Shown piece after piece: positions 1-64,000 of a stretch of 64,000 nt of DNA. The stretch comes from Lysobacter sp. yr284 (GTDB lineage: Bacteria; Pseudomonadota; Gammaproteobacteria; Xanthomonadales; Xanthomonadaceae): contig NZ_FNPT01000006.1 of the NCBI RefSeq assembly GCF_900107375.1, positions 186,001 to 250,000 of the forward strand. Reading direction: 5' to 3'. Below the pieces are notes generated by a model, which ran no database searches, was not told the origin of the DNA, and saw only the letters and a list, made by a program, of their open reading frames with translations. The translations under genes were made by a program, and so were the position numbers. How positions within the stretch are numbered: position 1 is the stretch's first letter; each line of letters begins with the position of its first letter.

Positions 1-418
1 GATCGGCGCCGAACACGAACAGCTTGAGGCCGACGAAGTTCATCGCCGCGGAGACTCCGGTGGCGGCGACGAACGCCAGCGCCAGCGCGATCTCGCCGCG
101 GCCGAGCACGGCCAGCGCCAGCGCGTTGACCGCCACGTTGGCCGCCAGCGCGACCGCGTAGACGGCGAGGAAGCCGAGCAGCTCGCGCGGATGCCAGCGT
201 GCGCCGACCCGGAAGGTGAAGGCGCGGTTGGCGAAATAGCCGAAGGCGGCGCCGGCGACGTAGCCGGCGGTCTTGGCCGGATGCACCTCCAGCGCCAGCC
301 ACAGCAGGCCGCGATAGACCGCGAAGTCGATCGCCACCGCGGTGAAGCCGACGAGCAGGAAACGCGCCAGTTCGCCGCGCAGGCGCGAGGTCGCGGCGGG
401 CGCGGGCAGGGCGTTCAC
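1..418 (-). CDS. GtrA-like membrane protein, 3' end beyond left edge
   Basis: The reverse strand reads as a GtrA-like integral membrane protein: a short N-terminal segment, then hydrophobic helices including LARFLLVGFTAVAIDFAVYR, a GYFANRAFTF segment typical of the family, and MNFVGLKLFVFGA just before the edge. GtrA proteins have about four membrane helices and are thought to help move polyprenyl-linked sugars across the inner membrane. The start is a GTG at 418 that overlaps the TGA stop of the upstream nucleotidyltransferase (415-417), so the two are probably translationally coupled. About 139 codons are visible and the stop codon is not in the window. Family assignment is by fold and motif; the sugar is unknown. 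Confidence 0.8.
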   Translation of the reverse strand, partial: MNALPAPAATSRLRGELARFLLVGFTAVAIDFAVYRGLLWLALEVHPAKTAGYVAGAAFGYFANRAFTFRVGARWHPRELLGFLAVYAVALAANVAVNALALAVLGRGEIALALAFVAATGVSAAMNFVGLKLFVFGAD

Positions 419-2073
419 CACGTCGCCCGCTCCGGCTGGCGCATGCGGTAGCGCTGTTCCAGCGCCGCGCGCGCCGGCTCGGCCACGCGCGGATCGCGTT
501 CGAGCCGGTACGGGTGCGCCGGCCACTTGTGGAAGCACGATTGCCAGTACTCGTAGGTGCGCAGGTCGTCCGGCGTGCCCCAGCACAGGTAGTGCGAAAC
601 CTCGAACACCTTGCAGCGCAGGCCCTGCGCCAGCGCATCGTTGATGCAGGTATCGACGTAGAACTCGCCGTTGACCCGGCCGTCGCGCGCGATCATCGCC
701 TGCGCGGCGGCGACGAAGTCGGCGGCGCGGCGGAAGGTGAAGGTGCCGAGCACGATCGGGTCGTTGGCCGGATCGGCCAGCGGCTGCTTGACCGAGACCG
801 CGCGCACCGCGCCGTCGGCCTCGTCGACCCAGCCGTAGTGCTGCGGGCGCCGCGCCGCGCCGGGATAGCCGCGCGCCGTCCACACCAGCACGTCGGCCGA
901 CTCGTCGGCCAGCGCCTGCGCCAGCGCGTCGGCGTCGAACACCGCGCCGTTGTCGCAGGCGCCGATGGTCAATGGCTGTTCCAGGTCGATCCCGTCCAGG
1001 CCGAGCAGGCAGGTGCGGGCCTGGCCGTCGGTGACTTGCTCCAGGTCGATCTGCGCGCTGCCGGGAAAGCGCGCGCGCAGGGCCTCGCCGATGCGCTCGC
1101 GCCCGGGAATGTCGCGGCGCTGCACGAACACGCGCTGCGCCGGCTGCGGCAGGTCGCGCGCGGCCTGCACCACCATCGCCTCGCCGGAGACCTCGATCAG
1201 CGGCTTGGGATCGGCGTAGCCTTCGGCGGCGAAGCGCGAGCCCAGCCCGGCCATCGGCACCATCACCGCGCCGCGCTGGCGCGGCGGCGGCTGCGCGCGC
1301 GCAGGATCGGCGATGCGGCGGAACGCGTCGGACCAGTAACGGTATTCTTCCAGGTCCTGCGGCGTGCCCCACTGCATGAAGTGATTGAGCTCGTACACCG
1401 CGATGCGGCGGCCGTCCTCCAGCAAGGGCTTGTAGGCCAGGCTGACGTAGCGCTCGCCGCCCAGTTCCAGGTCCGGCCGCGCCATGGTCCGCTCGAACGC
1501 GTCGCGCATCAGCGCGGCGGAGGCGAAGTAATAGCTGCCGCTGGAGGCGTATTCGCTGCGCGGCTGGTCGGTGTAGGGCTTCTTTTCCTGGATGTCGAGC
1601 ACGCGGCCGCGCTCGCTGCGCACGTAGGCGTAGTTGGTCGAGCCCATCATGTGCGGGTGGAAGCCGGTGTAGCAGGGGATCGCGCCGTCGCAGCCGCTTT
1701 CGCTCATCGCGCGCTTGAAGTCGGCGTAGTCCCAGCTGCAGGTGAAGTCGCAGTAGTTCACCAGCGTCGGCGCGTGCGGGTCCAGGTAGTCGATCGCCTG
1801 CAGCACCGCGTTGACCGGGCCGAGCTTGTGCGGCGCGATCGCGACCACGCGCCCGCTCGGGCAGTACTGCGCGAGCAGGTCGGCCATGCGGTAGGACGGT
1901 TCTTCCAGGTGGTCGCGGTTGCACACGAACACGAACTCGGTTTCGCCCGGGAACATGTCGACCACGTGGGCGACGATGGGCTTGCCCTCGACTTCGATCA
2001 GCGGCTTGGGCACGCGGTAGCCGGCGCGCCGGAAGCGCTCTCCGAAACCCGACATGGGAACTACGATCTGCAT
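415..2073 (-). CDS. tandem two-domain sugar nucleotidyltransferase
   Basis: A 552-residue protein built from two homologous nucleotidyltransferase domains. The first begins with a PMSGFGERF loop followed by VPKPLIEVEGKPI; the second, near residue 270, repeats this as PMAGLGSRF and DPKPLIEVSGEAM. Each half ends with a matching block (MQWGTPQDLEEYRYW, then LCWGTPDDLRTYEYW). Enzymes with this fold transfer NMP from NTP to a sugar 1-phosphate. The first half keeps a recognisable NYCDF metal-site Asp; the second has GACDNGAV at the equivalent place, so both may be active. It lies between an aldolase gene (48 bases upstream) and gtrA-like gene (overlapping), which suggests a cytoplasmic step in cell-surface or glycolipid sugar synthesis. 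Substrates cannot be told from the sequence. Confidence 0.85.
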   Translation of the reverse strand: MQIVVPMSGFGERFRRAGYRVPKPLIEVEGKPIVAHVVDMFPGETEFVFVCNRDHLEEPSYRMADLLAQYCPSGRVVAIAPHKLGPVNAVLQAIDYLDPHAPTLVNYCDFTCSWDYADFKRAMSESGCDGAIPCYTGFHPHMMGSTNYAYVRSERGRVLDIQEKKPYTDQPRSEYASSGSYYFASAALMRDAFERTMARPDLELGGERYVSLAYKPLLEDGRRIAVYELNHFMQWGTPQDLEEYRYWSDAFRRIADPARAQPPPRQRGAVMVPMAGLGSRFAAEGYADPKPLIEVSGEAMVVQAARDLPQPAQRVFVQRRDIPGRERIGEALRARFPGSAQIDLEQVTDGQARTCLLGLDGIDLEQPLTIGACDNGAVFDADALAQALADESADVLVWTARGYPGAARRPQHYGWVDEADGAVRAVSVKQPLADPANDPIVLGTFTFRRAADFVAAAQAMIARDGRVNGEFYVDTCINDALAQGLRCKVFEVSHYLCWGTPDDLRTYEYWQSCFHKWPAHPYRLERDPRVAEPARAALEQRYRMRQPERATW

Positions 2074-2121
2074 GGATTCCTTCCGTGGATCAGTTCGCGA
2101 TGTGTTGGACGCAGCGTTGGA

Positions 2122-3153
2122 TCAGTTCGTTGTCCGCATCAGCGAACGGCGGTACTTCTCGGCTTCCCAGTCGATCAACTCGGCGACGTCGCCCTCGCCG
2201 AGTTCGGCCAGCGCGGCCTCGCCGTCGAGCCGCAGCGCCACCAGCGCAAGGCAATGCAGCATCGCCTGCGCGCCGGCGGACAAGTCCGGCGCGGTCAGCA
2301 CGCCGGCGCCCGGCACCAGCGCGAAACACGGCGCCGCGCCGCATTCGGCGGCGGTGCGCGCGAGCGCCGCCGACAAACGTTCGCCTTCGTTCACCACCGC
2401 CGCGCGCGGCCCCAGGAACACCGCGTGATCCGGGTACAACACGCCGCCGGCGGCGACGCGCAGCGCCTGCGCATCGGTCGCCAGCGCATGCACCAACTCC
2501 AGCGGCGCCGGCGCCCAGTGCAGATCATTGGCCTGCGCCAGTCGCTGCGGCTGCGACGACGGCGCGTCGCGTTGGGGAAGACGCAAACGGCGCTCGACCT
2601 CGGCCAACAAGGCTTCGGCGCCGGCGCGGTCGGCGGCGCCGACCACCAGGCCGTGATTGCCGAGCACCAACACGTCGGGCGCTTGCGTATCCAGTATTCC
2701 GGCCACCGCCTGGGTCAGCCGATGGCCCGGCCGGCGATACGGCACCCACGCCCAATTCAGGCCGTTCAGCCGCTGCGCGAGTTGCGTTTGCGCATCGCGG
2801 CGTACCGCCCAGGCGATGGTGGCGACGCTGTGCACGTGCACCACCAGCGCGTGCGGCAGCAACGCATGCAGCGACGTTTCGATCGACGGACGCAGCGCCA
2901 GCCCTTGGCTCAACAGGTTCACGCGCGCTTCGCCGTCGTCGTGGCGCAACGCCTCGCGTACCTGCGCCAACGGCAGCGATACGAAAATGTCGCGCTCGTG
3001 CGCATGCGCAAGCCAGGTGCCGGACGCCTTCACCCACAGCGCGTCGTCGCGCTTGAGCGAAGTGTTGCCGCCACCGCCCTGCACCAGCGACGGGTCTGCG
3101 CCGATACGCGCAGACAGTGCGATTAGATCGTTTAAAAAGTCAGCATTGACCAC
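2122..3153 (-). CDS. class II aldolase/adducin family protein
   Basis: A protein of about 343 residues with the class II aldolase/adducin pattern: QGGGGNTSLK near the N-terminus (phosphate-binding loop), WVKASGTWL, then VVHVHSVATIAW carrying two zinc-type histidines, and later LVLGNHGLVV. Such enzymes act on short sugar phosphates or related hydroxy-acids using a bound divalent metal. I place the start at a GTG (3153) behind a GGGGTGGG purine-rich stretch because the homologous region begins at once with NADFLNDLIALSARIG; an ATG at 3240 would add 29 residues unlike the family. It is the first gene of a minus-strand operon with the tandem nucleotidyltransferase and the GtrA-like protein, so it may work on a polymer or lipid sugar. 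The substrate is unknown. Confidence 0.75.
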   Translation of the reverse strand: MVNADFLNDLIALSARIGADPSLVQGGGGNTSLKRDDALWVKASGTWLAHAHERDIFVSLPLAQVREALRHDDGEARVNLLSQGLALRPSIETSLHALLPHALVVHVHSVATIAWAVRRDAQTQLAQRLNGLNWAWVPYRRPGHRLTQAVAGILDTQAPDVLVLGNHGLVVGAADRAGAEALLAEVERRLRLPQRDAPSSQPQRLAQANDLHWAPAPLELVHALATDAQALRVAAGGVLYPDHAVFLGPRAAVVNEGERLSAALARTAAECGAAPCFALVPGAGVLTAPDLSAGAQAMLHCLALVALRLDGEAALAELGEGDVAELIDWEAEKYRRSLMRTTN

Positions 3154-3573
3154 ATCACCCACCCCTGGGCAATGGTTGCCGACCGCACCTGCGGTGCCCC
3201 GTTCAACTGCCGATCCATGCATCGGGCCCCCCCGGGCCAAAAACTCCTGAAGCGCGCAAAAACCCCTATTCCTATCGGGAAATGGAAACGAAACCCTTCA
3301 CCGTCCGTTCCCCGATCGCGTACCGCTCGTCGGCGTTGATTCGGCTCCCCAGCCGGGCACTGGCGTGCCGGCAACCGAATGTGGTCCGCTTTGCGCCCGA
3401 ACCCCGTTATGTGCATAGGATATATACGGGGGGCGCGACTGACTGCACACCAAGGATGACAGCGACCACGGGTTGCGTGCAACAACATCTCAGGTTCTGC
3501 GAAGAGTTCGTGCCATTAAATCGCCGACAGGGTAGGTCGGCTGACGATGTTTCGTCACATGGAAGGTAAAGGG
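3154..3573. other. intergenic region between aldolase and NRPS operons
   Basis: About 420 bases separate the divergent aldolase operon and the first synthetase gene. No convincing gene is seen. The stretch near 3410-3430 is locally AT-rich (GGATATATACGG), a plausible -10 region for the plus-strand operon, and 3472-3483 is an inverted repeat (GTTGC-GT-GCAAC) about 90 bases before the start codon, a possible regulator site. Promoter placement is inference from base composition. Confidence 0.4.
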
Positions 3574-6926
<3,353 letters not shown>

Positions 6927-6930
<4 letters not shown>

Positions 6931-9900
6931 GCGAGTTGGACGCGCGTTTGGCCGGTTTGTCGCCGGAACGCCGGGCCCTGGTGCTGCGCCAACTGGCGCA
7001 GCGCAAGGCCGCCGCGGCGCGGCCCGGCGTGGTGCGGCGCGAGCGCCCCTCGCGCCTGCCGCTGTCGTTCGCGCAGCAGCGCCTGTGGATCCTCGATCAG
7101 TTCGACCCGGGTTCGGCGGTGTACAACGTGCCGCTGTCGCAGTGGATCGACGGTCCGCTGCGGCGCGAGCCGCTGCAGCGCGCGCTCGACGAAGTCGCGC
7201 GCCGCCACGAGAGCCTGCGCACGGTGACGCGCAGCGACGCCGAAGGTCCGTACCAGCAGATCCTGGCGCCGGCGCAGGTGCCGCTGGGCTACGCCGACCT
7301 CAGCGACCTGCCGGCCGCCGAGCGCGACGCGCAGGCGATCGAGCTGGCGCGCAAGGAAGCGGCGATCGGCTTCGACCTGACCCACGGCCCGATCCTGCGC
7401 GCGCTGCTGGTGCGCACCGGGCCGGAGCGCCACCTGTTGGTGATCAACGCCCACCACATCGCCATCGACGGCTGGTCGCTGGGCGTGATCCTGGAAGAGC
7501 TGCACGCGCTGTACCAGGCCTTCGAAGCGGGCCAGCCCTCGCCGTTGGCGGAGCCGCAACTGCAGTACGTCGACTACGCGCTGTGGCAGCGCGACGAGTT
7601 CGAGCACGGCACCCTGGCCAAGCAACTGGAGTACTGGAAAGAGCGCCTGTCCGGGCGTCTGCCGGTGCTGGAGCTGCCCGGCGACCGGCCGCGTCCGCCG
7701 CGCCAGAGCCCGCACGGCGCGGTGCTGCGCGCGGTGCTGCCCGAGGACGCGTACGAGCGCGTGCGGCAGATGGCGCGGCGCGAAGACGCCACCGCCTTCA
7801 TGGTGCTGGTGGCGGCGTTCCAGACCCTGCTGATGCGCTACTCCGGGCAGACCGACCAGGTCCTCGGCGTCGGCGTGGCCAACCGCGGCCGGCCCGAGCT
7901 GGAGTCGATGGTCGGTTTCTTCGTCAACATGCTGGCGCTGCGCAACGACCTGTCCGGCGATCCGAGCTTCCGCGAACTGCTGGCGCAGGTGAAGGAATCC
8001 ACCCTGGGCGCGTACTCGAACCAGGACCTGCCGATCGAGCGCCTGATCGAGGAGCTGGACCTGGACCGCGCGCAGAGCCACACGCCGCTGTTCCAGTCGA
8101 TGCTGTTCTTCCAGAACTTCCCCGGCGAGTCGCGCACCGAATCGGGCCTGCGCCTGAACACGGTGGCGTTCGACACCGTCAACCAGGGCACCGCGCGCAC
8201 CGATCTGTCGCTGTTCGCGGTGGAAGACCGCGGCCAGCTGGTGATGATGTTCGAGTACTCGACCGCGCTGTTCGACGAGGCCACCATCGCCGCGTTCGCC
8301 GGCCAGCTGCAGCGCCTGCTCGCGGCGGCGGCCGAAGACCCCGCGCGCACGCTCGGCGAACTGGACATCCTTTCGCCGCTGGAACGCCGGCAGCTGCTGC
8401 GCGACTGGAACGACACCGCGGCCGAGACGCCGGCGCTGCCGCTGCACGGGCTGTTCGAAGCCCAGGCCGCGCGCACGCCCGCGGCGATCGCGGTCGAATC
8501 CGGCGAGCAGCGCCTGAGCTACGCCGAACTCGATGCCCAGGCCGAAGCGGTGGCGCGCGCGCTGGCCGCGCACGGCGTCGGCGCCGGCGATCTGGTCGGC
8601 CTGTACCTGGAGCGTTCGCCGGCGATGCTGGCGGCGCTGTTGGGCACGCTCAAGGCCGGCGCGGCCTACGTGCCGATGGACCCGAGCTATCCCGCGCAGC
8701 GCCTGGGCTACATGCTCGAGGACGCGTCGATGCGGCTGGTGCTCGGCGATCGCGACCTGATCGCCCAGCTGCCCGCCGGGCAGGCGTCGCTGAGCCTCAA
8801 GGACGCGCTGGCCGATGCCGGCGGCGCGCGCGCGCCGATCGCAGTGGGCCCGCGCGATCCGGCCTATGTGATCTTCACCTCCGGCTCGACCGGCCGGCCC
8901 AAGGGCGTGCGCGTGCCGCACGGCGCAGCGGTCAACTTCCTCGCCTCGATGGCGCGCGAGCCCGGCCTGGGCGAAACCGATGCGCTGTGCGCGGTGACCA
9001 CGCTGTCGTTCGACATCGCCCTGCTGGAACTGATGCTGCCGTTGAGCGTTGGCGCGCGCGTGGTGCTGGCCGACCGCGACACCGCCGGCGACGCGATGGC
9101 GCTGGCGCGCTTGATCGAGCGCTCGCGCAGCACCGTGGTGCAGGCCACGCCAGCGACCTGGCGCATGCTGCTCGACGCCGGCTGGCACGGCCGCGCCGAC
9201 CTGCGCCTGCTGTGCGGCGGCGAAGCGCTGCCGCGCGAACTCGCCGACCGCCTGCTGGAACGCTGCGCCGAGCTGTGGAACATGTACGGCCCGACCGAGA
9301 CCACGGTGTGGTCGACGCTGGAGCGCGTGCGCCGCGACGGCGCGATCTGCATCGGCAAGCCGATCGCCAACACCCGCGTCTACGTGGTCGACCGCGCGCT
9401 GCGGCCGTTGCCGGCCGGGGTTCCGGGCGAGTTGCTGATCGGCGGCGACGGCGTCGCCCTGGGCTATCTCGACCGGCCCGAACTGACCGCCGAGAAGTTC
9501 GTGCCCGATCCCTACGCGTCTTCGCCGGACGCGCGCCTGTACCGCACCGGCGACCTCGCGCGCTGGCGGCGCGACGGCCGGCTGGAGGTCATCGGTCGCA
9601 TCGACCATCAGGTCAAGCTGCGCGGTTTCCGCATCGAGTTGGGCGAGATCGAGGCGGTGCTGGCGCAGTTGCCCGGCGTCGGCCAGGCGGTGGTGCATTG
9701 CCGCGAAGACCGTCCCGGCGACAAGCGCCTGGTCGCCTATGTCGTCGCCGACGGCGATGCGCCGGGCGCCGGCGCGATGCGCGAGCACCTGCGCGCGAGC
9801 CTGCCCGACTACATGGTGCCCAGCGCGTTCGTGACGCTGGAGCGCTTCCCGCTCACGCCCAACGGCAAGGTCGACCGCAACGCGTTGCCGGCGCCGGACA

Positions 9901-10268
9901 GCGGCGCCGACAGCGAGCGCTACGTCGCCCCGCGCAACGACGACGAGGCGCGGCTGGCGGAGATCTGGGCGCAGACGCTGGGGATCGAGCGGGTCGGCGT
10001 CGACGACGATTTCTTCGACCTCGGCGGCCATTCGCTGCTGGCCACCCAGTTGCTCAGCCGCATCAACCAGGCCTTCGCCTGCGATGCGCGGCTGCGCACG
10101 GTGTTCGAGGCGCCGACCGTGGCCGGCTTCGGCCAGTGGCTGCAGGCGCAGTACGCGCAGATGCTGCAGGACGACGACGGGCTGGCCGGGATGCTCGACA
10201 ACCTGGAAGGCCTCAGCGACGAGGAAATCCAGGCGTTGCTGGCCGATCAGGTCGCGACGGGAACCTGA
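6927..10268 (+). CDS. NRPS module 2 (C-A-T), glycine-type code
   Basis: A one-module synthetase of 1113 residues whose ATG overlaps the stop of module 1 (ATGA), so the two are co-translated. It has an N-terminal docking-like helix (LSPERRALVLRQLAQRK), a condensation domain with HHIAIDG from 176, an adenylation domain with FTSGSTGRPKG from 650, and DLGGHS with Ser at about 1036. The C-terminal LEGLSDEEIQALLADQ tail matches docking-type tails. By hand alignment the adenylation code is D-I-L-Q-L-G-M-V-W-K, which agrees with known glycine codes (DILQLGLIWK type), so glycine is the predicted substrate. Long stretches of the adenylation domain are nearly the same as in module 1, consistent with duplication or recombination. 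There is no epimerase or methyltransferase domain. Confidence 0.93.
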
Positions 10269-10309
10269 TCGACACGCCGCGGCGGCGCGGGGGCGCCGGC
10301 CGCGGACGG

Positions 10310-10329
10310 GCGTTGCGTTCGCGCAACGC
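10310..10329 (+). terminator. stable hairpin with TTCG loop between NRPS genes
   Basis: GCGTTGCG and CGCAACGC form a perfect 8-base stem closed by a TTCG tetraloop, about 40 bases after the stop of module 2. No T-run follows, though CCGGTTTTTCCGG comes 12 bases later. It may attenuate transcription, stabilise the upstream mRNA 3' end, or act as a weak terminator. Confidence 0.5.
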
Positions 10330-10380
10330 TTGGGGAAACACCGGTTTTTCCGGGAATTGCGTTAGTGCAGTGGATGTATC

Positions 10381-10405
10381 GGGCCGCCGTCGGGAGCGGC
10401 GGCCC
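10381..10405 (+). other. second inverted repeat in NRPS2-NRPS3 spacer
   Basis: GGGCCGCC and GGCGGCCC form a perfect 8-base stem with a 9-base loop. With the TTCG hairpin at 10310 it fills a 207-base spacer in an otherwise tightly packed operon. An ATG at 10365 is in frame with the third synthetase, but the later ATG at 10476 is the better start. Confidence 0.45.
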
Positions 10406-10475
10406 GCGAGCGGTTCGCGGCGCTTGGCTGGGGCCAGCGCCTCCTGCAACGGTAGTCAAGGATGAAGCAGCACGC

Positions 10476-13400
10476 ATGAGTTCGTCTTCGCCTCCTTCAC
10501 AAGGCAACGGTGCGCACGACGCCACCGCCGAGCGCCTGGCGCGGTTGAGCCCGCAGCAGCGCGAGCTGTTGTTGCGGCAACTGGCCGCGCGCAAGAGCGC
10601 GGGTACGGCGGCGCAACCGATCCGGCCGCGCGCGCTCGATCCGGGCGCGCCGCTGCCGCTGTCGGCGGCGCAGCAGCGCATGTGGTTCTTCGAGCGCCTG
10701 CAGCCGGGCACCGGCGCGTACCACGTGTACGCGCACCTGCGCCTGCGCGGCGCGCTCGACGCCGGCGCCGTGCAGCGCGCGTTCGCCGCGGTGATCGCGC
10801 GGCACGAATCATTGCGCACCGGCTTCGCCGAAGTCGCCGGCGAGCCGCGCCAGAGCGTGGCCGCGCAGGTCGCGTTCGCGGTGCCGACGATCGACCTGAG
10901 CGACCTCGACCCGCAGCGCCGCGAAGCGGAACTGCAGCGCCGCGCCGACCAGGAAACCGTGCGTCCGTTCGACCTGGCCCGGCCGCCGCTGCTGCGCGCC
11001 ACCCTGGTACGGCTGGACCGCGACAACCACGCGCTGCTGGTGGTGCTGCACCACATCGTCTCCGACGCCTGGTCGCTGGGCGTGCTGTTCGACGAATTCA
11101 ACCGCTTCTACGCCGCCGAGACCGGCGCCACGGCCGAAGGCCGATTGGCGCCGCCGGCGCCGCCGGCGCTGCAGTTCGGCGACTGCGTGCTGTGGCAGCG
11201 CGAACCCGCGCACGAGCAGGCGCAGGCCCGCCAGTTGGCGTTCTGGCGCGATGCGCTGGCCGGCACCGGCGGCCTGCTCGACCTGCCCACCGACCGGCCG
11301 CGTTCGAGCGCGCCGCTGGGCCGCGGCGCGCGCTATGCGATGTACCTGCCGCCGGAACTGGTGCGCGCCGCCGGCGACTTCGCCAAGGGCGAGAACGCGA
11401 CCTTGTTCATGCTGCTGCTGGCTGCGTTCCAGGCGGTGCTGGCGCGCAACAGCGGCCAGGACGACGTGGTCGTCGGCTCGCCGGTGGCCAACCGCGGCGA
11501 ACCCGGCACCGCGCCGCTGATCGGCCTGTTCGTCAACACCCTGGCGCTGCGCGGCGACCTGTCCGGCGAACCGAGCCTGCGCGAACTGCTGCGCCGCACG
11601 CGCGGCCATGTGCTGGATGCGATGAGCCATGCCGACGCGCCGCTGGAGCGGGTGATCGACGAGCTCAAGATCGAGCGCGCGCCCGGACGCACGCCGCTGT
11701 TCCAGACCTTGTTCGTGCTGCAGAACGCGGTCGCCGAACCGCTGCGCCTGCACGGCCTGGACACCCGCGTGTTCGAGTCGCAGGAGATGGCGGCGCGCTT
11801 CGAGATCACCCTGACCCTGGGCGCGGCCAGCGACGGCGGCCTGGTCGGCAGCTTCGACTACGACCGCGACCTGTTCGACGCCGACACCATCGAGCGCCTG
11901 GAGCAGCAGCTGGAAACCCTGCTGCGCAACGCCCTGGCCGCGCCGGACCGGCCGCTGGCGCAGCTGTCGCTGCTGCCCGCGGCGCAGCGCGCGCAACTGC
12001 TCGCCCTGGGCGACGGCGGCGCGGCGTCGCCGTGCGCGCACAACGATCTGTATTCGCTGTTCGCCGCCCAGGCCGCGCGCACGCCCGACGCGCCGGCGCT
12101 GGTCGAGCCCGGCCGTTCGCTGAGCTACCGCGAGCTGCTGCATCGCGCCAACGGCCTGGGCCGGCGCCTGCGCGAACTCGGCGCGGGCCGCGAGAGCCGG
12201 GTGGCGGTGCTGACCGATCGCTCGATCGAGGCGCTGGTGGCGGTGCTCGGCGCGCTCGCCGCGGGCGCGGCGTACGTGCCGCTGGACCCGGCGCATCCCG
12301 ACGACCGCCTGCAGTTCCTGCTCGAAGACACCGCGGCCAAGGCGCTGCTGGCGCCGCCGCAATGGCGCGCGCGTGCGCAGCAGCTCGGCACGCAGGTGCC
12401 GCTGCTCGCCAGCGACGAGGCCGACGCGTCGCCGCAGCGGCCCTGCGACGACATCGCCGCCGACGACGCGGCCTATGTCATCTACACCTCCGGTTCGACC
12501 GGCCAGCCCAAGGGCGTGACCGTCGAGCATCGCGGCGCGGTCAACCTGACCCTGGGCTTCATGGCCGGCCACGATTTCGCCGGGCAGCGCCTGCTGATGA
12601 TTCCGCCGCTGGTGTTCGACGCTTCGGTCGGCGACGTGTTTCCGGCGCTGGCCAGCGGCTCGGCCCTGGTGCTGCATCCCAATCCGACCGAGCTCGGCCC
12701 GTTCGAGCTGGAAGCGTTCTGCGCGCAGCACGCAGTCAGTGCGATCGACGCGCCGGCCGCGCTGTGGCGGCGCTGGAGCGAGGGCTGGGCGGCGCGCACG
12801 CGCGATGCCGCGCTGCTGCCGCAGCTGCGGCTGATGATGATCGGCGGCGAGAGCGTCGGGGTCGAGCAGGTGCGCCGTTTCGCCGCGATCACCGACGGCC
12901 GGGTCGCGCTGAGCAACCATTACGGCCCGACCGAGACCTCGGTGTGCGCGGCGATGCTGAGCACCCGCGACGGCGGCGAGTTCGCTGCGCGCGAGCTGCC
13001 GATCGGCCGGCCGCTGCCGGGCGTGCGCCTGTACGTGGTCGACGCGCACGGCGAACTGGCGCCGCGCGGCGCCGCCGGCGAGCTGTGCATCGGCGGCGCC
13101 GGCGTGGCGCGCGGCTACCTCAACCGGCCCGAGCTGAGCGCCGAGGCGTTCCCGGCCGACCCGTTCGCGCCGGGCGGGCGGCTGTACCGCACCGGCGACC
13201 TGGCGCGCTGGAACGCCGACGGCACCTTGCAGTTCCTCGGCCGCCGCGACCATCAAGTCAAGCTGCGCGGTTTCCGCATCGAGCTGGGCGAGATCGAGAG
13301 CGCGCTGGAAGCGCATCCGCAGATCGAGGCCGCGGCGGTGCTGCTGCGCGAGGATCGGCCCGGCGACAAGCGCCTGGTCGCCTATCTGGTCGCCGACGAA

Positions 13401-15008
13401 AACAGCGGCCCGGCGCAGTGGCGCGAGCATCTCGCGCGCAGCCTGCCCGAGGCGCTGCTGCCGTCGGCCTATGTGCGGCTGCAGGCCATGCCGCTCAACC
13501 GCAACGGCAAGATCGACCGCAAGGCGCTGCCCGAACCGAGCGAGGAATTGCTGGAGCAGCGGCCCTTGGTCGAGCCTTCCAGCGACACCGAACGCGCGGT
13601 GCTGGCGGTCTGGCGCGAGGTGCTGGGCCGCGAGCGGATCAGCGCCGACGACGATTTCTTCGCCATCGGCGGCGATTCGCTGATGACCCTGCCGCTGGTG
13701 TTCAAGCTGCACGCCGCGCTCGGCGTGGAGGTGCCGCTGGCGACGGTGTTCGCCGCGCCGACCCTGGCCGCGCTGGCCCGGCGCATCGACGAACTGCGCG
13801 CCGGCGGCGGCGAGGACGAGTTCGACCTCGCCGCCAAGGTGCAGCTGGACGACGACATCCATCCGCGCAACGCCGCGCTGCCGGCGGCCTCGCGCGCGCA
13901 TCCGCGTTCGGTGCTGATCACCGGCGCCACCGGTTTCCTCGGCGCCTATATGGTGCGCGAGCTGCTCGACGTCGGCGACGCCGAGATCCTGTGCCTGGTG
14001 CGCGCCGGCAGCGACGAGGACGGCCTCGCCCGCATCCGCAACAACCTGCGCGGCTACGACTTGTGGCGCGAAGGCGACCAGGCGCGCCTGCGCATCGTGC
14101 TGGGCGACCTCGCCCTGCCGCGGCTGGGCCTGGACGAAGCCGGCTTCGACGCGCTGGCGAAGCGCGCCGAGGCGATCTTCCACAACGGCGGCCAGGTCAA
14201 TTTCCTCGCCCCGTACGAGCACCTGGAAGCGGCCAACGTCGGCGGCACCCGCGAAGTGCTGCGGCTGGCCACCCGGCACCGGGTCAAGCCGGTGCACCTG
14301 GTGTCGACCCTGGGCGTGTGCCTGACCGCGTCGAACCTGGACCGCATCGTGCGCGAGTCCGATCCGCCGCCGCGCGCCGACGAGCAATACGGCGGCTACA
14401 ACCAGAGCAAGTGGGTCGGCGAACAGCTGGCGCTGCTGGCGCGCGAGCGCGGCCTGCCGGTGGCGATCTACCGCCCGGCGCGCATCACCGGCGACAGCCA
14501 CACCGGCGCCAGCAACGCCGGCGACTACTTCAACGCCTGGATCCGCGGCTGCGTGCAGCTCGGCCGCGCGCCGCACCTGCCCGACGAAGCCTTCGACATG
14601 GCGCCGGTGGACTACGTCGGCCGCGCGATCGTGCGCATCGCCCTCGGCGCGGGCGAGGCCAACGGCACCTTCCACTTCTACAACCGGCGCCGCCTGCCGA
14701 TTCCCGACGCGGTGCGGGCGATGCGCGAAGCCGGCCTGCAGGTCGAGGAGATCGACTACCCGCAGTGGCGGCGCGAACTGCTGGCGCAGGCCGCGGTCTC
14801 GCGCGAGAACGCGCTGGCGCCGTTCGCCGGCCTGTTCCCCGAGCATCCCAACCCGCGCGAGCCGCAGTTCGACTGCAGCGCCAGCACGCGCGCGGTCGAG
14901 CCGCTGGGACTGGTCTGCCCGCCGGCCGACACCGCGTTGATGCGGCTGTACCTGCGCTTCCTGCAGGCGCGCGGCGTGCTGCCGGCGCCGGTGGAGGCCG
15001 AAGCATGA
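10476..15008 (+). CDS. NRPS module 3 with terminal reductase (C-A-T-R)
   Basis: A 1510-residue terminal module. A docking-like helix (LSPQQRELLLRQLAARK) leads into a condensation domain with HHIVSDAWS from 192 (the usual DG is DA here), an adenylation domain with YTSGSTGQPKG from 670, a thiolation site GGDS with Ser at about 1068, and a C-terminal thioester reductase. The reductase has the NAD(P)H loop GATGFLG from 1150 and a Tyr1308-x3-Lys1312 catalytic pair (YNQSK). Such domains release the chain as an aldehyde or alcohol rather than an acid. The hand-read adenylation code is about D-A-G-D-M-G-H-V-C-K; the acidic residue at the fourth position might fit a basic side chain, but I cannot assign it. 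The start at 10476 follows AAGGAT; an upstream in-frame ATG at 10365 lies in the hairpin spacer. The exporter gene overlaps the stop. Confidence 0.93.
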   Translation: MSSSSPPSQGNGAHDATAERLARLSPQQRELLLRQLAARKSAGTAAQPIRPRALDPGAPLPLSAAQQRMWFFERLQPGTGAYHVYAHLRLRGALDAGAVQRAFAAVIARHESLRTGFAEVAGEPRQSVAAQVAFAVPTIDLSDLDPQRREAELQRRADQETVRPFDLARPPLLRATLVRLDRDNHALLVVLHHIVSDAWSLGVLFDEFNRFYAAETGATAEGRLAPPAPPALQFGDCVLWQREPAHEQAQARQLAFWRDALAGTGGLLDLPTDRPRSSAPLGRGARYAMYLPPELVRAAGDFAKGENATLFMLLLAAFQAVLARNSGQDDVVVGSPVANRGEPGTAPLIGLFVNTLALRGDLSGEPSLRELLRRTRGHVLDAMSHADAPLERVIDELKIERAPGRTPLFQTLFVLQNAVAEPLRLHGLDTRVFESQEMAARFEITLTLGAASDGGLVGSFDYDRDLFDADTIERLEQQLETLLRNALAAPDRPLAQLSLLPAAQRAQLLALGDGGAASPCAHNDLYSLFAAQAARTPDAPALVEPGRSLSYRELLHRANGLGRRLRELGAGRESRVAVLTDRSIEALVAVLGALAAGAAYVPLDPAHPDDRLQFLLEDTAAKALLAPPQWRARAQQLGTQVPLLASDEADASPQRPCDDIAADDAAYVIYTSGSTGQPKGVTVEHRGAVNLTLGFMAGHDFAGQRLLMIPPLVFDASVGDVFPALASGSALVLHPNPTELGPFELEAFCAQHAVSAIDAPAALWRRWSEGWAARTRDAALLPQLRLMMIGGESVGVEQVRRFAAITDGRVALSNHYGPTETSVCAAMLSTRDGGEFAARELPIGRPLPGVRLYVVDAHGELAPRGAAGELCIGGAGVARGYLNRPELSAEAFPADPFAPGGRLYRTGDLARWNADGTLQFLGRRDHQVKLRGFRIELGEIESALEAHPQIEAAAVLLREDRPGDKRLVAYLVADENSGPAQWREHLARSLPEALLPSAYVRLQAMPLNRNGKIDRKALPEPSEELLEQRPLVEPSSDTERAVLAVWREVLGRERISADDDFFAIGGDSLMTLPLVFKLHAALGVEVPLATVFAAPTLAALARRIDELRAGGGEDEFDLAAKVQLDDDIHPRNAALPAASRAHPRSVLITGATGFLGAYMVRELLDVGDAEILCLVRAGSDEDGLARIRNNLRGYDLWREGDQARLRIVLGDLALPRLGLDEAGFDALAKRAEAIFHNGGQVNFLAPYEHLEAANVGGTREVLRLATRHRVKPVHLVSTLGVCLTASNLDRIVRESDPPPRADEQYGGYNQSKWVGEQLALLARERGLPVAIYRPARITGDSHTGASNAGDYFNAWIRGCVQLGRAPHLPDEAFDMAPVDYVGRAIVRIALGAGEANGTFHFYNRRRLPIPDAVRAMREAGLQVEEIDYPQWRRELLAQAAVSRENALAPFAGLFPEHPNPREPQFDCSASTRAVEPLGLVCPPADTALMRLYLRFLQARGVLPAPVEAEA

Positions 15009-16372
15009 GCCGCTGGTCGGGACTGCGCAATTTCCTGCTGATCTGGTTCGGCCAGCTGGTCTCCGGCGTGGGTTCGCGCCTGACCACCTTCGCGCTCGGC
15101 GTGTGGGTGCTGCAGACCACCGGTTCGACCACGCGCTTCGCCCTGGTGTTCGTGTCGATGGCGGTGCCGGCGCTGTTGATCTCGCCGTTCGCCGGCGCCC
15201 TGGTCGACCGCTGGGACCGCCGCCGCACCATGATCGTGTGCGAGGCGATCTCGGCCGCGACCATGCTGGCGTTGGCGGGATTGCTGGCGAGCGGACACCT
15301 GTCGATGTGGCATATCTACGTGGGCGTCGGCGCGGTCGCGCTGTCGAACGCGTTCCTGCAGCCGGCGTACGCGGCGAGCATCCCGCTGTTGGCCAGTCCC
15401 GACCAACTGACTCGGGTCAACGGCCTGGTCCAGACCGGTTTCGCCGTCGCCCAGGTCGGCGGGCCGCTGCTGGCCGGCGTGCTGGTCAGCACGATCTCGC
15501 TGCAGGGCGTGCTGGTGGTCGATGCCTTGACCTTCGTGGTCGGCCTGCTGGCGCTGTGCCTGGCCAAGGTGCCGCGGCTGGCGCGCGATCCGCAGGCGCC
15601 GCAGCAGGGCCTGTGGCAGGAAGCCTCGACCGGCTTCGCCTACGTGCGCGAGCGGCGCGGGCTGATGGGGCTGCTGATCGTGTTCGGCCTGAGCAACTTC
15701 ATGTTCGGCATCGCCAGCATCGCGATCACGCCGCTGATCCTGTCGGTCGCCGATCCGGCGCTGCTGGGCGTGCAGATGGCCATCGGCGGCAGCGGCCTGC
15801 TGTTCGGCGGCGTGTTGATGAGCACCTGGGGCGGGCCGCGCCGGCGCGTGGTCGGCGTGCTCGGCTTCTCGATGCTGGCCGGGTTGTTCCTGGCCGCGCA
15901 CGGCCTGCAGCCGTCGTTCCCGCTGTTGGTGGTGGCCGGTTTCGCGTTCTTCCTCAGCGTGCCGGTGATCAACGCCTGCAATGCGACGCTGTGGCAGAGC
16001 AAGGTGCCGGCGGAACTGCAGGGCCGCTGCTTCGCGATCCAGCGCGTGCTGGCCGAATCGGCGATGCCGCTGGCGTTCTGCCTGGCCGGCCCGCTGGCCG
16101 AGCACGTGTTCGAGCCGTTGATGGCGGCCGACGGCGCGCTGGCCGGCTCGCTCGGCCTGTTGATCGGGGTCGGGCCGGGGCGCGGGCTGGGGCTGATGTT
16201 CCTGGTGCTGGGCGCGGCGATGATGACCATCGCCGCGGTGGCGTGGTCGCGGCGTGCGATCCGCGAGGTCGAGAACGACCTGCCAGACGCATTGGCTGCG
16301 CCAGCGGTGGAGCATGCTGCTTCCCAGGCGCCCGCCGGCGCCGCCCAGGGAGAGGCCCGATGCGCAGTCTGA
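15005..16372 (+). CDS. MFS exporter of the NRPS cluster
   Basis: A 455-residue protein with about 12 hydrophobic helices and the MFS motif between helices 2 and 3 (GALVDRWDRRRTM). Its overall pattern is that of the EntS-like (MFS_3) exporters found with siderophore and peptide clusters. The ATG overlaps the stop of the reductase-containing synthetase (ATGA), so it belongs to the same transcript and most likely exports the peptide or confers self-protection. The last 40 residues are an Ala-rich hydrophilic tail in the cytoplasm. The direction and cargo are inferred from context only. Confidence 0.88.
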   Translation: MSRWSGLRNFLLIWFGQLVSGVGSRLTTFALGVWVLQTTGSTTRFALVFVSMAVPALLISPFAGALVDRWDRRRTMIVCEAISAATMLALAGLLASGHLSMWHIYVGVGAVALSNAFLQPAYAASIPLLASPDQLTRVNGLVQTGFAVAQVGGPLLAGVLVSTISLQGVLVVDALTFVVGLLALCLAKVPRLARDPQAPQQGLWQEASTGFAYVRERRGLMGLLIVFGLSNFMFGIASIAITPLILSVADPALLGVQMAIGGSGLLFGGVLMSTWGGPRRRVVGVLGFSMLAGLFLAAHGLQPSFPLLVVAGFAFFLSVPVINACNATLWQSKVPAELQGRCFAIQRVLAESAMPLAFCLAGPLAEHVFEPLMAADGALAGSLGLLIGVGPGRGLGLMFLVLGAAMMTIAAVAWSRRAIREVENDLPDALAAPAVEHAASQAPAGAAQGEARCAV

Positions 16373-16658
16373 TCCGCGGCCCGGCCGGGCGCGCCCGGCG
16401 CGAACCGCCGCCCCGCGCCGGCCTGGGCGCATCGGCGCGGGCGGGCGAGGGAAGGCGAAGACGACGGGAAGCGCCCCCGGATTGCGATCTATCCAGATCG
16501 GGCCAGGGAAAAACCTCACCACCGGGACGGTTGCCGATCAGGACGCTTTCGACCGGAAACACACGCAGCCTCGCCGCCACCGGCGAAGCGCACACGGACC
16601 GCCGCGCTGAGCGCTGCGTGGGTTCGAACCAAGCCAAGTATGCAGGGATGAAACGGCA
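16373..16658. other. spacer between exporter and DUF6875-like gene
   Basis: A 286-base gap on the plus strand without a convincing gene. It is less extreme in composition near 16490-16560 (GGGAAAAACCTCACC). A perfect 10-base palindrome GGTTCGAACC lies at 16621-16630, about 30 bases before the next start codon, and may be an operator. The gap suggests that the two genes downstream can be transcribed apart from the synthetase operon. Confidence 0.35.
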
Positions 16659-17447
16659 ATGATTCCAGACAACGATTCCACTCCGGTCATCGAAACCGAC
16701 CGACTGATGATGCAGGCGCAGACCGTGGTCGAGACCCCGGTGGCCGCGGCCCGCGGCAAGCTGATGCAGGCCTCCACGGTCGAGCGCGACCAGCCGGCCG
16801 ACGCGCCGCTGCCGCGCACGGTGGCGTGGATCCGCAACTTCCTCGCCCGTCCGCATCCGGACGTGGGCCGCCCCGGGCCGGTGTGCCCGTTCACCCCGAC
16901 CGCGCTGGCGCTGGACACCATCTGGCTGGCCGAGATCCAGGACCGCGACGTCAGCCTGGACCGCATCGTCGAGCTGATCAGCGTGTACCGCGACCTGTTC
17001 GGCGAGATCGAGCCGCGCACCGGCCAGGTGGCGATCAACAAGACCGTGCTGATCGTGTTCCCGCACCTGGGCGACGATGCGGCCGCGTTCGTCGACGAAG
17101 TGCAGCAGCAGCTCAAGCCCAGCTTCGTCGACCTGGGGCTGATGCTCGGCGAGTTCCACGCCACCAACGAGAGCCCCGGCCTGCGCAATCCGGACTTCCG
17201 CCCGCTGCGCAGCCCGGTGCCGATGCTGGCGATCCGGCAGATGGTCGAGACCGACCTGCCGTTCCTGCGCCGCTCGCTCGACACCGCGCAGGTGCGCAGC
17301 CAGTTCCTGCGCTCGTACCTGCGCCGGCTCGGCGGCACGGTGCGGCGCAACTACTTCGACCAGGCGGTGAAGGCGCTGGTGGAGGCGGAGATCGAGCTGC
17401 AGGCGCAGTCCGCCGCCGCGGCCAAGCCCACCGTCGCCAGCGCCTGA
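16659..17447 (+). CDS. DUF6875-like protein of unknown function
   Basis: A soluble 262-residue protein with no signal peptide or membrane segment. A central block PHPDVGRPGPVCPFTPTALA holds a conserved-looking Cys, followed by a helical region, a MLGEFHATNESPGLRNPDFRPLRSPVPMLAIR segment, and a basic C-terminal helix. I recall this arrangement from the DUF6875 group, often beside biosynthetic genes, but I cannot check that here and no reaction is known to me. It starts with an ATG after AGGGA and is followed after nine bases by the kynurenine monooxygenase gene. The pairing suggests a shared role in modifying a tryptophan-derived building block or the finished peptide. Function is open. Confidence 0.7.
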   Translation: MIPDNDSTPVIETDRLMMQAQTVVETPVAAARGKLMQASTVERDQPADAPLPRTVAWIRNFLARPHPDVGRPGPVCPFTPTALALDTIWLAEIQDRDVSLDRIVELISVYRDLFGEIEPRTGQVAINKTVLIVFPHLGDDAAAFVDEVQQQLKPSFVDLGLMLGEFHATNESPGLRNPDFRPLRSPVPMLAIRQMVETDLPFLRRSLDTAQVRSQFLRSYLRRLGGTVRRNYFDQAVKALVEAEIELQAQSAAAAKPTVASA

Positions 17448-17456
17448 GGTCCCGCG

Positions 17457-18806
17457 ATGACCGAGCACAACAACGCGGCCGGCCGCGTGGCCATCGTCGG
17501 CGGCGGCCTGGCCGGCTCGCTGCTGGCGCTGTCGCTGGCGCGCCAGGGCATCGGCGTGGACGTGTACGAGCGCCGCAGCGATCCGCGCGTGGACCAGTCC
17601 GGCGGCGGGCGTTCGATCAACCTGGGCCTGTCCAAGCGCGGCATCCAGGCGCTGAGCGAAGTCGGCCTGCTCGACGAGGTGATGCCGCTGACCGTGGCGA
17701 TGGCCGGGCGGGTGATCCACGCGCCCGACGGCAGCACCCGTTTCCAGCCCTACGGCAAGGACCGCGGCGAGGTCCTGCATTCGATCGACCGCAACGAACT
17801 CAACCGCCTGCTGCTCGACCACGCCCAACGCCATCCGCAGGTGCGCCTGCACTTCGAGCACCGGCTGGCGCGGATCGACAAGGACGCGCGCGAGCTGGAG
17901 TTCGAGCACGGCGGGCTGCCGGTGCGGGTGAAACCGGCCTGGACGGTCGGCGCCGACGGCGCGTTCTCGCGCGCGCGCCGCGAGATGCAGCGCGGCGAGC
18001 GCGCCGACTACCACCAGGAATACCTGGAGTGGGGCTACAAGGAACTGAGCCTGGCGGCGCTGCCCGACGGCGGCTCGCAGATCCGGCTGGAGGCGCTGCA
18101 CGTGTGGCCGCGCGTGCATTGTTTCTTCGTCTCCCATCCCAACCGCGACGGCTCGCACACGCTGACCCTGTTCCTGCCGCACGAAGGGCCGGACAGCTTC
18201 GCCAGCACGCGCACGCCGGCGCAAATCCGCGCGCTGTTCGACAAGTATTTCCCCGACCTGGTGCCGCTGCTGCCGACCCTGGTGGACGACTGGGACCGCC
18301 ATCCGACCGGTTCGCTGATCACCACGCGCACCGCGCCGTGGAGCCTGGACGAGTGGATCGTGCTGGTCGGCGATGCCTGCCACGCGGTGTATCCGTTCTA
18401 CGGCCAGGGCATGAACTCCGCGTTCGAGGACTGCTCGGCGCTGATGGCCGCGCTGGCCCGCCATCCGGGCGACCGCCGCGCCGCGTTCGCCGACTACGAG
18501 CGCACCCGCCGGCCGCACACCGACACCTTGGCCGAGCTGTCCAAGGCCAACTTCGTCGAGCTCAAGCAGAAGGTGCAGTCGTTCTGGTTCCTGGCGCGCA
18601 AGCGCATCGACGTGGCGCTGAACCGGTTGTTGCCGCGCACCTGGCTGCCGCTGTACACGATGATCGCCCACACCACGATGCCCTACGGCGACGCGCTGCA
18701 ACGCGCGCGCAAGCAGGACCGGATCCTGGTCGGCGCGGCTTCGGCGGCCGCGGTCGCGGCGGTGGCGGCGCTGGCGTTCGGCGCATGGGCGACGCATTTG
18801 ATCTGA
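17457..18806 (+). CDS. kmo: kynurenine 3-monooxygenase-like flavoprotein
   Basis: A 449-residue class A flavin monooxygenase. It has the FAD loop VAIVGGGLAGSL at 11-22, GRSINLGLSKRG from 51, the DG motif VGADGAFSRAR, and the second FAD motif VGDACHAVYPFYGQGMNSAFED. Arg85 and Tyr99 line up with Arg84 and Tyr98 that hold the kynurenine carboxylate in the Pseudomonas fluorescens enzyme, and the NFVEL segment matches its active-site NYVEM. The predicted reaction is NADPH- and O2-dependent hydroxylation of L-kynurenine to 3-hydroxykynurenine. The C-terminus (about residues 423-449) is a single hydrophobic helix, like the membrane anchor of eukaryotic enzymes. No kynureninase or tryptophan dioxygenase gene is next to it. 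It may supply quinolinate/NAD synthesis, or a hydroxykynurenine-type unit for the neighbouring synthetases. Confidence 0.88.
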   Translation: MTEHNNAAGRVAIVGGGLAGSLLALSLARQGIGVDVYERRSDPRVDQSGGGRSINLGLSKRGIQALSEVGLLDEVMPLTVAMAGRVIHAPDGSTRFQPYGKDRGEVLHSIDRNELNRLLLDHAQRHPQVRLHFEHRLARIDKDARELEFEHGGLPVRVKPAWTVGADGAFSRARREMQRGERADYHQEYLEWGYKELSLAALPDGGSQIRLEALHVWPRVHCFFVSHPNRDGSHTLTLFLPHEGPDSFASTRTPAQIRALFDKYFPDLVPLLPTLVDDWDRHPTGSLITTRTAPWSLDEWIVLVGDACHAVYPFYGQGMNSAFEDCSALMAALARHPGDRRAAFADYERTRRPHTDTLAELSKANFVELKQKVQSFWFLARKRIDVALNRLLPRTWLPLYTMIAHTTMPYGDALQRARKQDRILVGAASAAAVAAVAALAFGAWATHLI

Positions 18807-18883
18807 TGGGATGGGGTTTGCGCGCGCCCGCATGCGGGCGCGCGGATTCTGCGGCGCGGGGGCGCCAGGGGAGCGGGACCGGC

Positions 18884-19135
18884 ATGGACGAGGCAGGGGA
18901 CGTACGCGGCGCCGCAGCGCCGGGGTTGGACAACGGCGATCTGAGCCGCGAAGAGCGCAGCGTGCTGCTGCGGGTGTTCGGCATCGATGCGCGAGTTGCG
19001 CCGTTGAGCGCGGTGGCGGTCGAGTTCATCCGCACCCGGCGGCGGATCCGGCTCAACCAGGAGCGCGGCCAGCGCGGGCGCACCGATTCCGCCGACGCTG
19101 CCCACGCACGCGCGGACCGCGAGTCCGTCGACTGA
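18884..19135 (+). CDS. small hypothetical protein (83 aa)
   Basis: A short reading frame starting at an ATG eleven bases after GGGGAGCGGG. The N-terminus is acidic, the middle reads LSREERSVLLRVFGIDARVAPLSAVAVEF, and a strongly basic stretch follows (IRTRRRIRLNQERGQRGR). It has no Cys, signal peptide or membrane segment and I do not recognise a family. Third-position GC is as high as in its neighbours, which only weakly supports coding. It stands alone between the monooxygenase and the esterase. Confidence 0.45.
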   Translation: MDEAGDVRGAAAPGLDNGDLSREERSVLLRVFGIDARVAPLSAVAVEFIRTRRRIRLNQERGQRGRTDSADAAHARADRESVD

Positions 19136-19265
19136 GGCGTCGGGCCGCGCCGGCCCGGCACCGAAACGACAAGATCGGCCGCGCCGGCGTTCGCCGCCGG
19201 TCGCGCGCGTCCTGCTACGATCGCGCCGACGCGCGGCCCGGTCGCTCGCGCGACGGAGCCGAACC

Positions 19266-20159
19266 TTGAAGATCCACCGTCGCGGCGTGCGCGCCGCGCT
19301 GCTGTCGCTTGCCGTGGCCTGCGCCTTCGCCGTCGCGCCGGCCTGCGCGCAGCAATCCGCGCCGGCCGCGCCGACCGCGGCGGACGCGGCGGACGCGGCC
19401 AAGGTGTACGGCAGCTTCACCCTGGACTCGAAGATCCTCGGCGAGACCCGCCGGATCAATATCTACGCGCCGCCGGGTTACGCCGAGCGGGGCCGCGACC
19501 GGCACCCGGTGCTGTACATGCCCGACGGCGGCCTGCAGGAAGACTTCCCGCATGTCGCCGACGCGGTCGATCGCGCCATCGCCGCCGGCGCGATCGCGCC
19601 GATGTTCGTGGTCGGGATCGAGAACACCCAGCGCAAGCGCGACATGACCGGGCCGACCGAGGTCGCCGAAGAACTCAAACTGGCGCCGACGCTGGGCGGC
19701 TCGGCGCAGTTCCGCGCGTTCATCCGCGACGAGCTGATCCCGCAGGTCGAGCGCCGCCTGCGCACCCAGTCGCGCCGCGGCATCGTCGGCGAGTCGTTGG
19801 CCGGGCTGTTCGTGGCCGAGACCTTCCTGCGCGAGCCGCGCCTGTTCGACGTCTACATCGCGATCAGCCCGAGCCTGTGGTGGAACCGCGACGCGTTGCT
19901 GACCCAGGCGCCGGCGTTGCTGCGCGACCGCCGCAAGGCGTTGCCGGCGCGGACCTTGCGGCTGTACTCGGCCGACGAGGACAACATCGCCCCGCAGACC
20001 CAGCGATTGGCCGACCTGCTGCGCGCGCAGGCGCCCGCCGGCCTGGCCTGGGAGTACCGGCCGCGGCCGGACCTGAGCCACGGCACCATCTACCGCGCGG
20101 TCGAGGACGAGGCGATCCGCGCCGCCTTCGCCGTGCCGTCGCCGGCCCCGCGCAAGTAA
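19266..20159 (+). CDS. secreted alpha/beta-hydrolase esterase (esterase D / Fes-like)
   Basis: A 297-residue protein with an N-terminal signal peptide (cleavage likely after ...PACA near residue 28). The mature part shows the alpha/beta-hydrolase layout of the putative-esterase group: RRINIYAPPGYAERG, HPVLYMPDGG, the nucleophile elbow GESLAG with Ser177, SPSLWWN, and a late RPDLSHGTI His. This group includes enterobactin esterases and other periplasmic esterases. The neighbouring peptide cluster could make it a processing or inactivation enzyme, but it is separated by a hypothetical gene and a gap, so that is speculation. The start follows a weak GGAGCC site. Confidence 0.8.
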   Translation: MKIHRRGVRAALLSLAVACAFAVAPACAQQSAPAAPTAADAADAAKVYGSFTLDSKILGETRRINIYAPPGYAERGRDRHPVLYMPDGGLQEDFPHVADAVDRAIAAGAIAPMFVVGIENTQRKRDMTGPTEVAEELKLAPTLGGSAQFRAFIRDELIPQVERRLRTQSRRGIVGESLAGLFVAETFLREPRLFDVYIAISPSLWWNRDALLTQAPALLRDRRKALPARTLRLYSADEDNIAPQTQRLADLLRAQAPAGLAWEYRPRPDLSHGTIYRAVEDEAIRAAFAVPSPAPRK

Positions 20160-20247
20160 GCGAAGCGCAGCGCAGCGCGGCGCCGCCCGCCGCGCTGTCG
20201 CCGCCGCCGGCAAACCCATGGCGCCGGCGGCGTACTATGCTCGGCCT

Positions 20248-21024
20248 ATGCGAGCCGCCAGCGCACCCCAGCCGACCTGGATGCAGTCGATCCGCTGCAA
20301 GGCCTATGCGCCGGCCACGGCCATGCCCGCGCATCGCCACGACGAACCCTCGCTGTGCCTGGTGGTGTCGGGCCGCTATGAGGAAACCCAGCGCGGTCGC
20401 GCGGTCGCGCACGGCCCCGGGCACCTGCTGTACTGCGCCGCCGGCGAGCCGCATTCGCAGCGTTTCGCCGGCGAGGGCGCGCGCAAGCTGCTGCTGCGTC
20501 CGGCGCCGGCGGCGCTGGAGTTCCTGGCCGCGCGCGGCGCGCTCGAGCCGGGCCGCCACGTCGCCGCGCCGCGGCTGGCGGCGCTGGCGCGCGAGATGGC
20601 GGCGGAACTGGACGCGCGCGACGACTGCGCGGCGATGGTGGTCGAGGGCCTGGTGCTGGAGCTGCTGGGCCTGTTCGGCCGCAGCGGCGAGGAACGCGGG
20701 CGCGCGGCCTGGCTGCAGCGCGTGCGCGACTACCTGCACGAACACCAGGCCGGGGAACTGGCGCTGGACGGCGTGGCGCGCGAAGTCGGCCGCCATCCCA
20801 CCCATGTGGCGCGCGAGTTCAAGCGCGCCTTCGGCGTGTCGGTCGGCGGTTACCTGCGCGAGATCCGGGTGCAGCGCGCCGAGCGCCTGCTCGACGGCGA
20901 GCGCGCGTCGCTGGCGCAGATCGCGATCGCCTGCGGCTTCTGCGACCAGGCCCACATGAGCCGGGTGTTCCGCGCCTTGCGCGGGACCACGCCGGCGGCG
21001 CGCCGGCGCGCGCGCCGCGACTAG
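20248..21024 (+). CDS. AraC-family transcriptional regulator
   Basis: A 258-residue regulator. The N-terminal half is a cupin-like sensor (PAHRHDEPSLCLVVSGRYEE, then GHLLYCAAGEPHSQRF); the C-terminal half has the two helix-turn-helix units of AraC proteins, with LALDGVAREVGRHPTHVAREFKRAFG and LAQIAIACGFCDQAHMSRVFRALRG. I chose the ATG at 20248; the ATG at 20218 would add ten residues and overlaps TACTATGCT, which looks like a promoter -10. The likely target is the peptidase gene downstream, whose promoter contains repeated ACGCTAGCG motifs. The ligand is unknown. Confidence 0.82.
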   Translation: MRAASAPQPTWMQSIRCKAYAPATAMPAHRHDEPSLCLVVSGRYEETQRGRAVAHGPGHLLYCAAGEPHSQRFAGEGARKLLLRPAPAALEFLAARGALEPGRHVAAPRLAALAREMAAELDARDDCAAMVVEGLVLELLGLFGRSGEERGRAAWLQRVRDYLHEHQAGELALDGVAREVGRHPTHVAREFKRAFGVSVGGYLREIRVQRAERLLDGERASLAQIAIACGFCDQAHMSRVFRALRGTTPAARRRARRD

Positions 21025-21060
21025 CGCTTGCGCAAACGCTAGCGCCGTACCCGACGCTAG
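21019..21060 (+). promoter_or_regulatory. repeated CTAGCG motifs, putative AraC-type operator
   Basis: The end of the AraC gene and its downstream spacer hold CTAGCG and CGCTAG facing each other with a ten-base gap (21019-21040), and ACGCTAGCG occurs twice in direct orientation 18 bases apart (21034-21042 and 21052-21060). Direct repeats of this spacing upstream of a gene are typical of AraC-family sites. The peptidase start codon is 70 bases further on. Assignment to this regulator is inference. Confidence 0.45.
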
Positions 21061-21130
21061 CGGCGTCCAAGAACCGGCCCGCGGCGGCGCCGATACTGGC
21101 CGCCATTGTCCATTGCCGCCGGAACCGCCG

Positions 21131-22639
21131 ATGCGCGCCAGTCGCTTGTCCCTTCTCGCCGCCGCGCTGATCGCCGCGGCCTCGCCCTGCACCGCCGCCG
21201 GTTTCGATCCCGCGCCGTGGCGGCAGGACTACGCCCAGCTCAAGCGGACGCTGGAACGCGAATACGCCAACCTGGCCTGGTTCGCCTCGCCGCAGGGCGG
21301 GGTCGATCTGCCCGCGCTCGACCGCGCCACCGCGCGCGCGCTCGACGGCGCCGAGAACGACGCCCAGGCCGAGCGCGCACTGCGCGATTTCGTCGCCGGT
21401 TTCGGCGACGGCCATTTCTCGTTCGTGCCGACCCTGCAGCCGGCCGCGGCCGAACCGGTCGCGGCGCCGCCGCCCGCGGACGCGCGCCGCCTCGACGCGG
21501 TGGCCGGTTGCGCCGCGCTGGGCTACGACGGCGGCGACGCGCGGGTGCCGTTCTCGCTGCCGTTCGAATCGCTGCCGGGCTTTCGTCTGTTGGAGGACGG
21601 CGTCGCCGGGCCGTTCCGGGTCGGGCTGATGGACACGGCGCAGGGAGCGCGCGTCGGCGTGGTGCGGCTCAAGGAATTCAGCCGCGAGAGCTATCCCTCG
21701 CTGTGCCTGGCGGCGTGGAACCATCCCGAGGTGGCCGGCGCCGGCGACGCGCAGGCATGGCGCTCGCGGCTGCCCGCGCAGATCGACGACGCTTGGTACG
21801 CCGCGCTGGAGGCGCAGCTCAAGCGATTGGCGGCGCAGGGCGCGCAGGCGCTGATCGTCGATGTCGGCCGCAACGGCGGCGGCGACGACAGCGGCGACAT
21901 CGCCACCCGTTTGTTCACCCGCAAGCCGCTGCGTTCCTCGCCGCTGCTGGTGTCGCAGTCGCCCGCCGCGGCCGCTTACCTCGACGAGCAACTCGAGAAC
22001 CTGGCCCAGGCGCGCGGCTTCGCCCCGGATGCGCAGGCGATCCAGGCGCTGGACCGGCAGACCGAGCGCTTTCGCGCCGCCCGTGCCCGCGCGCGCGAGG
22101 GCCGCTGCGAGCTGTCCTGGGTGTGGCGCGAGCGCCGCGACTGGAACGGCACGCACTGCCGGCGGCTGGTCGAGGCCGGTTCCGCCGGCGGCCCGCTGGA
22201 CAGCTTGCCCGCCGGCGCCTACGGCAACGCGCGCGTGGCCAAGCGCCTGCATTGGCCGATCCAGATGGACGACCATTGGGGCGCGTGGGACGGCCCGCTG
22301 TACGTGCTGACCGATGCGCGCACGTTCTCGGCCGCGGAGATGTTCGCCGCGACCCTGCGCAACAACGGCGTCGCGCGCATGCTCGGCCAGCGCACCGGCG
22401 GCGATGGGTGCGGCTTCATGGTCTCGGCCGAGCCATTGACCCTGGCGCATTCGCGCCTGCGCCTGCGCATGCCCAACTGCGTGCGCCTGCGCAGCGACGG
22501 CAGCGACGAGGTCGCCGGGATCGCCCCGGACCTGCCGCTGCCGCCGCGCGAGGGCGAGAACGCGCGCGCCCGCGCGCAGCGCGCGATCGAGGCGGTGGTC
22601 GCGGACTGGCCGGCGCAATTCGGCGGCGCCGGCCGATAA
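21131..22639 (+). CDS. secreted S41-family (tail-specific) peptidase-like protein
   Basis: A 502-residue protein with a signal peptide (MRASRLSLLAAALIAAAS, cleavage near ...CTAA). The first part has an RDFVAGFGDGHFSF segment as in S41 peptidases; the second has ALIVDVGRNGGGDDS and LYVLTDARTFSAAEMFAATLRNNG, where the Ser of TFSAAE is the expected nucleophile; the tail reads GQRTGGDGCGF. No PDZ domain is obvious. Several Cys residues suggest disulfides in the periplasm. I chose the ATG at 21131 because it opens the signal peptide; 21113 would add MPPEPP. It probably digests or processes exported proteins and is likely under the AraC regulator upstream. Confidence 0.8.
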   Translation: MRASRLSLLAAALIAAASPCTAAGFDPAPWRQDYAQLKRTLEREYANLAWFASPQGGVDLPALDRATARALDGAENDAQAERALRDFVAGFGDGHFSFVPTLQPAAAEPVAAPPPADARRLDAVAGCAALGYDGGDARVPFSLPFESLPGFRLLEDGVAGPFRVGLMDTAQGARVGVVRLKEFSRESYPSLCLAAWNHPEVAGAGDAQAWRSRLPAQIDDAWYAALEAQLKRLAAQGAQALIVDVGRNGGGDDSGDIATRLFTRKPLRSSPLLVSQSPAAAAYLDEQLENLAQARGFAPDAQAIQALDRQTERFRAARARAREGRCELSWVWRERRDWNGTHCRRLVEAGSAGGPLDSLPAGAYGNARVAKRLHWPIQMDDHWGAWDGPLYVLTDARTFSAAEMFAATLRNNGVARMLGQRTGGDGCGFMVSAEPLTLAHSRLRLRMPNCVRLRSDGSDEVAGIAPDLPLPPREGENARARAQRAIEAVVADWPAQFGGAGR

Positions 22640-22646
22640 CCGCCGA

Positions 22647-24269
22647 TCACGGCGCCTCGCGCAGGCGCCCGCCGACCAGTTCCAGCCGCCGCGTCGGCGC
22701 CAGCGCCGCGACGAAGGCCGGGTCGTGGCTGACCGCGACCAGCGCGCCGCGATAGGCGCGCAGCGCGCGTTCGAGTTCGCCCAGCGCATCCAGGTCGAGG
22801 TGGTTGCTGGGTTCGTCCAGCAACAACAGCTGCGGCGCGGGTTCGGCGTGCAGCACACAGGCCAGCACCGCGCGCAGGCGTTCGCCGCCGGACAACGCCG
22901 CCAGCGGCAGTTGCGCGCGCGCGCCGCGCAGCAGCCAGCGCGCGAGCAGGTTGGCGCGGGCGGCGTCGTCGAGCCGCGGCGCGGATGCGCGCAGATGCTC
23001 GGCCACGCTGCGCGCCGGATCCAGCAAGTCCAGCCCCTGCGGCAGGTAGGCGATGCGGCCTTCGCCGTAGTGCAGCTCGCCCGCGTCGGCCGCGCGCACG
23101 CCGCCGAGCAGGCGCAGCAGGGTCGACTTGCCGGCGCCGTTGGCGCCGCCGACGACGATGCGCTCGGGGCCGCGGATGTCCAGGTCCAGGCCCGGCGGCG
23201 CGAACGCGTCGACGCCGTCGTGGCGCGCCTGCAGTCCGCGTGCGCGCAGCAGCAGGCGCCCGCCGGGCACCTGTGTGTCCGGCAGGTCCAGGTCGAGTTC
23301 GGGCGTGTCGATCAAGGCCTGTGCGGCCTCGCGGGCGCGGGCGCGCGCGGCGTCGCTGCGCGCGGCGTGCACCGCCTCGGCCTTGGCCGCCGACACCTGC
23401 GCGGCGCGCGCGCGATTGCCGGCGACGATCCGCGGCAGGCCCGCATCCGGCGCCGCGCGCTGCGCCCGCCCGGCGCGGCGCTGCGCGCGCTCGTGCGACT
23501 GCTGGCGTTCGCGCTGCTCGCGCCTGGCGTGTTGCCGCAACTGGCGCAGGTCCTGTTCGGCCGCGGCGCGTTCGGTTTGCGCCGCCTGGCGATAGAACGC
23601 GTAGCCGCCGCCATGCACGCGCAGCGCATCCGGCGCCAGTTCGCCGATGCGGTCCATGCGTTCGAGCAGGGCGCGGTCGTGGCTGGCCGCGACCAGGCAA
23701 CCCGGCCAGTCCTCGATCAGGCGATACAGGCGCTCGCGCGCGGCGCGGTCGAGGTGGTTGCTGGGTTCGTCCAGCAACAACACATCGGGCCGCTGCAGCA
23801 GGCGCGCGGCCAACTGCAGCGCGGTCAGTTCGCCGCCGCTGAGGCGATCGAGCCGGCGCTGCAGCGGCAGCCCGTCCAGGCCCATGCGCGCCAGCGCGGC
23901 GGCGCTGCGCTCGGCCAGGTCCCAATCTTCGCCGACCGTCTCGAACAGCGCCGGATCGCAGGCGCCCGCGGCGATCGCGTCGAGCGCGCGCAGCCGCGCC
24001 GATACGCCCAGCGCATCGGCGACGCGGGCGGCGCCCGGCAGCGTCGCCTGCTGCGGCAGATAGGCCAGCGCGCCGCGCACATCGATCCGGCCCGAAGCCG
24101 GTTGCAGTTCGCCGGCGATCAGGCGCAGCAGGGTGCTCTTGCCGGCGCCGTTGGGCGCGACCAGGCCGGTGCGTCCGGGGCCCAGCAACAGCGAGAGATC
24201 GGTGAACACCGGACTGCCGTCCGGCCAGGAAAAACACAAAGCGGTGGTGCGAACGAAACGTTCGGCCAT
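22647..24269 (-). CDS. ABC-F family ATPase
   Basis: A 540-residue protein with two ABC cassettes and no membrane segment. Cassette 1 has APNGAGKST at 38-46, LSGGELTALQLA and LLLDEPSNHLD; cassette 2 has GGANGAGKST, LSGGERLRAVLA and LLLDEPSNHLD. Between them is a charged Arg/Gln-rich linker of about 90 residues that forms the inter-domain arm. ABC-F proteins act on the ribosome, in some cases protecting it from antibiotics, in others aiding translation. The ATG at 24269 follows GGAGC at a good distance; longer frames upstream run into a non-coding leader. It could offer resistance to the organism's own products, but nothing here proves it. Confidence 0.9.
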   Translation of the reverse strand: MAERFVRTTALCFSWPDGSPVFTDLSLLLGPGRTGLVAPNGAGKSTLLRLIAGELQPASGRIDVRGALAYLPQQATLPGAARVADALGVSARLRALDAIAAGACDPALFETVGEDWDLAERSAAALARMGLDGLPLQRRLDRLSGGELTALQLAARLLQRPDVLLLDEPSNHLDRAARERLYRLIEDWPGCLVAASHDRALLERMDRIGELAPDALRVHGGGYAFYRQAAQTERAAAEQDLRQLRQHARREQRERQQSHERAQRRAGRAQRAAPDAGLPRIVAGNRARAAQVSAAKAEAVHAARSDAARARAREAAQALIDTPELDLDLPDTQVPGGRLLLRARGLQARHDGVDAFAPPGLDLDIRGPERIVVGGANGAGKSTLLRLLGGVRAADAGELHYGEGRIAYLPQGLDLLDPARSVAEHLRASAPRLDDAARANLLARWLLRGARAQLPLAALSGGERLRAVLACVLHAEPAPQLLLLDEPSNHLDLDALGELERALRAYRGALVAVSHDPAFVAALAPTRRLELVGGRLREAP

Positions 24270-24551
24270 GATCGGCGCTCCTTCGGGGCCGCGGCGCATT
24301 GCGCGCCTGCGCGGCGATCGACCCGGGCCCGCGGCCGCGTGGTGCGGCAGCGTGGGGCCCGAGCGGGGTCTCAGCGAGGGGGCGTATCGATCACATGTCC
24401 TGGGCGGGTCTCCGTCGTGCGGTGCGGATGATAGCGCAGCGGCGTAGCTGCGCGGCGCGGCATGCGCAACCGGCGCGCGGGTGGGTATTCTCCGCGATCC
24501 TGCGGCGACGCCGGCCGTCGCGGCGCAAGACGGCAAGGAGCGGGGGATGTA

Positions 24552-24890
24552 GTGGAACGCAATCGTAGCGGTCGTGCGCGAACTGCGGCTGAAGCTGTGG
24601 CTCAAGCCGCGCGGTTGGCCGCCGCCGGAGTGGCTCCCTTCCTGATCGTGCCGGTGCCCGGCTACATCGGGTCCTCCGGCTGTGGGCCGCTGCCGTTCCG
24701 CGAATTGGAGTGGATCGAGATCGATCCGGTGCGGGTTAGCGAGCACTGGTGGCGGCTACCGCGGGCGGTGGACAACCTCGCCAGAGAGCTGCTGTCGCGC
24801 CTGGCCGCGCTGGGCGTGCAGGCGCAGCGCGACGAGGGGGCCAAGGTGCGGGTGACGGCGAGCGGGCCGGCCGTGCGGCCTGCGCCGTGA
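24552..24890 (+). CDS. hypothetical protein (112 aa)
   Basis: A small soluble protein starting at a GTG eleven bases after AAGGAG. An N-terminal helix (RTAAEAVAQAARLAAAGV) leads to a strand-rich core FLIVPVPGYIGSSGCGPLPF and RELEWIEIDPVRV, then a helix with LARELLSRLAALGVQ. It has one Cys and no signal peptide. I do not recognise the family with certainty. It is transcribed divergently from the ABC-F gene, with about 280 bases between the two starts, and is followed by repeat-rich DNA. Confidence 0.55.
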   Translation: MERNRSGRARTAAEAVAQAARLAAAGVAPFLIVPVPGYIGSSGCGPLPFRELEWIEIDPVRVSEHWWRLPRAVDNLARELLSRLAALGVQAQRDEGAKVRVTASGPAVRPAP

Positions 24891-25140
24891 CGGAGCTGCA
24901 GACCGTCCAGTGATCCAAGGTTTCAATCCGGTATTACTGCTTTCGCCAGAATCTATATTGCCGTTGCCGTTGCCGTTCGCTCGGACGCAACCCCACGCAA
25001 AGCACACGTTCCGCAGCCCCGGAGGGCGCGCGCATGGATGCGCGCGCGCGCCATGGGGCAGGATGCCCCTTATGGCGCGGCCCCGCGCAAGGTGCAGGAC
25101 CTAGTGGCTCTTGATTCGAAAAATTTAATGCACTTTCTTT

Positions 25141-25178
25141 GGTTACTTTCTTTGTTGCTTTGGACAAAGAAAGTGACC
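25141..25178. repeat. TTTCTTTG inverted repeat (Xanthomonadaceae-type element)
   Basis: GGTTACTTTCTTTG and CAAAGAAAGTGACC form a 14-base stem with one mismatch around a ten-base loop, within an AT-rich patch (ATTTAATGCACTTTC just before). I recall closely similar sequences as repeated intergenic elements in Lysobacter, Xanthomonas and Stenotrophomonas genomes. It may act as a terminator for the convergent genes on either side. Confidence 0.6.
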
Positions 25179-25265
25179 CGGCCGCTTGCGGACGGAAACT
25201 CTTGATCGAAGCTGGTCGTCAAGCGTACGCACACATTAAAGGTCGAGCCCACCGCGGCACGTCCC

Positions 25266-25362
25266 TGTAGGAGCGGAGCAAGCCGCGACCTCGCCATTAC
25301 GGTGATTTCGAAAGTTCCGTCGTGGTTGCGTTGTCGCGGTCGCGGCTTGCGCCGCTCCTACA
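25266..25362. repeat. inverted pair of REP-like sequences (REPIN-like)
   Basis: TGTAGGAGCGGAGCAAGCC followed by GCGACC lies at 25266-25290, and its near-exact reverse complement (GGTCGCGGCTTGCGCCGCTC and on) at 25338-25362, 47 bases apart. The GTAGGAGCGG...CCGCGACC core is a repeat common in Lysobacter, Xanthomonas and Pseudomonas. An inverted pair is the usual mobile unit of REP sequences, spread by RAYT transposases encoded elsewhere. Confidence 0.75.
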
Positions 25363-25571
25363 GTCGGATACGCAACTGCGCGGCCGTCGTTCCGGCGAAA
25401 GCCCGAAAGTCGCCGCCGCGTCCGCCGCAATCGCCGCACCGACCAACGCCGAGCGAGATCGACTCGCCCATGGTTCGACACGCACCGCCACGTAGCCACC
25501 GATCGGAAAGCATCGGGCCTGAAGGCCCTCCCACAGCCCCAGCTCTGGACCAAACCCCATAACCCCGACAA

Positions 25572-28436
25572 CTACGACGCCGCCCGCCGCTCCAGCAGCA
25601 ACGGCGAAGCCAGCGTCGAACGCGGATCCAGACGGTTGAGCCCGTGGATCGCGCCCGCCAGCCCGGTCATCAACCCCGGGGTGAACGCCGCGCGGGTCAG
25701 CCCGCCGACCATGCCGTGGTGTTCCTCGATCGCCGAGACGATCTGCGCCGCGCTCTCGTCGGGATCGCCGCCGCAGCCGTGCGGATCGAGCGCGGCGGCG
25801 CGCGCGAACAATTCGTGCAGCGACATGTCGCCGTGGCAGAGCGTGTGGCTGGACCCCCACTGCCCGCGCGCGGAGGCGACCGCGCGGCGCATCGTACGCA
25901 GGTGGCGGGCTTCGCCGGTGCGCGCGTACAGGTCGCAGGCGCACAGGCCGATGCCGACGCTGCCGTGGCACCAGGTCGGGAAATGGCGGCTGCCGTCGCT
26001 CTCTCGCGCGTCGCGCCAGTCGCCCGCGGCCTCTTCGTAGTATGACTCCTGGAACCCGAACGCGGCGTCGGCCAGCGCGCTCCAGCGCGCGCGCTGGGCG
26101 GCATCGCCGGCGCCGGCCAGGACCAGCCGCGACAGCGCCCAGGCCACGCCGGTGGCGCCGTGGGAAAATCCGTTCGACGGAACCGCGCTTTCGATCCCGG
26201 CCCAGCGCGCGCCGGCCTCGTCGACGATCGCGGTCGCTTCCAGACGCTGCGCCGCGCGCACCGCCAGCGCGCGCCAGCGCGGGTCGCCGCTGGCCTCGGC
26301 CAGCGCCAGCAGCGGCACGATCGCGCCGGCCGAGCCGTCGATCACGTCGAGGTAGTGGTCGTCCTCGAAGCCGCGCGCCTCCAGCGCGCGCGCACAGGCC
26401 AGCGCGTCGTCGAGCAGTTCGGGGCGCTGCAGCAGATCGTGCAGGCTCAGCCAGGTCCACACCTGCGAAGCGTGGCCGGTGAACGCGCCGACGGTGTCCG
26501 GCGTTTCCAGCGCCTGCATCGTGCGCAGGGTGCGCACGGCGCCTTCCAGCGCCGCCTCCAAGCCTTCGACCGGATCGGCGCGGCCGTGGCCGACTTCGTG
26601 CAGGTAGCCGGCCAGGGTCACCGCGATCCCGCCTAGGCCGAAGTACAGGTCCGGACGCACCGGCTGCACCAGCCAGCCGTGGCGGCTGATTTCCGGGGTG
26701 ATCCAGACGGTCGAGCCGTCGTCGCCGCGCACCGCCAGGCGCAGCAGCCGCGCCATCGCCTCGGCGGCGAGCGCGCGCCGGCGCGCGTCGAGGTCGCGCG
26801 CGTGCGGCGCCTGCGCGGCGTAGCGGCGGCCGCCGCGTTCTTCTTCGCGATAACGCATGCGCAGATTGAGGTCGGTGGCGACCAGGGCGCTGCGGATGGT
26901 CAGCTCTTCCAGGTCCAGGCGCATCGCCCGCCAGTCGTCCAGCGCCGCGTCGATGCGCGCGGCCTGCAGCGGCGCGACGAAGATCGGCACGTCGCCGTGG
27001 CGCAGCGCGTCGATCTCGGCCTGGATGTCGGCGTGCAGTTGCGGATCCTCGCCCTGGCTGCTGGCGACCGCGCCGTCGCCGCCGGCCAGCATCGCCGAGT
27101 TGCGCGCGAACAGGTCGCGCGCGCGTTCGACCGCCTCGTCTTCCTTGTGCAGCGAGGCCGGGTGCCAGAGCATGCGGCCGATCTCGACGTAGGCGCGGGT
27201 GGGGCGGCGGATCTCGCGCACGCGGCAGCCGGCGAAGCGCGCCAGCTGCGGCGCCAGCGCGCCGGATTCGTCGAGCCGGTGCAGGCGCGCGGTGAGTTCG
27301 AGGAAGCCGTCGCTGATGCAGTCCCAGTAGCGCGACACGTCCGGATTCGGGCTGGGATGGTTCTGCGCGATGCCCATCTCGACCTCGACCAGGGCCAGCC
27401 GCGCGCGCGGCGTGCCTTCCTCGGAGATGATCGGCGTGCGCACCTTGGGCTGCTGGTCCGGCAGCGAGCCGGCGGCGGAAATGTCCACCCCCTCCATGCC
27501 CAGCGCCTGGGTGCGGAACGGGACGATGCCGGTGCGCAGCACTGAATTGCGGATCAGCGCCTGGGCGAAGTCGTAGGCCTGGCCGTAGCCGCTGGCCTGC
27601 AGCGGCGGCACGATCTCGAACAGGCTTTCCACGTCGATCACCACCGGTACCGGGCCGGCCGCGATCAGGTTCTCCAGGTGGATGTCGGTGCCGCCGAGCA
27701 GGCGCAGCGCCGCCAGCCAATGGCCCAGGCCGCGGTAGAAACGGGCCAGTTCCGCGTCGCCGTCGCAGTAGCGATGGGCGACGAACGCGGCCCAGCCGTA
27801 GTCGCCGCGGTCGAGCACGGCCGGCACCCGCACGCGTTGCGGGTCGTCGGGAAACAACTCGGCCAGGAAGCCGTCGAGCGCGGCGTCGATGCGCAGCGAG
27901 CGCGGCTTGTACATGACGTTGCCGGCGTCGAACTGCAGCCGCGCCACGGTCTGGCCGCCTTCGTGCAGGTCGCCCTGGCCGAGCGCGAGCGCGCGCAAGC
28001 GTCCGGCCGGCGCGCCGAGCAGCGGCGCCAGCGCGTCGCGGTCGGCGACGAAGCGTTGCATCAGCCGCTGCAGCGCGGCCGATTGCAGTTCCAGCGCGCG
28101 CAGCAGGCGCGGGCGCAGCGGCGGATAGCGGCGGTCCAGATGCGGATCGAACTGCGGCTGCAGCGCCAGTTCGACGAAGCGGGCGAAACCTTCGTCGTCG
28201 TCGGCGGCGTCTAGCTGGCCGGCGCGGCGCGCTGCGTGCAGTTCCAGCAGCAGCACGCGGTTGAGCTTGAGCCGGGCGTTGCCGCGCAGCGCCTCGTCGG
28301 CGGCGGCTTGGGCCAGGGCGGTTTCTTCGGGGTCCAGCGGCAGCGCCGCCAGGCAGTCGGCGAAGGCCGCGCGCGAGGCGGCGACGTAGCGGTCGACGAT
28401 GCGGCCGAAGGCGTCGGGCGGAGCGGTGTCGCTCAT
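25572..28436 (-). CDS. lanM: class II lanthipeptide synthetase (LanM)
   Basis: A 954-residue bifunctional enzyme. The N-terminal two thirds is the dehydratase (DUF4135-type) domain, with QGDLHEGGQTV, NVMYKPRSLRID, GGTDIHLENLIA and VVIDVESLFE, which uses ATP to phosphorylate and eliminate Ser/Thr. The C-terminal third is a LanC-like cyclase with PDLYFGLGGIAV, FSHGATGVAWAL, and zinc ligands Cys823 (TWCHGS) and Cys867-His868 (LCHGD); it closes thioether rings onto Cys. The ATG at 28436 follows AAGGAT. The precursor gene lies 154 bases upstream on the same strand. No transporter/protease (LanT), immunity or tailoring gene is adjacent. Length and motifs are those of complete LanM enzymes, so it should be active. 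Confidence 0.93.
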   Translation of the reverse strand: MSDTAPPDAFGRIVDRYVAASRAAFADCLAALPLDPEETALAQAAADEALRGNARLKLNRVLLLELHAARRAGQLDAADDDEGFARFVELALQPQFDPHLDRRYPPLRPRLLRALELQSAALQRLMQRFVADRDALAPLLGAPAGRLRALALGQGDLHEGGQTVARLQFDAGNVMYKPRSLRIDAALDGFLAELFPDDPQRVRVPAVLDRGDYGWAAFVAHRYCDGDAELARFYRGLGHWLAALRLLGGTDIHLENLIAAGPVPVVIDVESLFEIVPPLQASGYGQAYDFAQALIRNSVLRTGIVPFRTQALGMEGVDISAAGSLPDQQPKVRTPIISEEGTPRARLALVEVEMGIAQNHPSPNPDVSRYWDCISDGFLELTARLHRLDESGALAPQLARFAGCRVREIRRPTRAYVEIGRMLWHPASLHKEDEAVERARDLFARNSAMLAGGDGAVASSQGEDPQLHADIQAEIDALRHGDVPIFVAPLQAARIDAALDDWRAMRLDLEELTIRSALVATDLNLRMRYREEERGGRRYAAQAPHARDLDARRRALAAEAMARLLRLAVRGDDGSTVWITPEISRHGWLVQPVRPDLYFGLGGIAVTLAGYLHEVGHGRADPVEGLEAALEGAVRTLRTMQALETPDTVGAFTGHASQVWTWLSLHDLLQRPELLDDALACARALEARGFEDDHYLDVIDGSAGAIVPLLALAEASGDPRWRALAVRAAQRLEATAIVDEAGARWAGIESAVPSNGFSHGATGVAWALSRLVLAGAGDAAQRARWSALADAAFGFQESYYEEAAGDWRDARESDGSRHFPTWCHGSVGIGLCACDLYARTGEARHLRTMRRAVASARGQWGSSHTLCHGDMSLHELFARAAALDPHGCGGDPDESAAQIVSAIEEHHGMVGGLTRAAFTPGLMTGLAGAIHGLNRLDPRSTLASPLLLERRAAS

Positions 28437-28590
28437 CGGGCGGGTTCGATCCTTCGAGGCGGCCGGCGCACGCGTGCGCGCGGCCGCGGGAGACAGTGCG
28501 CGAACGCGGGTTGCGCGCGCGGACGGCGCCACCGCGTTATCGGCGCGCAGCCGCGGCCGAAGCCGGGCTGCGCGTCGCCCGCATGCGGGA

Positions 28591-28800
28591 TCAGCAGCAG
28601 AGGCAGCCGCCGGCGTAGCTGCAGCTGGTGCCGCCGAGCGTGCCGCAAGCGCCCAGGGTGGCGCGCATGCCGGTGCCGGTCATCGCGGCTTCCGCCGCGG
28701 CCTGGCCTTCGATGAAGAGCGAGCCGGCCGGATTGTCCTGGCCGTCGACACTGTCGGAACCGTTCAACCAGCCAGAGACGACGTCGTCATTCTGTTGCAT
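28591..28800 (-). CDS. lanA: class II lanthipeptide precursor peptide
   Basis: A 69-residue peptide just upstream of lanM with a strong GGAGG site nine bases before its ATG. The first 40 residues are an acidic leader without Cys (MQQNDDVVSGWLNGSDSVDG and on, with FIEGQAAAEAAM); the C-terminus is rich in ring-forming residues: Thr48, Cys52, Thr54, Thr58, Ser59, Cys60, Ser61, Cys66, Cys68, Cys69. The last nine residues are SYAGGCLCC. A usual double-Gly cleavage site is absent at the leader-core border; the only candidate GG before the Cys cluster is Gly56-Gly57, which would give a 12-residue product with four Cys and only three Ser/Thr. If the core begins earlier, five rings are possible. I do not know a characterised relative. 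Confidence 0.85.
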   Translation of the reverse strand: MQQNDDVVSGWLNGSDSVDGQDNPAGSLFIEGQAAAEAAMTGTGMRATLGACGTLGGTSCSYAGGCLCC

Positions 28801-29168
28801 GGTGCTGTCCTCCATTTCGGGTTCTGTGGATGAAGCGCGAGTCCCTTCCGGCCGCTGCGTGCCTGCAGCGGTCCGATCCGGGTATGGCGTTTGCGGCGCC
28901 TGCGGGCTTGGACGATGCGCGAGCCCGGTCGGGCCTGCGCAGATCGGCGCCCCCCGACGCCGCCTGCATACGCTGCGCGCGCGCACGGACCGCCGTCAAC
29001 TGGCGCGCGCGCCAAACCATCGCCTGAATGCGATGGCCGTCGCAGGCTCTCCACGCACGCTCGTGCATGCCGCTTTGCAGCATCGCGCTAAGCTGGCGCG
29101 CGGCGATGCGTGGCCGGATCGCGGGCCGGTTCGCGTTGCGCTCGCAACCCTGCGCGGTGGATACAGGC
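28801..29168. other. divergent intergenic region of lanA and EVE-like gene
   Basis: A 368-base region separating the two divergent genes. No second precursor peptide or other gene is supportable in it. It has uniformly high GC and no clear -35/-10 pair that I could pick by eye, apart from the GGAGG site of lanA at its left end. Confidence 0.4.
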
Positions 29169-29582
29169 ATGGCGGTTTACGCGATCAAGACCGAAGTCGG
29201 CGACACCGCTGCGCGCGCGTTCGCGTTCGCGGCGCAGAAAACCATGTACGACGGCAAGCGCATCGCCGCCGGCGACACGGTCTATCTGTTCGCCAGCGAG
29301 AACGCCGGCGGGGCCGGCCTGTTCGCGCGCGGCACCGTGGTCGCGGCCGAGGCGCTGCCGCCGCGGCCGGGCGTGGCCCGGCAGACGCCGCGGGTCAGCG
29401 TGCGCATCCGCCGCACCGCGACCGCGCGGCGGCCGCTCGGCCGGGCCGAGCTCAAGCCGCATGCGCAGTGGGACGACGGCCGGCCGCAGACCGAACTCAA
29501 CTTCAAGTTCTATCGCCAGGCCACCGACAAGATCGTCGGCCTGTCGGATGCGGCGGCGGCGTTCCTCGACGCGCAGTTCTGA
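29169..29582 (+). CDS. small PUA/EVE-like protein (137 aa)
   Basis: A soluble protein with a strand-rich pattern resembling the PUA/EVE/ASCH group: MAVYAIKTEVGD, then GDTVYLFASENAGGAGLFARGTV, a run RVSVRIRRT, and a C-terminal NFKFYRQATDKIVGLSDAAAAFL. EVE-type domains bind modified nucleotides or RNA. I chose the ATG at 29169 since everything before it lacks family-like features. It is followed by fadD after 178 bases. The assignment rests on a fold impression and is not certain. Confidence 0.6.
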   Translation: MAVYAIKTEVGDTAARAFAFAAQKTMYDGKRIAAGDTVYLFASENAGGAGLFARGTVVAAEALPPRPGVARQTPRVSVRIRRTATARRPLGRAELKPHAQWDDGRPQTELNFKFYRQATDKIVGLSDAAAAFLDAQF

Positions 29583-29760
29583 GCGCGCGGTGCCGCGTCG
29601 TGCTGGCGCGCCGCTCCATACCGCAAGCGCGGTCAAAGAATGGACGGTGCCGGCGCGGGCTTGCGGCCCGGCTGGGCAAGGCGGTCGGGCCGCCTGCGGG
29701 CTGCCGGTGGGGCGCGCCGGCTTGCTATCGTGGCCGCTCGCATCCGGAGCGCGCATTCCC

Positions 29761-31431
29761 ATGGATCCAACCCCTTCTTGGTTCGCCAGCTACCCGTCCG
29801 ACGTGCCCGCGCAGATCGATCCCGACGCGCTGGGCACCATCGCCGACGTGTTGCGCAAGACCGTGGCCGAGTTCGGCGCGCGGCCGGCGTACAGCAACTT
29901 CGGCAAGACCCTGAGCTTCGCCGAGCTCGACGCGCTCAGCCGCCGCTTCGCCGCCTACCTGGCCCACGATCTCGCGCTCAAGAAGGGCGACCGGGTCGCG
30001 ATCATGCTGCCCAACTGCCTGCAGTACCCGGTGGCGCTGTTCGGCGCGCTGCGCGCGGGCCTGGTGGTGGTCAACGTCAACCCGATGTACACCGCGCGCG
30101 AGCTGGCCCACCAGATCCACGACAGCGGCGCCAAGGCGCTGGTCGTGGTCGACAACTTCGGCGCCACGGTCGAGGCCGCGGGCGTGGCGAAGCAGCTGAC
30201 CGGGGTGATCACCACCGGGCTCGGCGACTTGCTCGATTCGCCCAAGCGCGCGCTGTTCAACTTCGCGCTGAAGTACGTCAAGCGGATGGTGCCGGACTAC
30301 CGCATCGAAGGCGCGGTGCGCTTTCGCGACGCGCTCGCCGCCGGCGCGCGCCACGACTGGCGCGACAGCCACGTCGAGCCGCAGGACCTCGCGTTCCTGC
30401 AGTACACCGGCGGCACCACCGGCATCTCCAAGGGCGCGATGCTGACCCACCGCAACATGGTCGCCAACCTGCAGCAGGTCTCGGCCTGGTTCGGCGACAA
30501 GATCCGCCCAGGCCAGGAAACCATCGTCACCGCGCTGCCGCTGTACCACGTGTTCGCGCTGACCTGTAACTGCCTGGTGTTCCTCAAGGCCGGCGGCCAC
30601 AGCCTGCTGATCACCAATCCGCGCGACATGCCCGGCTTCGTCAAGGAACTGCAGAAAACTCCGTTCACCGCGATCACCGGCGTCAACACCTTGTTCAGCG
30701 GCCTGCTCAACACGCCGGGCTTCGAGCGCGTGGACTTCTCTCAATTGCGCATGTGCTTCGGCGGCGGTACCGCGGTGCAGCGCGCGGTGGCCGAGCGCTG
30801 GAAGCAGGTCACCGGCAAGCCGCTGGTGGAAGGCTACGGCCTGACCGAGAGCTCGCCGGTGGCGGTGGTCAATCCCATCGTCGAGGACATGCAGTTCAAC
30901 GGCGCGATCGGCGTGCCGATTCCCTCGACCCTGGCCTGCGTGATGAACGAGGCCGGCGAGCGGCTGCCGGTCGGCGAACCGGGCGAGCTGTGCCTGCAGG
31001 GGCCGCAGGTGATGAAGGGCTATTGGCGCCAGCCGGAGGAGACCGCGCGCACCGTCGACCGCGACGGCTGGCTGCACACCGGCGACATCGCCCGCATCGA
31101 CGAACGCGGCTTCATTTTCCTGGTCGACCGCAAGAAGGACATGATCCTGGTGTCGGGCTTCAACGTGTATCCCAACGAAGTCGAGGACGTGATGGCGGCG
31201 ATGCCCGGCATCCGCGAAGCCGCGGCGGTGGGCGTGCCGAGCGAGAAGTCGGGCGAGGCGGTCAAGCTGGTGGTGGTGCGCTCGGACCCGGCATTGACGG
31301 CCGAGCAGATCAAGACGTACGCGCGGGCGAATCTGACCGGGTACAAGGTGCCGCACGTGATCGAGTTCCGCAATGAGTTGCCCAAGAGCAATGTGGGCAA
31401 GATCCTGCGGCGGGAGTTGCGCGGGGGCTGA
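29761..31431 (+). CDS. fadD: long-chain fatty acid--CoA ligase
   Basis: A 556-residue acyl-CoA synthetase that activates fatty acids to acyl-CoA through an acyl-AMP at the inner membrane. It shows the AMP-binding loop YTGGTTGISKGAMLTH, ALPLYHVFALT, the YGLTESSP motif, the WLHTGDIARIDERGF block with the FACS signature, and the C-terminal Lys region (PKSNVGKILRREL). Length is that of typical FadD. It stands alone on the plus strand. With a synthetase cluster that seems to need an acyl starter some 13 kb upstream, this gene could in principle supply acyl-CoA, but housekeeping beta-oxidation is more likely. Confidence 0.92.
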   Translation: MDPTPSWFASYPSDVPAQIDPDALGTIADVLRKTVAEFGARPAYSNFGKTLSFAELDALSRRFAAYLAHDLALKKGDRVAIMLPNCLQYPVALFGALRAGLVVVNVNPMYTARELAHQIHDSGAKALVVVDNFGATVEAAGVAKQLTGVITTGLGDLLDSPKRALFNFALKYVKRMVPDYRIEGAVRFRDALAAGARHDWRDSHVEPQDLAFLQYTGGTTGISKGAMLTHRNMVANLQQVSAWFGDKIRPGQETIVTALPLYHVFALTCNCLVFLKAGGHSLLITNPRDMPGFVKELQKTPFTAITGVNTLFSGLLNTPGFERVDFSQLRMCFGGGTAVQRAVAERWKQVTGKPLVEGYGLTESSPVAVVNPIVEDMQFNGAIGVPIPSTLACVMNEAGERLPVGEPGELCLQGPQVMKGYWRQPEETARTVDRDGWLHTGDIARIDERGFIFLVDRKKDMILVSGFNVYPNEVEDVMAAMPGIREAAAVGVPSEKSGEAVKLVVVRSDPALTAEQIKTYARANLTGYKVPHVIEFRNELPKSNVGKILRRELRGG

Positions 31432-31490
31432 GGCGCGCGGCGGGCGCGGCGTGCACAATGGCGGCCGGTCGCCGACACCGGTATGCGCGC

Positions 31491-32213
31491 ATGTCCATGT
31501 TCTCCGCCCTCGTCGAAACCCATTGGCGGCAGGCCTTCGCCGGCGATGCGACGCGTTGGCGCGAGCCGGCGCTGACGGTCACGATCGACATCCGGGCGCA
31601 TGCCCGGTTCCGCGCGATCTTGTTGGAGACCGGGACCGGTGCGCGCGCGATGCTGGACCCCGCGCTCGCCGACGCGCTGGCCGCGGCGGTTGGCGCGTCG
31701 CTGGACCCGGTCGGGTTGCGGCAGGCGCTGGCGCAGGCGGGTGCGCCGTTGTACGGCGCCGATCGTTTGTTCTATTTCCCGTTGCGCGACCAGGCCGGAG
31801 TGCTCGCCGAACCGCCCGCGGCCCACGTGCGCGCGCTGGGTCCGGACGATGCCGCGGCGTTCGCGGGGTTCGAATCCGAGGCCAGCGAACAGGACCGCGA
31901 CGACGCCTACGTCGCGCTCGATCACGACGCTGCGTTCGGCGCCTTCGCCGACGGCCGGCTGGTATGCGCGGCGAGCATGTACCGCTGGGACGAATCCCGG
32001 CTGATGGACCTGGGCGTACTGACCCTGGCCGCCCATCGCGGCCGCGGCCACGCCCGCGCGGTGGTGCGGGCGATCGCGCGCCATGCATTGGCGCAGGGCT
32101 GGGAGCCGCAGTACCGCTGCCAGCTCGACAATGCGGCGTCCGTGGCATTGGCCGCGGCGGCGGGGCTGTCGGGATACGGACGCTGGGACGTGGCGCCGTC
32201 GTCGCCGCAATGA
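31491..32213 (+). CDS. GNAT family acetyltransferase-like protein
   Basis: A 240-residue protein. The C-terminal part has the acetyl-CoA binding layout of GNAT enzymes (LMDLGVLTLAAHRGRGHARAVV, then RCQLDNAASVALAAAAGL). The N-terminal half is longer than in simple GNATs and may be a second, degenerate domain. The ATG at 31491 is preferred to the in-frame ATG at 31458. The substrate is unknown. Confidence 0.75.
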   Translation: MSMFSALVETHWRQAFAGDATRWREPALTVTIDIRAHARFRAILLETGTGARAMLDPALADALAAAVGASLDPVGLRQALAQAGAPLYGADRLFYFPLRDQAGVLAEPPAAHVRALGPDDAAAFAGFESEASEQDRDDAYVALDHDAAFGAFADGRLVCAASMYRWDESRLMDLGVLTLAAHRGRGHARAVVRAIARHALAQGWEPQYRCQLDNAASVALAAAAGLSGYGRWDVAPSSPQ

Positions 32214-32266
32214 CGGGCGCCGACGATGCGATGATGCGGATCCGTCGGCAAACAGGAGAGACGCGA

Positions 32267-33661
32267 ATGAACCGCATCGACGAAACGGGCCATTCGCCCG
32301 CGTCGAATCGGGCCGGCGCCACCGACGCGCGCTCCGCGGCCTGGCGCGACGATCGCCGCCACGTGCTGCATTCGTGGTCGGCGCAGGCGCAGATCGATCC
32401 GGTGGTGGTCGCCGGCGCGCAGGGTTCGTGGTTCTGGGACGAACACGGGACGCGTTGGCTGGATCTTTCCAGCCAGCTGGTCAACGTCAACCTCGGCCAC
32501 CAGCATCCGGTCCTGGTCGAGGCGATCCGCGAGCAGGCCGCCAGGCTGTGCACGATCGCGCCGTACCACGCCAATGCGGCCACCGCGCAAGCCGCGCGGA
32601 TGATCGCCGAGGTCGCGCCGGGCGACCTGGATCGGGTGTTCTTCACCAACGGCGGCGCCGAGGCGGTCGAGAACGCGGTGCGCCTCGCCCGCCAGCACAC
32701 CGGCCGGCACAAACTGCTGTCGATGTACCGCAGCTACCACGGCGCCACCGCCGGCGCGATCGCGCTGACCGGCGATCCGCGCCGCTGGAACGCCGAGCCC
32801 GGCCTGCCCGGGGTGGTGAGGTTCTGGGGGCCGTACGCGTACCGCTCCAGTTTCTACGCGCGCGACGAAGCGCAGGAGGGCGAGCGCGCGCTGGCGCATC
32901 TGCAGCAGACCCTGGAGCTGGAAGGGCCGCACACGGTGGCGGCGATCCTGCTCGAGTCGGTGGTCGGCGGCAACGGCATCCTGGTGCCGCCGGACGGCTA
33001 CCTGCAAGGCGTGCGCGCGCTGTGCGACCGCTACGGCATCGTGATGATCGCCGACGAGGTGATGTCGGGCTTCGGCCGATGCGGCGAGTGGTTCGCGATC
33101 GACCGCTGGGGCGTGGTGCCGGACCTGATCACCTTCGCCAAGGGCGTGAACTGCGGCTACGTGCCGCTGGGCGGGGTGATCGTCAGCGAACGCATCGCGC
33201 AGGACTACCAGCAGCGGCCGTTCCCCGGCGGGCTGACGTATTCGGGCCATCCGCTGGCCTGCGCGGCGGCGGTGGCCTGCATCGGCGTGTACCGCAACGA
33301 GGGCTTGATCGAGCGCGCGCGCCGCATCGGCGATGAGGTCATCGGCCCGGCGTTGGCGGCGATGCGCGAGCGTCATGCCAGCGTCGGCGAGGTGCGCGGC
33401 CTGGGCGCGTTCTGGGCGATCGAACTGGTGCGCGACCGCGCGACGCGCGCGCCGCTGGTGCCGTTCAATGCCGCCGGCGCGGCCAATGCGCCGATGGCCG
33501 AACTGGTGGCCGCGTGCAAGCGCGGCGGGGTGTGGCCGTTCGCCGCCGGCAACCGGCTGCACATCGTGCCGCCGTTGAACATCGATGAGGCGGATTTGCG
33601 CCATGGGCTGGCGGCGATCGACGACGCGTTGGCGGTCGCCGATCGCTACATGGAGGACTGA
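32267..33661 (+). CDS. class III (omega) aminotransferase
   Basis: A 464-residue pyridoxal-phosphate enzyme of aminotransferase class III. It shows FFTNGGAEAVENAVRLAR (phosphate-cup region), YHGATAGAIALTGD, IADEVMSGFGRCGEWFA (the Asp that binds the PLP ring nitrogen), and ITFAKGVNCGYVPLGG with the Schiff-base Lys. The closest pattern is that of beta-alanine- or taurine--pyruvate-type aminotransferases. The ATG at 32267 follows AGGAG at a good distance. It converges on the diiron-VOC fusion gene with an 86-base spacer rich in GC palindromes. Substrate unknown. Confidence 0.88.
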   Translation: MNRIDETGHSPASNRAGATDARSAAWRDDRRHVLHSWSAQAQIDPVVVAGAQGSWFWDEHGTRWLDLSSQLVNVNLGHQHPVLVEAIREQAARLCTIAPYHANAATAQAARMIAEVAPGDLDRVFFTNGGAEAVENAVRLARQHTGRHKLLSMYRSYHGATAGAIALTGDPRRWNAEPGLPGVVRFWGPYAYRSSFYARDEAQEGERALAHLQQTLELEGPHTVAAILLESVVGGNGILVPPDGYLQGVRALCDRYGIVMIADEVMSGFGRCGEWFAIDRWGVVPDLITFAKGVNCGYVPLGGVIVSERIAQDYQQRPFPGGLTYSGHPLACAAAVACIGVYRNEGLIERARRIGDEVIGPALAAMRERHASVGEVRGLGAFWAIELVRDRATRAPLVPFNAAGAANAPMAELVAACKRGGVWPFAAGNRLHIVPPLNIDEADLRHGLAAIDDALAVADRYMED

Positions 33662-33747
33662 TCGCGCCGGCGTCGCGCGGCGTCGTTGCAGCGAGGCCGG
33701 CGAGGCGAGGCCCGCGACCGGCGCGGCGCGCCGGCCGCGGGCGCGGC

Positions 33748-35034
33748 TCACGCCGCCGCGGCTTTCCTCACCAGTCCGTCGAGGCTGTCGGTGTCGCGCG
33801 TGTGCGGCGAGAAGATCGTCGCGAACACTTCGGCGTGGTTGCGGAAGGCCTTGAATTCCAGGGCGTTGCCGCTGGGGTCGGCGAGGAACATGGTCGCGTG
33901 TTCGCCGGGCAGTTCGCGCATGCGCACGTGCGGCGGGTCGATGAAGCCGTAGCCGCGGCCTTTGATCCGCTCGGCCAGCGCGCTCCAGTCGCGCCAGTTC
34001 AGGTTCATGCCGAAGTGCGGCACTTTCACCGTTTCGCCGTAGAAGGCCGAGCCGAACGCGGTCTCGCCGGTCGGTTCCTGCGGCGCCTGGTGGATCACCA
34101 GGTGGTGGCCGTAGAAATCCAGGTCGATCAGGTTGCGGGTCGAACGGCCTTGTTTGGCGCCGAGCACGTCGCAGTAGAACGCGCGCGCCTGCTGCAGGTC
34201 GTGCACGCCGATGGCGAGATGGAACTGGGCGATGGACGCTTCGCCGGCGCGGGCCGGATCGGCCTCGCCGCGCGCGTGCGCCTGCGGGTCCGGCGCGGTG
34301 GCCGCGGCATGGATATGGCCCCAGAACGACTGCCACGCCGCCATGCTGTCGCGATAGCCGCGTTCCAGGTCGGCCACGGCGCCCGCGTCCATGCCGCCGA
34401 TCTGCTCGCCGATCAGCGCGCGCAGCTTTTCGCGGTGGGCGATGTCGTGTTCGCCGACGTGCAGGTCCCAGAAGATCCAGTCGATGCGGTCGTAGTGTTC
34501 GCGGATGTAGGGATTGCGCACCAGGTGCTCGTGCAGCCGGGCCAGGTAGACTTGGCAGACGCATTCGCCGCCCATGCCGCGCAGGCCGACGCCGTAGGCC
34601 GCGCTCGCGCCCGGCGCGACCAGGGCGGCGCGCGCCGCGTCGAGCAGGGCGAGGTTGGCGGCCAGCGGCTGGCGATCGTGCGGCGCGTGCTCGATGCGCA
34701 GGCTGGCGAGGAAATCGTCGTAGAGCTGCGGGTGCGCCTGCGCCGCGTCGCCGCTGCCGAGTTCGTCGTACAGGATGTCGGCGAGGAAGCTGCGCATGCG
34801 CCCGGGCGGCAGCCGCGCGACCAACAAGGCGATGTCGGCGATGTAGTAATCGGTGAAGCTGCGGTACTGCGCCAGCAGCGAGAACAAGCGCGGCGGGCTG
34901 GCGGTTTCCACGAACGCGAACAAGGCGCCGGCGTGGTCGACGGTCTGCCGTTGCAGTTCGTCGGCCAGGGTCCAGAACGTATGCAGGTCGTGGCGCGGGG
35001 TCGGGGGCGCCTGGGGCGCGGAAGCGGTCTTCAT
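33748..35034 (-). CDS. heme-oxygenase-like diiron oxidase fused to VOC domain
   Basis: A 428-residue fusion. Residues about 20-245 are all-helical and match the iron-containing redox enzyme (heme-oxygenase-like diiron oxidase) group: Glu91 and His101 in LYDELGSGDAAQAHPQLY have the E-x9-H spacing seen in SznF, Glu157 lies in GGEC, and WDLHVGEHDIAHREK holds further His/Asp ligands, though with one residue more than the usual H-x3-D-x2-H. Residues about 268-405 form a VOC domain with His272, His340 and Glu393 placed as the 2-His-1-Glu metal site. Both domains bind metal and could use O2. Known single-domain relatives cleave or oxidise amines and amino acids (SznF, BesC, UndA). The substrate here is unknown. 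The ATG at 35034 is preferred over one at 35160. Confidence 0.82.
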   Translation of the reverse strand: MKTASAPQAPPTPRHDLHTFWTLADELQRQTVDHAGALFAFVETASPPRLFSLLAQYRSFTDYYIADIALLVARLPPGRMRSFLADILYDELGSGDAAQAHPQLYDDFLASLRIEHAPHDRQPLAANLALLDAARAALVAPGASAAYGVGLRGMGGECVCQVYLARLHEHLVRNPYIREHYDRIDWIFWDLHVGEHDIAHREKLRALIGEQIGGMDAGAVADLERGYRDSMAAWQSFWGHIHAAATAPDPQAHARGEADPARAGEASIAQFHLAIGVHDLQQARAFYCDVLGAKQGRSTRNLIDLDFYGHHLVIHQAPQEPTGETAFGSAFYGETVKVPHFGMNLNWRDWSALAERIKGRGYGFIDPPHVRMRELPGEHATMFLADPSGNALEFKAFRNHAEVFATIFSPHTRDTDSLDGLVRKAAAA

Positions 35035-35401
35035 GGCGATGGTCCGTCCTATCGTCGAGGTGGACTGAAGGACGTCGGCGGCGAGCGCCGACGGCGGTTG
35101 CCGCGATGGCGCTCGGTGCTCTTGCGTGCTGCGGCGGGCACGCGGTGCTGCCGCGGTCAATCGATCACGGACCCGCGCGCGCGCCGGTTGCGGCGGTCAC
35201 GAAAGGGCAGATTGCCGACAATTTCGTGCGAAACGCATATGCGGTTGTGTGGACGAGCGCGGAGTTTTCGCGGGTAGGGCGCGAGGCGCGCCGCAGCCTC
35301 GCGGCGTCGTCGGGTGTGCGGCGCCGCGGCCGCGGCTCGCGCCGCTGCTGCACGGGGACGGGCGAAGCCCCTGCGGCGGGCGCCGCAAGGGCTTGGGGCG
35401 A
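35035..35401. other. intergenic region with degenerate REP and hairpin
   Basis: 367 bases between two minus-strand genes, without a supportable gene. An AT-richer patch near 35200-35270 (CAATTTCGTGCGAAACGCATATGC) is a plausible promoter for the diiron-VOC gene. A degenerate copy of the REP sequence lies at about 35329-35353, next to a strong hairpin at 35365-35394. Confidence 0.45.
35365..35394 (-). terminator. terminator-like hairpin after alpha/beta hydrolase
   Basis: AAGCCCCTGCGGC and GCCGCAAGGGCTT pair over 13 positions with one mismatch and a four-base loop. It lies eight bases beyond the stop codon of the minus-strand hydrolase gene. No clear U-run follows, so it may end transcripts with help or protect the 3' end. 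Confidence 0.55.
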
Positions 35402-36232
35402 TCAGGACTTCAGGAAGTCGAGCAGGTCCTGGTTGAGCTTGTCCTTGTGGGTGTCGGTCAGGCCGTGCGGCGCGCCCGGATACACGATCAGCTTGCTGTT
35501 CTCGATCCGCTTGGCCGAGGCGCGGCCGGCGGCGTCGATGGGGACGATCTGGTCGTCGTCGCCGTGCACGATCAGGGTCGGCACGTCGAACTTGGCCAGG
35601 TCGTCGCGGAAGTCGGTGGCCGAGAACGCGGCGATGGAGTCGTAGGTGCTCTTGTGGCCGCCCCACATGCCCTGCATCCAGAACGAGTCGATCATGCCCT
35701 GCGAGGGCTTGGCGCCTTCGCGGTTGAAGCCGAAGAACGGGCCGCTGGCGATGTCCTTGTACAGCTGCGAGCGGTCCTTGATCGAGCCCTCGCGCAGCCC
35801 GTCGAACACCTCGATCGGCAGGCCGCCCGGATTGTCGGCGGTCTTGAGCATCAGCGGCGGCACCGCCGAGATCAGGCCCGCCTTCTTGACCCGCGCGGTG
35901 CCGTGGCGGCCGATGTAGCGCGCCACTTCGCCGCCGCCGGTGGAAAAGCCGAACAGCGCGGCGCCGCGGATGTCGAGGTGTTCGAGCAACTGCGCCAGGT
36001 CGTCGGCGTAGTGGTCCATGTCGTTGCCGTCCCACGGCTGGCTGGAACGGCCGTGGCCGCGGCGGTCGTGGGCGACGACGCGGTAGCCGTGCGCGGCCAG
36101 GAAGAACATCTGCGATTCCCAGCTGTCCGAGCTCAGCGGCCAGCCGTGGCTGAAGACGACGGGTTCGCCGTCGCGCGGGCCCCAGTCCTTGTAGTAGAGC
36201 TGCACGTCGTCGCGGGTGGTGAAGGTGGCCAT
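35402..36232 (-). CDS. alpha/beta hydrolase (non-heme chloroperoxidase-like)
   Basis: A 276-residue cytoplasmic alpha/beta hydrolase. It has [14 protein letters not shown] (oxyanion region), [24 protein letters not shown], the nucleophile elbow GFSTGGGE with Ser, [12 protein letters not shown] with the acid, and PGAPHGL with the His. This pattern is that of the cofactor-free haloperoxidase/arylesterase group, which shows perhydrolase activity in vitro. The ATG at 36232 follows GGAG. It is transcribed in the same direction as the pirin gene 103 bases upstream, and both may answer to oxidative or redox signals. The natural substrate is unknown. Confidence 0.88.
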
Positions 36233-36335
36233 GGGGGCTCCGGAGGAATGGGGGGAAACAGGGGTGAGGCGCGCGGGACACGCGCCGCTGCGGACAGCGG
36301 CGCGGGTGGCGCGCACGAGCATGCGTCGGCGCGGG

Positions 36336-37037
36336 TTACGCGGCGGTGTCGACCAGCACGACTTCGGCGTCTTCCAGCGCGGTCACGCGGATGCGCGCCT
36401 CGCCGCGGATGGCGGCGCCGTCGCGGGCGTTCGCCGTCGTCCCGTTGACCTCGATCCGGCCCTTGGCCGGAACCAGGTAGCCGTAGCGCTCGCCGTCGAA
36501 GTCGTACTCGGCCGATTCGCCGGCGGCCAGGGTCAGGCCGAGCACGCGGGCGTTGGCGCGGATCGGCAGCGCGTCCTCGTCGCCGGCGATGCCGCTGGCC
36601 AGGACCACGAAGCGGCCGCTGCGGTCGTCCTTGGGGAAGGGCTTGGCGCCCCAGGTCGGCGCGCCGCCGCGGGCGTCGGGGATGATCCAGATCTGGAAGA
36701 TGCGGGTGGTGCCCGGCTCCAGGTTGTACTCGGCGTGCTGGATGCCGCTGCCCGCGCTCATGACCTGCACGTCGCCGGCTTCGGTGCGGCCGCGGTTGCC
36801 GAGGTTGTCCTGGTGGGTGATCGCGCCGTCGCGGACGTAGGTGATGATCTCCATGTCGGCGTGCGAGTGCGGCGGGAAGCCGGTGTTGGCGGCGATGGTG
36901 TCGTCGTTCCAGACCCGCAGCGCGCCCCAGCCCATGCGCGCGGCCTCGTGGTAGCCGGCGAAGGAGAAGTGGTGCTTGGCGTCGAGCCAGCCGTGGTTTT
37001 CGCCGCCGAGGCTGGAATAGGGGCGCAGTTCGATCAT
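36336..37037 (-). CDS. pirin family protein (quercetinase-like cupin)
   Basis: A 233-residue bicupin of the pirin group. The N-terminal cupin has the metal-site pattern [15 protein letters not shown] and [10 protein letters not shown], giving three His and a Glu; the C-terminal cupin lacks these, as is usual. Bacterial relatives (YhhW) have quercetin 2,3-dioxygenase activity. The ATG at 37037 follows AAGGAAA. It is divergent from a LysR gene, and the 111-base space between them holds inverted GAAACGAT motifs, so the LysR protein probably controls it. Confidence 0.9.
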
Positions 37038-37069
37038 GTCGGCGTTTCCTTGTGTGTGCGTTCGATGGG

Positions 37070-37127
37070 GAAACGATAGGCCTGCGCGATCGGGTTTAGA
37101 ATAGAAACGATAGAAAACCATCGTTTC
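37070..37127. promoter_or_regulatory. GAAACGAT motifs, putative LysR operator
   Basis: GAAACGAT (37104-37111) and ATCGTTTC (37120-37127) form a perfect inverted repeat with an eight-base spacer, and a further direct half-site GAAACGAT lies at 37070-37077. The cluster sits between the divergent pirin and LysR start codons. Inverted sites in such a position are typical of LysR regulators that act on their own and a divergent gene. Confidence 0.65.
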
Positions 37128-37148
37128 CAAAAGTGGTGTAATGGCCGC

Positions 37149-38069
37149 ATGATCCGACTCCCCGACCTGGAAGCCTGGGCGATCTTCGCCAAGGTCGCCG
37201 AACTGGGCTCCTTCGCCCGCGCGGCGGACGAACTGAGCCTGTCGCAGGCGACCGTGTCCAAGGCCGTCTCGCGCCTGGAAACCCGGCTCAAGACCACCTT
37301 GCTGCACCGGACTTCGCGGCGCATCTCGCTGACCGAGAGCGGCCGCGGCGCGCTGGAACGCGCCGCGCGCATCCTGGCCGAGGGCGAGGCGGTGGAGGCC
37401 GAGGTCACCGCCCAGGCGCGCAGTCCGCGCGGGCGGGTGCGGCTGGCCGCGCCGATGTCGTTCGGCGTCGCCCACCTGGCGCCGTTGCTGCCGGCGTTCA
37501 TGGCGCGCTATCCGGAGATCGCGCTGGACATCGACTTCGACGACGGCGTCACCGATCTGGTCGGCGGCGGCTACGACCTGGCCCTGCGCATCTCGTCGCT
37601 GGCCGATTCGAGCCTGCTGGCGCGGCGGCTGTGCGGCGTGCGCATCGTGCTGGTGGCGGCGCCGGCGTACCTGTACGCGCGCGGCCGGCCCAGCCACCCG
37701 CGCGAGCTTGCCGGGCACAGCGCGCTGGCCTACGCGTATTCGCGCTTCGGCAACGCCTGGCGTTTCCACCACGCGCGCCACGGCGACTTCTCGCTGAGCG
37801 TGCCGGCGCCGCTGCGGGTCAACAACGCCGAGGCGCTCAATCCCGCGCTGCTGGCGGGGCTGGGGCTGGCCTTGCAGCCCGAGTTCCTGGTCTGGCGCGA
37901 ACTGCGCAGCGGCGCGCTGGAAGTGGTGATGCCGGAGTGGGCGCCGCCGCCGATCGCGCTGCACGTGGTGACCCCGCCGGGCCGCGAGCGGCCGGCGCGG
38001 GTGCAGGCCTTGATCGAGTACCTGGCGCAGCAGTTCGAACACGCGCCTTGGGCCGATCCGCAAGGGTGA
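37149..38069 (+). CDS. LysR-family transcriptional regulator
   Basis: A 306-residue regulator. Residues about 1-65 are the winged helix-turn-helix ([32 protein letters not shown], then [15 protein letters not shown]); the remainder is the periplasmic-binding-like sensor ([23 protein letters not shown] and on). It belongs to the CrgA/YafC-like group. The gene is divergent from pirin and likely regulates it through the GAAACGAT sites, a common pairing. The effector is not known. Confidence 0.9.
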
Positions 38070-38183
38070 GCGGGTGTGAGCGGCCGGGCGGCGGTTCGCG
38101 TTTCGCGTGCGGGCTGCGTCCGTACTCAGACGGAACCGGCCGTTGCGGCCGGGCCGTGCCCACTCAACGCTAAGGAGATGGCG

Positions 38184-38756
38184 ATGTCCGCATTGAAGCG
38201 AATCACTGCGATGGCGTTTGTCTTGCTCGCGCTCCAGGCCGCGGCGCCGGCGCGGGCCGCCAGCCTGCAGGTCTGGAACGGCTGGAGTTGGTCCGATTCC
38301 GGGACCGTCGATTTCTACGGCCCGGTCGAGTTTTCCTACGTCGGCTCGGGTCAGCGCTGCGACATGCGGATGTCGTTGTCGATCGTAAACGGATCCGCGA
38401 CCGTCACTTCGGCCTCATTCACCGGTAACGGCAACTGCGATTCGCTCACCGCCCACGCGCTGCCCTGGCGTTTCTCGGCGATTTGGCAATACTCCGGCTC
38501 GGTGCCGCCGGTCGTTGCTGCGCCGGTCATGACGCCGCCGTTGTATTCCGTCGACATCGCCGGACTGCGCATCGCGTTCAGCGGCCCGTTCGGCGTCACC
38601 TGCCCCAATCCCAGCGGTACCGCGACGATGACGGCGTATCTGGACCACGCGTACCCCGCCAACGGCTTAGTGTTCAGCGCGACGCTGGGGCCTTGCCGGC
38701 TGCAGACGCGATCCAGCATGGCGTTGCGGTCCAGCACGCCGGTGAAGGCGATCTGA
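38184..38756 (+). CDS. secreted protein of unknown function (190 aa)
   Basis: The ATG at 38184 sits six bases after TAAGGAG; the ATG two codons earlier is too close to that site. The N-terminus is a clear signal peptide (MSALKRITAMAFVLLALQAA, cleavage after ...ARA). The mature part is strand-rich and aromatic (LQVWNGWSWSDSGTVDFYG) with four Cys that could form disulfides, and rich in Ser, Thr and Pro. I do not recognise a family. A hairpin follows the stop codon. Base use is a little less extreme than in neighbours. Confidence 0.75.
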   Translation: MSALKRITAMAFVLLALQAAAPARAASLQVWNGWSWSDSGTVDFYGPVEFSYVGSGQRCDMRMSLSIVNGSATVTSASFTGNGNCDSLTAHALPWRFSAIWQYSGSVPPVVAAPVMTPPLYSVDIAGLRIAFSGPFGVTCPNPSGTATMTAYLDHAYPANGLVFSATLGPCRLQTRSSMALRSSTPVKAI

Positions 38757-38772
38757 CAGAGCTATAGCGGCA

Positions 38773-38794
38773 GCGGCGGCCACGGGGCCGCCGC
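38773..38794. terminator. hairpin between convergent genes
   Basis: GCGGCGGCC and GGCCGCCGC form a perfect nine-base stem with an ACGG loop, 17 bases after the stop of the secreted-protein gene and 80 bases before the end of the opposing regulator gene. No T-run is present. It may serve both directions. Confidence 0.55.
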
Positions 38795-38873
38795 CGTCGC
38801 CGCACCTGCGGCGCAACTGCGCCCGTCGCGCGCCGCAAATTCGGCGAGGCGGGCTGGCGCGCGCATCCTGTCG

Positions 38874-39497
38874 TCACCCCCCACGCGCGACCAACCCATG
38901 GTCGATCGCCAACCGCATCAACGCTCCCTCCCCGCGCACGTCCAGCTTGCCCAGCGCGCGCGAGCGCAGCGTGCGCACGGTCGATTCGGCCACGCGCAGG
39001 GCCAGCGCGATCTCGTGGTTGCGCCGGCCCTCGACCATCAGCCGGGTCACTTCCAGCTCGCGCGGGCTGAGCCGGTCGAACGGCGAGGATTCGAACAGGA
39101 TGCGGCCGCCGAGCGAGTCGTCGATGAAGCGCCGCCCGGCCGCGACTTCGCGCAGCGCGCGCACCACCACCGCGGCGTCGCGGCTCTTGGACACGTAGCC
39201 CAGCGCGCCGGCGGCGAGCAGACGGCGCGGCATCGGCCCATCGCCGATCACCGACACGATCAGGATGCGCAGCGCCGGATCGTGCAGCAGCAGCCGCTGC
39301 ACCAGGCCCAGGCCGTCGTCGTCGGGAAGGTTGAAGCCGCACAAGGCCACGTCCGCGGCGGCCTGGCCCAGGCGCTGGACCGCCTCGTGCGGATCGCCGG
39401 CTTCGCCGACCACGTCGATGTCGCTGTGCGCGCCGAGGATCCAGCGCAATCCGTGACGGACCAATGGCTGGTCATCGACGATGAACACCCGGATCAT
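38874..39497 (-). CDS. LuxR-type response regulator with receiver lacking phospho-Asp
   Basis: A 207-residue regulator with a CheY-like receiver (residues 1-120) and a LuxR/GerE DNA-binding domain (LSPRELEVTRLMVEGRRNHEIALALRVAESTVRTLRSRALGKL). The acidic pair Asp8-Asp9 and Lys104 (YVSKS) are present, but the phosphorylation-site position is Gly54 in DVALCGFNLPDDDG where family members have Asp. It is therefore a pseudo-receiver that cannot be phosphorylated in the usual way and may be constitutively active or ligand-controlled. No kinase is adjacent. It is divergent from a small gene, with a palindrome-rich spacer. Confidence 0.88.
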   Translation of the reverse strand: MIRVFIVDDQPLVRHGLRWILGAHSDIDVVGEAGDPHEAVQRLGQAAADVALCGFNLPDDDGLGLVQRLLLHDPALRILIVSVIGDGPMPRRLLAAGALGYVSKSRDAAVVVRALREVAAGRRFIDDSLGGRILFESSPFDRLSPRELEVTRLMVEGRRNHEIALALRVAESTVRTLRSRALGKLDVRGEGALMRLAIDHGLVARGG

Positions 39498-39581
39498 TTC
39501 CTTATCGCTCCGTAGATGATGCGAGCGAATGTCCAGGCCGTTTCCTAGGTCCGCAACTCGCCCGCGGGCAAAGTGCGGTAC

Positions 39582-39642
39582 GCCGACGCGAACGTCGGCG
39601 GATGCCTACGTTACGTAACCGGATGTCTACGCCTGTGTAGAC
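39582..39642. promoter_or_regulatory. cluster of palindromes between LuxR-type and small gene
   Basis: Within 61 bases there are three inverted repeats: GCCGACG-CGAA-CGTCGGC (39582-39599), the perfect palindrome GTTACGTAAC (39610-39619), and GTCTAC-GCCTGT-GTAGAC (39625-39642). CTAC-containing motifs recur nearby. The region is also less GC-rich than its surroundings. It is a likely regulatory region for one or both divergent genes, perhaps bound by the LuxR-type protein. Confidence 0.5.
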
Positions 39643-39738
39643 GCATGCCGACGATGAATCGGGGTTTTCCTACATTCATCACGTTTGCCCTTTGTTAGCG
39701 TGGCGCCACCCCGCATCGCCGGACCGCATGGAGTGCCG

Positions 39739-40002
39739 ATGTCCACGCTGGTGACGATCTACGAAGTCGTATCCCATGCGCAGCGGTTCTGGCGCCTGCG
39801 CATCAACGGTTCGCAGGAGATCGCGTTTCCCAACCGCGACATCGCCCGCGCCGCGGCGCGGGTGCGCGCGCGCCGGCAGAACCAGGACACCGGCGGCCAT
39901 ACCGAGGTGTGGGTGGAGCGCCTGGACGGGCGCATGGACCGCGAAGCGGTGTTCCTCGGCGGCACGGCCGGCGCGATGTGCGCGGAGTGGCGGCGGCAGT
40001 GA
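39739..40002 (+). CDS. small hypothetical protein (87 aa)
   Basis: A small soluble protein with the pattern VTIYEVVSHAQRFWRLRINGSQEIAFPNRDIARAAARVRA, then TEVWVERLDGR. The short strand, F-P, and Ala-rich helix order recalls DUF2188-like domains, but I am unsure. The ATG at 39739 follows a GGAG site; an in-frame ATG at 39685 would precede it. It is divergent from the pseudo-receiver regulator. Confidence 0.6.
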   Translation: MSTLVTIYEVVSHAQRFWRLRINGSQEIAFPNRDIARAAARVRARRQNQDTGGHTEVWVERLDGRMDREAVFLGGTAGAMCAEWRRQ

Positions 40003-40106
40003 CGCCGCGGGATCGGCGACCCGGCGAGAGCGGCCGCGGCCGAGGCGGCGCCGCGCTCGTTCATGCGATTTAGCTTGCGCGGCCGGCGCTTCGCTGCGGC
40101 CGCTGC

Positions 40107-40137
40107 GGCCCGGCGCCGCCGCTGACGGCGCCGGGCC
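40107..40137 (-). terminator. strong hairpin downstream of M23 peptidase
   Basis: GGCCCGGCGCCG and CGGCGCCGGGCC form a perfect 12-base stem around a seven-base loop, 15 bases beyond the stop codon of the minus-strand peptidase gene. There is no U-run. A transcription terminator or 3'-end stabiliser is the likely role. Confidence 0.6.
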
Positions 40138-40152
40138 TGGAATGCCCAGGGA

Positions 40153-41370
40153 TCAGGGCGACAAGGTGAAGGTCTTGCTGTAGGTCGTGCCGTTGTAAGC
40201 GACCTCGAAGCGCCAGATGCCCGCCGGGCCGGTCGGCGCGAAACTGCTCCAGGTCCAGTTCCACCACGACGAGGCGTAATGCGGCGCCGGGCCGTTGTGC
40301 GTCCAGGAAGCGAACACCGTGCCGTTCGGCCGCAGGATCCGGTACTGGCTCTGCTGGCCGTTGAGCTGGTCGCGATAGAACGCACTGAACGAGGCCTGCT
40401 GGCCGTAGCGCAGCGCGGTGTTCTCGTTCGGGCTTTCCGCGTTCGGGCAGGACGCGAAGGCCGGCTGCACGTTGCCGACGATCAGCTTGTTGATCGCCGA
40501 GTCGTAGTACGGACGCTGCGCGGCCCAGGCCGAGGCCAGGTTCAGGCCGTTGCACGAGCCGGCGTAAGGATCGATGAGGTTGGCGTTGGCGTCGTAGACC
40601 TCGAAGTGCAGGTGCGGCTCGGTGGAACTGCCGGAGCTGCCGACGAGGCCGAGGTATTCGCCTTGCGCCACGCTCGCGCCGACGCCCTTGGCGGTGACCG
40701 AACCGTTCTTCATGTGGCCGTACCAGGCGACCGAGCCGTCGGCGTGCTGGACGTAGACCGCGTTCCAGTTGTTGTTGTTGACCGAACAGCTGCGGTCGAA
40801 ATTGCCGTCGTAGCGGCCGACGATGGTGCCCGCCGCCGCCGCGATCACCTTCACCTGATTGTTGTCCATCTTGTACCAGGAGAACGGCCACAGGTAATAG
40901 TCGGTGCCGCGATGGCCGTCGTAGCTGCGCGCGCCGCAGCTGTAGTCGAGGACCTGGCCGCCGCCGGCCTGGTCGACGTAGTTCGAGATCGCGTGATAGC
41001 CCGGATCGGCCAGGCCGTTGTTGAGCGCCATCGGCCAGGCGAAACCGCCCAGCGAACGCGCCGAGGCGGATCGCGGCGCGGCGGCGAGCTTGAGCTTGCG
41101 CGCGTTGGCGCGGATTTCGTTCCAGGCGCGCTGGCGGAACTGCGGCGACAGATGCTCGCCGTGTTCGGCCACCGCATAAGCGCCGCCGGCGCTGCTGTCG
41201 GGCGATGCGCCGCGCACATCGCGCGGTGCGGCGTCGTCGGCCGCCGACGCCGCGGGCGACGAAGCGGCGACCGCCAGGGCCAGGCACAGCGCCGGCGCGC
41301 CGCGCAAACGACGGGCGCTGGAATCGTTCGAGGTGAGGTGGTGTTTGGGCATGCGGTTCTTCCTGAGCAT
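40153..41370 (-). CDS. secreted M23 family metallopeptidase
   Basis: A 405-residue secreted peptidase. After a signal peptide (hydrophobic ALCLALAVAASSPAASA, residues 27-43) comes a pro-region of about 65 residues, then the LytM/M23 domain with zinc ligands His153 and Asp157 in GHRGTDYY, His219 (WYGHM) and the PHLHFE motif with His253 and His255. The last 120 residues form a separate strand-rich domain ending in WRFEVAYNGTTYSKTFTL. M23 enzymes cut glycyl or other bonds of peptidoglycan cross-links or of proteins; in Lysobacter-type predators such enzymes lyse other cells. The ATG at 41370 follows AAGGAG. It is divergent from the riboswitch-controlled operon. Confidence 0.88.
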   Translation of the reverse strand: MLRKNRMPKHHLTSNDSSARRLRGAPALCLALAVAASSPAASAADDAAPRDVRGASPDSSAGGAYAVAEHGEHLSPQFRQRAWNEIRANARKLKLAAAPRSASARSLGGFAWPMALNNGLADPGYHAISNYVDQAGGGQVLDYSCGARSYDGHRGTDYYLWPFSWYKMDNNQVKVIAAAAGTIVGRYDGNFDRSCSVNNNNWNAVYVQHADGSVAWYGHMKNGSVTAKGVGASVAQGEYLGLVGSSGSSTEPHLHFEVYDANANLIDPYAGSCNGLNLASAWAAQRPYYDSAINKLIVGNVQPAFASCPNAESPNENTALRYGQQASFSAFYRDQLNGQQSQYRILRPNGTVFASWTHNGPAPHYASSWWNWTWSSFAPTGPAGIWRFEVAYNGTTYSKTFTLSP

Positions 41371-41760
41371 GTGGTTCTCCTTGAGCAGGCCGCGACGCGG
41401 CGTGGTTCGCGCTGTGGGCCGGCGGCGCGCGCACGAGCGCGACGTCCCTGCATTGCCAGCAATCGGGCCGCCTGAGGCCCTTATACGCGCCTTTGCGCGC
41501 AGCCGGGCGCGGCGTCGATCCCGCCGATCGGACGGGCCGCGACGACCGTGCGATGTGTAATTCAGCTGGATGAAAAGGCACTCGCCGAACGCGCGGTCCA
41601 TCGCGCAGCGGATGCGCGTTCGCCGTGTCGTCGCGCAGCGCGCAGCGATGGTGGCGAGGCGCCGGCCGGCCGGCGCCGACGATGCGGACGAAGGCGACGG
41701 CCGGCGACCATACCGCGGCGCAGCTTGTGGCTGTCGCCGCCGAACCACTACACTGCGCGC
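41371..41760. other. divergent promoter region, M23 peptidase and riboswitch operon
   Basis: 390 bases without a supportable gene between the M23 start codon and the cobalamin riboswitch. The part around 41545-41580 (GATGTGTAATTCAGCTGGATGAAAAGG) is AT-richer and may hold promoter elements; nothing further can be fixed by eye. Confidence 0.4.
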
Positions 41761-41957
41761 GCCACAGGTGTCCTGCCGCCCGCTCCAGCGAGCGCGCAGG
41801 GTGAAACGGGAAGCCGGTGCGGACGCGAGTCCCATTCCGGCACTGCCCCCGCAACGGTAGGCGAGACGACGCCGGCATCGGCCACTGCGCGAACGCGCGG
41901 GAAGGCGCCGGCGGGACGCATCCGCGTCGCTCGCGAGTCCGGAGACCGGCCTGTGGC
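41761..41957 (+). ncRNA. cobalamin riboswitch aptamer
   Basis: The sequence has every conserved block of the cobalamin riboswitch in order: GCCACAGGTG (P1 5' side), GGGAAGCCGGTG, CCGGCACTGCCCCCGCAACGG written in two overlapping parts (CCGGCACTGC and CCCCCGCAACGGT), CACTG, GGGAAGGCG, and the B12 box GAGTCCGGAGACCGGCC. The outer stem P1 is perfect: GCCACAGG (41761-41768) pairs with CCTGTGGC (41950-41957). It is on the plus strand, 174 bases before mmsA. Such RNAs bind adenosyl- or related cobalamins and usually lower expression of the gene downstream. In known cases they control B12 synthesis, uptake or B12-independent isoenzymes, so the valine-catabolic operon behind it is unusual. Confidence 0.97.
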
Positions 41958-42078
41958 GGACGCCGATGCGTCGGCTGCGGCATTGCCGCGGCCCGCGATG
42001 CGGCGTTCTCCTCGGGCGTTGCGGCGGGCGACCTGACGAGCGGATGCGGTGCGGCGCGCGTGCGCCCGCCTTTCGCCC

Positions 42079-42128
42079 GGTCTTCGTTCGCGCAGCGCCT
42101 GCCTTCGCGGGTGTGCGATCCGGAGACC
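42079..42128 (+). promoter_or_regulatory. putative translational switch at mmsA ribosome binding site
   Basis: The ribosome binding site CGGAGACC (42121-42128) can pair over eight positions, one of them G-U, with GGTCTTCG at 42079-42086. The same ten bases TCCGGAGACC occur in the B12 box (41938-41947) and at the ribosome binding site (42119-42128), so the GGTCTTCG strand could pair with either. GGCGGGCG (42023-42030) and CGCCCGCC (42063-42070), followed by TTTCG, may form a further stem. The switching model is inference from pairing alone. Confidence 0.5.
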
Positions 42129-42131
42129 AAC

Positions 42132-43655
42132 ATGAACGACATGCACGCAGTCGCGACCGACGTCGCGACGGTCAAGCTGCTGATCGACGGCGAGTTCGTC
42201 GAATCCTCCACTGCGCACTGGCGCGAGGTGGTCAATCCCGCCACCCAGGCCGTGCTCGCGCGCGTGCCGATGGCGACGCCGGCGGAGATCGACGCCGCCG
42301 TCGCCGCCGCGCAGCGCGCGTTCAAGACCTGGCGCAAGACGCCGATCGGCGCGCGCGCGCGGATCTTCCTCAAGTACCAGCAGCTGATCCGCGAGCACAT
42401 GGGCGAGCTGGCGGCGATCCTCACCGCCGAACAAGGCAAGACCCTGCCCGATGCGGAAGGCGATGTGTTCCGCGGCCTGGAAGTGGTCGAGCACGCCGCG
42501 GCGATCGGCAACCTGCAATTGGGCGAACTGGCCAACAACGTCGCCGGCGGCGTCGACACCTATACCCTGCTGCAGCCGCTGGGCGTGTGCGCCGGCATCA
42601 CCCCGTTCAATTTCCCGGCGATGATCCCGCTGTGGATGTTCCCGATGGCCATCGCCACCGGCAACACCTTCGTGCTCAAGCCCTCCGAGCAGGACCCGCT
42701 GGTGACCATGCGCCTGTGCGAGCTGGCGGTGCAGGCGGGCATTCCCAACGGCGTGCTCAACGTCGTCCACGGCGGCGAAGCGGCGGTCAACGCGATCTGC
42801 GACCACGCCGACATCAAGGCGGTGTCGTTCGTGGGATCGACCAAGGTCGGCACCCACGTCTACCAGCGCGCCTCGCTCGCCGGCAAGCGCGTGCAATGCA
42901 TGATGGGCGCGAAGAACCACGCCGTGGTGATGCCCGACGCGAACAAGGAACAGACCCTCAACGCGCTCGCCGGCGCCGCGTTCGGCGCGGCCGGGCAGCG
43001 CTGCATGGCGGCTTCGACCGCGGTGCTGGTCGGCGCGGCGAACGACTGGGTCGCCGACCTGGTGGCCAAGGCGAAGACGCTCAAGGTCAACGCCGGCACC
43101 GAGGCCGGCACCGACGTCGGCCCGGTGATCTCCTGCGCCGCGCGCGAGCGGGTGGAAGGCTTGATCGCTTCGGGCGTGGAGCAGGGCGCCACGCTCGAAC
43201 TCGACGGCCGCGCGCCGGCGGTGCCGGGCTTCGAGCGCGGCAACTTCGTCGGCCCGACGATCTTCTCCGCGGCCAAGCCCGGCATGCGCATCTACGACGA
43301 GGAAATCTTCGGCCCGGTGCTGGTGGTGCTCAGCGCGGACACGCTCGAGGACGCCATCGCCCTGGTCAACGCCAACCCCAACGGCAACGGCACCGCGATC
43401 TTCACCCAGTCCGGCGCGGCCGCGCGGCGTTTCCAGGAGGACATCGACGTCGGCCAGGTCGGCATCAACGTGCCGATCCCGGTGCCGGTGCCGCTGTTCT
43501 CCTTCAGCGGCTCGCGCGCGTCCAAGCTCGGCGACCTCGGCCCGTACGGCAAGCAGGCGGTGACCTTCTACACCCAGACCAAGACGGTCACCGCGCGCTG
43601 GTTCGACGACGACACGCTGGGCCACGGCGTCAACACCACGATCAGCCTCAAGTGA
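42132..43655 (+). CDS. mmsA: methylmalonate-semialdehyde dehydrogenase (CoA-acylating)
   Basis: A 507-residue aldehyde dehydrogenase of the CoA-acylating methylmalonate-semialdehyde type. The characteristic [18 protein letters not shown] block with Asn160, the FVGSTKVG cofactor loop, and catalytic Cys291 in AAGQRCMA are present. It turns methylmalonate semialdehyde, CoA and NAD+ into propionyl-CoA and CO2, the last step unique to valine catabolism; it also acts in thymine breakdown. The ATG at 42132 lies five bases after GGAGA. The frame stays open upstream to 41817, but this part is the riboswitch. It is the first of six overlapping genes. Confidence 0.95.
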
Positions 43656-44845
43656 TGGCCGCGGTCATGGACTGGCAGGTTCATCCGGCCGCGCCGACCG
43701 GACTCAGCGAAGAACAGGCGGCCTACCGCGAAGCCGCGCGCGATTTCGCCCGCGCCCAGCTCGCGCCGTACGCGGCGCAGTGGGACGCGCGCAGCGAGTT
43801 CCCGCGCGAGGCCATCGCCCAGGCCGGCGAACTGGGCTTCTGCGGGCTGTACGTGGACGAGGCCGCCGGCGGCTCCGGCCTGGCCCGGCTGGACGCGGCG
43901 ATCGTGTTCGAGGAACTGGCCGCGGCCGATCCGTCCACCGCGGCCTTCATCAGCATCCACAACATGGCCACCTGGATGTTCGCCGCGCACGCCGCCCCGG
44001 CGCTGCGCGCGCGCTGGGGCGCGGAGCTGGCCAGCGGGCGCCGGCTGGCTTCGTACTGCCTGACCGAGCCCGGCGCGGGTTCGGATGCGGCCTCGCTGCG
44101 CACGCGCGCGCGCCGCGACGGCGGCGACTACGTCATCGACGGCGCCAAGGCCTTCATCTCCGGCGCCGGCTCCACCGACCTGCTGGTGGTGATGGCGCGC
44201 ACCGGCGGCGACGGCGCGCGCGGCATCAGCGCGTTCGCGGTGCCGGCCGACGCGGCCGGCATCGTCTACGGGCGCAAGGAAGAAAAGATGGGCTGGAACA
44301 GCCAGCCCACCCGCGGCATCGTCTTCGACGGCGTGCGCGTGCCGGCGGACCACTTGCTCGGCGCGGAAGGCGACGGCTTCAAGATCGCGATGAAGGGCCT
44401 CGACGGCGGCCGCCTCAACATCGCCAGTTGCTCGCTCGGCGCGGCCCAGGGCGCGCTCGACGCGGCCCGGCGCTACATGGGCGAGCGCCGCCAGTTCGGC
44501 AAGAAGCTCGCCGAATTCCAGGCGCTGCAGTTCAAGCTGGCCGACATGGCCACCCAGCTGGTGGCGGCGCGGCAGATGGTCCACACCGCCGCGCGCAAGG
44601 TCGATGCCGGCTGCGCCGACGCCACGGTGTGGTGCGCGATGGCCAAGCGCTTCGCCACCGACGCGGGCTTCTCGATCTGCAACGAGGCGCTGCAGATCCA
44701 CGGCGGCTACGGCTACATCCGCGAATACCCCATCGAGCGGCTGATGCGCGATTGCCGCGTGCACCAGATCCTGGAAGGCACCAACGAAATCATGCGCGTG
44801 ATCATCGCGCGCCACCTGCTCAACAGCGAAGAGGAATTGCGATGA
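43655..44845 (+). CDS. acyl-CoA dehydrogenase (isobutyryl-CoA dehydrogenase)
   Basis: A 396-residue FAD enzyme with the acyl-CoA dehydrogenase layout: LTEPGAGSDAASLRTRA, the RRQFGKKLAEFQALQFKLADM helix, and the C-terminal QIHGGYGYIREYPIERLMRDCRVHQILEGTNEI with the family's catalytic Glu. In the valine pathway it converts isobutyryl-CoA to methacrylyl-CoA; the operon context makes this the best guess over short-chain acyl-CoA. The ATG overlaps the mmsA stop (TGATG). An ATG four codons later is an alternative. Confidence 0.92.
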   Translation: MAAVMDWQVHPAAPTGLSEEQAAYREAARDFARAQLAPYAAQWDARSEFPREAIAQAGELGFCGLYVDEAAGGSGLARLDAAIVFEELAAADPSTAAFISIHNMATWMFAAHAAPALRARWGAELASGRRLASYCLTEPGAGSDAASLRTRARRDGGDYVIDGAKAFISGAGSTDLLVVMARTGGDGARGISAFAVPADAAGIVYGRKEEKMGWNSQPTRGIVFDGVRVPADHLLGAEGDGFKIAMKGLDGGRLNIASCSLGAAQGALDAARRYMGERRQFGKKLAEFQALQFKLADMATQLVAARQMVHTAARKVDAGCADATVWCAMAKRFATDAGFSICNEALQIHGGYGYIREYPIERLMRDCRVHQILEGTNEIMRVIIARHLLNSEEELR

Positions 44846-45636
44846 GTTCGTCCGCCAAGACCTATGCGGGGCTGCAGCTGCGCATCGACGGCCACACCGC
44901 GGTGGTGACGTTGAGCAACCCGCCGGCCAACACCTGGACCCGCGGCAGCCTGGCCGCGCTGCGCGACCTGGTCCGCGACCTCGACGCCGACCGCGACGTC
45001 TACGCGCTGGTGATCGTCGGCGAAGGCGAGAAGTTCTTCAGCGCCGGCGCCGACCTCAAGCAGTTCGCCGGCGGCGACAAGGCGCTCGCGCGCGAGGCCG
45101 CGCGCCGCTTCGGCGAGGCGTTCGAGACGCTCAGCGCGTTCCGCGGCGTGTCGATCGCCGCGATCAACGGCTACGCCATGGGCGGCGGCCTGGAATGCGC
45201 GCTGGCCTGCGACCTACGCATCGTCGAGGAACAGGCGCAGCTGGCGCTGCCGGAGGCCACCGTCGGCCTGCTGCCGTGCGCCGGCGGCACCCAGAACCTG
45301 CCGCGGCTGGTCGGCGAGGGCTGGGCCAAGCGCATGATCCTGCTCGGCGAGCGCATCGACGCGGCGACCGCGCTGCGCATCGGCCTGGTCGAGGACGTGG
45401 CGCCCAAGGGCCAGGCGCTGGCGCGCGCGCTGGAGTGGGCCAAGCAGGCCGAAAAACAGAGCCCGACCAGCGTGGCCGCGTGCAAGGCGATGGTCCAGGC
45501 CACCCGCAGCCAGCCGCACGCCACCGCGCTGGTGCGCGAGCGCGAGGCCTTCGTCGACCTGTTCGACAGCGCCGACCAGGTCGAGGGCGTGGCCGCGTTC
45601 CTGGAAAAGCGCGCGCCGCAATGGAAGAACGCATGA
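44842..45636 (+). CDS. enoyl-CoA hydratase
   Basis: A 264-residue crotonase-fold enzyme. It shows FFSAGADLKQF (oxyanion hole), INGYAMGGGLECALACDLRI, and LPEATVGLLPCAGGTQNLPRLVG with the catalytic Glu position. In this operon it most likely hydrates methacrylyl-CoA to 3-hydroxyisobutyryl-CoA. The ATG overlaps the stop of the dehydrogenase gene (ATGA), giving coupled translation. Confidence 0.92.
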   Translation: MSSSAKTYAGLQLRIDGHTAVVTLSNPPANTWTRGSLAALRDLVRDLDADRDVYALVIVGEGEKFFSAGADLKQFAGGDKALAREAARRFGEAFETLSAFRGVSIAAINGYAMGGGLECALACDLRIVEEQAQLALPEATVGLLPCAGGTQNLPRLVGEGWAKRMILLGERIDAATALRIGLVEDVAPKGQALARALEWAKQAEKQSPTSVAACKAMVQATRSQPHATALVREREAFVDLFDSADQVEGVAAFLEKRAPQWKNA

Positions 45637-46838
45637 ACGCGCACCTCAGCGACGCGAACGCGCAGGCCGCGGCGCAGGCCGCGCCGGTATTGTTCGAAGA
45701 GCGCCAGGGCGCGCACGGCCGCATCGGCGTCGCCACGCTCAATGCGCCGGCCACGCTCAACGGCCTTTCGCTGGAGATGGCGCGCCTGCTCGACGCGCAG
45801 TTGCAGCACTGGGCGCAAGACCCGGCGCTGGCGATGGTGTGGCTGCAGGGCGCGGGCGAGAAGGCCTTCTGCGCCGGCGGCGACCTGCACGGGCTGTACC
45901 GCGGCATGCGCGAGCGGCAGGCGCGCGGCCGCTGGGACGGCGACGACTTCGCCGACCCGCGCGGCAACGTCCACGCCGAGGCGTTCTTCGAAACCGAATA
46001 CCGCCTGGACTACCGCATCCACACCTATCCCAAGCCGCTGCTGTGCTGGGGCCACGGCATCGTCATGGGCGGCGGCATCGGCCTGATGGCCGGGGCCAGC
46101 CACCGCGTGGTCAGCGAGCGCTCGAAGCTGGCGTTCCCGGAGATCACCGTCGGCCTGTACCCCGATGTCGGCGGCAGCTGGCTGCTGGCGCGCGCGCCCG
46201 CGCGCGCCGGCCTGTTCCTGGCGTTGACCGGCGCGCCGCTCAACGCCGGCGACGCGATCCGCGCGCGGCTGGCCGATCACCACCTGCCCGAGGCCGCGCG
46301 CGCGCAGGCGCTGGACGCGGCGCTCGCCGCGCCGTGGAGCTTCGACGCCGCGCGCGACCGCGCGGCCTTGACGGTGCTGCTGCAGAGCCTGGCCGAACCG
46401 GCGCCGGCGGGACCGCTGCAACAGCACGCCGACGCCGTCGCCGCGCTGTGCGCCGGCGATTCGCTGGAGGAGATCGCGGCCCGCATCGAGGCGATCGACG
46501 CCGACGACGCCTGGCTGCAGAACGCGCGCAAGACCTTCGCCGCCGGCGCGCCCGGCTCGGCGCGGCTGGGCTTCGAGCTGCAACGCCGCGCCGCGTCGTT
46601 GTCGCTTGCCGATACCTTCCGCCTGGAGTACTGGGTTTCGCTGCACTGCGCCGCGCACGGCGATTTCGCCGAGGGCATCCGCGCGCTGCTGATCGACAAG
46701 GACCGCAATCCGCGCTGGAACCCGGCGACGCTGGCGCAAGCCACGGCGCACTGGGCCGACGCCTTCTTCCACGTTCCCGACCCCGCGCGGCCGCATCCGC
46801 TGGCCGACCTGGGCGCCGCCACGGAGCCGCGCGCATGA
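45633..46838 (+). CDS. 3-hydroxyisobutyryl-CoA hydrolase
   Basis: A 401-residue member of the crotonase superfamily of the longer HIBCH type: [59 protein letters not shown], and a C-terminal extension with DKDRNPRW typical of the hydrolases. It frees 3-hydroxyisobutyrate from CoA, preventing loss of reactive methacrylyl-CoA. The ATG overlaps the hydratase stop (ATGA). The order matches the pathway order. Confidence 0.93.
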
Positions 46839-47734
46839 GCCGCATCGCCTTCATCGGACTGGGCCACATGGGCGGCCCGATGGCCGCCAACCTGCTCAAG
46901 GCCGGGCACGAACTGCAGGTGTTCGACCTGGTGCCGGCCGCGGTCGAGGCCGCGGTCGCGCTCGGCGCGCGCGCGGCCGCCAGCGCGGCCGAGGCGGTGG
47001 ACGGCGCGCAGGTCGCGATCTCGATGCTGCCGGCCAGCCGCCATGTCGAAGGGCTGTACCTCGGCGAGGACGGCCTGCTGGCGCGGCTGGCGCCGGACGC
47101 GCTGGCGATAGACTGCAGCACCATCGCCCCGGCCAGCGCGCAGAAGGTCGCCGCTGCGGCCGCCGCGCGCGGCGTGGCGATGATCGACGCGCCGGTGTCC
47201 GGCGGCACCGCCGGCGCCGCCGCCGGCACCCTGACCTTCATCGTCGGCGGCGACGCCGCAGCGCTGGAGCGCGCGCGCCCACTGCTGCAGGCGATGGGCC
47301 GCAACGTCTTCCACATGGGCGCCAGCGGCGCCGGCCAGGTCGCCAAGCTGTGCAACAACATGGCCCTGGGCGTGATCATGGCCGCGACCGGCGAAGCGCT
47401 CGCGCTCGGCGCCGCGCACGGCCTGGACCCGGCCGCGCTGTCGCAGATGATGGCGGTCAGCACCGGCCGCAGCTGGGCCACCGAGGTGTGCAACCCGTGG
47501 CCGGGCGTGCTGGAGAACGCGCCGGCCTCGCGCGGCTACCGCGGCGGGTTCGGCAGCGACCTGATGCTCAAGGACCTGGGCCTGGCCGCCGAGGCGGCGA
47601 TGGGCGTGGGCTCGCCGATCCCGCTGGGCGAACTGGCGCGCAACCTCTACGCGCTCAACGCCCGCGCCGGCCGCGGCGGGCTGGACTTCTCCAGCGTGAT
47701 CCAGCTGCTGGCGCGCCAGGACGCCGACGCGTGA
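46835..47734 (+). CDS. mmsB: 3-hydroxyisobutyrate dehydrogenase
   Basis: A 299-residue beta-hydroxyacid dehydrogenase. The N-terminus has the NAD+ motif [20 protein letters not shown]; then come [22 protein letters not shown] (substrate binding) and [15 protein letters not shown] with the catalytic Lys; the tail is KDLGLA. It oxidises 3-hydroxyisobutyrate to methylmalonate semialdehyde, the substrate of MmsA, closing the pathway encoded here. The ATG overlaps the hydrolase stop (ATGA). Confidence 0.95.
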
Positions 47735-48423
47735 ACGCGCCGCGGCCGCCGCTGAGCCTGCCCGACGGCGCCCAGCGGCTGCTGCTGCACTCGTGCTGCG
47801 CGCCGTGCTCGGGCGAGGTCATGGAAGCGCTGCTGGCCGCGGGCATCGACTACACGATCTTCTTCTACAACCCCAACATCCACCCGGTGAAGGAATACGA
47901 GCTGCGCAAGGACGAGAACGTGCGCTTCGCCGACCAGCACGGCGTGCCCTTCGTCGATGCCGACTACGACACCGACAACTGGTTCGCCCGCGCCCGCGGC
48001 ATGGAGGACGAACCCGAGCGCGGCATCCGCTGCACCATGTGTTTCGACATGCGCTTCGAGCGCACCGCGCTGTACGCGCACGAGCACGGCTTCGCCGCGA
48101 TCAGCAGCTCGCTGGGGATCTCGCGCTGGAAGAACATGGAGCAGATCAACGATTGCGGCCACCGCGCCGCGGCGCGTTATCCGGGGCTGGCGTACTGGGA
48201 CTACAACTGGCGCAAGGGCGGCGGCGCCCAGCGCATGGTCGAGATCAGCAAGCGCGAGCGCTTCTACCAGCAGGAGTACTGCGGCTGCGTGTATTCGCTG
48301 CGCGACACCAATCGCCAGCGCAAGGCGCAGGGGCGCGGGCGGATCAAGATCGGCCTGGTCTATTACGGCGACGAGGCCGCGCCGGCCGCAGCGGTCGGCC
48401 CCATCGATCAGACGCAAACCTGA
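47731..48423 (+). CDS. queH: epoxyqueuosine reductase QueH
   Basis: A 230-residue protein of the QueH (DUF208) family with its cysteines in place: [11 protein letters not shown] (Cys22, Cys23, Cys26), [12 protein letters not shown] (Cys101, Cys104) and YCGCVYSL (Cys184, Cys186). QueH binds an iron-sulfur cluster and metal and reduces epoxyqueuosine to queuosine in tRNA, replacing the cobalamin-dependent QueG. It starts with GTG overlapping the mmsB stop (GTGA), so it is part of the riboswitch-led operon. It has no link to valine breakdown, but B12 control of a B12-independent isoenzyme is a well-known logic. Confidence 0.93.
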
Positions 48424-48432
48424 GCGCGCCCG

Positions 48433-48448
48433 CGCCGCCGGCGCGGCG
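48433..48448 (+). terminator. weak GC hairpin after queH
   Basis: CGCCGC and GCGGCG pair around a CGGC loop ten bases after the queH stop. Surrounding sequence is highly GC-rich and no T-run follows, so a terminator role is only possible. Confidence 0.3.
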
Positions 48449-48512
48449 GCGCTATTGACCCGGGCGCCGCGCGCGCTTGAAATCGCGGTTCCGCCGCCGC
48501 GCAGGAGCGCCC

Positions 48513-49046
48513 ATGCCGCCGCCGATCCGGGTCGAACTGGTCCCGCACGACCCGCGCTGGGCGCAGGCGGCGCGCGAACGCGCGTCGGCGCTGGCCGCGG
48601 CGATCGGGCCGGCGCTGGCCGCGGTGCACCACATCGGCTCGACCGCGATCGCCGGCATCCATGCCAAACCGGTGCTCGACCTGATGCCGGTGGTGCGCGA
48701 CTTGGCCGCGCTCGATGCGCGTCGCGGCGAGGTCGAGGCGCTGGGGTACCGCTGGTGGGGCGAGTACGGCCTGCCGGGTCGGCGCTATTGCACGCTCAGC
48801 GATGCGGCCGGCGAGCGGCGGCTGGTGCATGCGCATTGCTATGAGGCGGAATCGGCGCAGGCCGGGCGCCATCTGGCGTTCCGCGACTATCTGCGCGCGC
48901 ATGCGCGCGTCGCCGCCGAGTACGACGCGGTCAAGTTGCGTTGCCGCGCGCGCCATCCCGAGGATTCGCACGCCTACAGCGATTGCAAGCACGCGTGGAT
49001 ACAGCGCGCGCAAGCGCGGGCGCTGCGTTGGCGGGCCGGAGAATGA
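48513..49046 (+). CDS. GrpB family protein
   Basis: A 177-residue protein of the GrpB/UPF0157 group, which has a nucleotidyltransferase-like fold. The pattern VELVPHDPRWAQAARERA, HHIGSTAIAGIHAKPVLDLMPVV and GLPGRRYCTL is typical, with two Asp of the fold near DLMPVV. The ATG at 48513 follows GGAG; an upstream in-frame ATG at 48477 lacks such a site. Molecular function in bacteria is not settled. Confidence 0.88.
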   Translation: MPPPIRVELVPHDPRWAQAARERASALAAAIGPALAAVHHIGSTAIAGIHAKPVLDLMPVVRDLAALDARRGEVEALGYRWWGEYGLPGRRYCTLSDAAGERRLVHAHCYEAESAQAGRHLAFRDYLRAHARVAAEYDAVKLRCRARHPEDSHAYSDCKHAWIQRAQARALRWRAGE

Positions 49047-49103
49047 AAGCGCCGATGCAGCGTCGGCGCGCGCGGTGCGGACCCGCGCCCGAGCGCGCGG
49101 CGG

Positions 49104-49128
49104 GCGCCGGCGGGTTCGCCGCCGGCGC
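49104..49128. terminator. hairpin between convergent genes
   Basis: GCGCCGGCGG and CCGCCGGCGC form a perfect ten-base stem with a GTTCG loop, ten bases before the end of the minus-strand gene and 58 bases after grpB-like gene. It may act for both directions. Confidence 0.55.
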
Positions 49129-49137
49129 GTCGTGCGA

Positions 49138-49563
49138 TTACTTCAGCGCAGCCAGGCCGACCGCGGTGTACAACTCGTTCTGCGCCTTCTTCGCCATCGA
49201 GCGCGGCACCTTGACCAGGAAGCCGTCGCCGGACAGGCCGACGTCGCCCTGCACCACCAGGCCGTTGACGCGCACGTAGCTCTTGAACGACCAGCGGCCG
49301 TCGTTGCGGTCGATCTCCAGGAACATCGGCGCGGTCAGGAAGCCGGTGCCTTTCTGATAGACGCGCAGGCCGCCTTCGCTGCGCTTGAGCGCATAGCCGT
49401 TGCGGCCGGCCCAGCCTTGCGCGAGCGCGTAGACGTCCTGGTCGGAATCGAACTGGACGTAGTCGAACTGGTGTTTGCCGTTCTTGGCGACCAGGGCCAT
49501 GACGGCGAGGAAACCCAGGCCGCAGAGGCCGCCGAAGATGCCCATTACGATGATGGAAACCAT
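49138..49563 (-). CDS. hypothetical membrane-anchored protein (141 aa)
   Basis: The ATG follows AAGGAA. The first 25 residues form one hydrophobic helix (MVSIIVMGIFGGLCGLGFLA), likely an uncleaved anchor; the rest is a strand-rich domain with FDYVQFDSDQDVYALAQGWAGRNGYALKR and WSFKSYVRVNGLVVQGDVGL. I do not recognise it. It stands alone. Confidence 0.65.
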   Translation of the reverse strand: MVSIIVMGIFGGLCGLGFLAVMALVAKNGKHQFDYVQFDSDQDVYALAQGWAGRNGYALKRSEGGLRVYQKGTGFLTAPMFLEIDRNDGRWSFKSYVRVNGLVVQGDVGLSGDGFLVKVPRSMAKKAQNELYTAVGLAALK

Positions 49564-50300
49564 GTCTTTCCTTGAGGCGGACGGACGCCGGGACCGGCGT
49601 CCGTGCCGTAGTGCGCCGCGCGGACGGCGGCAGGGGGAGGCCGGCGTTCGCGGGGTGCGGCCGGGCGCGGGATGCTAGCAAGGCGGCGAAGCGGCCGCAA
49701 TCTCGGCGCCTGTTGGGATTGAATCCGACGTCGTTCGCATCGCTGCATCGCGCGCGTGGGCATCGGCGCGTGGGCAGCGCCGGGCGCGGCGATGCGCCTG
49801 GGCGCGCGCGCCGACAGGCGCATCGACGTCGTGCGGCGCGAGTTCGGCGAATGCCCGGCCGGTTATGAAACTCGACGACTCATTGCTTCGCGTCGCGTTC
49901 GGCCCGCGCGCGAGCGCGCGATGGGTTTTGGCAAGCGCATCAATCAAATCAAAACGCGAACGCGGCGCGCACCGGGCCATCGATCCGATCGCTGATTGCA
50001 GGCGTTTTTTCGCTGGATTTTCTGCTTTGCTCACCTTCGCTCACGGTCGATTTCATCGGAATAACGAGCCCGCGCGAACGCCTGCCCACTTCGGATGAGC
50101 CGCGGGTTGCAGTAAGCGAATCCCTGGATTTTTAGCGGCCGCTTTATCGCCCCTTGTCACGTTATTGAGGGTTAGGAAGCGATACAAAGCTTGAAAATAC
50201 TACGGCGAACATCTGCGATGATCGCCACGTCGATGCAAGTGCGAACGCGCGCCGACGACGTCATCCGAACGAGAAAACGACAAACAGAACAGGGGGATTC
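49564..50300. other. long intergenic region with AT-rich half
   Basis: 737 bases without a supportable gene. The left half is GC-rich; from about 49980 to 50290 the base composition falls noticeably (GCGTTTTTTCGCTGGATTTTC, TGGATTTTTAGC, GGGTTAGGAAGCGATACAAAGC split here in short pieces). The stretch CTTGTCACGTTATTGAGGG could hold promoter elements for the gene at 50301, and room exists for a small RNA, but no defined structure was found by eye. Confidence 0.45.
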
Positions 50301-50780
50301 ATGGCCGCGTCTTCGCGCCTTCCCGTGGCGCTGCTGGGCAGCGCCGTCTTGATTCTCGGCGTGCTGATCTGGAAACCGTGGAGCGCGCCGAGCCGGTCCG
50401 CTCCGGCCGCGGCCGGTGCCGCGGGCGAGCAAGCGCTCGGCGCGGCGCCGCAGGCGGCGCAGCCGCAAGCGTTGGGCGAAGCGCCGCAACTGACCGGGCC
50501 GCAGCGCCAGGCCGTCGTGGCCGAGACCGTGCGCAGCGCCGCGCCGCAGGCGCAGCCGCCGCAGAGCTACAAGGGCCCCGACGGAAAACAGCACGAGATC
50601 GTCTACAACCAGGGCCTGGCGCTGTCGCCGGGCGCGCGCGAGGAACTCAAGCGCCAGCGCCTGCAGCAGATGCGCGACCAGCCCGAGGCGATTTCCAAGA
50701 TCTACGGCATCGGCAGGGACGAGATCGCCGCCGTCCTCGCCGGCAAGCGACCTTTCCCCGACCGGCTGATCGACCAGTAG
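50301..50780 (+). CDS. hypothetical membrane-anchored protein (159 aa)
   Basis: The ATG follows AGGGGG. A short hydrophobic N-terminus (LPVALLGSAVLILGVLIW, residues 7-24) is likely a membrane anchor or uncleaved signal. Next is an Ala/Gln/Pro-rich spacer, then a soluble part with YKGPDGKQHEIVYNQGLALSPGAREELKRQRLQQMRDQPEAISKIYGIGRDE. No family is recognised. The gene for a secreted protein follows after 130 bases, with a palindrome between them. Confidence 0.65.
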   Translation: MAASSRLPVALLGSAVLILGVLIWKPWSAPSRSAPAAAGAAGEQALGAAPQAAQPQALGEAPQLTGPQRQAVVAETVRSAAPQAQPPQSYKGPDGKQHEIVYNQGLALSPGAREELKRQRLQQMRDQPEAISKIYGIGRDEIAAVLAGKRPFPDRLIDQ

Positions 50781-50860
50781 CGCCGGCCGCTGCGCAGCAA
50801 GGCAACGCATCGCGCGTTGTCCCGGTTCCGGCCCCCAGCGAAACGGGCCGGAGCGTACGC

Positions 50861-50880
50861 CCATGGGCGCGCGCCCATGG
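50861..50880. repeat. perfect 20-base palindrome upstream of secreted-protein gene
   Basis: CCATGGGCGC is followed directly by its reverse complement GCGCCCATGG. It lies 31 bases before the start codon at 50911 and 80 bases after the preceding stop. It may be an operator or an attenuating hairpin. Confidence 0.55.
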
Positions 50881-50910
50881 CCTTAGATACGGACGAGAGA
50901 GGACTCTGCT

Positions 50911-52098
50911 ATGAAAGCCCGTCGTATGTACTGCCTGTTGGCCGCGGCGTTGCTGAGCGGCAATGCCTTGGCGCAAAGCGCCGATGGTTACGGCACCATC
51001 CTGCGCCTGCCGCTGGTGGTGAACAGCTCCACCTACTCCTCCACGATCTTCGTGCGCAACGCCGGAACCGCCACGGCGAGCGTCAAGGTCACCTACTACG
51101 GCGCGCCCGGCACGCCGTTCGCCGGCGAGCGCCCTTGCACCACCCTCAGCGTCGCGCCCAACGCGGTGGCATCGGGCACTCTGGCCGACCTGTGCGCGGT
51201 GCCGGCGGGCGCCGCCAGCAACTACGGCCAGATCGCCCTGGTCGAACAGAGCGCGGCCAACATCCCGATCACGGCCTATAGCCGCATCCAGTCCTTCGCC
51301 GGCGTCGGCTTCTCGGTGGAAGGCTTCAAGATCGGCTCGCTCGGCAGCGGCGCCAACGACTCGATCGTCACCGGCCTGCGCCGGCAGGCGGCGGCGCCGG
51401 GCTACCAGAGCAACTGCTTCGTGGCTTCGATCAACGAGCCGGTGCAGGTGACCTGGCAGCTGCGCGACGCCTCGGGCTCGCAGCTGGGCAACCAGCAGGT
51501 CACCAACCTCAGCGCCAACGAGACCGTGCGCATCCTCGACGTGTTCAGCGCGGCCGGCGCGCCGGCCGGCGACTACAGCAACGTGCAGGCGACCTTCCGC
51601 GGCACCACCCCGACCGCCAACCCGGCGTTCGCGGCGTACTGCACCACTCAGGAGAACGCGACCTTCGACGGCGACTTCCGCATCGCCAAGACCGCCGATC
51701 CGCAGGACGACCGCTCCAAGAAGATCGGCACCTCCAGCTCCAGCGCGCTGGGCACCCTGCTCGGCCTGCTGAGCGGCCAGGACCGCTTCGGCCTGTACCT
51801 GCAGGCGCCGGACTACGTCAGCTGCCGTCTCGACGGCACCGGCGCGCCGCAGCTGGAAATGCGCCTGGAAGATCCGCAGGGCAACGTCATCGCCGGCGGC
51901 AACAACATCAGTTCCTTCCAGAAGGTCTACCTGGGCGAGCGCAGCACCCGCAACAACGGGGTCAACGGGCTGTACGTGCTCAAGGTCGAGTCGCGCAACC
52001 TGCTGTCGCTGATGATCAACTACGGCGTCACCTGCGAGACCGGCAACGGCGCCAACCCGCCGCTGTTCATCGGCCACGCGATCGCCGAGGAGTTCTGA
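50911..52098 (+). CDS. secreted protein of unknown function (395 aa)
   Basis: A signal peptide (MKARRMYCLLAAALLSGNAL, cleavage after ...ALA, residue 21) precedes a strand-rich mature protein: YGTILRLPLVVNSSTYSSTIFVRNAGTATASVKVTYYG suggests an immunoglobulin-like first domain, and later parts (TWQLRDASGSQLGNQQVTNLSANETVRILDVF) a second similar one. The Ser, Thr, Asn and Gly content is high and six Cys of the mature part may form disulfides. The ATG follows AGAGAGGA. A clear intrinsic terminator lies 48 bases after the stop. I do not recognise a family; an extracellular or surface role is likely. Confidence 0.75.
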   Translation: MKARRMYCLLAAALLSGNALAQSADGYGTILRLPLVVNSSTYSSTIFVRNAGTATASVKVTYYGAPGTPFAGERPCTTLSVAPNAVASGTLADLCAVPAGAASNYGQIALVEQSAANIPITAYSRIQSFAGVGFSVEGFKIGSLGSGANDSIVTGLRRQAAAPGYQSNCFVASINEPVQVTWQLRDASGSQLGNQQVTNLSANETVRILDVFSAAGAPAGDYSNVQATFRGTTPTANPAFAAYCTTQENATFDGDFRIAKTADPQDDRSKKIGTSSSSALGTLLGLLSGQDRFGLYLQAPDYVSCRLDGTGAPQLEMRLEDPQGNVIAGGNNISSFQKVYLGERSTRNNGVNGLYVLKVESRNLLSLMINYGVTCETGNGANPPLFIGHAIAEEF

Positions 52099-52146
52099 TC
52101 GCGGCGTAGCGGCGCGGCGCCCAGCGCGCCGCCGGCGATGCCAGGG

Positions 52147-52179
52147 CCGCGTCCGCGCAAGCGGGCGCGGTTTTCTTTT
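52147..52179 (+). terminator. intrinsic (Rho-independent) terminator
   Basis: CCGCGTCCGC (52147-52156) pairs with GCGGGCGCGG (52161-52170) through a ten-base stem with one T-G pair and a GCAA loop, followed directly by TTTTCTTTT. It is the clearest intrinsic terminator in the window and ends the secreted-protein transcript. Confidence 0.88.
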
Positions 52180-52202
52180 GCCCGCCTCGCCGCGGCCCGC
52201 GT

Positions 52203-53138
52203 TCAGCGCCGGCGCAGCGCGCCCAGGGCGAAGCCGGCGGCGGCGAAGCTCGCTTCGCCGGCGGTGATCGCCAGGCGCCAGGCCAGCGCCAGCATCGCCG
52301 CGTTGCCGGCGCCGACCAGCGGCGCCAGGCACCAGAACAGGCCGGCCTCGCGCACGCCGAGCCCGGCCGGCACCAGCACCGCCAGCACGCCGGCCAAGCC
52401 GGCCAGGCACAGCGCGGACGAAGACTGCGCCAGGCCCAGCTCCAGGCCGAAACCGGCGACCAGCACGGCGAAGGACGCGCACATCGCCGCGTAAGCCAGC
52501 GCTTGCAGCAGCCACACCCGCGCCAGCACCGCGCGCGCGGGCAGGCCTTCGTTCCAGCCGGCCAGCGCCGCCGGCAGCCGCGCGGCCAGCGTCGCCGGCA
52601 CGCGCCGCCACAGCGCGGCCGCGCTGACCGCGACGGCGAAGCCGAGCAGGGCGAGTTGCAGCGCCAGCCCCGCGCGCGGCGGCAGCGCCGCCGGCGCGAT
52701 CAGCGCGGCGATCGCCGCGCCGATGCCCAGCGACAGCAACTGTTCGCGCACGAACAGCACGAAGGTCAGCGCGGCGCGGCGCTCGCCGGCGTACAGCGCG
52801 CTGCGCGCCACGCCCTGCCAGATCTTGCCGGGCAGGTACTTGGCCGGCAGGCTCTGGGCCCAGCGCAGTTGGTCGGCATACACCTGTCCGCGCACCCAGC
52901 GGCCGTGCGCGAACAGGTGCCAGGCCAGGCCGAAGGCGACCTGCATCGCCACGCACAGCGCCAGCGCCAGAGCGATGTCGGCCGCATCCAGGCGCTGCCA
53001 CAGCGGCTGCCATTGCGCGCGCCGCAGCCACGCCTGCTGCGCGACCAGCGCCAGCGCGGCCAGGCCGAGCAGCCAGCCGGCGGCGCGGCCGGCGCGGCGC
53101 CAGCGGCCGCGCGGGGCTGCGGGTTCAACCGAACGCAT
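52203..53138 (-). CDS. lysylphosphatidylglycerol synthase-type membrane protein
   Basis: A 311-residue integral membrane protein with about seven to eight helices and the pattern of the LPG synthase transmembrane (YbhN/AglD-like) family: WAQSLPAKYLPGKIWQGVAR near residue 95 and AGVLAVLVPAGLGVREAG near residue 260, both typical. Such domains act as lipid flippases or partners of glycosyltransferases. Its ATG overlaps the end of the upstream glycosyltransferase gene by 14 bases. As the last gene of a four-gene operon it may move the glycolipid made there. Confidence 0.82.
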   Translation of the reverse strand: MRSVEPAAPRGRWRRAGRAAGWLLGLAALALVAQQAWLRRAQWQPLWQRLDAADIALALALCVAMQVAFGLAWHLFAHGRWVRGQVYADQLRWAQSLPAKYLPGKIWQGVARSALYAGERRAALTFVLFVREQLLSLGIGAAIAALIAPAALPPRAGLALQLALLGFAVAVSAAALWRRVPATLAARLPAALAGWNEGLPARAVLARVWLLQALAYAAMCASFAVLVAGFGLELGLAQSSSALCLAGLAGVLAVLVPAGLGVREAGLFWCLAPLVGAGNAAMLALAWRLAITAGEASFAAAGFALGALRRR

Positions 53139-54333
53139 CGAGCCGTTCGGCGTAGCGTTGCGCCATGCCGCGCCAACTGCAGTGCGCGGCGGCGTGGGCG
53201 CGCGCGGCGCGGCCGCGTTCGCGCAGCGCGGCGCGGTCGGCGAGCAGTTCCAGCACCGCCGCCGACCACAGCCCTTCGTCGGCCTGCTCCGGCAGCAGCC
53301 GGCCCAGCGCCGGGGCGGCGAGCGCGTCGCGCAGGCCTTCCAGGTCGGCGGCGAGCACGTAGCGCCCGCTCATCGCCGCTTCCAGCGCGACCAGGCCGAA
53401 GCCCTCCGGATCGCCGGGCACGCGCCGGTTCGGCATCAGCGCCAGATCGCAGGCATCGAGCCGGCGCGCCTTTTCCGCGTCGTCGACCTCGCCCCACAGC
53501 CGCACCCGCGCCTGCAGGCCTTCGCGTTCGATCGCGCGCTCGATCGCGGCGCGGTCGGGGCCTTCGCCGACGATGTCCAGGACGATGCCGCGCGGGTCCG
53601 CGCGCAGCCGCGGCATCACCCGTTCGACGAACCACAGCGCGCCCTTGCGCCGCACCAGCCGGCCCAGGATCAGCAGGCGCGGCTCGGCCGCCGGCGGCAC
53701 CTGCGGCGAGGGTGCGGCCGCGGCGACGCCGGGATGGACCAGCGCGCAGCGCGCCGGATCGACGCCGGCCTCGCCGAGCCGGTCGCGGACGTAGCGGCTG
53801 ATGCAGAAATAGACGTCGAAGCGGTTCCAGAAGAAACGCCGCAGATAGGCGCGATAGCCGCGATGCGGCCAGGCGATGTCGAGCCCGTGCACGACCACCG
53901 CCACCGGCACTCCGGCCCAGCGCGCCGGCAGCGCCAGCGCAGCCAGCACCGGATCGCCGAGCAGCAGCACCCGCACGCGTCCGCGCAGCAGGCCGACGAG
54001 CAGGCGCGCCAACGCCCACGGCAGGAACAGCGGCAGGCCCCATTGGCCGCGGCCCCACTGCACCAAGGTCAGCGGCCGCAGCGCCGACAGTTCGCCGGCG
54101 ATGCGCGCGCTGAGCTGCTGCATGCCGCCGCGCGAGGGCGGGAACTTGCGGGTGAGGTACCAGATCGAGCGCGCGCCGGCGTCGCGCGCGGCGCGGTCGG
54201 GCGATGCGGCGTGCGCGTCGCCCGAATGCGCGCCGTGCGTACGCGCGTCGCTGGCCTGCGCGTCGCGCCGTTGCGCGCGGCTGGACTGCACGTCGTTGCG
54301 ATGTCCGTTGCCGGGCGGCGCGTCCTGGGCCAT
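53125..54333 (-). CDS. glycosyltransferase family 4
   Basis: A GT-B fold glycosyltransferase of about 402 residues. After an odd, low-complexity N-terminus (residues about 5-45, rich in Asp, Arg, Ala and His) the fold begins at IWYLTRKFPPSRGGMQQLS; the C-terminal domain has RLLILGRLVRRKGALWFVERVMP and the nucleotide-sugar motif PGDPEGFGLVALEAAMSG. The ATG at 54333 lies just after the stop of the upstream gene; 54357 (overlapping) is an alternative, and the true start might be later given the poor N-terminus. It transfers a sugar from a nucleotide donor, acceptor unknown, at the cytoplasmic face. Confidence 0.82.
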   Translation of the reverse strand: MAQDAPPGNGHRNDVQSSRAQRRDAQASDARTHGAHSGDAHAASPDRAARDAGARSIWYLTRKFPPSRGGMQQLSARIAGELSALRPLTLVQWGRGQWGLPLFLPWALARLLVGLLRGRVRVLLLGDPVLAALALPARWAGVPVAVVVHGLDIAWPHRGYRAYLRRFFWNRFDVYFCISRYVRDRLGEAGVDPARCALVHPGVAAAAPSPQVPPAAEPRLLILGRLVRRKGALWFVERVMPRLRADPRGIVLDIVGEGPDRAAIERAIEREGLQARVRLWGEVDDAEKARRLDACDLALMPNRRVPGDPEGFGLVALEAAMSGRYVLAADLEGLRDALAAPALGRLLPEQADEGLWSAAVLELLADRAALRERGRAARAHAAAHCSWRGMAQRYAERLDAFG

Positions 54334-54338
54334 CGGGC

Positions 54339-55391
54339 TCAAGCCGGCGGCCGCCATTCCGCGCGGCGGCGGCTTTGCTGCTGTTCTTCCAGCAGGCGCC
54401 GGTTGACCACCATCTGGTTGGCCAGCAGGCCGACCGCCGCGCCGACCGTGCCGACCACGATCAGCAGCGCCGACAGGATCAGCGACTGCACGTGGCCGTC
54501 GCCGTCGCCGTGGGCGAAGGCGTAGAGGAAGCGCGCGCCGATCAGCGCGCCCAGGCCCATGCACAGGCCCGCGGGAGCCAGGAAGAACTCCAGCGGGCGG
54601 TAGGTCAGGAACGAGCGCACGATGGTCAGCACCGAGCGCGCGACGTACTGCGGCACGCTGCGGATCAGCCGCGAGGGCCGGGTCGGCGGATTCACCCCGA
54701 CCGGCAGGCCCTCCACGCGCAGGCCCGACTGGCCGGCCTGGATCAGCGTTTCCAGGGTGTAGGTGTAGCCCGAATACACGTTCAGCCGCATCGCCGCATC
54801 GCGGCTGTAGGCGCGAAAGCCGCTGGTGGCGTCGTCCACGCGCACGCTGGCGGCGGCGCGCACGACCGCGCTGCCGAGCCGCTGCAGGCGCTTTTTCCAC
54901 CACGGGAAATGGGCGATGCGCTCGATCGGGCGGCAGCCGACGACGATGTCGGCGCGGCCGGCGAGCACGCGCGCGACCAGTTCCGGAATCGCGGCGGCGT
55001 CGTACTGGTTGTCGCCGTCGACGTTGACGATGACGTCGGCGCCGCGCCGGCAAGCCGCTTCCAGGCCGGCGCAGAACGCGCGCGCCAGGCCGCGGTTGTG
55101 CGGCAGGCGCAGCACCGCGTGGGCGCCGTGGGCGATGGCGACGCCGGCGGTGTCGTCGCTGGAGCCGTCGTCGATCACCAGCCATTCGACCTCGTCCACG
55201 CCGGGCAGGCGCCGCGGCAGCGCGGCCAGGGTCGCAGGCAGTTGCTCGGCCTCGTCGCGGCAGGGCAGTTGGATCACCACCTTGATCGGCTTGCGCGCAT
55301 AGCGCGCGTCGCGCGCCGGCGCGACCTCGGGGCGCAGCGGCCCGCCGGCGAAGACGGGACCCTCGGCGCGGAGCGACCTGCGTGCGTTCAT
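54339..55391 (-). CDS. glycosyltransferase family 2 (dolichol-phosphate-sugar synthase-like)
   Basis: A 350-residue GT-A enzyme: VVIQLPCRDEAEQLPATLAALP, VIDDGSSDDTAGVA, VNVDGDNQYDAAAIPELVA with the DXD-type metal site, and DDATSGFRAYSRDAA. Two hydrophobic helices near the C-terminus anchor it in the inner membrane. It most resembles polyprenyl-phosphate mannosyl/glucosyl transferases (DPM1/GtrB-like). The ATG follows GAGGAG. It sits between a large membrane sugar-transferase-like gene and a GT4 gene in one minus-strand operon, so it may load a sugar on undecaprenyl phosphate for use on the outer face. Confidence 0.88.
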   Translation of the reverse strand: MNARRSLRAEGPVFAGGPLRPEVAPARDARYARKPIKVVIQLPCRDEAEQLPATLAALPRRLPGVDEVEWLVIDDGSSDDTAGVAIAHGAHAVLRLPHNRGLARAFCAGLEAACRRGADVIVNVDGDNQYDAAAIPELVARVLAGRADIVVGCRPIERIAHFPWWKKRLQRLGSAVVRAAASVRVDDATSGFRAYSRDAAMRLNVYSGYTYTLETLIQAGQSGLRVEGLPVGVNPPTRPSRLIRSVPQYVARSVLTIVRSFLTYRPLEFFLAPAGLCMGLGALIGARFLYAFAHGDGDGHVQSLILSALLIVVGTVGAAVGLLANQMVVNRRLLEEQQQSRRRAEWRPPA

Positions 55392-55488
55392 CGGGCGGTC
55401 TCCTCTGGGAGGCGGCGGTCCGCCGCCGCAAGCGTTCGGTCGTGGATCCGGTGAGGCAGTGTCGGTACGGTGCGCATCGCGGCCGGCC

Positions 55489-57552
55489 TCAGCGCGCGAT
55501 CCGGGTGACGCGCCATTGGCCGGCTTCCTGGTAAGTGCCGTGCGCGAGCGGCTCCAAGGAAGTAACGCGGCGCAGCCGCCGCAGCGGCAAATCCGCTACA
55601 GCGACCGCGCCTGCGACGGCGATCGGCTGGACCGTGGGGTGGTGCACCACCCAGCACTCGCCGCGGGCCGGACAGTACCGCGCCGGGTCGTTCCAGGTGT
55701 CCGGCGGTGGCTGCACGGCCGGCACGCCGAAGCCGTTGAGCAGGGCGCTGGCCAATTGCGGCTGGCCCAGCACATAGGTGCGGCGGTCGCGCGGCAGGCG
55801 CTCGGCGATGGCGCCGATCTGCGCGACCATGCCGGCGTCCTCGCGCAGGCGCAGGGTGTCGCGCTGCTGCCACAGCAGGTGGCCGCCCAGCGCCAGCGCC
55901 AACACCGCCGCCAGCGCCTGGGTGCCGCTGCGCGGCAGGCGCCGGCCCAGCCAGGCGGCGGCTAACGCGGCCAGGACGATGCCGGCCGGGAACACCGCCG
56001 GCAGCCAGCGCCGCGCGGCCCAGATATGGTCCGGCGAGACCATCGGCCGCCACAGATAGACCGCGGCCGGCACCAGCAGGAACGCCAGGATCCAGGCCCG
56101 CGCCGGGCTCAGCCGGCGCATCAGCGCCGCGCGCACCGCCAGCGCCGCGCCGAGACCGGCGGCCAGCACCACCGGCCACGACAGATAGGCGGCCAGGTGG
56201 GTCAGGCTGGCTTCGCGATAGTCGCGCTGGCCGTTCAACTGCGGCACCAGCCTGGATTCGATCAGCGCGTACGGCGGCAGGTGCGGACGGATCCACAGCG
56301 CATAGACGAACAGCGCCGCGACCGCCGCCGCCGCCGGCCACGCCAGGCGCGCCGCCGCGGCTTCGCCCAGGCGCAAGGCCGGCGTGCGCGCGGCCAGGTG
56401 GGCGGCGAATGCGCACAGCGTCGTCGCCACCGCCGCGGCGACCACCAGTTCGGACAGGCCGATCAGGTACGGCTGCACGCACGCCAGGAAATAGCCCATC
56501 GCCAACGCGGCGACCAGATAGCAGCCCAACGCGGTCTCGCCCAGCGCCGTCGCCGCGCGCGGCGGCCGGGCGTCGCGGCCCAGCGCGGCGGCGGCGAGCG
56601 CGGCGGCGGCTGCGGCCAGCGCGAACACGATCGCGTCGATGCGCACGAAGCAGCCCATCCCGATCAACGCGCCGGCGAGCAGGCCGAGCCGGCGCGAACG
56701 CCGCGCGGCGCCGAGGCTGGCGGCGTACAGGCCGACCGCCAGGAACCACGCGCACAGCGGTTCGCTGAGCGTGTTGCGCGACACCCACACCTGCGCCGGC
56801 TGCAACGCGAACACCGCCAGCGCCGGCACCGCCCAGGCGCGCGCGCGCGCCGGCAGCAGGCGCCGCAGCAGCACGAAGAACGCGATGCAGTTGGCGGCGC
56901 CGATCAGCGCGTTGAAGCGGAAGATGCCCTGCGGGCCGAGCGGCGCGGCGAGCATCGCCATCCACACCGGCGTGGCGGCGGAGAACTGGAACGTCCAGCG
57001 CGCGCCGGTGGGATACAGGCCGGGCAGTTCCGGCGCCTTGCCCTGCCGGATCGCCTCGATGCCCGGATCGCCGGCGATGCCGATCGCGGCCAGGTCGATC
57101 GCCGAGCCGCCGCTGCGCAGCAGGTGCAGGGCGTGCTGGGCGTAGATGCCTTCGTCGCGTTCGCCGAGCAGGCTTTCCTTGGGATACATCGCGTAGAAGA
57201 AGAACGCCACGGCGACGATCGCGGCCGCGGCGAGCGCGGCGCGGCCGTGCCGGCGCGCATCCGCGCGCAGCCGTGCGAGCGCTGCGCCGATGCGCGTCCA
57301 CACGCGCTCGCGCCAGCACCACGCCGCGAGCAGGGCCCAACCGGCCAGGCCGATCGCGGCCGGAACGAACGCGCCGATCTGGGCCAGCAGCATCAACGCC
57401 AACGTCGCCACCGCGCTGCCGGTGGCGAACGCGAGCAAGGGATGGAAGCGAAGACGATGGGCGGGCCCGCCGACGAGGGCCAGCGCGATCGCGCCCAGGG
57501 GATAGACCGCAGGCCACACGCCGAGCGATGCCAGCGCCTTCAGATATTCCAT
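55489..57552 (-). CDS. large membrane protein, GT39/ArnT-like glycosyltransferase
   Basis: A 687-residue protein with about a dozen hydrophobic helices and a soluble C-terminal part. The loop after helix 2 contains ESLLGERDEGIYAQHALHLLRSGG, where Asp-Glu near the first periplasmic loop is the pattern of polyprenyl-phosphate-sugar dependent (GT-C, PMT/ArnT-like) transferases. The C-terminal 130 residues are soluble and end with QWRVTRIAR. The ATG follows GAGGG. It is the first gene of an operon with a DPM1-like enzyme that could make its lipid-linked donor. The acceptor is unknown. Confidence 0.75.
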   Translation of the reverse strand: MEYLKALASLGVWPAVYPLGAIALALVGGPAHRLRFHPLLAFATGSAVATLALMLLAQIGAFVPAAIGLAGWALLAAWCWRERVWTRIGAALARLRADARRHGRAALAAAAIVAVAFFFYAMYPKESLLGERDEGIYAQHALHLLRSGGSAIDLAAIGIAGDPGIEAIRQGKAPELPGLYPTGARWTFQFSAATPVWMAMLAAPLGPQGIFRFNALIGAANCIAFFVLLRRLLPARARAWAVPALAVFALQPAQVWVSRNTLSEPLCAWFLAVGLYAASLGAARRSRRLGLLAGALIGMGCFVRIDAIVFALAAAAAALAAAALGRDARPPRAATALGETALGCYLVAALAMGYFLACVQPYLIGLSELVVAAAVATTLCAFAAHLAARTPALRLGEAAAARLAWPAAAAVAALFVYALWIRPHLPPYALIESRLVPQLNGQRDYREASLTHLAAYLSWPVVLAAGLGAALAVRAALMRRLSPARAWILAFLLVPAAVYLWRPMVSPDHIWAARRWLPAVFPAGIVLAALAAAWLGRRLPRSGTQALAAVLALALGGHLLWQQRDTLRLREDAGMVAQIGAIAERLPRDRRTYVLGQPQLASALLNGFGVPAVQPPPDTWNDPARYCPARGECWVVHHPTVQPIAVAGAVAVADLPLRRLRRVTSLEPLAHGTYQEAGQWRVTRIAR

Positions 57553-57825
57553 CGAATGCCCTCGCTAGGGTTTCGAGTCTACTGAGCGTATTTTTTATGT
57601 ACTGCGCAGTGGGTCATTCTTACATGCGAATTTTCCGCGGTTCTCGCGCGCGGAAAAAAATTTGCGGCGTGCTTACCGCTGCGGGCGTGGCGAAAAACGC
57701 AATGCGGAATCGATGGCGGACACGCTTTGGCGCGCGCGGATGCGCAGTTGCGACGCAGTTCGCGCCCGCGCGCGGCGCGAGCGTGAGGAAGGGTGAGTAA
57801 GTGAGCGAGTGTGAGCGAGGACGGA
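57553..57825. promoter_or_regulatory. AT-rich spacer with hairpin, likely promoter of glycosyltransfer operon
   Basis: A 273-base spacer between the kinase gene end and the glycosyltransfer operon start, both minus strand. TTTTCCGCG (57631-57639) and CGCGGAAAA (57649-57657) form a nine-base stem, extended by A/T runs on each side, which may terminate the two-component transcript. The stretch 57580-57600 (GAGCGTATTTTTTATGT) is AT-rich and close to the start codon, a likely promoter zone on the minus strand. Confidence 0.5.
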
Positions 57826-59256
57826 TCAGCCGCGCGCGCGCGGATCCTGGGCGGGCAGCAGGATGCTGACCCGCAGGCCGCTGGGATGCGGCGAGGCGCT
57901 CAGCGTGAGCGCGCCGCCGTGCAGCGCGGCGATCTCGCGCGCGATCGCCAGGCCCAGGCCGCTGCCCTGCGAATCGGCCTTGCTGCCGCGGACGAAACGC
58001 TCGACCACGCGCTCGCGCTCGGACTCGGCGATGCCCGGGCCGTCGTCGGTGACCGCGAAGCGCACCGCCGCGCCGTCGCGGCGCGCCTCGACCTCGATGC
58101 GGCCGCCCGGCGGGGTGTAGCGGATCGCGTTGTCGATCAGGTTGGCCAGCAGCTCGTGCAGCAGCTGGCGGTCGGCGTGCAGCGGCGGCAGGTCGGGATC
58201 GATGCCGACCTGCAGCTCGATGCGCCGCGCCAGCGCCGCCGGCACCAGCGCGGCGACGGTGTCCTCGACCAGTTCGGCCACCGCCAGGTCGGCGAAGCGG
58301 GCCGCGTCGGCGCGGCCGAGTTCGGCCCGGCTCAGGCTCAGCAACTGGCTGGCCAGGCGCGACAGGCGCAGGGTCGCCGCGTCCATCTGCGCCAGCAGCG
58401 CGCGCAGCGTCTCGCCGTCGTGGCCGCTGCCGGCGCCGTCGCGAAGGGCGCCGTGGTGGGCGCGCTGGGCCAGCTCGGCCTGGGTGCGCAGCACCGCGAT
58501 CGGCGTGCGCAACTGGTGGGTGGCGTCGGCGATGAAGTCGCGCTGCATCGACAAGGTGCCGGCCAGCCGCGCCATCAGTTCGTTGATCACGTGCACCTGC
58601 TGCTGCACTTCCGAGGGCAGGCCGCGCTCGTCGAGCGGGCTGAGGTCTTCGTGGGTGCGGCGGGCGATGGCGTCGCGCACGCGGTTGAGCGGGGCGATGC
58701 CGCGGCCGACGCCGTACCAGACCAGGAACACGATCCCGGCCAGGAACAACAGCTGCGAGCCGAGCATGTACACCATCATCTCGCGCGCCAGGTTCTTGCG
58801 CTTGTGCAGGGTCTCGGCGACGCGCACGTACACCGCCAGGCTGCCGTCGCCGCGCATGCGGTACTGCACCAGCCGCAGCGGCGCGCCGTCGGCGTCGTCG
58901 AGATAGAAGCGCACCCGCGGCGCGGCCGCGCCGCGTTCGGGCGGCGGCGGCAGCGCGCGGTTGCCGGCGAGCTGGCGCCCTTGCGGGTCGGTGACGCTGA
59001 AGTAGATCTGGTCGAATTCGTCGAATTCGAGCATGCGCAGCGCCGGCGCCGGCAGGTTCACGGTGGCGCTGCCGCGTTCGACCCGCACCTGCCCGGCCAG
59101 GGTGCGCGCGGTGTCCTCCAGCGCCCAGTCGTAGACGCGGCCGACGAAGTGCTGGGCGATGGCGTAGGTGCCGACGATCCACGCCAGCGTCAGCGCCGCG
59201 GTCGAGGGAAGCAGCCACAGCAGCAGGCGCTGGCGCAGCGACAGGCGCTCAAGCAT
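57826..59256 (-). CDS. two-component sensor histidine kinase
   Basis: A 476-residue inner-membrane kinase. Two membrane helices (about 12-32 and 162-182) flank a periplasmic sensor of about 130 residues; then a HAMP-like segment, the phospho-acceptor block FIADATHQLRTPIAVLRTQ, the N box LLANLIDNAIRYTP, and ATP-lid motifs VTDDGPGIAESE and GSGLGLAIAREIA. It is of the TctE/QseC type. It overlaps the response regulator gene by eight bases. The divergent metal-efflux operon suggests a metal ion or envelope signal. Confidence 0.92.
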   Translation of the reverse strand: MLERLSLRQRLLLWLLPSTAALTLAWIVGTYAIAQHFVGRVYDWALEDTARTLAGQVRVERGSATVNLPAPALRMLEFDEFDQIYFSVTDPQGRQLAGNRALPPPPERGAAAPRVRFYLDDADGAPLRLVQYRMRGDGSLAVYVRVAETLHKRKNLAREMMVYMLGSQLLFLAGIVFLVWYGVGRGIAPLNRVRDAIARRTHEDLSPLDERGLPSEVQQQVHVINELMARLAGTLSMQRDFIADATHQLRTPIAVLRTQAELAQRAHHGALRDGAGSGHDGETLRALLAQMDAATLRLSRLASQLLSLSRAELGRADAARFADLAVAELVEDTVAALVPAALARRIELQVGIDPDLPPLHADRQLLHELLANLIDNAIRYTPPGGRIEVEARRDGAAVRFAVTDDGPGIAESERERVVERFVRGSKADSQGSGLGLAIAREIAALHGGALTLSASPHPSGLRVSILLPAQDPRARG

Positions 59257-59929
59257 CGGCGTGCGCGTCCGGCGGTTCCAGCAGGTAGCCCAGGCCGTGG
59301 ATAGTGCGGATGTGCACGCCGTGCGGCTGCAGCTTCTTGCGCAGGCGGTGCACGTAGACCTCGATCGCGTTGGGGCTGATCTCTTCGTCCCACTCGCTGA
59401 TGCGCTGGGCCAGGCGGTTCTTGATCGCGACCTGGCCGACGCGCTGCATCAGCGCCTCCAGCAGCGCCAGCTCGCGCACCGACAGGTTGAGCCGGCGGCC
59501 GTGCACGCTGGCGCTGCGGCCGGCCGGGTCCAGGGTCAGCGGGCCGACGCTCAGTTCGGTCAGCCCGCCGGCGGCGCGGCGGATCAGCGCGCCGACCCGC
59601 GCTTCCAGTTCGCGCAGCGCGAACGGCTTGACCAGGTAGTCGTCGGCGCCGGCGGTGAGGCCGAGCACGCGTTCGTCGATGCTGTCGCGCGCGGTCAGCA
59701 CCAGCACCGGCGTGCGGTCCTGGCGCTGGCGCGCGCGGCGCAGTACGTCCAGGCCGTCGAGTTCGGGCAGGCCCAGGTCGAGCACCACCAGTTCGTAGTC
59801 GCCGGCGGCGAGCGCGGCGTCGGCGGCGGCGCCGTCGGCGACCGCGTCGACGCCGTGGCCGGCCTGGCGCAGCGCTTGGAGCACCGTCGCGCGCAGGGCG
59901 TCGTCGTCTTCGACGAGCAGGATCCTCAT
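59249..59929 (-). CDS. OmpR-family response regulator
   Basis: A 226-residue regulator. The receiver has the acidic pair in LLVEDDDALR, the phospho-acceptor in YELVVLDLGLPELDG (normal Asp), and the Lys of DDYLVKPF; the C-terminal winged helix reads LNLSVRELALLEALMQRVGQ and IEVYVHRLRKKLQPHGVHIRTIHGLGYLLE. It is divergent from the efflux operon, and the space between holds a direct repeat with the 11-base period favoured by this class. Signal unknown. Confidence 0.93.
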   Translation of the reverse strand: MRILLVEDDDALRATVLQALRQAGHGVDAVADGAAADAALAAGDYELVVLDLGLPELDGLDVLRRARQRQDRTPVLVLTARDSIDERVLGLTAGADDYLVKPFALRELEARVGALIRRAAGGLTELSVGPLTLDPAGRSASVHGRRLNLSVRELALLEALMQRVGQVAIKNRLAQRISEWDEEISPNAIEVYVHRLRKKLQPHGVHIRTIHGLGYLLEPPDAHADA

Positions 59930-60063
59930 CGTCTTGTCCGTGGCGAACGTGGCAGGGAGGCGTGGATCGGCATGCGCCATGAAAACCGATGCGCGGTGGC
60001 GGCGACGTGCAGGCCGCGGCGGCAAGCATCGCAGGAGCGGGCGGCAAAGACAAAAACCGCGGG

Positions 60064-60080
60064 CGTAAGGACTTCGTAAG
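60064..60080 (+). promoter_or_regulatory. CGTAAG direct repeat, putative response regulator box
   Basis: CGTAAG at 60064-60069 and again at 60075-60080 are 11 bases apart, one helical turn, as in OmpR/PhoB-type sites. The outer flanks GCGGGC and GCCCGC also form an inverted repeat. CCTACCCTGCG follows 10-20 bases later and may be a -10 region. The site is 60 bases before the adaptor start. Confidence 0.6.
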
Positions 60081-60139
60081 CCCGCGCTTCCTACCCTGCG
60101 CGGCGCAGGAACGCCCCCTCGGCGTTCGGAGTGGCGGCG

Positions 60140-61267
60140 ATGCATCGGAACACCAGGCCCGGCCGGGGCGGTCGCGCGACAGCGGCGATGACGGCGGCGA
60201 TGAGCGTGGCGCTGGCGCTGGCGGCGTCGGGCTGCGGCGGCGAGAGCGCGCGTGCGGGCGAGGCCGAGGCCAAGGCCGCGCCGGCGCCGGGCAACGAGTA
60301 CCTGAAGGTCGAGCCGGTCGGCCGCGCCAGTGCCGCCGCCGGCGCCGCATTGCCGGCGCGGGTGGCGTTCCGGCCGCAGGCGATGACCGCGGTCGGCAGC
60401 CCGGTGACCGCGCGCGTGGTCTCCATCGAGGTGCGGCCAGGCCAGGCGGTGTCGGCCGGCGCGAACCTGCTGACCCTGCAAAGCGCCGATGCCGCCTCGG
60501 CCAAGGCCTCGCTGGCGCAGGCGCGCGCGCAGACCGCGCTGGCCGAGGACGCGCTGCGGCGCCAGAAGGAGATGCTGGCCAAGGGCGTGGGCCTGGAGGT
60601 GGAGCGGTTTCAGGCCGACGTGGCGGTGCGCGAAGCCCGCGCCGAACTGCAGCGCGCGCAACGCGCCGCCGACCTGCTCGGCCGCGGCGACAGCGACCGC
60701 TTCGTCCTGCGCGCGCCCGCCGCCGGAGTGGTGCTGTCGGTCCACGCCAACGCCGGCGCGGTGGTCGCCGCCGACGGCGCGGCCCTGGTGGAAATCGGCG
60801 ATCCGTCGCGCCTGTGGGTGGTGGCGGACGTGGCCGAAAGCGAGGCGGCCGCGATCCGCCCCGGCGCCGCTGCGCGCGTGGTCGTGCCCGACGGCGACAC
60901 CGAATATCCCGCCGTGGTCGACGGCATCGGCCCGCAAGTCGACGGCGAACTGCGCCGGCTGCCGGTCTACCTGACCTTGGCCGGCGCGCGCGCGCCGGCG
61001 CTGACTCCCGGCGCGCTGGTGCAAGTGCGCCTGGACGCCGCCGCGCAGGCCGCGCCCAGCGTTCCGGTCGCCGCGGTGCTGATCAAGGGCGGCAGCGAGC
61101 GCGTGGTCTACGTGCAGCGCGGCGACGGCGGCTTCGACGCGCGGCCGGTGCGCACCGGCGTCTCGCGCGGCGGCCGGGTGACCCTGCTCGACGGCGTGAA
61201 GCCGGGCGAGAAGGTGGTGGTCGAAGGCGCCTTGCTGCTCGACAGCAAGGCCGAACAACTGCTCTGA
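60140..61267 (+). CDS. RND efflux periplasmic adaptor (CzcB/CusB-like)
   Basis: A 375-residue membrane-fusion protein. The N-terminus has a lipoprotein-like signal ending in LAASGC, so it is probably lipid-anchored in the periplasm. It then shows the barrel-sandwich hybrid halves (VTARVVSIEVRPGQAVSAG and RFVLRAPAAGVVLSVHANAGAVV) around a helical hairpin, and a C-terminal beta-barrel (GDPSRLWVVADVAESEAAAIRPG). The ATG at 60140 is eight bases after GGAG; a GTG at 60131 is in frame. It links the inner-membrane pump encoded just downstream to an outer-membrane channel, which is not in this window. Confidence 0.9.
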   Translation: MHRNTRPGRGGRATAAMTAAMSVALALAASGCGGESARAGEAEAKAAPAPGNEYLKVEPVGRASAAAGAALPARVAFRPQAMTAVGSPVTARVVSIEVRPGQAVSAGANLLTLQSADAASAKASLAQARAQTALAEDALRRQKEMLAKGVGLEVERFQADVAVREARAELQRAQRAADLLGRGDSDRFVLRAPAAGVVLSVHANAGAVVAADGAALVEIGDPSRLWVVADVAESEAAAIRPGAAARVVVPDGDTEYPAVVDGIGPQVDGELRRLPVYLTLAGARAPALTPGALVQVRLDAAAQAAPSVPVAAVLIKGGSERVVYVQRGDGGFDARPVRTGVSRGGRVTLLDGVKPGEKVVVEGALLLDSKAEQLL

Positions 61268-61276
61268 GGCCACGCA

Positions 61277-64000
61277 ATGCTGGACCGCATCATCGATGCC
61301 TGCGTGCATCGCCGCACCGCCATCCTGGTCATGACCGCGATCGTCGCCCTGTTCGGCGTGCGCGCGTACTTGCAGACCCCGATCGAGGCCTATCCCGACG
61401 TCACCAACGTCCAGGTCCAGGTCATCACCCAGATGCCCGGCTACGCCGCCGAGGAAATCGAGCGGCAGGTGACCGTGCCGCTGGAGCGCGCGCTCAACGG
61501 CACGCCGGGGATGACGCTGCTGCGCAGCGAGAGCCTGTTCGGGCTGTCGCTGGTGACGCTGATCTTCGACGACGACGTGGATGCGTTCTCCACGCGCATG
61601 CTGGTGAGCCAGCGCATGGCGCAGGCGGAGTTGCCGCAGGGCGTGGTGCCGGACCTGGCTCCGGAAGCGACGCCGCTCGGCAAGATCTATCGCTTCCGCT
61701 TGGTCAGCGACCGCGCCGACCTCTACCAACTGCGCTCGGAAATGCAGTGGAACGTCACCCGCGTGCTGCGCCAGGTGCAGGGCGTGGCCGACGTGGTGCC
61801 GTTCGGCGGTTATCTGAAGGAACTGCAGGTCGAGGCCGACCCGGCGAAACTCTACGCCGCCGGGCTCGGCCTGGGCGATCTGGAAGAGGCGATCAAGCAG
61901 GCCAACCTCAACGTCGGCGGCGGCTTCCTGCGCCACGGCGACCAGGAACTGACCGTGCGCGGGGTCGGCTTCATCGATTCGGTCGAGGACATCAAGGCGA
62001 TCCCGCTCAAGAGCCGCGCCGGCACCGCGCTGACCGTCGGCGACGTCGCCTCGATCAAGCTCGCCGCGACCCCGCGCCGCGGCTCGGTCGCCTACAACGA
62101 CCAGGGCGAAGTGGTCGAAGGCCTGGTGCTGATGCGCCGCGGCGAGAACCCCTCGCGGGTGCTCGAAGGCGTGCACGAGAAAGTCGCCGAGCTCAACGCC
62201 AAGATCCTGCCGGCGGGGATGAAGATCGTCGCCTCGCACGATCGCAGCGTGCTGGTCGGGCATACGCTCTCGACCGTGCACGACAACCTGCTGCACGGCT
62301 TCATCCTGGTGGTGGCCATCGTCTGGCTGTTCATGCGCTCGATCACCGGCTCGGCCGTGGTCGCGGTGGTGATCCCGCTGTCGCTGCTGGTGGCCTTCAT
62401 CGGCCTGCATTTCCTCGGCCTGCCGGCGAACCTGATCTCGATGGGCGCGATCGACTTCGGCATCCTGGTCGACGGCGCGGTGGTGCTGGTGGAGAACGTC
62501 ATCCACGCGATACGCCACGAGAAACCGCCCAACCGCAAGGCGCTGGTCGCGCTGGTGATCCGCTCGGCCACCGCGGTCGGCCGCCCGACCTTCTTCGCGA
62601 TGCTGATCATCATCGCCGCGCTGCTGCCGGTGTTCACCCTGCAATCGGTGGAAGGGCGGATCTTCCGCCCGCTGGCCCTGACCTACGCCTTCGCCCTGGT
62701 CGGCGCGCTGGTGTTCTCGCTGACCGTGGTGCCGGCGCTGTGCGCGCTGCTGTTCAAGCCCGAGCACGCCAAGCTGGTCGAACCGGGCTGGATCGCCAAG
62801 CTGCGCGACGGCTACAAGCGCCTGCTGCAGGCCCTGCTGCAGCGCCGCGCGGTGCCGCTGGCGCTGGCCGCAGCGTTGCTGGTGGCCGGCGGCTTCGCCA
62901 CCGCGCGGCTGGGCACCGAGTTCCTGCCCGAGCTCGACGAGGGCGACATCTTCGTGTTCGCCGAAATGCCGGCCAGCGTGTCGATGGAGAAAGGCCAGCA
63001 GCTGCTGATGGACGTGCACAAGCGGGTGCTGGCGTTCCCGGAAGTCTCGGCGGTGCACACCGAGCACGGCCGGCCCGAGGACGGCACCGACAACGAAGGC
63101 GTCAACATGCTCAAGACCTTCGTCAGCCTCAAACCGGACGCGGACTGGCGCGCCGACTGGGACAAGCCGCGCCTGATCCAGGCCATGCGCGAATCGCTGG
63201 AGCATATCCCCGGCGTGCGCTTCAACTTCTCCCAGCCGATCAAGGACAGCGTCGAGGAGGCCGTCAGCGGCGTGCGCGGCAAGGTGGTGCTGAAGGTCTT
63301 CGGCCCGGACCTGGAGCGCATGCGCGAGACCCTCAAACAGGCCAAGGCCGTGCTGCAGGAGGTGCCCGGGGTGACCGAGCTGGACCTGTACCGCGACGTC
63401 TCCAGCCCGCAGCTGCGCATCCGCCTGGACCGCACCGCGCTGGCGCGCGCCGGCATCCCGGTCGAGACCGCCGCGGCCACCATCGAGACCGCGCTGGCCG
63501 GCCGCGTGGTCACCGATTACTGGGAAGGCGAGCGGCCGGTGCCGGTGCGGCTGCTGCTGCCGCGGCCCAGCCGCGACGACGAGGACAAGATCGCCGACCT
63601 CACCGTGCCCGCGCCGGGCGGCGCGCAGATCCCGCTGCGCCAGTTGGCGACGATCGAGATCGGCACCGGCGTGGCCTCGATCGTGCGCGAGGGCAACATC
63701 CGCTTCCTGGCGCTGAAGTTCAACGTGCAGGGCCGCGACATGGGCTCCACGGTCAAGGACGCGATCGCCGCGGTCCAGGCCAAGGTCAAGGCGCCGGACG
63801 GGCACTACTTCGTCTGGGGCGGCGAGTTCGAGAACCAGGCGCGCGCGGCGCAGCGGCTCAAGCTGGTGGTGCCGGTGGCGATCGTGCTGGTGCTGGGCCT
63901 GTTGTACGCGGCGATGAACTCCGGCCGCAGCGCGCTGGCGATCATGGCGACGATGCCGTTCGCGCTGACCGGCGGCGCGTTCGCGTTGCTGCTGGCCGGC
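61277..64000 (+). CDS. CzcA-type heavy-metal RND efflux pump, 3' end beyond right edge
   Basis: The first 908 codons of a typical RND pump of about 1030 residues. Helix 1 is followed by TPIEAYPDVTNVQVQVITQMPGYAAEEIERQVTVPLE; helix 4 has DFGILVDGAVVLVEN, where Asp, Asp and Glu are the proton/metal signature of the heavy-metal branch (CzcA, CnrA, Co/Zn/Cd/Ni type, unlike CusA). The large periplasmic porter loops are present. It uses the proton gradient to drive metal out across the envelope with the adaptor upstream. The start follows the adaptor stop after nine bases. The metal cannot be fixed from this alone. Confidence 0.93.
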   Translation, partial: MLDRIIDACVHRRTAILVMTAIVALFGVRAYLQTPIEAYPDVTNVQVQVITQMPGYAAEEIERQVTVPLERALNGTPGMTLLRSESLFGLSLVTLIFDDDVDAFSTRMLVSQRMAQAELPQGVVPDLAPEATPLGKIYRFRLVSDRADLYQLRSEMQWNVTRVLRQVQGVADVVPFGGYLKELQVEADPAKLYAAGLGLGDLEEAIKQANLNVGGGFLRHGDQELTVRGVGFIDSVEDIKAIPLKSRAGTALTVGDVASIKLAATPRRGSVAYNDQGEVVEGLVLMRRGENPSRVLEGVHEKVAELNAKILPAGMKIVASHDRSVLVGHTLSTVHDNLLHGFILVVAIVWLFMRSITGSAVVAVVIPLSLLVAFIGLHFLGLPANLISMGAIDFGILVDGAVVLVENVIHAIRHEKPPNRKALVALVIRSATAVGRPTFFAMLIIIAALLPVFTLQSVEGRIFRPLALTYAFALVGALVFSLTVVPALCALLFKPEHAKLVEPGWIAKLRDGYKRLLQALLQRRAVPLALAAALLVAGGFATARLGTEFLPELDEGDIFVFAEMPASVSMEKGQQLLMDVHKRVLAFPEVSAVHTEHGRPEDGTDNEGVNMLKTFVSLKPDADWRADWDKPRLIQAMRESLEHIPGVRFNFSQPIKDSVEEAVSGVRGKVVLKVFGPDLERMRETLKQAKAVLQEVPGVTELDLYRDVSSPQLRIRLDRTALARAGIPVETAAATIETALAGRVVTDYWEGERPVPVRLLLPRPSRDDEDKIADLTVPAPGGAQIPLRQLATIEIGTGVASIVREGNIRFLALKFNVQGRDMGSTVKDAIAAVQAKVKAPDGHYFVWGGEFENQARAAQRLKLVVPVAIVLVLGLLYAAMNSGRSALAIMATMPFALTGGAFALLLAG

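What the first reader, a model, noticed from the sequence alone, without database searches (positions are those of the whole stretch)
41761..48423. Cobalamin riboswitch heading a valine-catabolism operon
A canonical cobalamin aptamer with a perfect P1 stem precedes mmsA and five more tightly overlapping genes of valine degradation and queH. Known targets of this RNA class are B12 synthesis/uptake and B12-independent isoenzymes such as metE; I know of no described case on mmsA. Valine breakdown gives propionyl-CoA, whose entry to the TCA cycle via methylmalonyl-CoA needs B12, so the organism may tune branched-chain catabolism by B12 supply.
Basis: partly seen in the sequence, partly recalled or inferred. 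Interest (0 to 1): 0.82.

Follow-up and report, generated by a model that had tools for sequence, protein, structure and literature searches.

The report
B12 switch choosing valine breakdown route
A vitamin-B12-sensing RNA sits in front of the genes for a B12-free way of breaking down valine, in bacteria that also own a B12-dependent alternative, so the cell probably picks its route, and a B12-free tRNA-modifying enzyme, according to how much B12 it has.

Summary
In detail: a cobalamin riboswitch (91.7 bits, gathering 31.5) precedes mmsA, four more valine-route genes and queH. The proposed reason does not: the genome's only mutase of the methylmalonyl-CoA kind is a fused isobutyryl-CoA mutase (IcmF), and prpB is present. 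IcmF (B12-dependent) and the mmsA route (B12-free) compete for isobutyryl-CoA from valine; QueH is the B12-free substitute for QueG, also present. Best reading: B12 switches off B12-free substitutes, as for metE and nrdAB, targets of two of the other four riboswitches here. In the family, 19 of 20 riboswitch-led mmsA operons lie in IcmF genomes, against 1 of 59 operons without it. Of 97 family loci, 20 have the riboswitch and none of these a divergent ScfR regulator; 73 of the other 77 have ScfR. In an IcmF-less Luteibacter MAG most of the aptamer is missing while its flanks remain. Limits: the family's riboswitch operons form one clade; among 19 genomes reached through named loci, only 2 of 7 with IcmF have the riboswitch; no expression data. 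A riboswitch on mmsA is already predicted in Streptomyces griseus (2022), without this explanation.

The parts
41725..41754 (+). Candidate promoter: TTGTGG (41725-41730), 18 nt, TACACT (41749-41754)
   Evidence: Read from the sequence. TAxACT begins 9 of the 10 riboswitch-led mmsA leaders printed for the family and L014; the tenth, L104, is printed from one base later (ACACT); L052 does not have it. The consensus scan found no sigma-70 site at its threshold, so this is a suggestion.
41749..41968 (+). Cobalamin riboswitch aptamer (RF00174); P1 41761-41768/41950-41957; B12 box 41881-41887
   Evidence: cmscan 91.7 bits; genome search finds the same locus
42008..42033 (+). Conserved element CTCCTCGGGCGTTGCGGCGGGCGACC, probably P13/L13 that kisses loop L5
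   Evidence: GTTGCGG[CT]GGGC is in 21 of 21 aligned riboswitch-led mmsA leaders; L052 was not aligned. The kissing-loop role is recalled, not tested.
42079..42128 (+). Predicted hairpin that covers the mmsA Shine-Dalgarno: GGTCTTCG (42079-42086) with CGGAGACC (42121-42128)
   Evidence: ViennaRNA pairing probability of the SD 1.0 in this leader, only 0.28-0.34 in the four g7 leaders folded from the aptamer's end. Across 18 related leaders the combined shuffle p is 0.02, 2 leaders have no such helix, and RNAalifold on 12 leaders does not recover it: suggestive only.
42132..43655 (+). mmsA, CoA-acylating methylmalonate-semialdehyde dehydrogenase
   Evidence: TIGR01722, 730 bits, cut-off 448.5
43658..44845 (+). 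acyl-CoA dehydrogenase (isobutyryl-CoA dehydrogenase by context)
   Evidence: Pfam Acyl-CoA_dh domains; no NCBIfam cut-off met; substrate inferred
44845..45636 (+). enoyl-CoA hydratase
   Evidence: NF006566 (subfamily), 442 bits, cut-off 286
45636..46838 (+). 3-hydroxyisobutyryl-CoA hydrolase
   Evidence: NF004127 (subfamily), 325 bits, cut-off 274
46838..47734 (+). mmsB, 3-hydroxyisobutyrate dehydrogenase
   Evidence: TIGR01692, 398 bits, cut-off 291.6
47734..48423 (+). queH, B12-independent epoxyqueuosine reductase
   Evidence: PF02677, 221 bits; no NCBIfam match

Best explanation
The RNA is a cobalamin riboswitch that works as an OFF switch on a set of B12-independent substitutes. When adenosylcobalamin is plentiful it folds around B12 and keeps mmsA-queH low; isobutyryl-CoA from valine is then isomerised by B12-dependent IcmF to butyryl-CoA, and epoxyqueuosine in tRNA is reduced by B12-dependent QueG. 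When B12 is scarce the operon is expressed; isobutyryl-CoA is oxidised through methacrylyl-CoA and 3-hydroxyisobutyrate to propionyl-CoA (removed, we infer, by the methylcitrate cycle), and QueH makes queuosine. Shown here: the aptamer, the operon, IcmF, QueG and prpB in the same genome, and that the riboswitch accompanies IcmF across relatives. Inferred: ligand binding, direction of control (OFF), metabolic flux, and the output mechanism (occlusion of the mmsA start site or Rho, since no intrinsic terminator was found).
For: (1) Same genome: IcmF (NF045497, 1688 bits, cut-off 1500) with the Phe and Gln that mark isobutyryl-CoA mutases (residue roles recalled; alignment to PDB 4xc6), no other mutase of this superfamily, and QueG (494 bits). 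(2) The other four cobalamin riboswitches of the genome lead btuB twice, metE, and nrdA with an nrdB-like gene. (3) In 99 family genomes mmsA (19) and IcmF (83 at E <= 0.001, two of them weak) avoid each other: both in 5, where independence would give about 16. (4) Exactly those 5 have the riboswitch before mmsA; none of the 14 with mmsA and no IcmF has it. (5) A prediction noted beforehand: with riboswitch status as finally established, 58 of 60 newly tested family genomes fit (14 with both, 44 with neither, 1 and 1 against), and so do L014, L052 and L013. Total for the 79 of 105 mmsA genomes tested for IcmF: 19 riboswitch+IcmF+, 1 riboswitch+IcmF-, 1 riboswitch-IcmF+, 58 neither. Of 19 genomes reached through named loci, none of the 12 without IcmF has the riboswitch before mmsA. 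(6) Decay where IcmF is absent: sister operons L014 (riboswitch, IcmF) and L013 (a MAG without IcmF) differ by 217 nt of L014 that stand against 11 nt in L013 and hold all but the first 27 nt of the Rfam match, while both flanks align; in G313 (no IcmF) the B12 box is CCGCCG instead of CCACTG. (7) Regulators exclude each other: a divergent ScfR gene within 400 nt of mmsA in 0 of 20 riboswitch loci and 73 of 77 others. (8) Other lineages: Undibacterium L052 (109.4 bits, IcmF present) and Streptomyces griseus in print. (9) queH is riboswitch-led elsewhere: directly in G071, G098 and L018, and behind a MetE-like gene in G001; the one QueH genome of 99 without QueG (G018) does not have queH riboswitch-led.
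Against: No expression or binding data. In the family all riboswitch-led mmsA operons sit in one clade, so the 79 genomes are not independent trials. Exceptions in the family: G203 (IcmF, no riboswitch), G313 (riboswitch, no IcmF). Of 19 genomes reached through named loci, 7 have IcmF and only 2 of these (L014, L052) have the riboswitch; L031, L054, L057, L074 and L082 do not. The IcmF absence in L013 is from a MAG of unstated completeness. The output hairpin is weakly supported. That IcmF carries valine carbon in these bacteria is inferred from its family.
Confidence: 0.73

Rival explanations
1. queH is the real target: the riboswitch is kept only to switch the B12-independent QueH against QueG, and the valine genes ride along in its operon.
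For: queH ends the operon in 19 of the 20 riboswitch-led family mmsA loci; QueG coexists with QueH in 11 of 12 QueH genomes of the 99; queH is led directly by a cobalamin riboswitch in G071, G098 and L018; G313 keeps a (degenerate) riboswitch with queH but without IcmF.
Against: The riboswitch stands before mmsA operons in which no queH was found in the fetched stretch: G283, L014 and L052. The operon has queH but no riboswitch in G342 and L013, which lack IcmF, although QueG was not tested in those two. QueH is the last of six genes.
Confidence: 0.12
2. One reading: B12 matters because propionyl-CoA from valine must pass through B12-dependent methylmalonyl-CoA mutase, so the operon is matched to B12 supply.
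For: The pathway does end in propionyl-CoA (families; established knowledge).
Against: The only PF01642 gene of the genome is IcmF. prpB is present in 80 of 80 genomes tested, with or without the riboswitch. The reading would call for an ON switch, unlike the OFF-type control expected for the genome's other targets (metE, nrdAB, btuB).
Confidence: 0.04
3. Lineage accident: the riboswitch was captured once with this operon type, which spread between genomes; its match with IcmF is shared ancestry and it may do little.
For: In the operon tree all 20 family riboswitch-led operons and L014 fall in one clade of 26 (support 0.985). Among the genomes reached through named loci, 5 of 7 with IcmF lack the riboswitch.
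Against: Within that clade the aptamer is lost or decayed in lineages without IcmF (L013, G313, and the subclade with G342/G373/G377, whose member G203 however has IcmF) and has an intact core in the 19 family genomes and L014 that have IcmF; an unrelated operon (L052) shows the same pairing.
Confidence: 0.11

Closest known systems
Cobalamin riboswitch on metE (B12-independent methionine synthase) in genomes with metH
   Same: B12-sensing leader before the B12-independent member of a pair; this genome carries a metE riboswitch (metH was not searched). Logic tested for MetE/MetH in PMC9600662 (passages read).
   Different: Here the switched thing is a five-enzyme catabolic route plus queH, and the B12-dependent partner is one enzyme with a different product, not an isozyme.
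Cobalamin riboswitch on class I ribonucleotide reductase nrdAB
   Same: Control of a B12-independent alternative; an nrdA/nrdB-like pair behind a cobalamin riboswitch is also in this genome.
   Different: Different pathway; single function.
Predicted cobalamin riboswitch on the methylmalonate-semialdehyde dehydrogenase gene SGR_RS05925 of Streptomyces griseus (PMC8914203)
   Same: Same first gene and pathway; premature termination read as repression (passages read).
   Different: Another phylum and a termination-type output. The paper names no B12-dependent partner in the passages read: 'isobutyryl' occurs 0 times in its main text, and it says no cobalamin studies exist on valine degradation enzymes.
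ScfR-type short-chain fatty acyl-CoA regulators (PF09856)
   Same: The gene lies divergently beside the same mmsA operon in 73 of 77 riboswitch-less family loci, so it probably controls it.
   Different: Protein regulator; a TGC[GA]AA-N3-TGCGAA motif precedes mmsA in 44 of those 77 loci; both are absent from all 20 riboswitch loci.

Membership tests
Cobalamin riboswitch (RF00174) | Covariance-model score over the curated gathering score, full length | tested here: met
   91.7 bits vs 31.5, model 1-189
Cobalamin riboswitch (RF00174) | B12 box and closed P1 stem | tested here: met
   GCCACTG at 41881-41887 and an 8-bp perfect P1
Cobalamin riboswitch (RF00174) | Conserved at the same place in relatives | tested here: met
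   20 of 97 scanned family mmsA loci, plus L014 and L052
Cobalamin riboswitch (RF00174) | Binds a corrinoid | not testable with these tools
   needs in-line probing or a reporter
Riboswitch control of a B12-independent substitute (metE/metH kind) | The controlled genes do not need B12 | tested here: met
   families of the six products; B12-independence follows from established knowledge of these families
Riboswitch control of a B12-independent substitute (metE/metH kind) | A B12-dependent counterpart in the same genome | tested here: met
   IcmF and QueG; IcmF in 19 of 20 riboswitch-led family genomes
Riboswitch control of a B12-independent substitute (metE/metH kind) | Control absent when the counterpart is absent | tested here: met
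   58 of 59 IcmF-less family genomes have no riboswitch before mmsA; the one with it, G313, has a mutated B12 box
Riboswitch control of a B12-independent substitute (metE/metH kind) | Control present whenever both are present | tested here: inconclusive
   19 of 20 in the family (G203 fails); but only 2 of 7 IcmF genomes reached through named loci
Riboswitch control of a B12-independent substitute (metE/metH kind) | Expression falls with B12 | not testable with these tools
   no expression data at hand
   only PF01642 gene is IcmF

The most novel reading that the evidence does not exclude
A B12 riboswitch acts as the points on a metabolic fork: it decides whether valine carbon leaves isobutyryl-CoA through the B12-dependent mutase (to butyryl-CoA) or through the whole B12-free mmsA route (to propionyl-CoA), together with a QueG/QueH swap in tRNA modification. 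It replaced the usual acyl-CoA-responsive ScfR regulator in bacteria that own both routes, is discarded when IcmF is lost, and arose separately in Xanthomonadales, Undibacterium and Streptomyces.
Probability: 0.58. Interest if true: 0.76.

Novelty: new variant of a known kind. Interest (0 to 1): 0.68.

Why it matters
It extends B12-riboswitch control from single isozymes to a choice between two whole catabolic routes with different products, gives the riboswitch-mmsA pairing noted without explanation in Streptomyces a testable reason, and predicts a physiological role for IcmF in valine breakdown. It also joins B12 supply to tRNA queuosine through QueH. All of it can be tested in cultured bacteria.

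Tried and rejected
Methylmalonyl-CoA mutase logic: rejected. queH as the sole reason: weakened by riboswitch operons without queH and queH operons without riboswitch. An exact B12-box search (GCCACTG) missed true riboswitches; a looser pattern missed G313 (found); so a covariance model was built and the fetched mmsA loci were scanned by it or by Rfam, with a clear gap between 88 bits and 28.6 bits. Intrinsic terminator after the aptamer: none on the + strand. Start-site hairpin: RNAalifold on 12 leaders found only 3 pairs, none with the Shine-Dalgarno; a helix test against shuffled leader stretches gave combined p 0.02 over 18 related leaders, 2 of them without any such helix; kept as a suggestion. 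The plasmid search with MmsA found 100 records (10 listed); none was examined for a riboswitch. 8 of 105 mmsA loci were not fetched and 26 of 105 mmsA genomes were not tested for IcmF. The regulator tally did not look at position; one search repeated it with position and orientation (73 of 77 stands; L057's homologue turned out not to be adjacent).
Full report
1. Observation. At gathering thresholds Rfam reports a single RNA in the 64-kb window, a full-length cobalamin riboswitch at 41749-41968 (+), 91.7 bits against 31.5. Six genes follow on the same strand from 42132 to 48423: mmsA, acyl-CoA dehydrogenase, enoyl-CoA hydratase, 3-hydroxyisobutyryl-CoA hydrolase, mmsB and queH.

2. The genome around it. 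The window lies in a 6.25-Mb genome that has five cobalamin riboswitches. The other four lead two btuB-type B12 receptors, metE, and nrdA (TIGR02506 over its cut-off) followed by an nrdB-like gene (best NCBIfam match below its cut-off): B12 uptake and two textbook kinds of B12-independent isozyme. The only gene of the methylmalonyl-CoA mutase superfamily (PF01642) is a fused isobutyryl-CoA mutase, IcmF, 1688 bits against a curated cut-off of 1500. Aligned to the solved IcmF 4xc6 it keeps the Phe of RMFAGEG and the Gln of DQ-QN, where methylmalonyl-CoA mutases have Tyr and Arg (residue identities recalled, not from a call). QueG, the B12-dependent epoxyqueuosine reductase, is also present, 494 bits, and so is prpB, 420 bits.

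3. Reading. Valine breakdown gives isobutyryl-CoA (established knowledge). From there a B12-dependent step (IcmF, to butyryl-CoA) and a B12-free route (this operon's five enzymes, to propionyl-CoA) compete. QueH, the last gene, can replace QueG (PMC5372724, passages read); PMC6461909 (passages read) names it as an alternative to the cobamide-dependent epoxyqueuosine reductase. The operon is therefore a set of B12-independent substitutes, like metE and nrdAB.

4. Distribution. In 99 genomes drawn from the family, mmsA (tblastn E <= 1e-150) is in 19 and IcmF (E <= 0.001; G041 and G080 only weakly) in 83, but both in only 5 (G000, G090, G048, G058, G085); independence would give about 16. Two genomes have neither, at 72% and 81% completeness. 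Precisely those 5 have the riboswitch before mmsA. A full riboswitch list for the 14 genomes with mmsA but no IcmF shows none there. A wider search found mmsA in 105 of 395 family genomes. Regions of 97 of them were examined, and 20 have the riboswitch before mmsA. Before testing IcmF in new genomes the prediction was written down. One search then found IcmF in 14 of 15 new riboswitch-led family genomes and in 1 of 45 riboswitch-less ones. Total: 19 riboswitch+IcmF+, 1 riboswitch+IcmF- (G313), 1 riboswitch-IcmF+ (G203), 58 neither, of 79 tested. Of the 19 genomes reached through named loci, mostly outside the family, 7 have IcmF over the cut-off; the riboswitch stands before mmsA in 2 of these 7 (Luteibacter L014 and Undibacterium L052, 109.4 bits each) and in 0 of the other 12, Luteibacter L013 among them.

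5. How independent is this? A tree of five operon proteins places the family's riboswitch-led operons and L014 in one clade of 26 (support 0.985) with five riboswitch-less members; L052 stands apart. So in the family the riboswitch was probably gained once and then kept or lost, and the raw table overstates the evidence. The losses are informative. L013 and L014 are sisters (0.998): L013, a MAG of unstated completeness, shows no IcmF, and its leader matches L014 on both sides of 217 nt of L014 (11 nt in L013) that hold all but the first 27 nt of the aptamer match. G313 lacks IcmF and has CCGCCG in place of CCACTG in the B12 box. G342, G373 and G377 lack IcmF and the riboswitch; their closest riboswitch-led relative G369 has both. 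G203, in that same subclade, is the exception.

6. The other regulator. In riboswitch-less family loci a gene for a ScfR-type regulator (PF09856 in the three tested by Pfam) lies divergently within 400 nt of mmsA in 73 of 77 cases; in the 20 riboswitch loci it is never there. A TGC[GA]AA-N3-TGCGAA motif lies within 400 nt before mmsA in 44 of the 77 and in 0 of the 20. Of the exceptional IcmF genomes without riboswitch, G203, L031 and L054 have the divergent ScfR; L057 has a homologue some 6 kb downstream, not beside mmsA; L074 and L082 were not scanned for it.

7. queH. QueH is in 12 of 99 genomes. In 8 it lies downstream of a cobalamin riboswitch (five in mmsA operons; directly in G071 and G098; behind a MetE-like gene, PF01717 at 42 bits, in G001), and all 8 have QueG. 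Of the other 4, G017 and G092 have QueG (G092 in two pieces) and no riboswitch near queH; G030 has QueG, but its contig ends about 150 nt upstream of the queH match, so nothing can be said; G018 has no QueG and its nearby riboswitch lies downstream of queH. queH thus looks like a genuine target, but not the reason for the riboswitch on mmsA: G283, L014 and L052 have the riboswitch and no queH found nearby, while G342 and L013 have queH and no riboswitch.

8. Mechanism of output. After the aptamer, 21 of 21 aligned leaders share GTTGCGG[CT]GGGC, probably the P13/L13 partner of loop L5 (role recalled), and 17 of 21 have CGCGGGT shortly before the Shine-Dalgarno. In this genome the Shine-Dalgarno CGGAGACC can pair with GGTCTTCG upstream. 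Support across leaders is weak (combined p 0.02; not recovered by RNAalifold). No terminator was found on the + strand. Control at translation start, or through Rho, is an inference; Streptomyces griseus shows premature termination (PMC8914203, passages read).

9. Literature. Searches 'queH + cobalamin riboswitch', 'mmsA + riboswitch + cobalamin', 'queH + queG + riboswitch', 'isobutyryl-CoA mutase + riboswitch', 'cobalamin riboswitch + valine degradation', 'B12 riboswitch + B12-independent + isozyme + comparative genomics', 'IcmF + isobutyryl-CoA mutase + valine', 'methylmalonate-semialdehyde dehydrogenase + cobalamin + riboswitch' and 'epoxyqueuosine reductase + riboswitch + cobalamin-dependent + QueH' were run in an open-access library. 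The only riboswitch-mmsA case I recognised is the S. griseus prediction. Passages of PMC11494915, PMC7857532 and PMC6759758 and of PMC9600662, PMC2667541 and PMC2211319 showed no such case and no link of a riboswitch to isobutyryl-CoA mutase; the other listed papers were not read for this. The classic surveys of the B12 element (PMC1370473, PMC373277) are not held, and subscription papers were not searched, so a printed link cannot be excluded.

10. Verdict. Confidence 0.73 that B12 represses this operon because B12-dependent IcmF (and QueG) can take over.

Noticed in passing
L154:8165-9493, L160:8112-9500, L136:8106-9470 and equivalents: 73 of 77 riboswitch-less mmsA operons of the family have a divergent ScfR regulator gene, 44 of 77 also or instead a TGC[GA]AA-N3-TGCGAA motif; neither occurs in the 20 riboswitch loci.
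   Followed up: yes
L187:2544-4702 (G001:C34): A cobalamin riboswitch leads an operon of a MetE-like (PF01717, 42 bits) gene and queH: two B12-independent functions under one riboswitch.
   Followed up: partly
L120, L129, L018: In three genomes (L018 a Stenotrophomonas MAG, the others of a genus inferred to be Stenotrophomonas) a cobalamin riboswitch directly precedes queH.
   Followed up: partly
G000:C10:54671-62417 (L010): The metE and nrdA riboswitches of this genome lie about 7 kb apart on the same strand.
   Followed up: no
L111 (G048:C13:416427-416952): QueH is found in two overlapping pieces in different frames, so queH may be broken there, while the riboswitch-led operon and IcmF are present.
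   Followed up: no
L101 (G283): A riboswitch-led mmsA operon with no queH found behind mmsB, in a genome with IcmF.
   Followed up: no
L138:9015-9165, L126, L163, L021: Weak matches (25-29 bits) of the riboswitch model about 1 kb upstream of mmsA in Xanthomonas-type loci; probably chance, possibly an old remnant.
   Followed up: no
L008:8939-11377: Downstream of icmF: a protein with a zeta-toxin domain and an XVIPCD tail (type IV secretion effector kind).
   Followed up: no
L074:17114-17191: Fluoride riboswitch in a Ralstonia locus fetched with mmsA.
   Followed up: no
window 48477-49046: A GrpB-domain gene follows queH on the same strand after a short gap; whether it belongs to the operon was not examined.
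   Followed up: no
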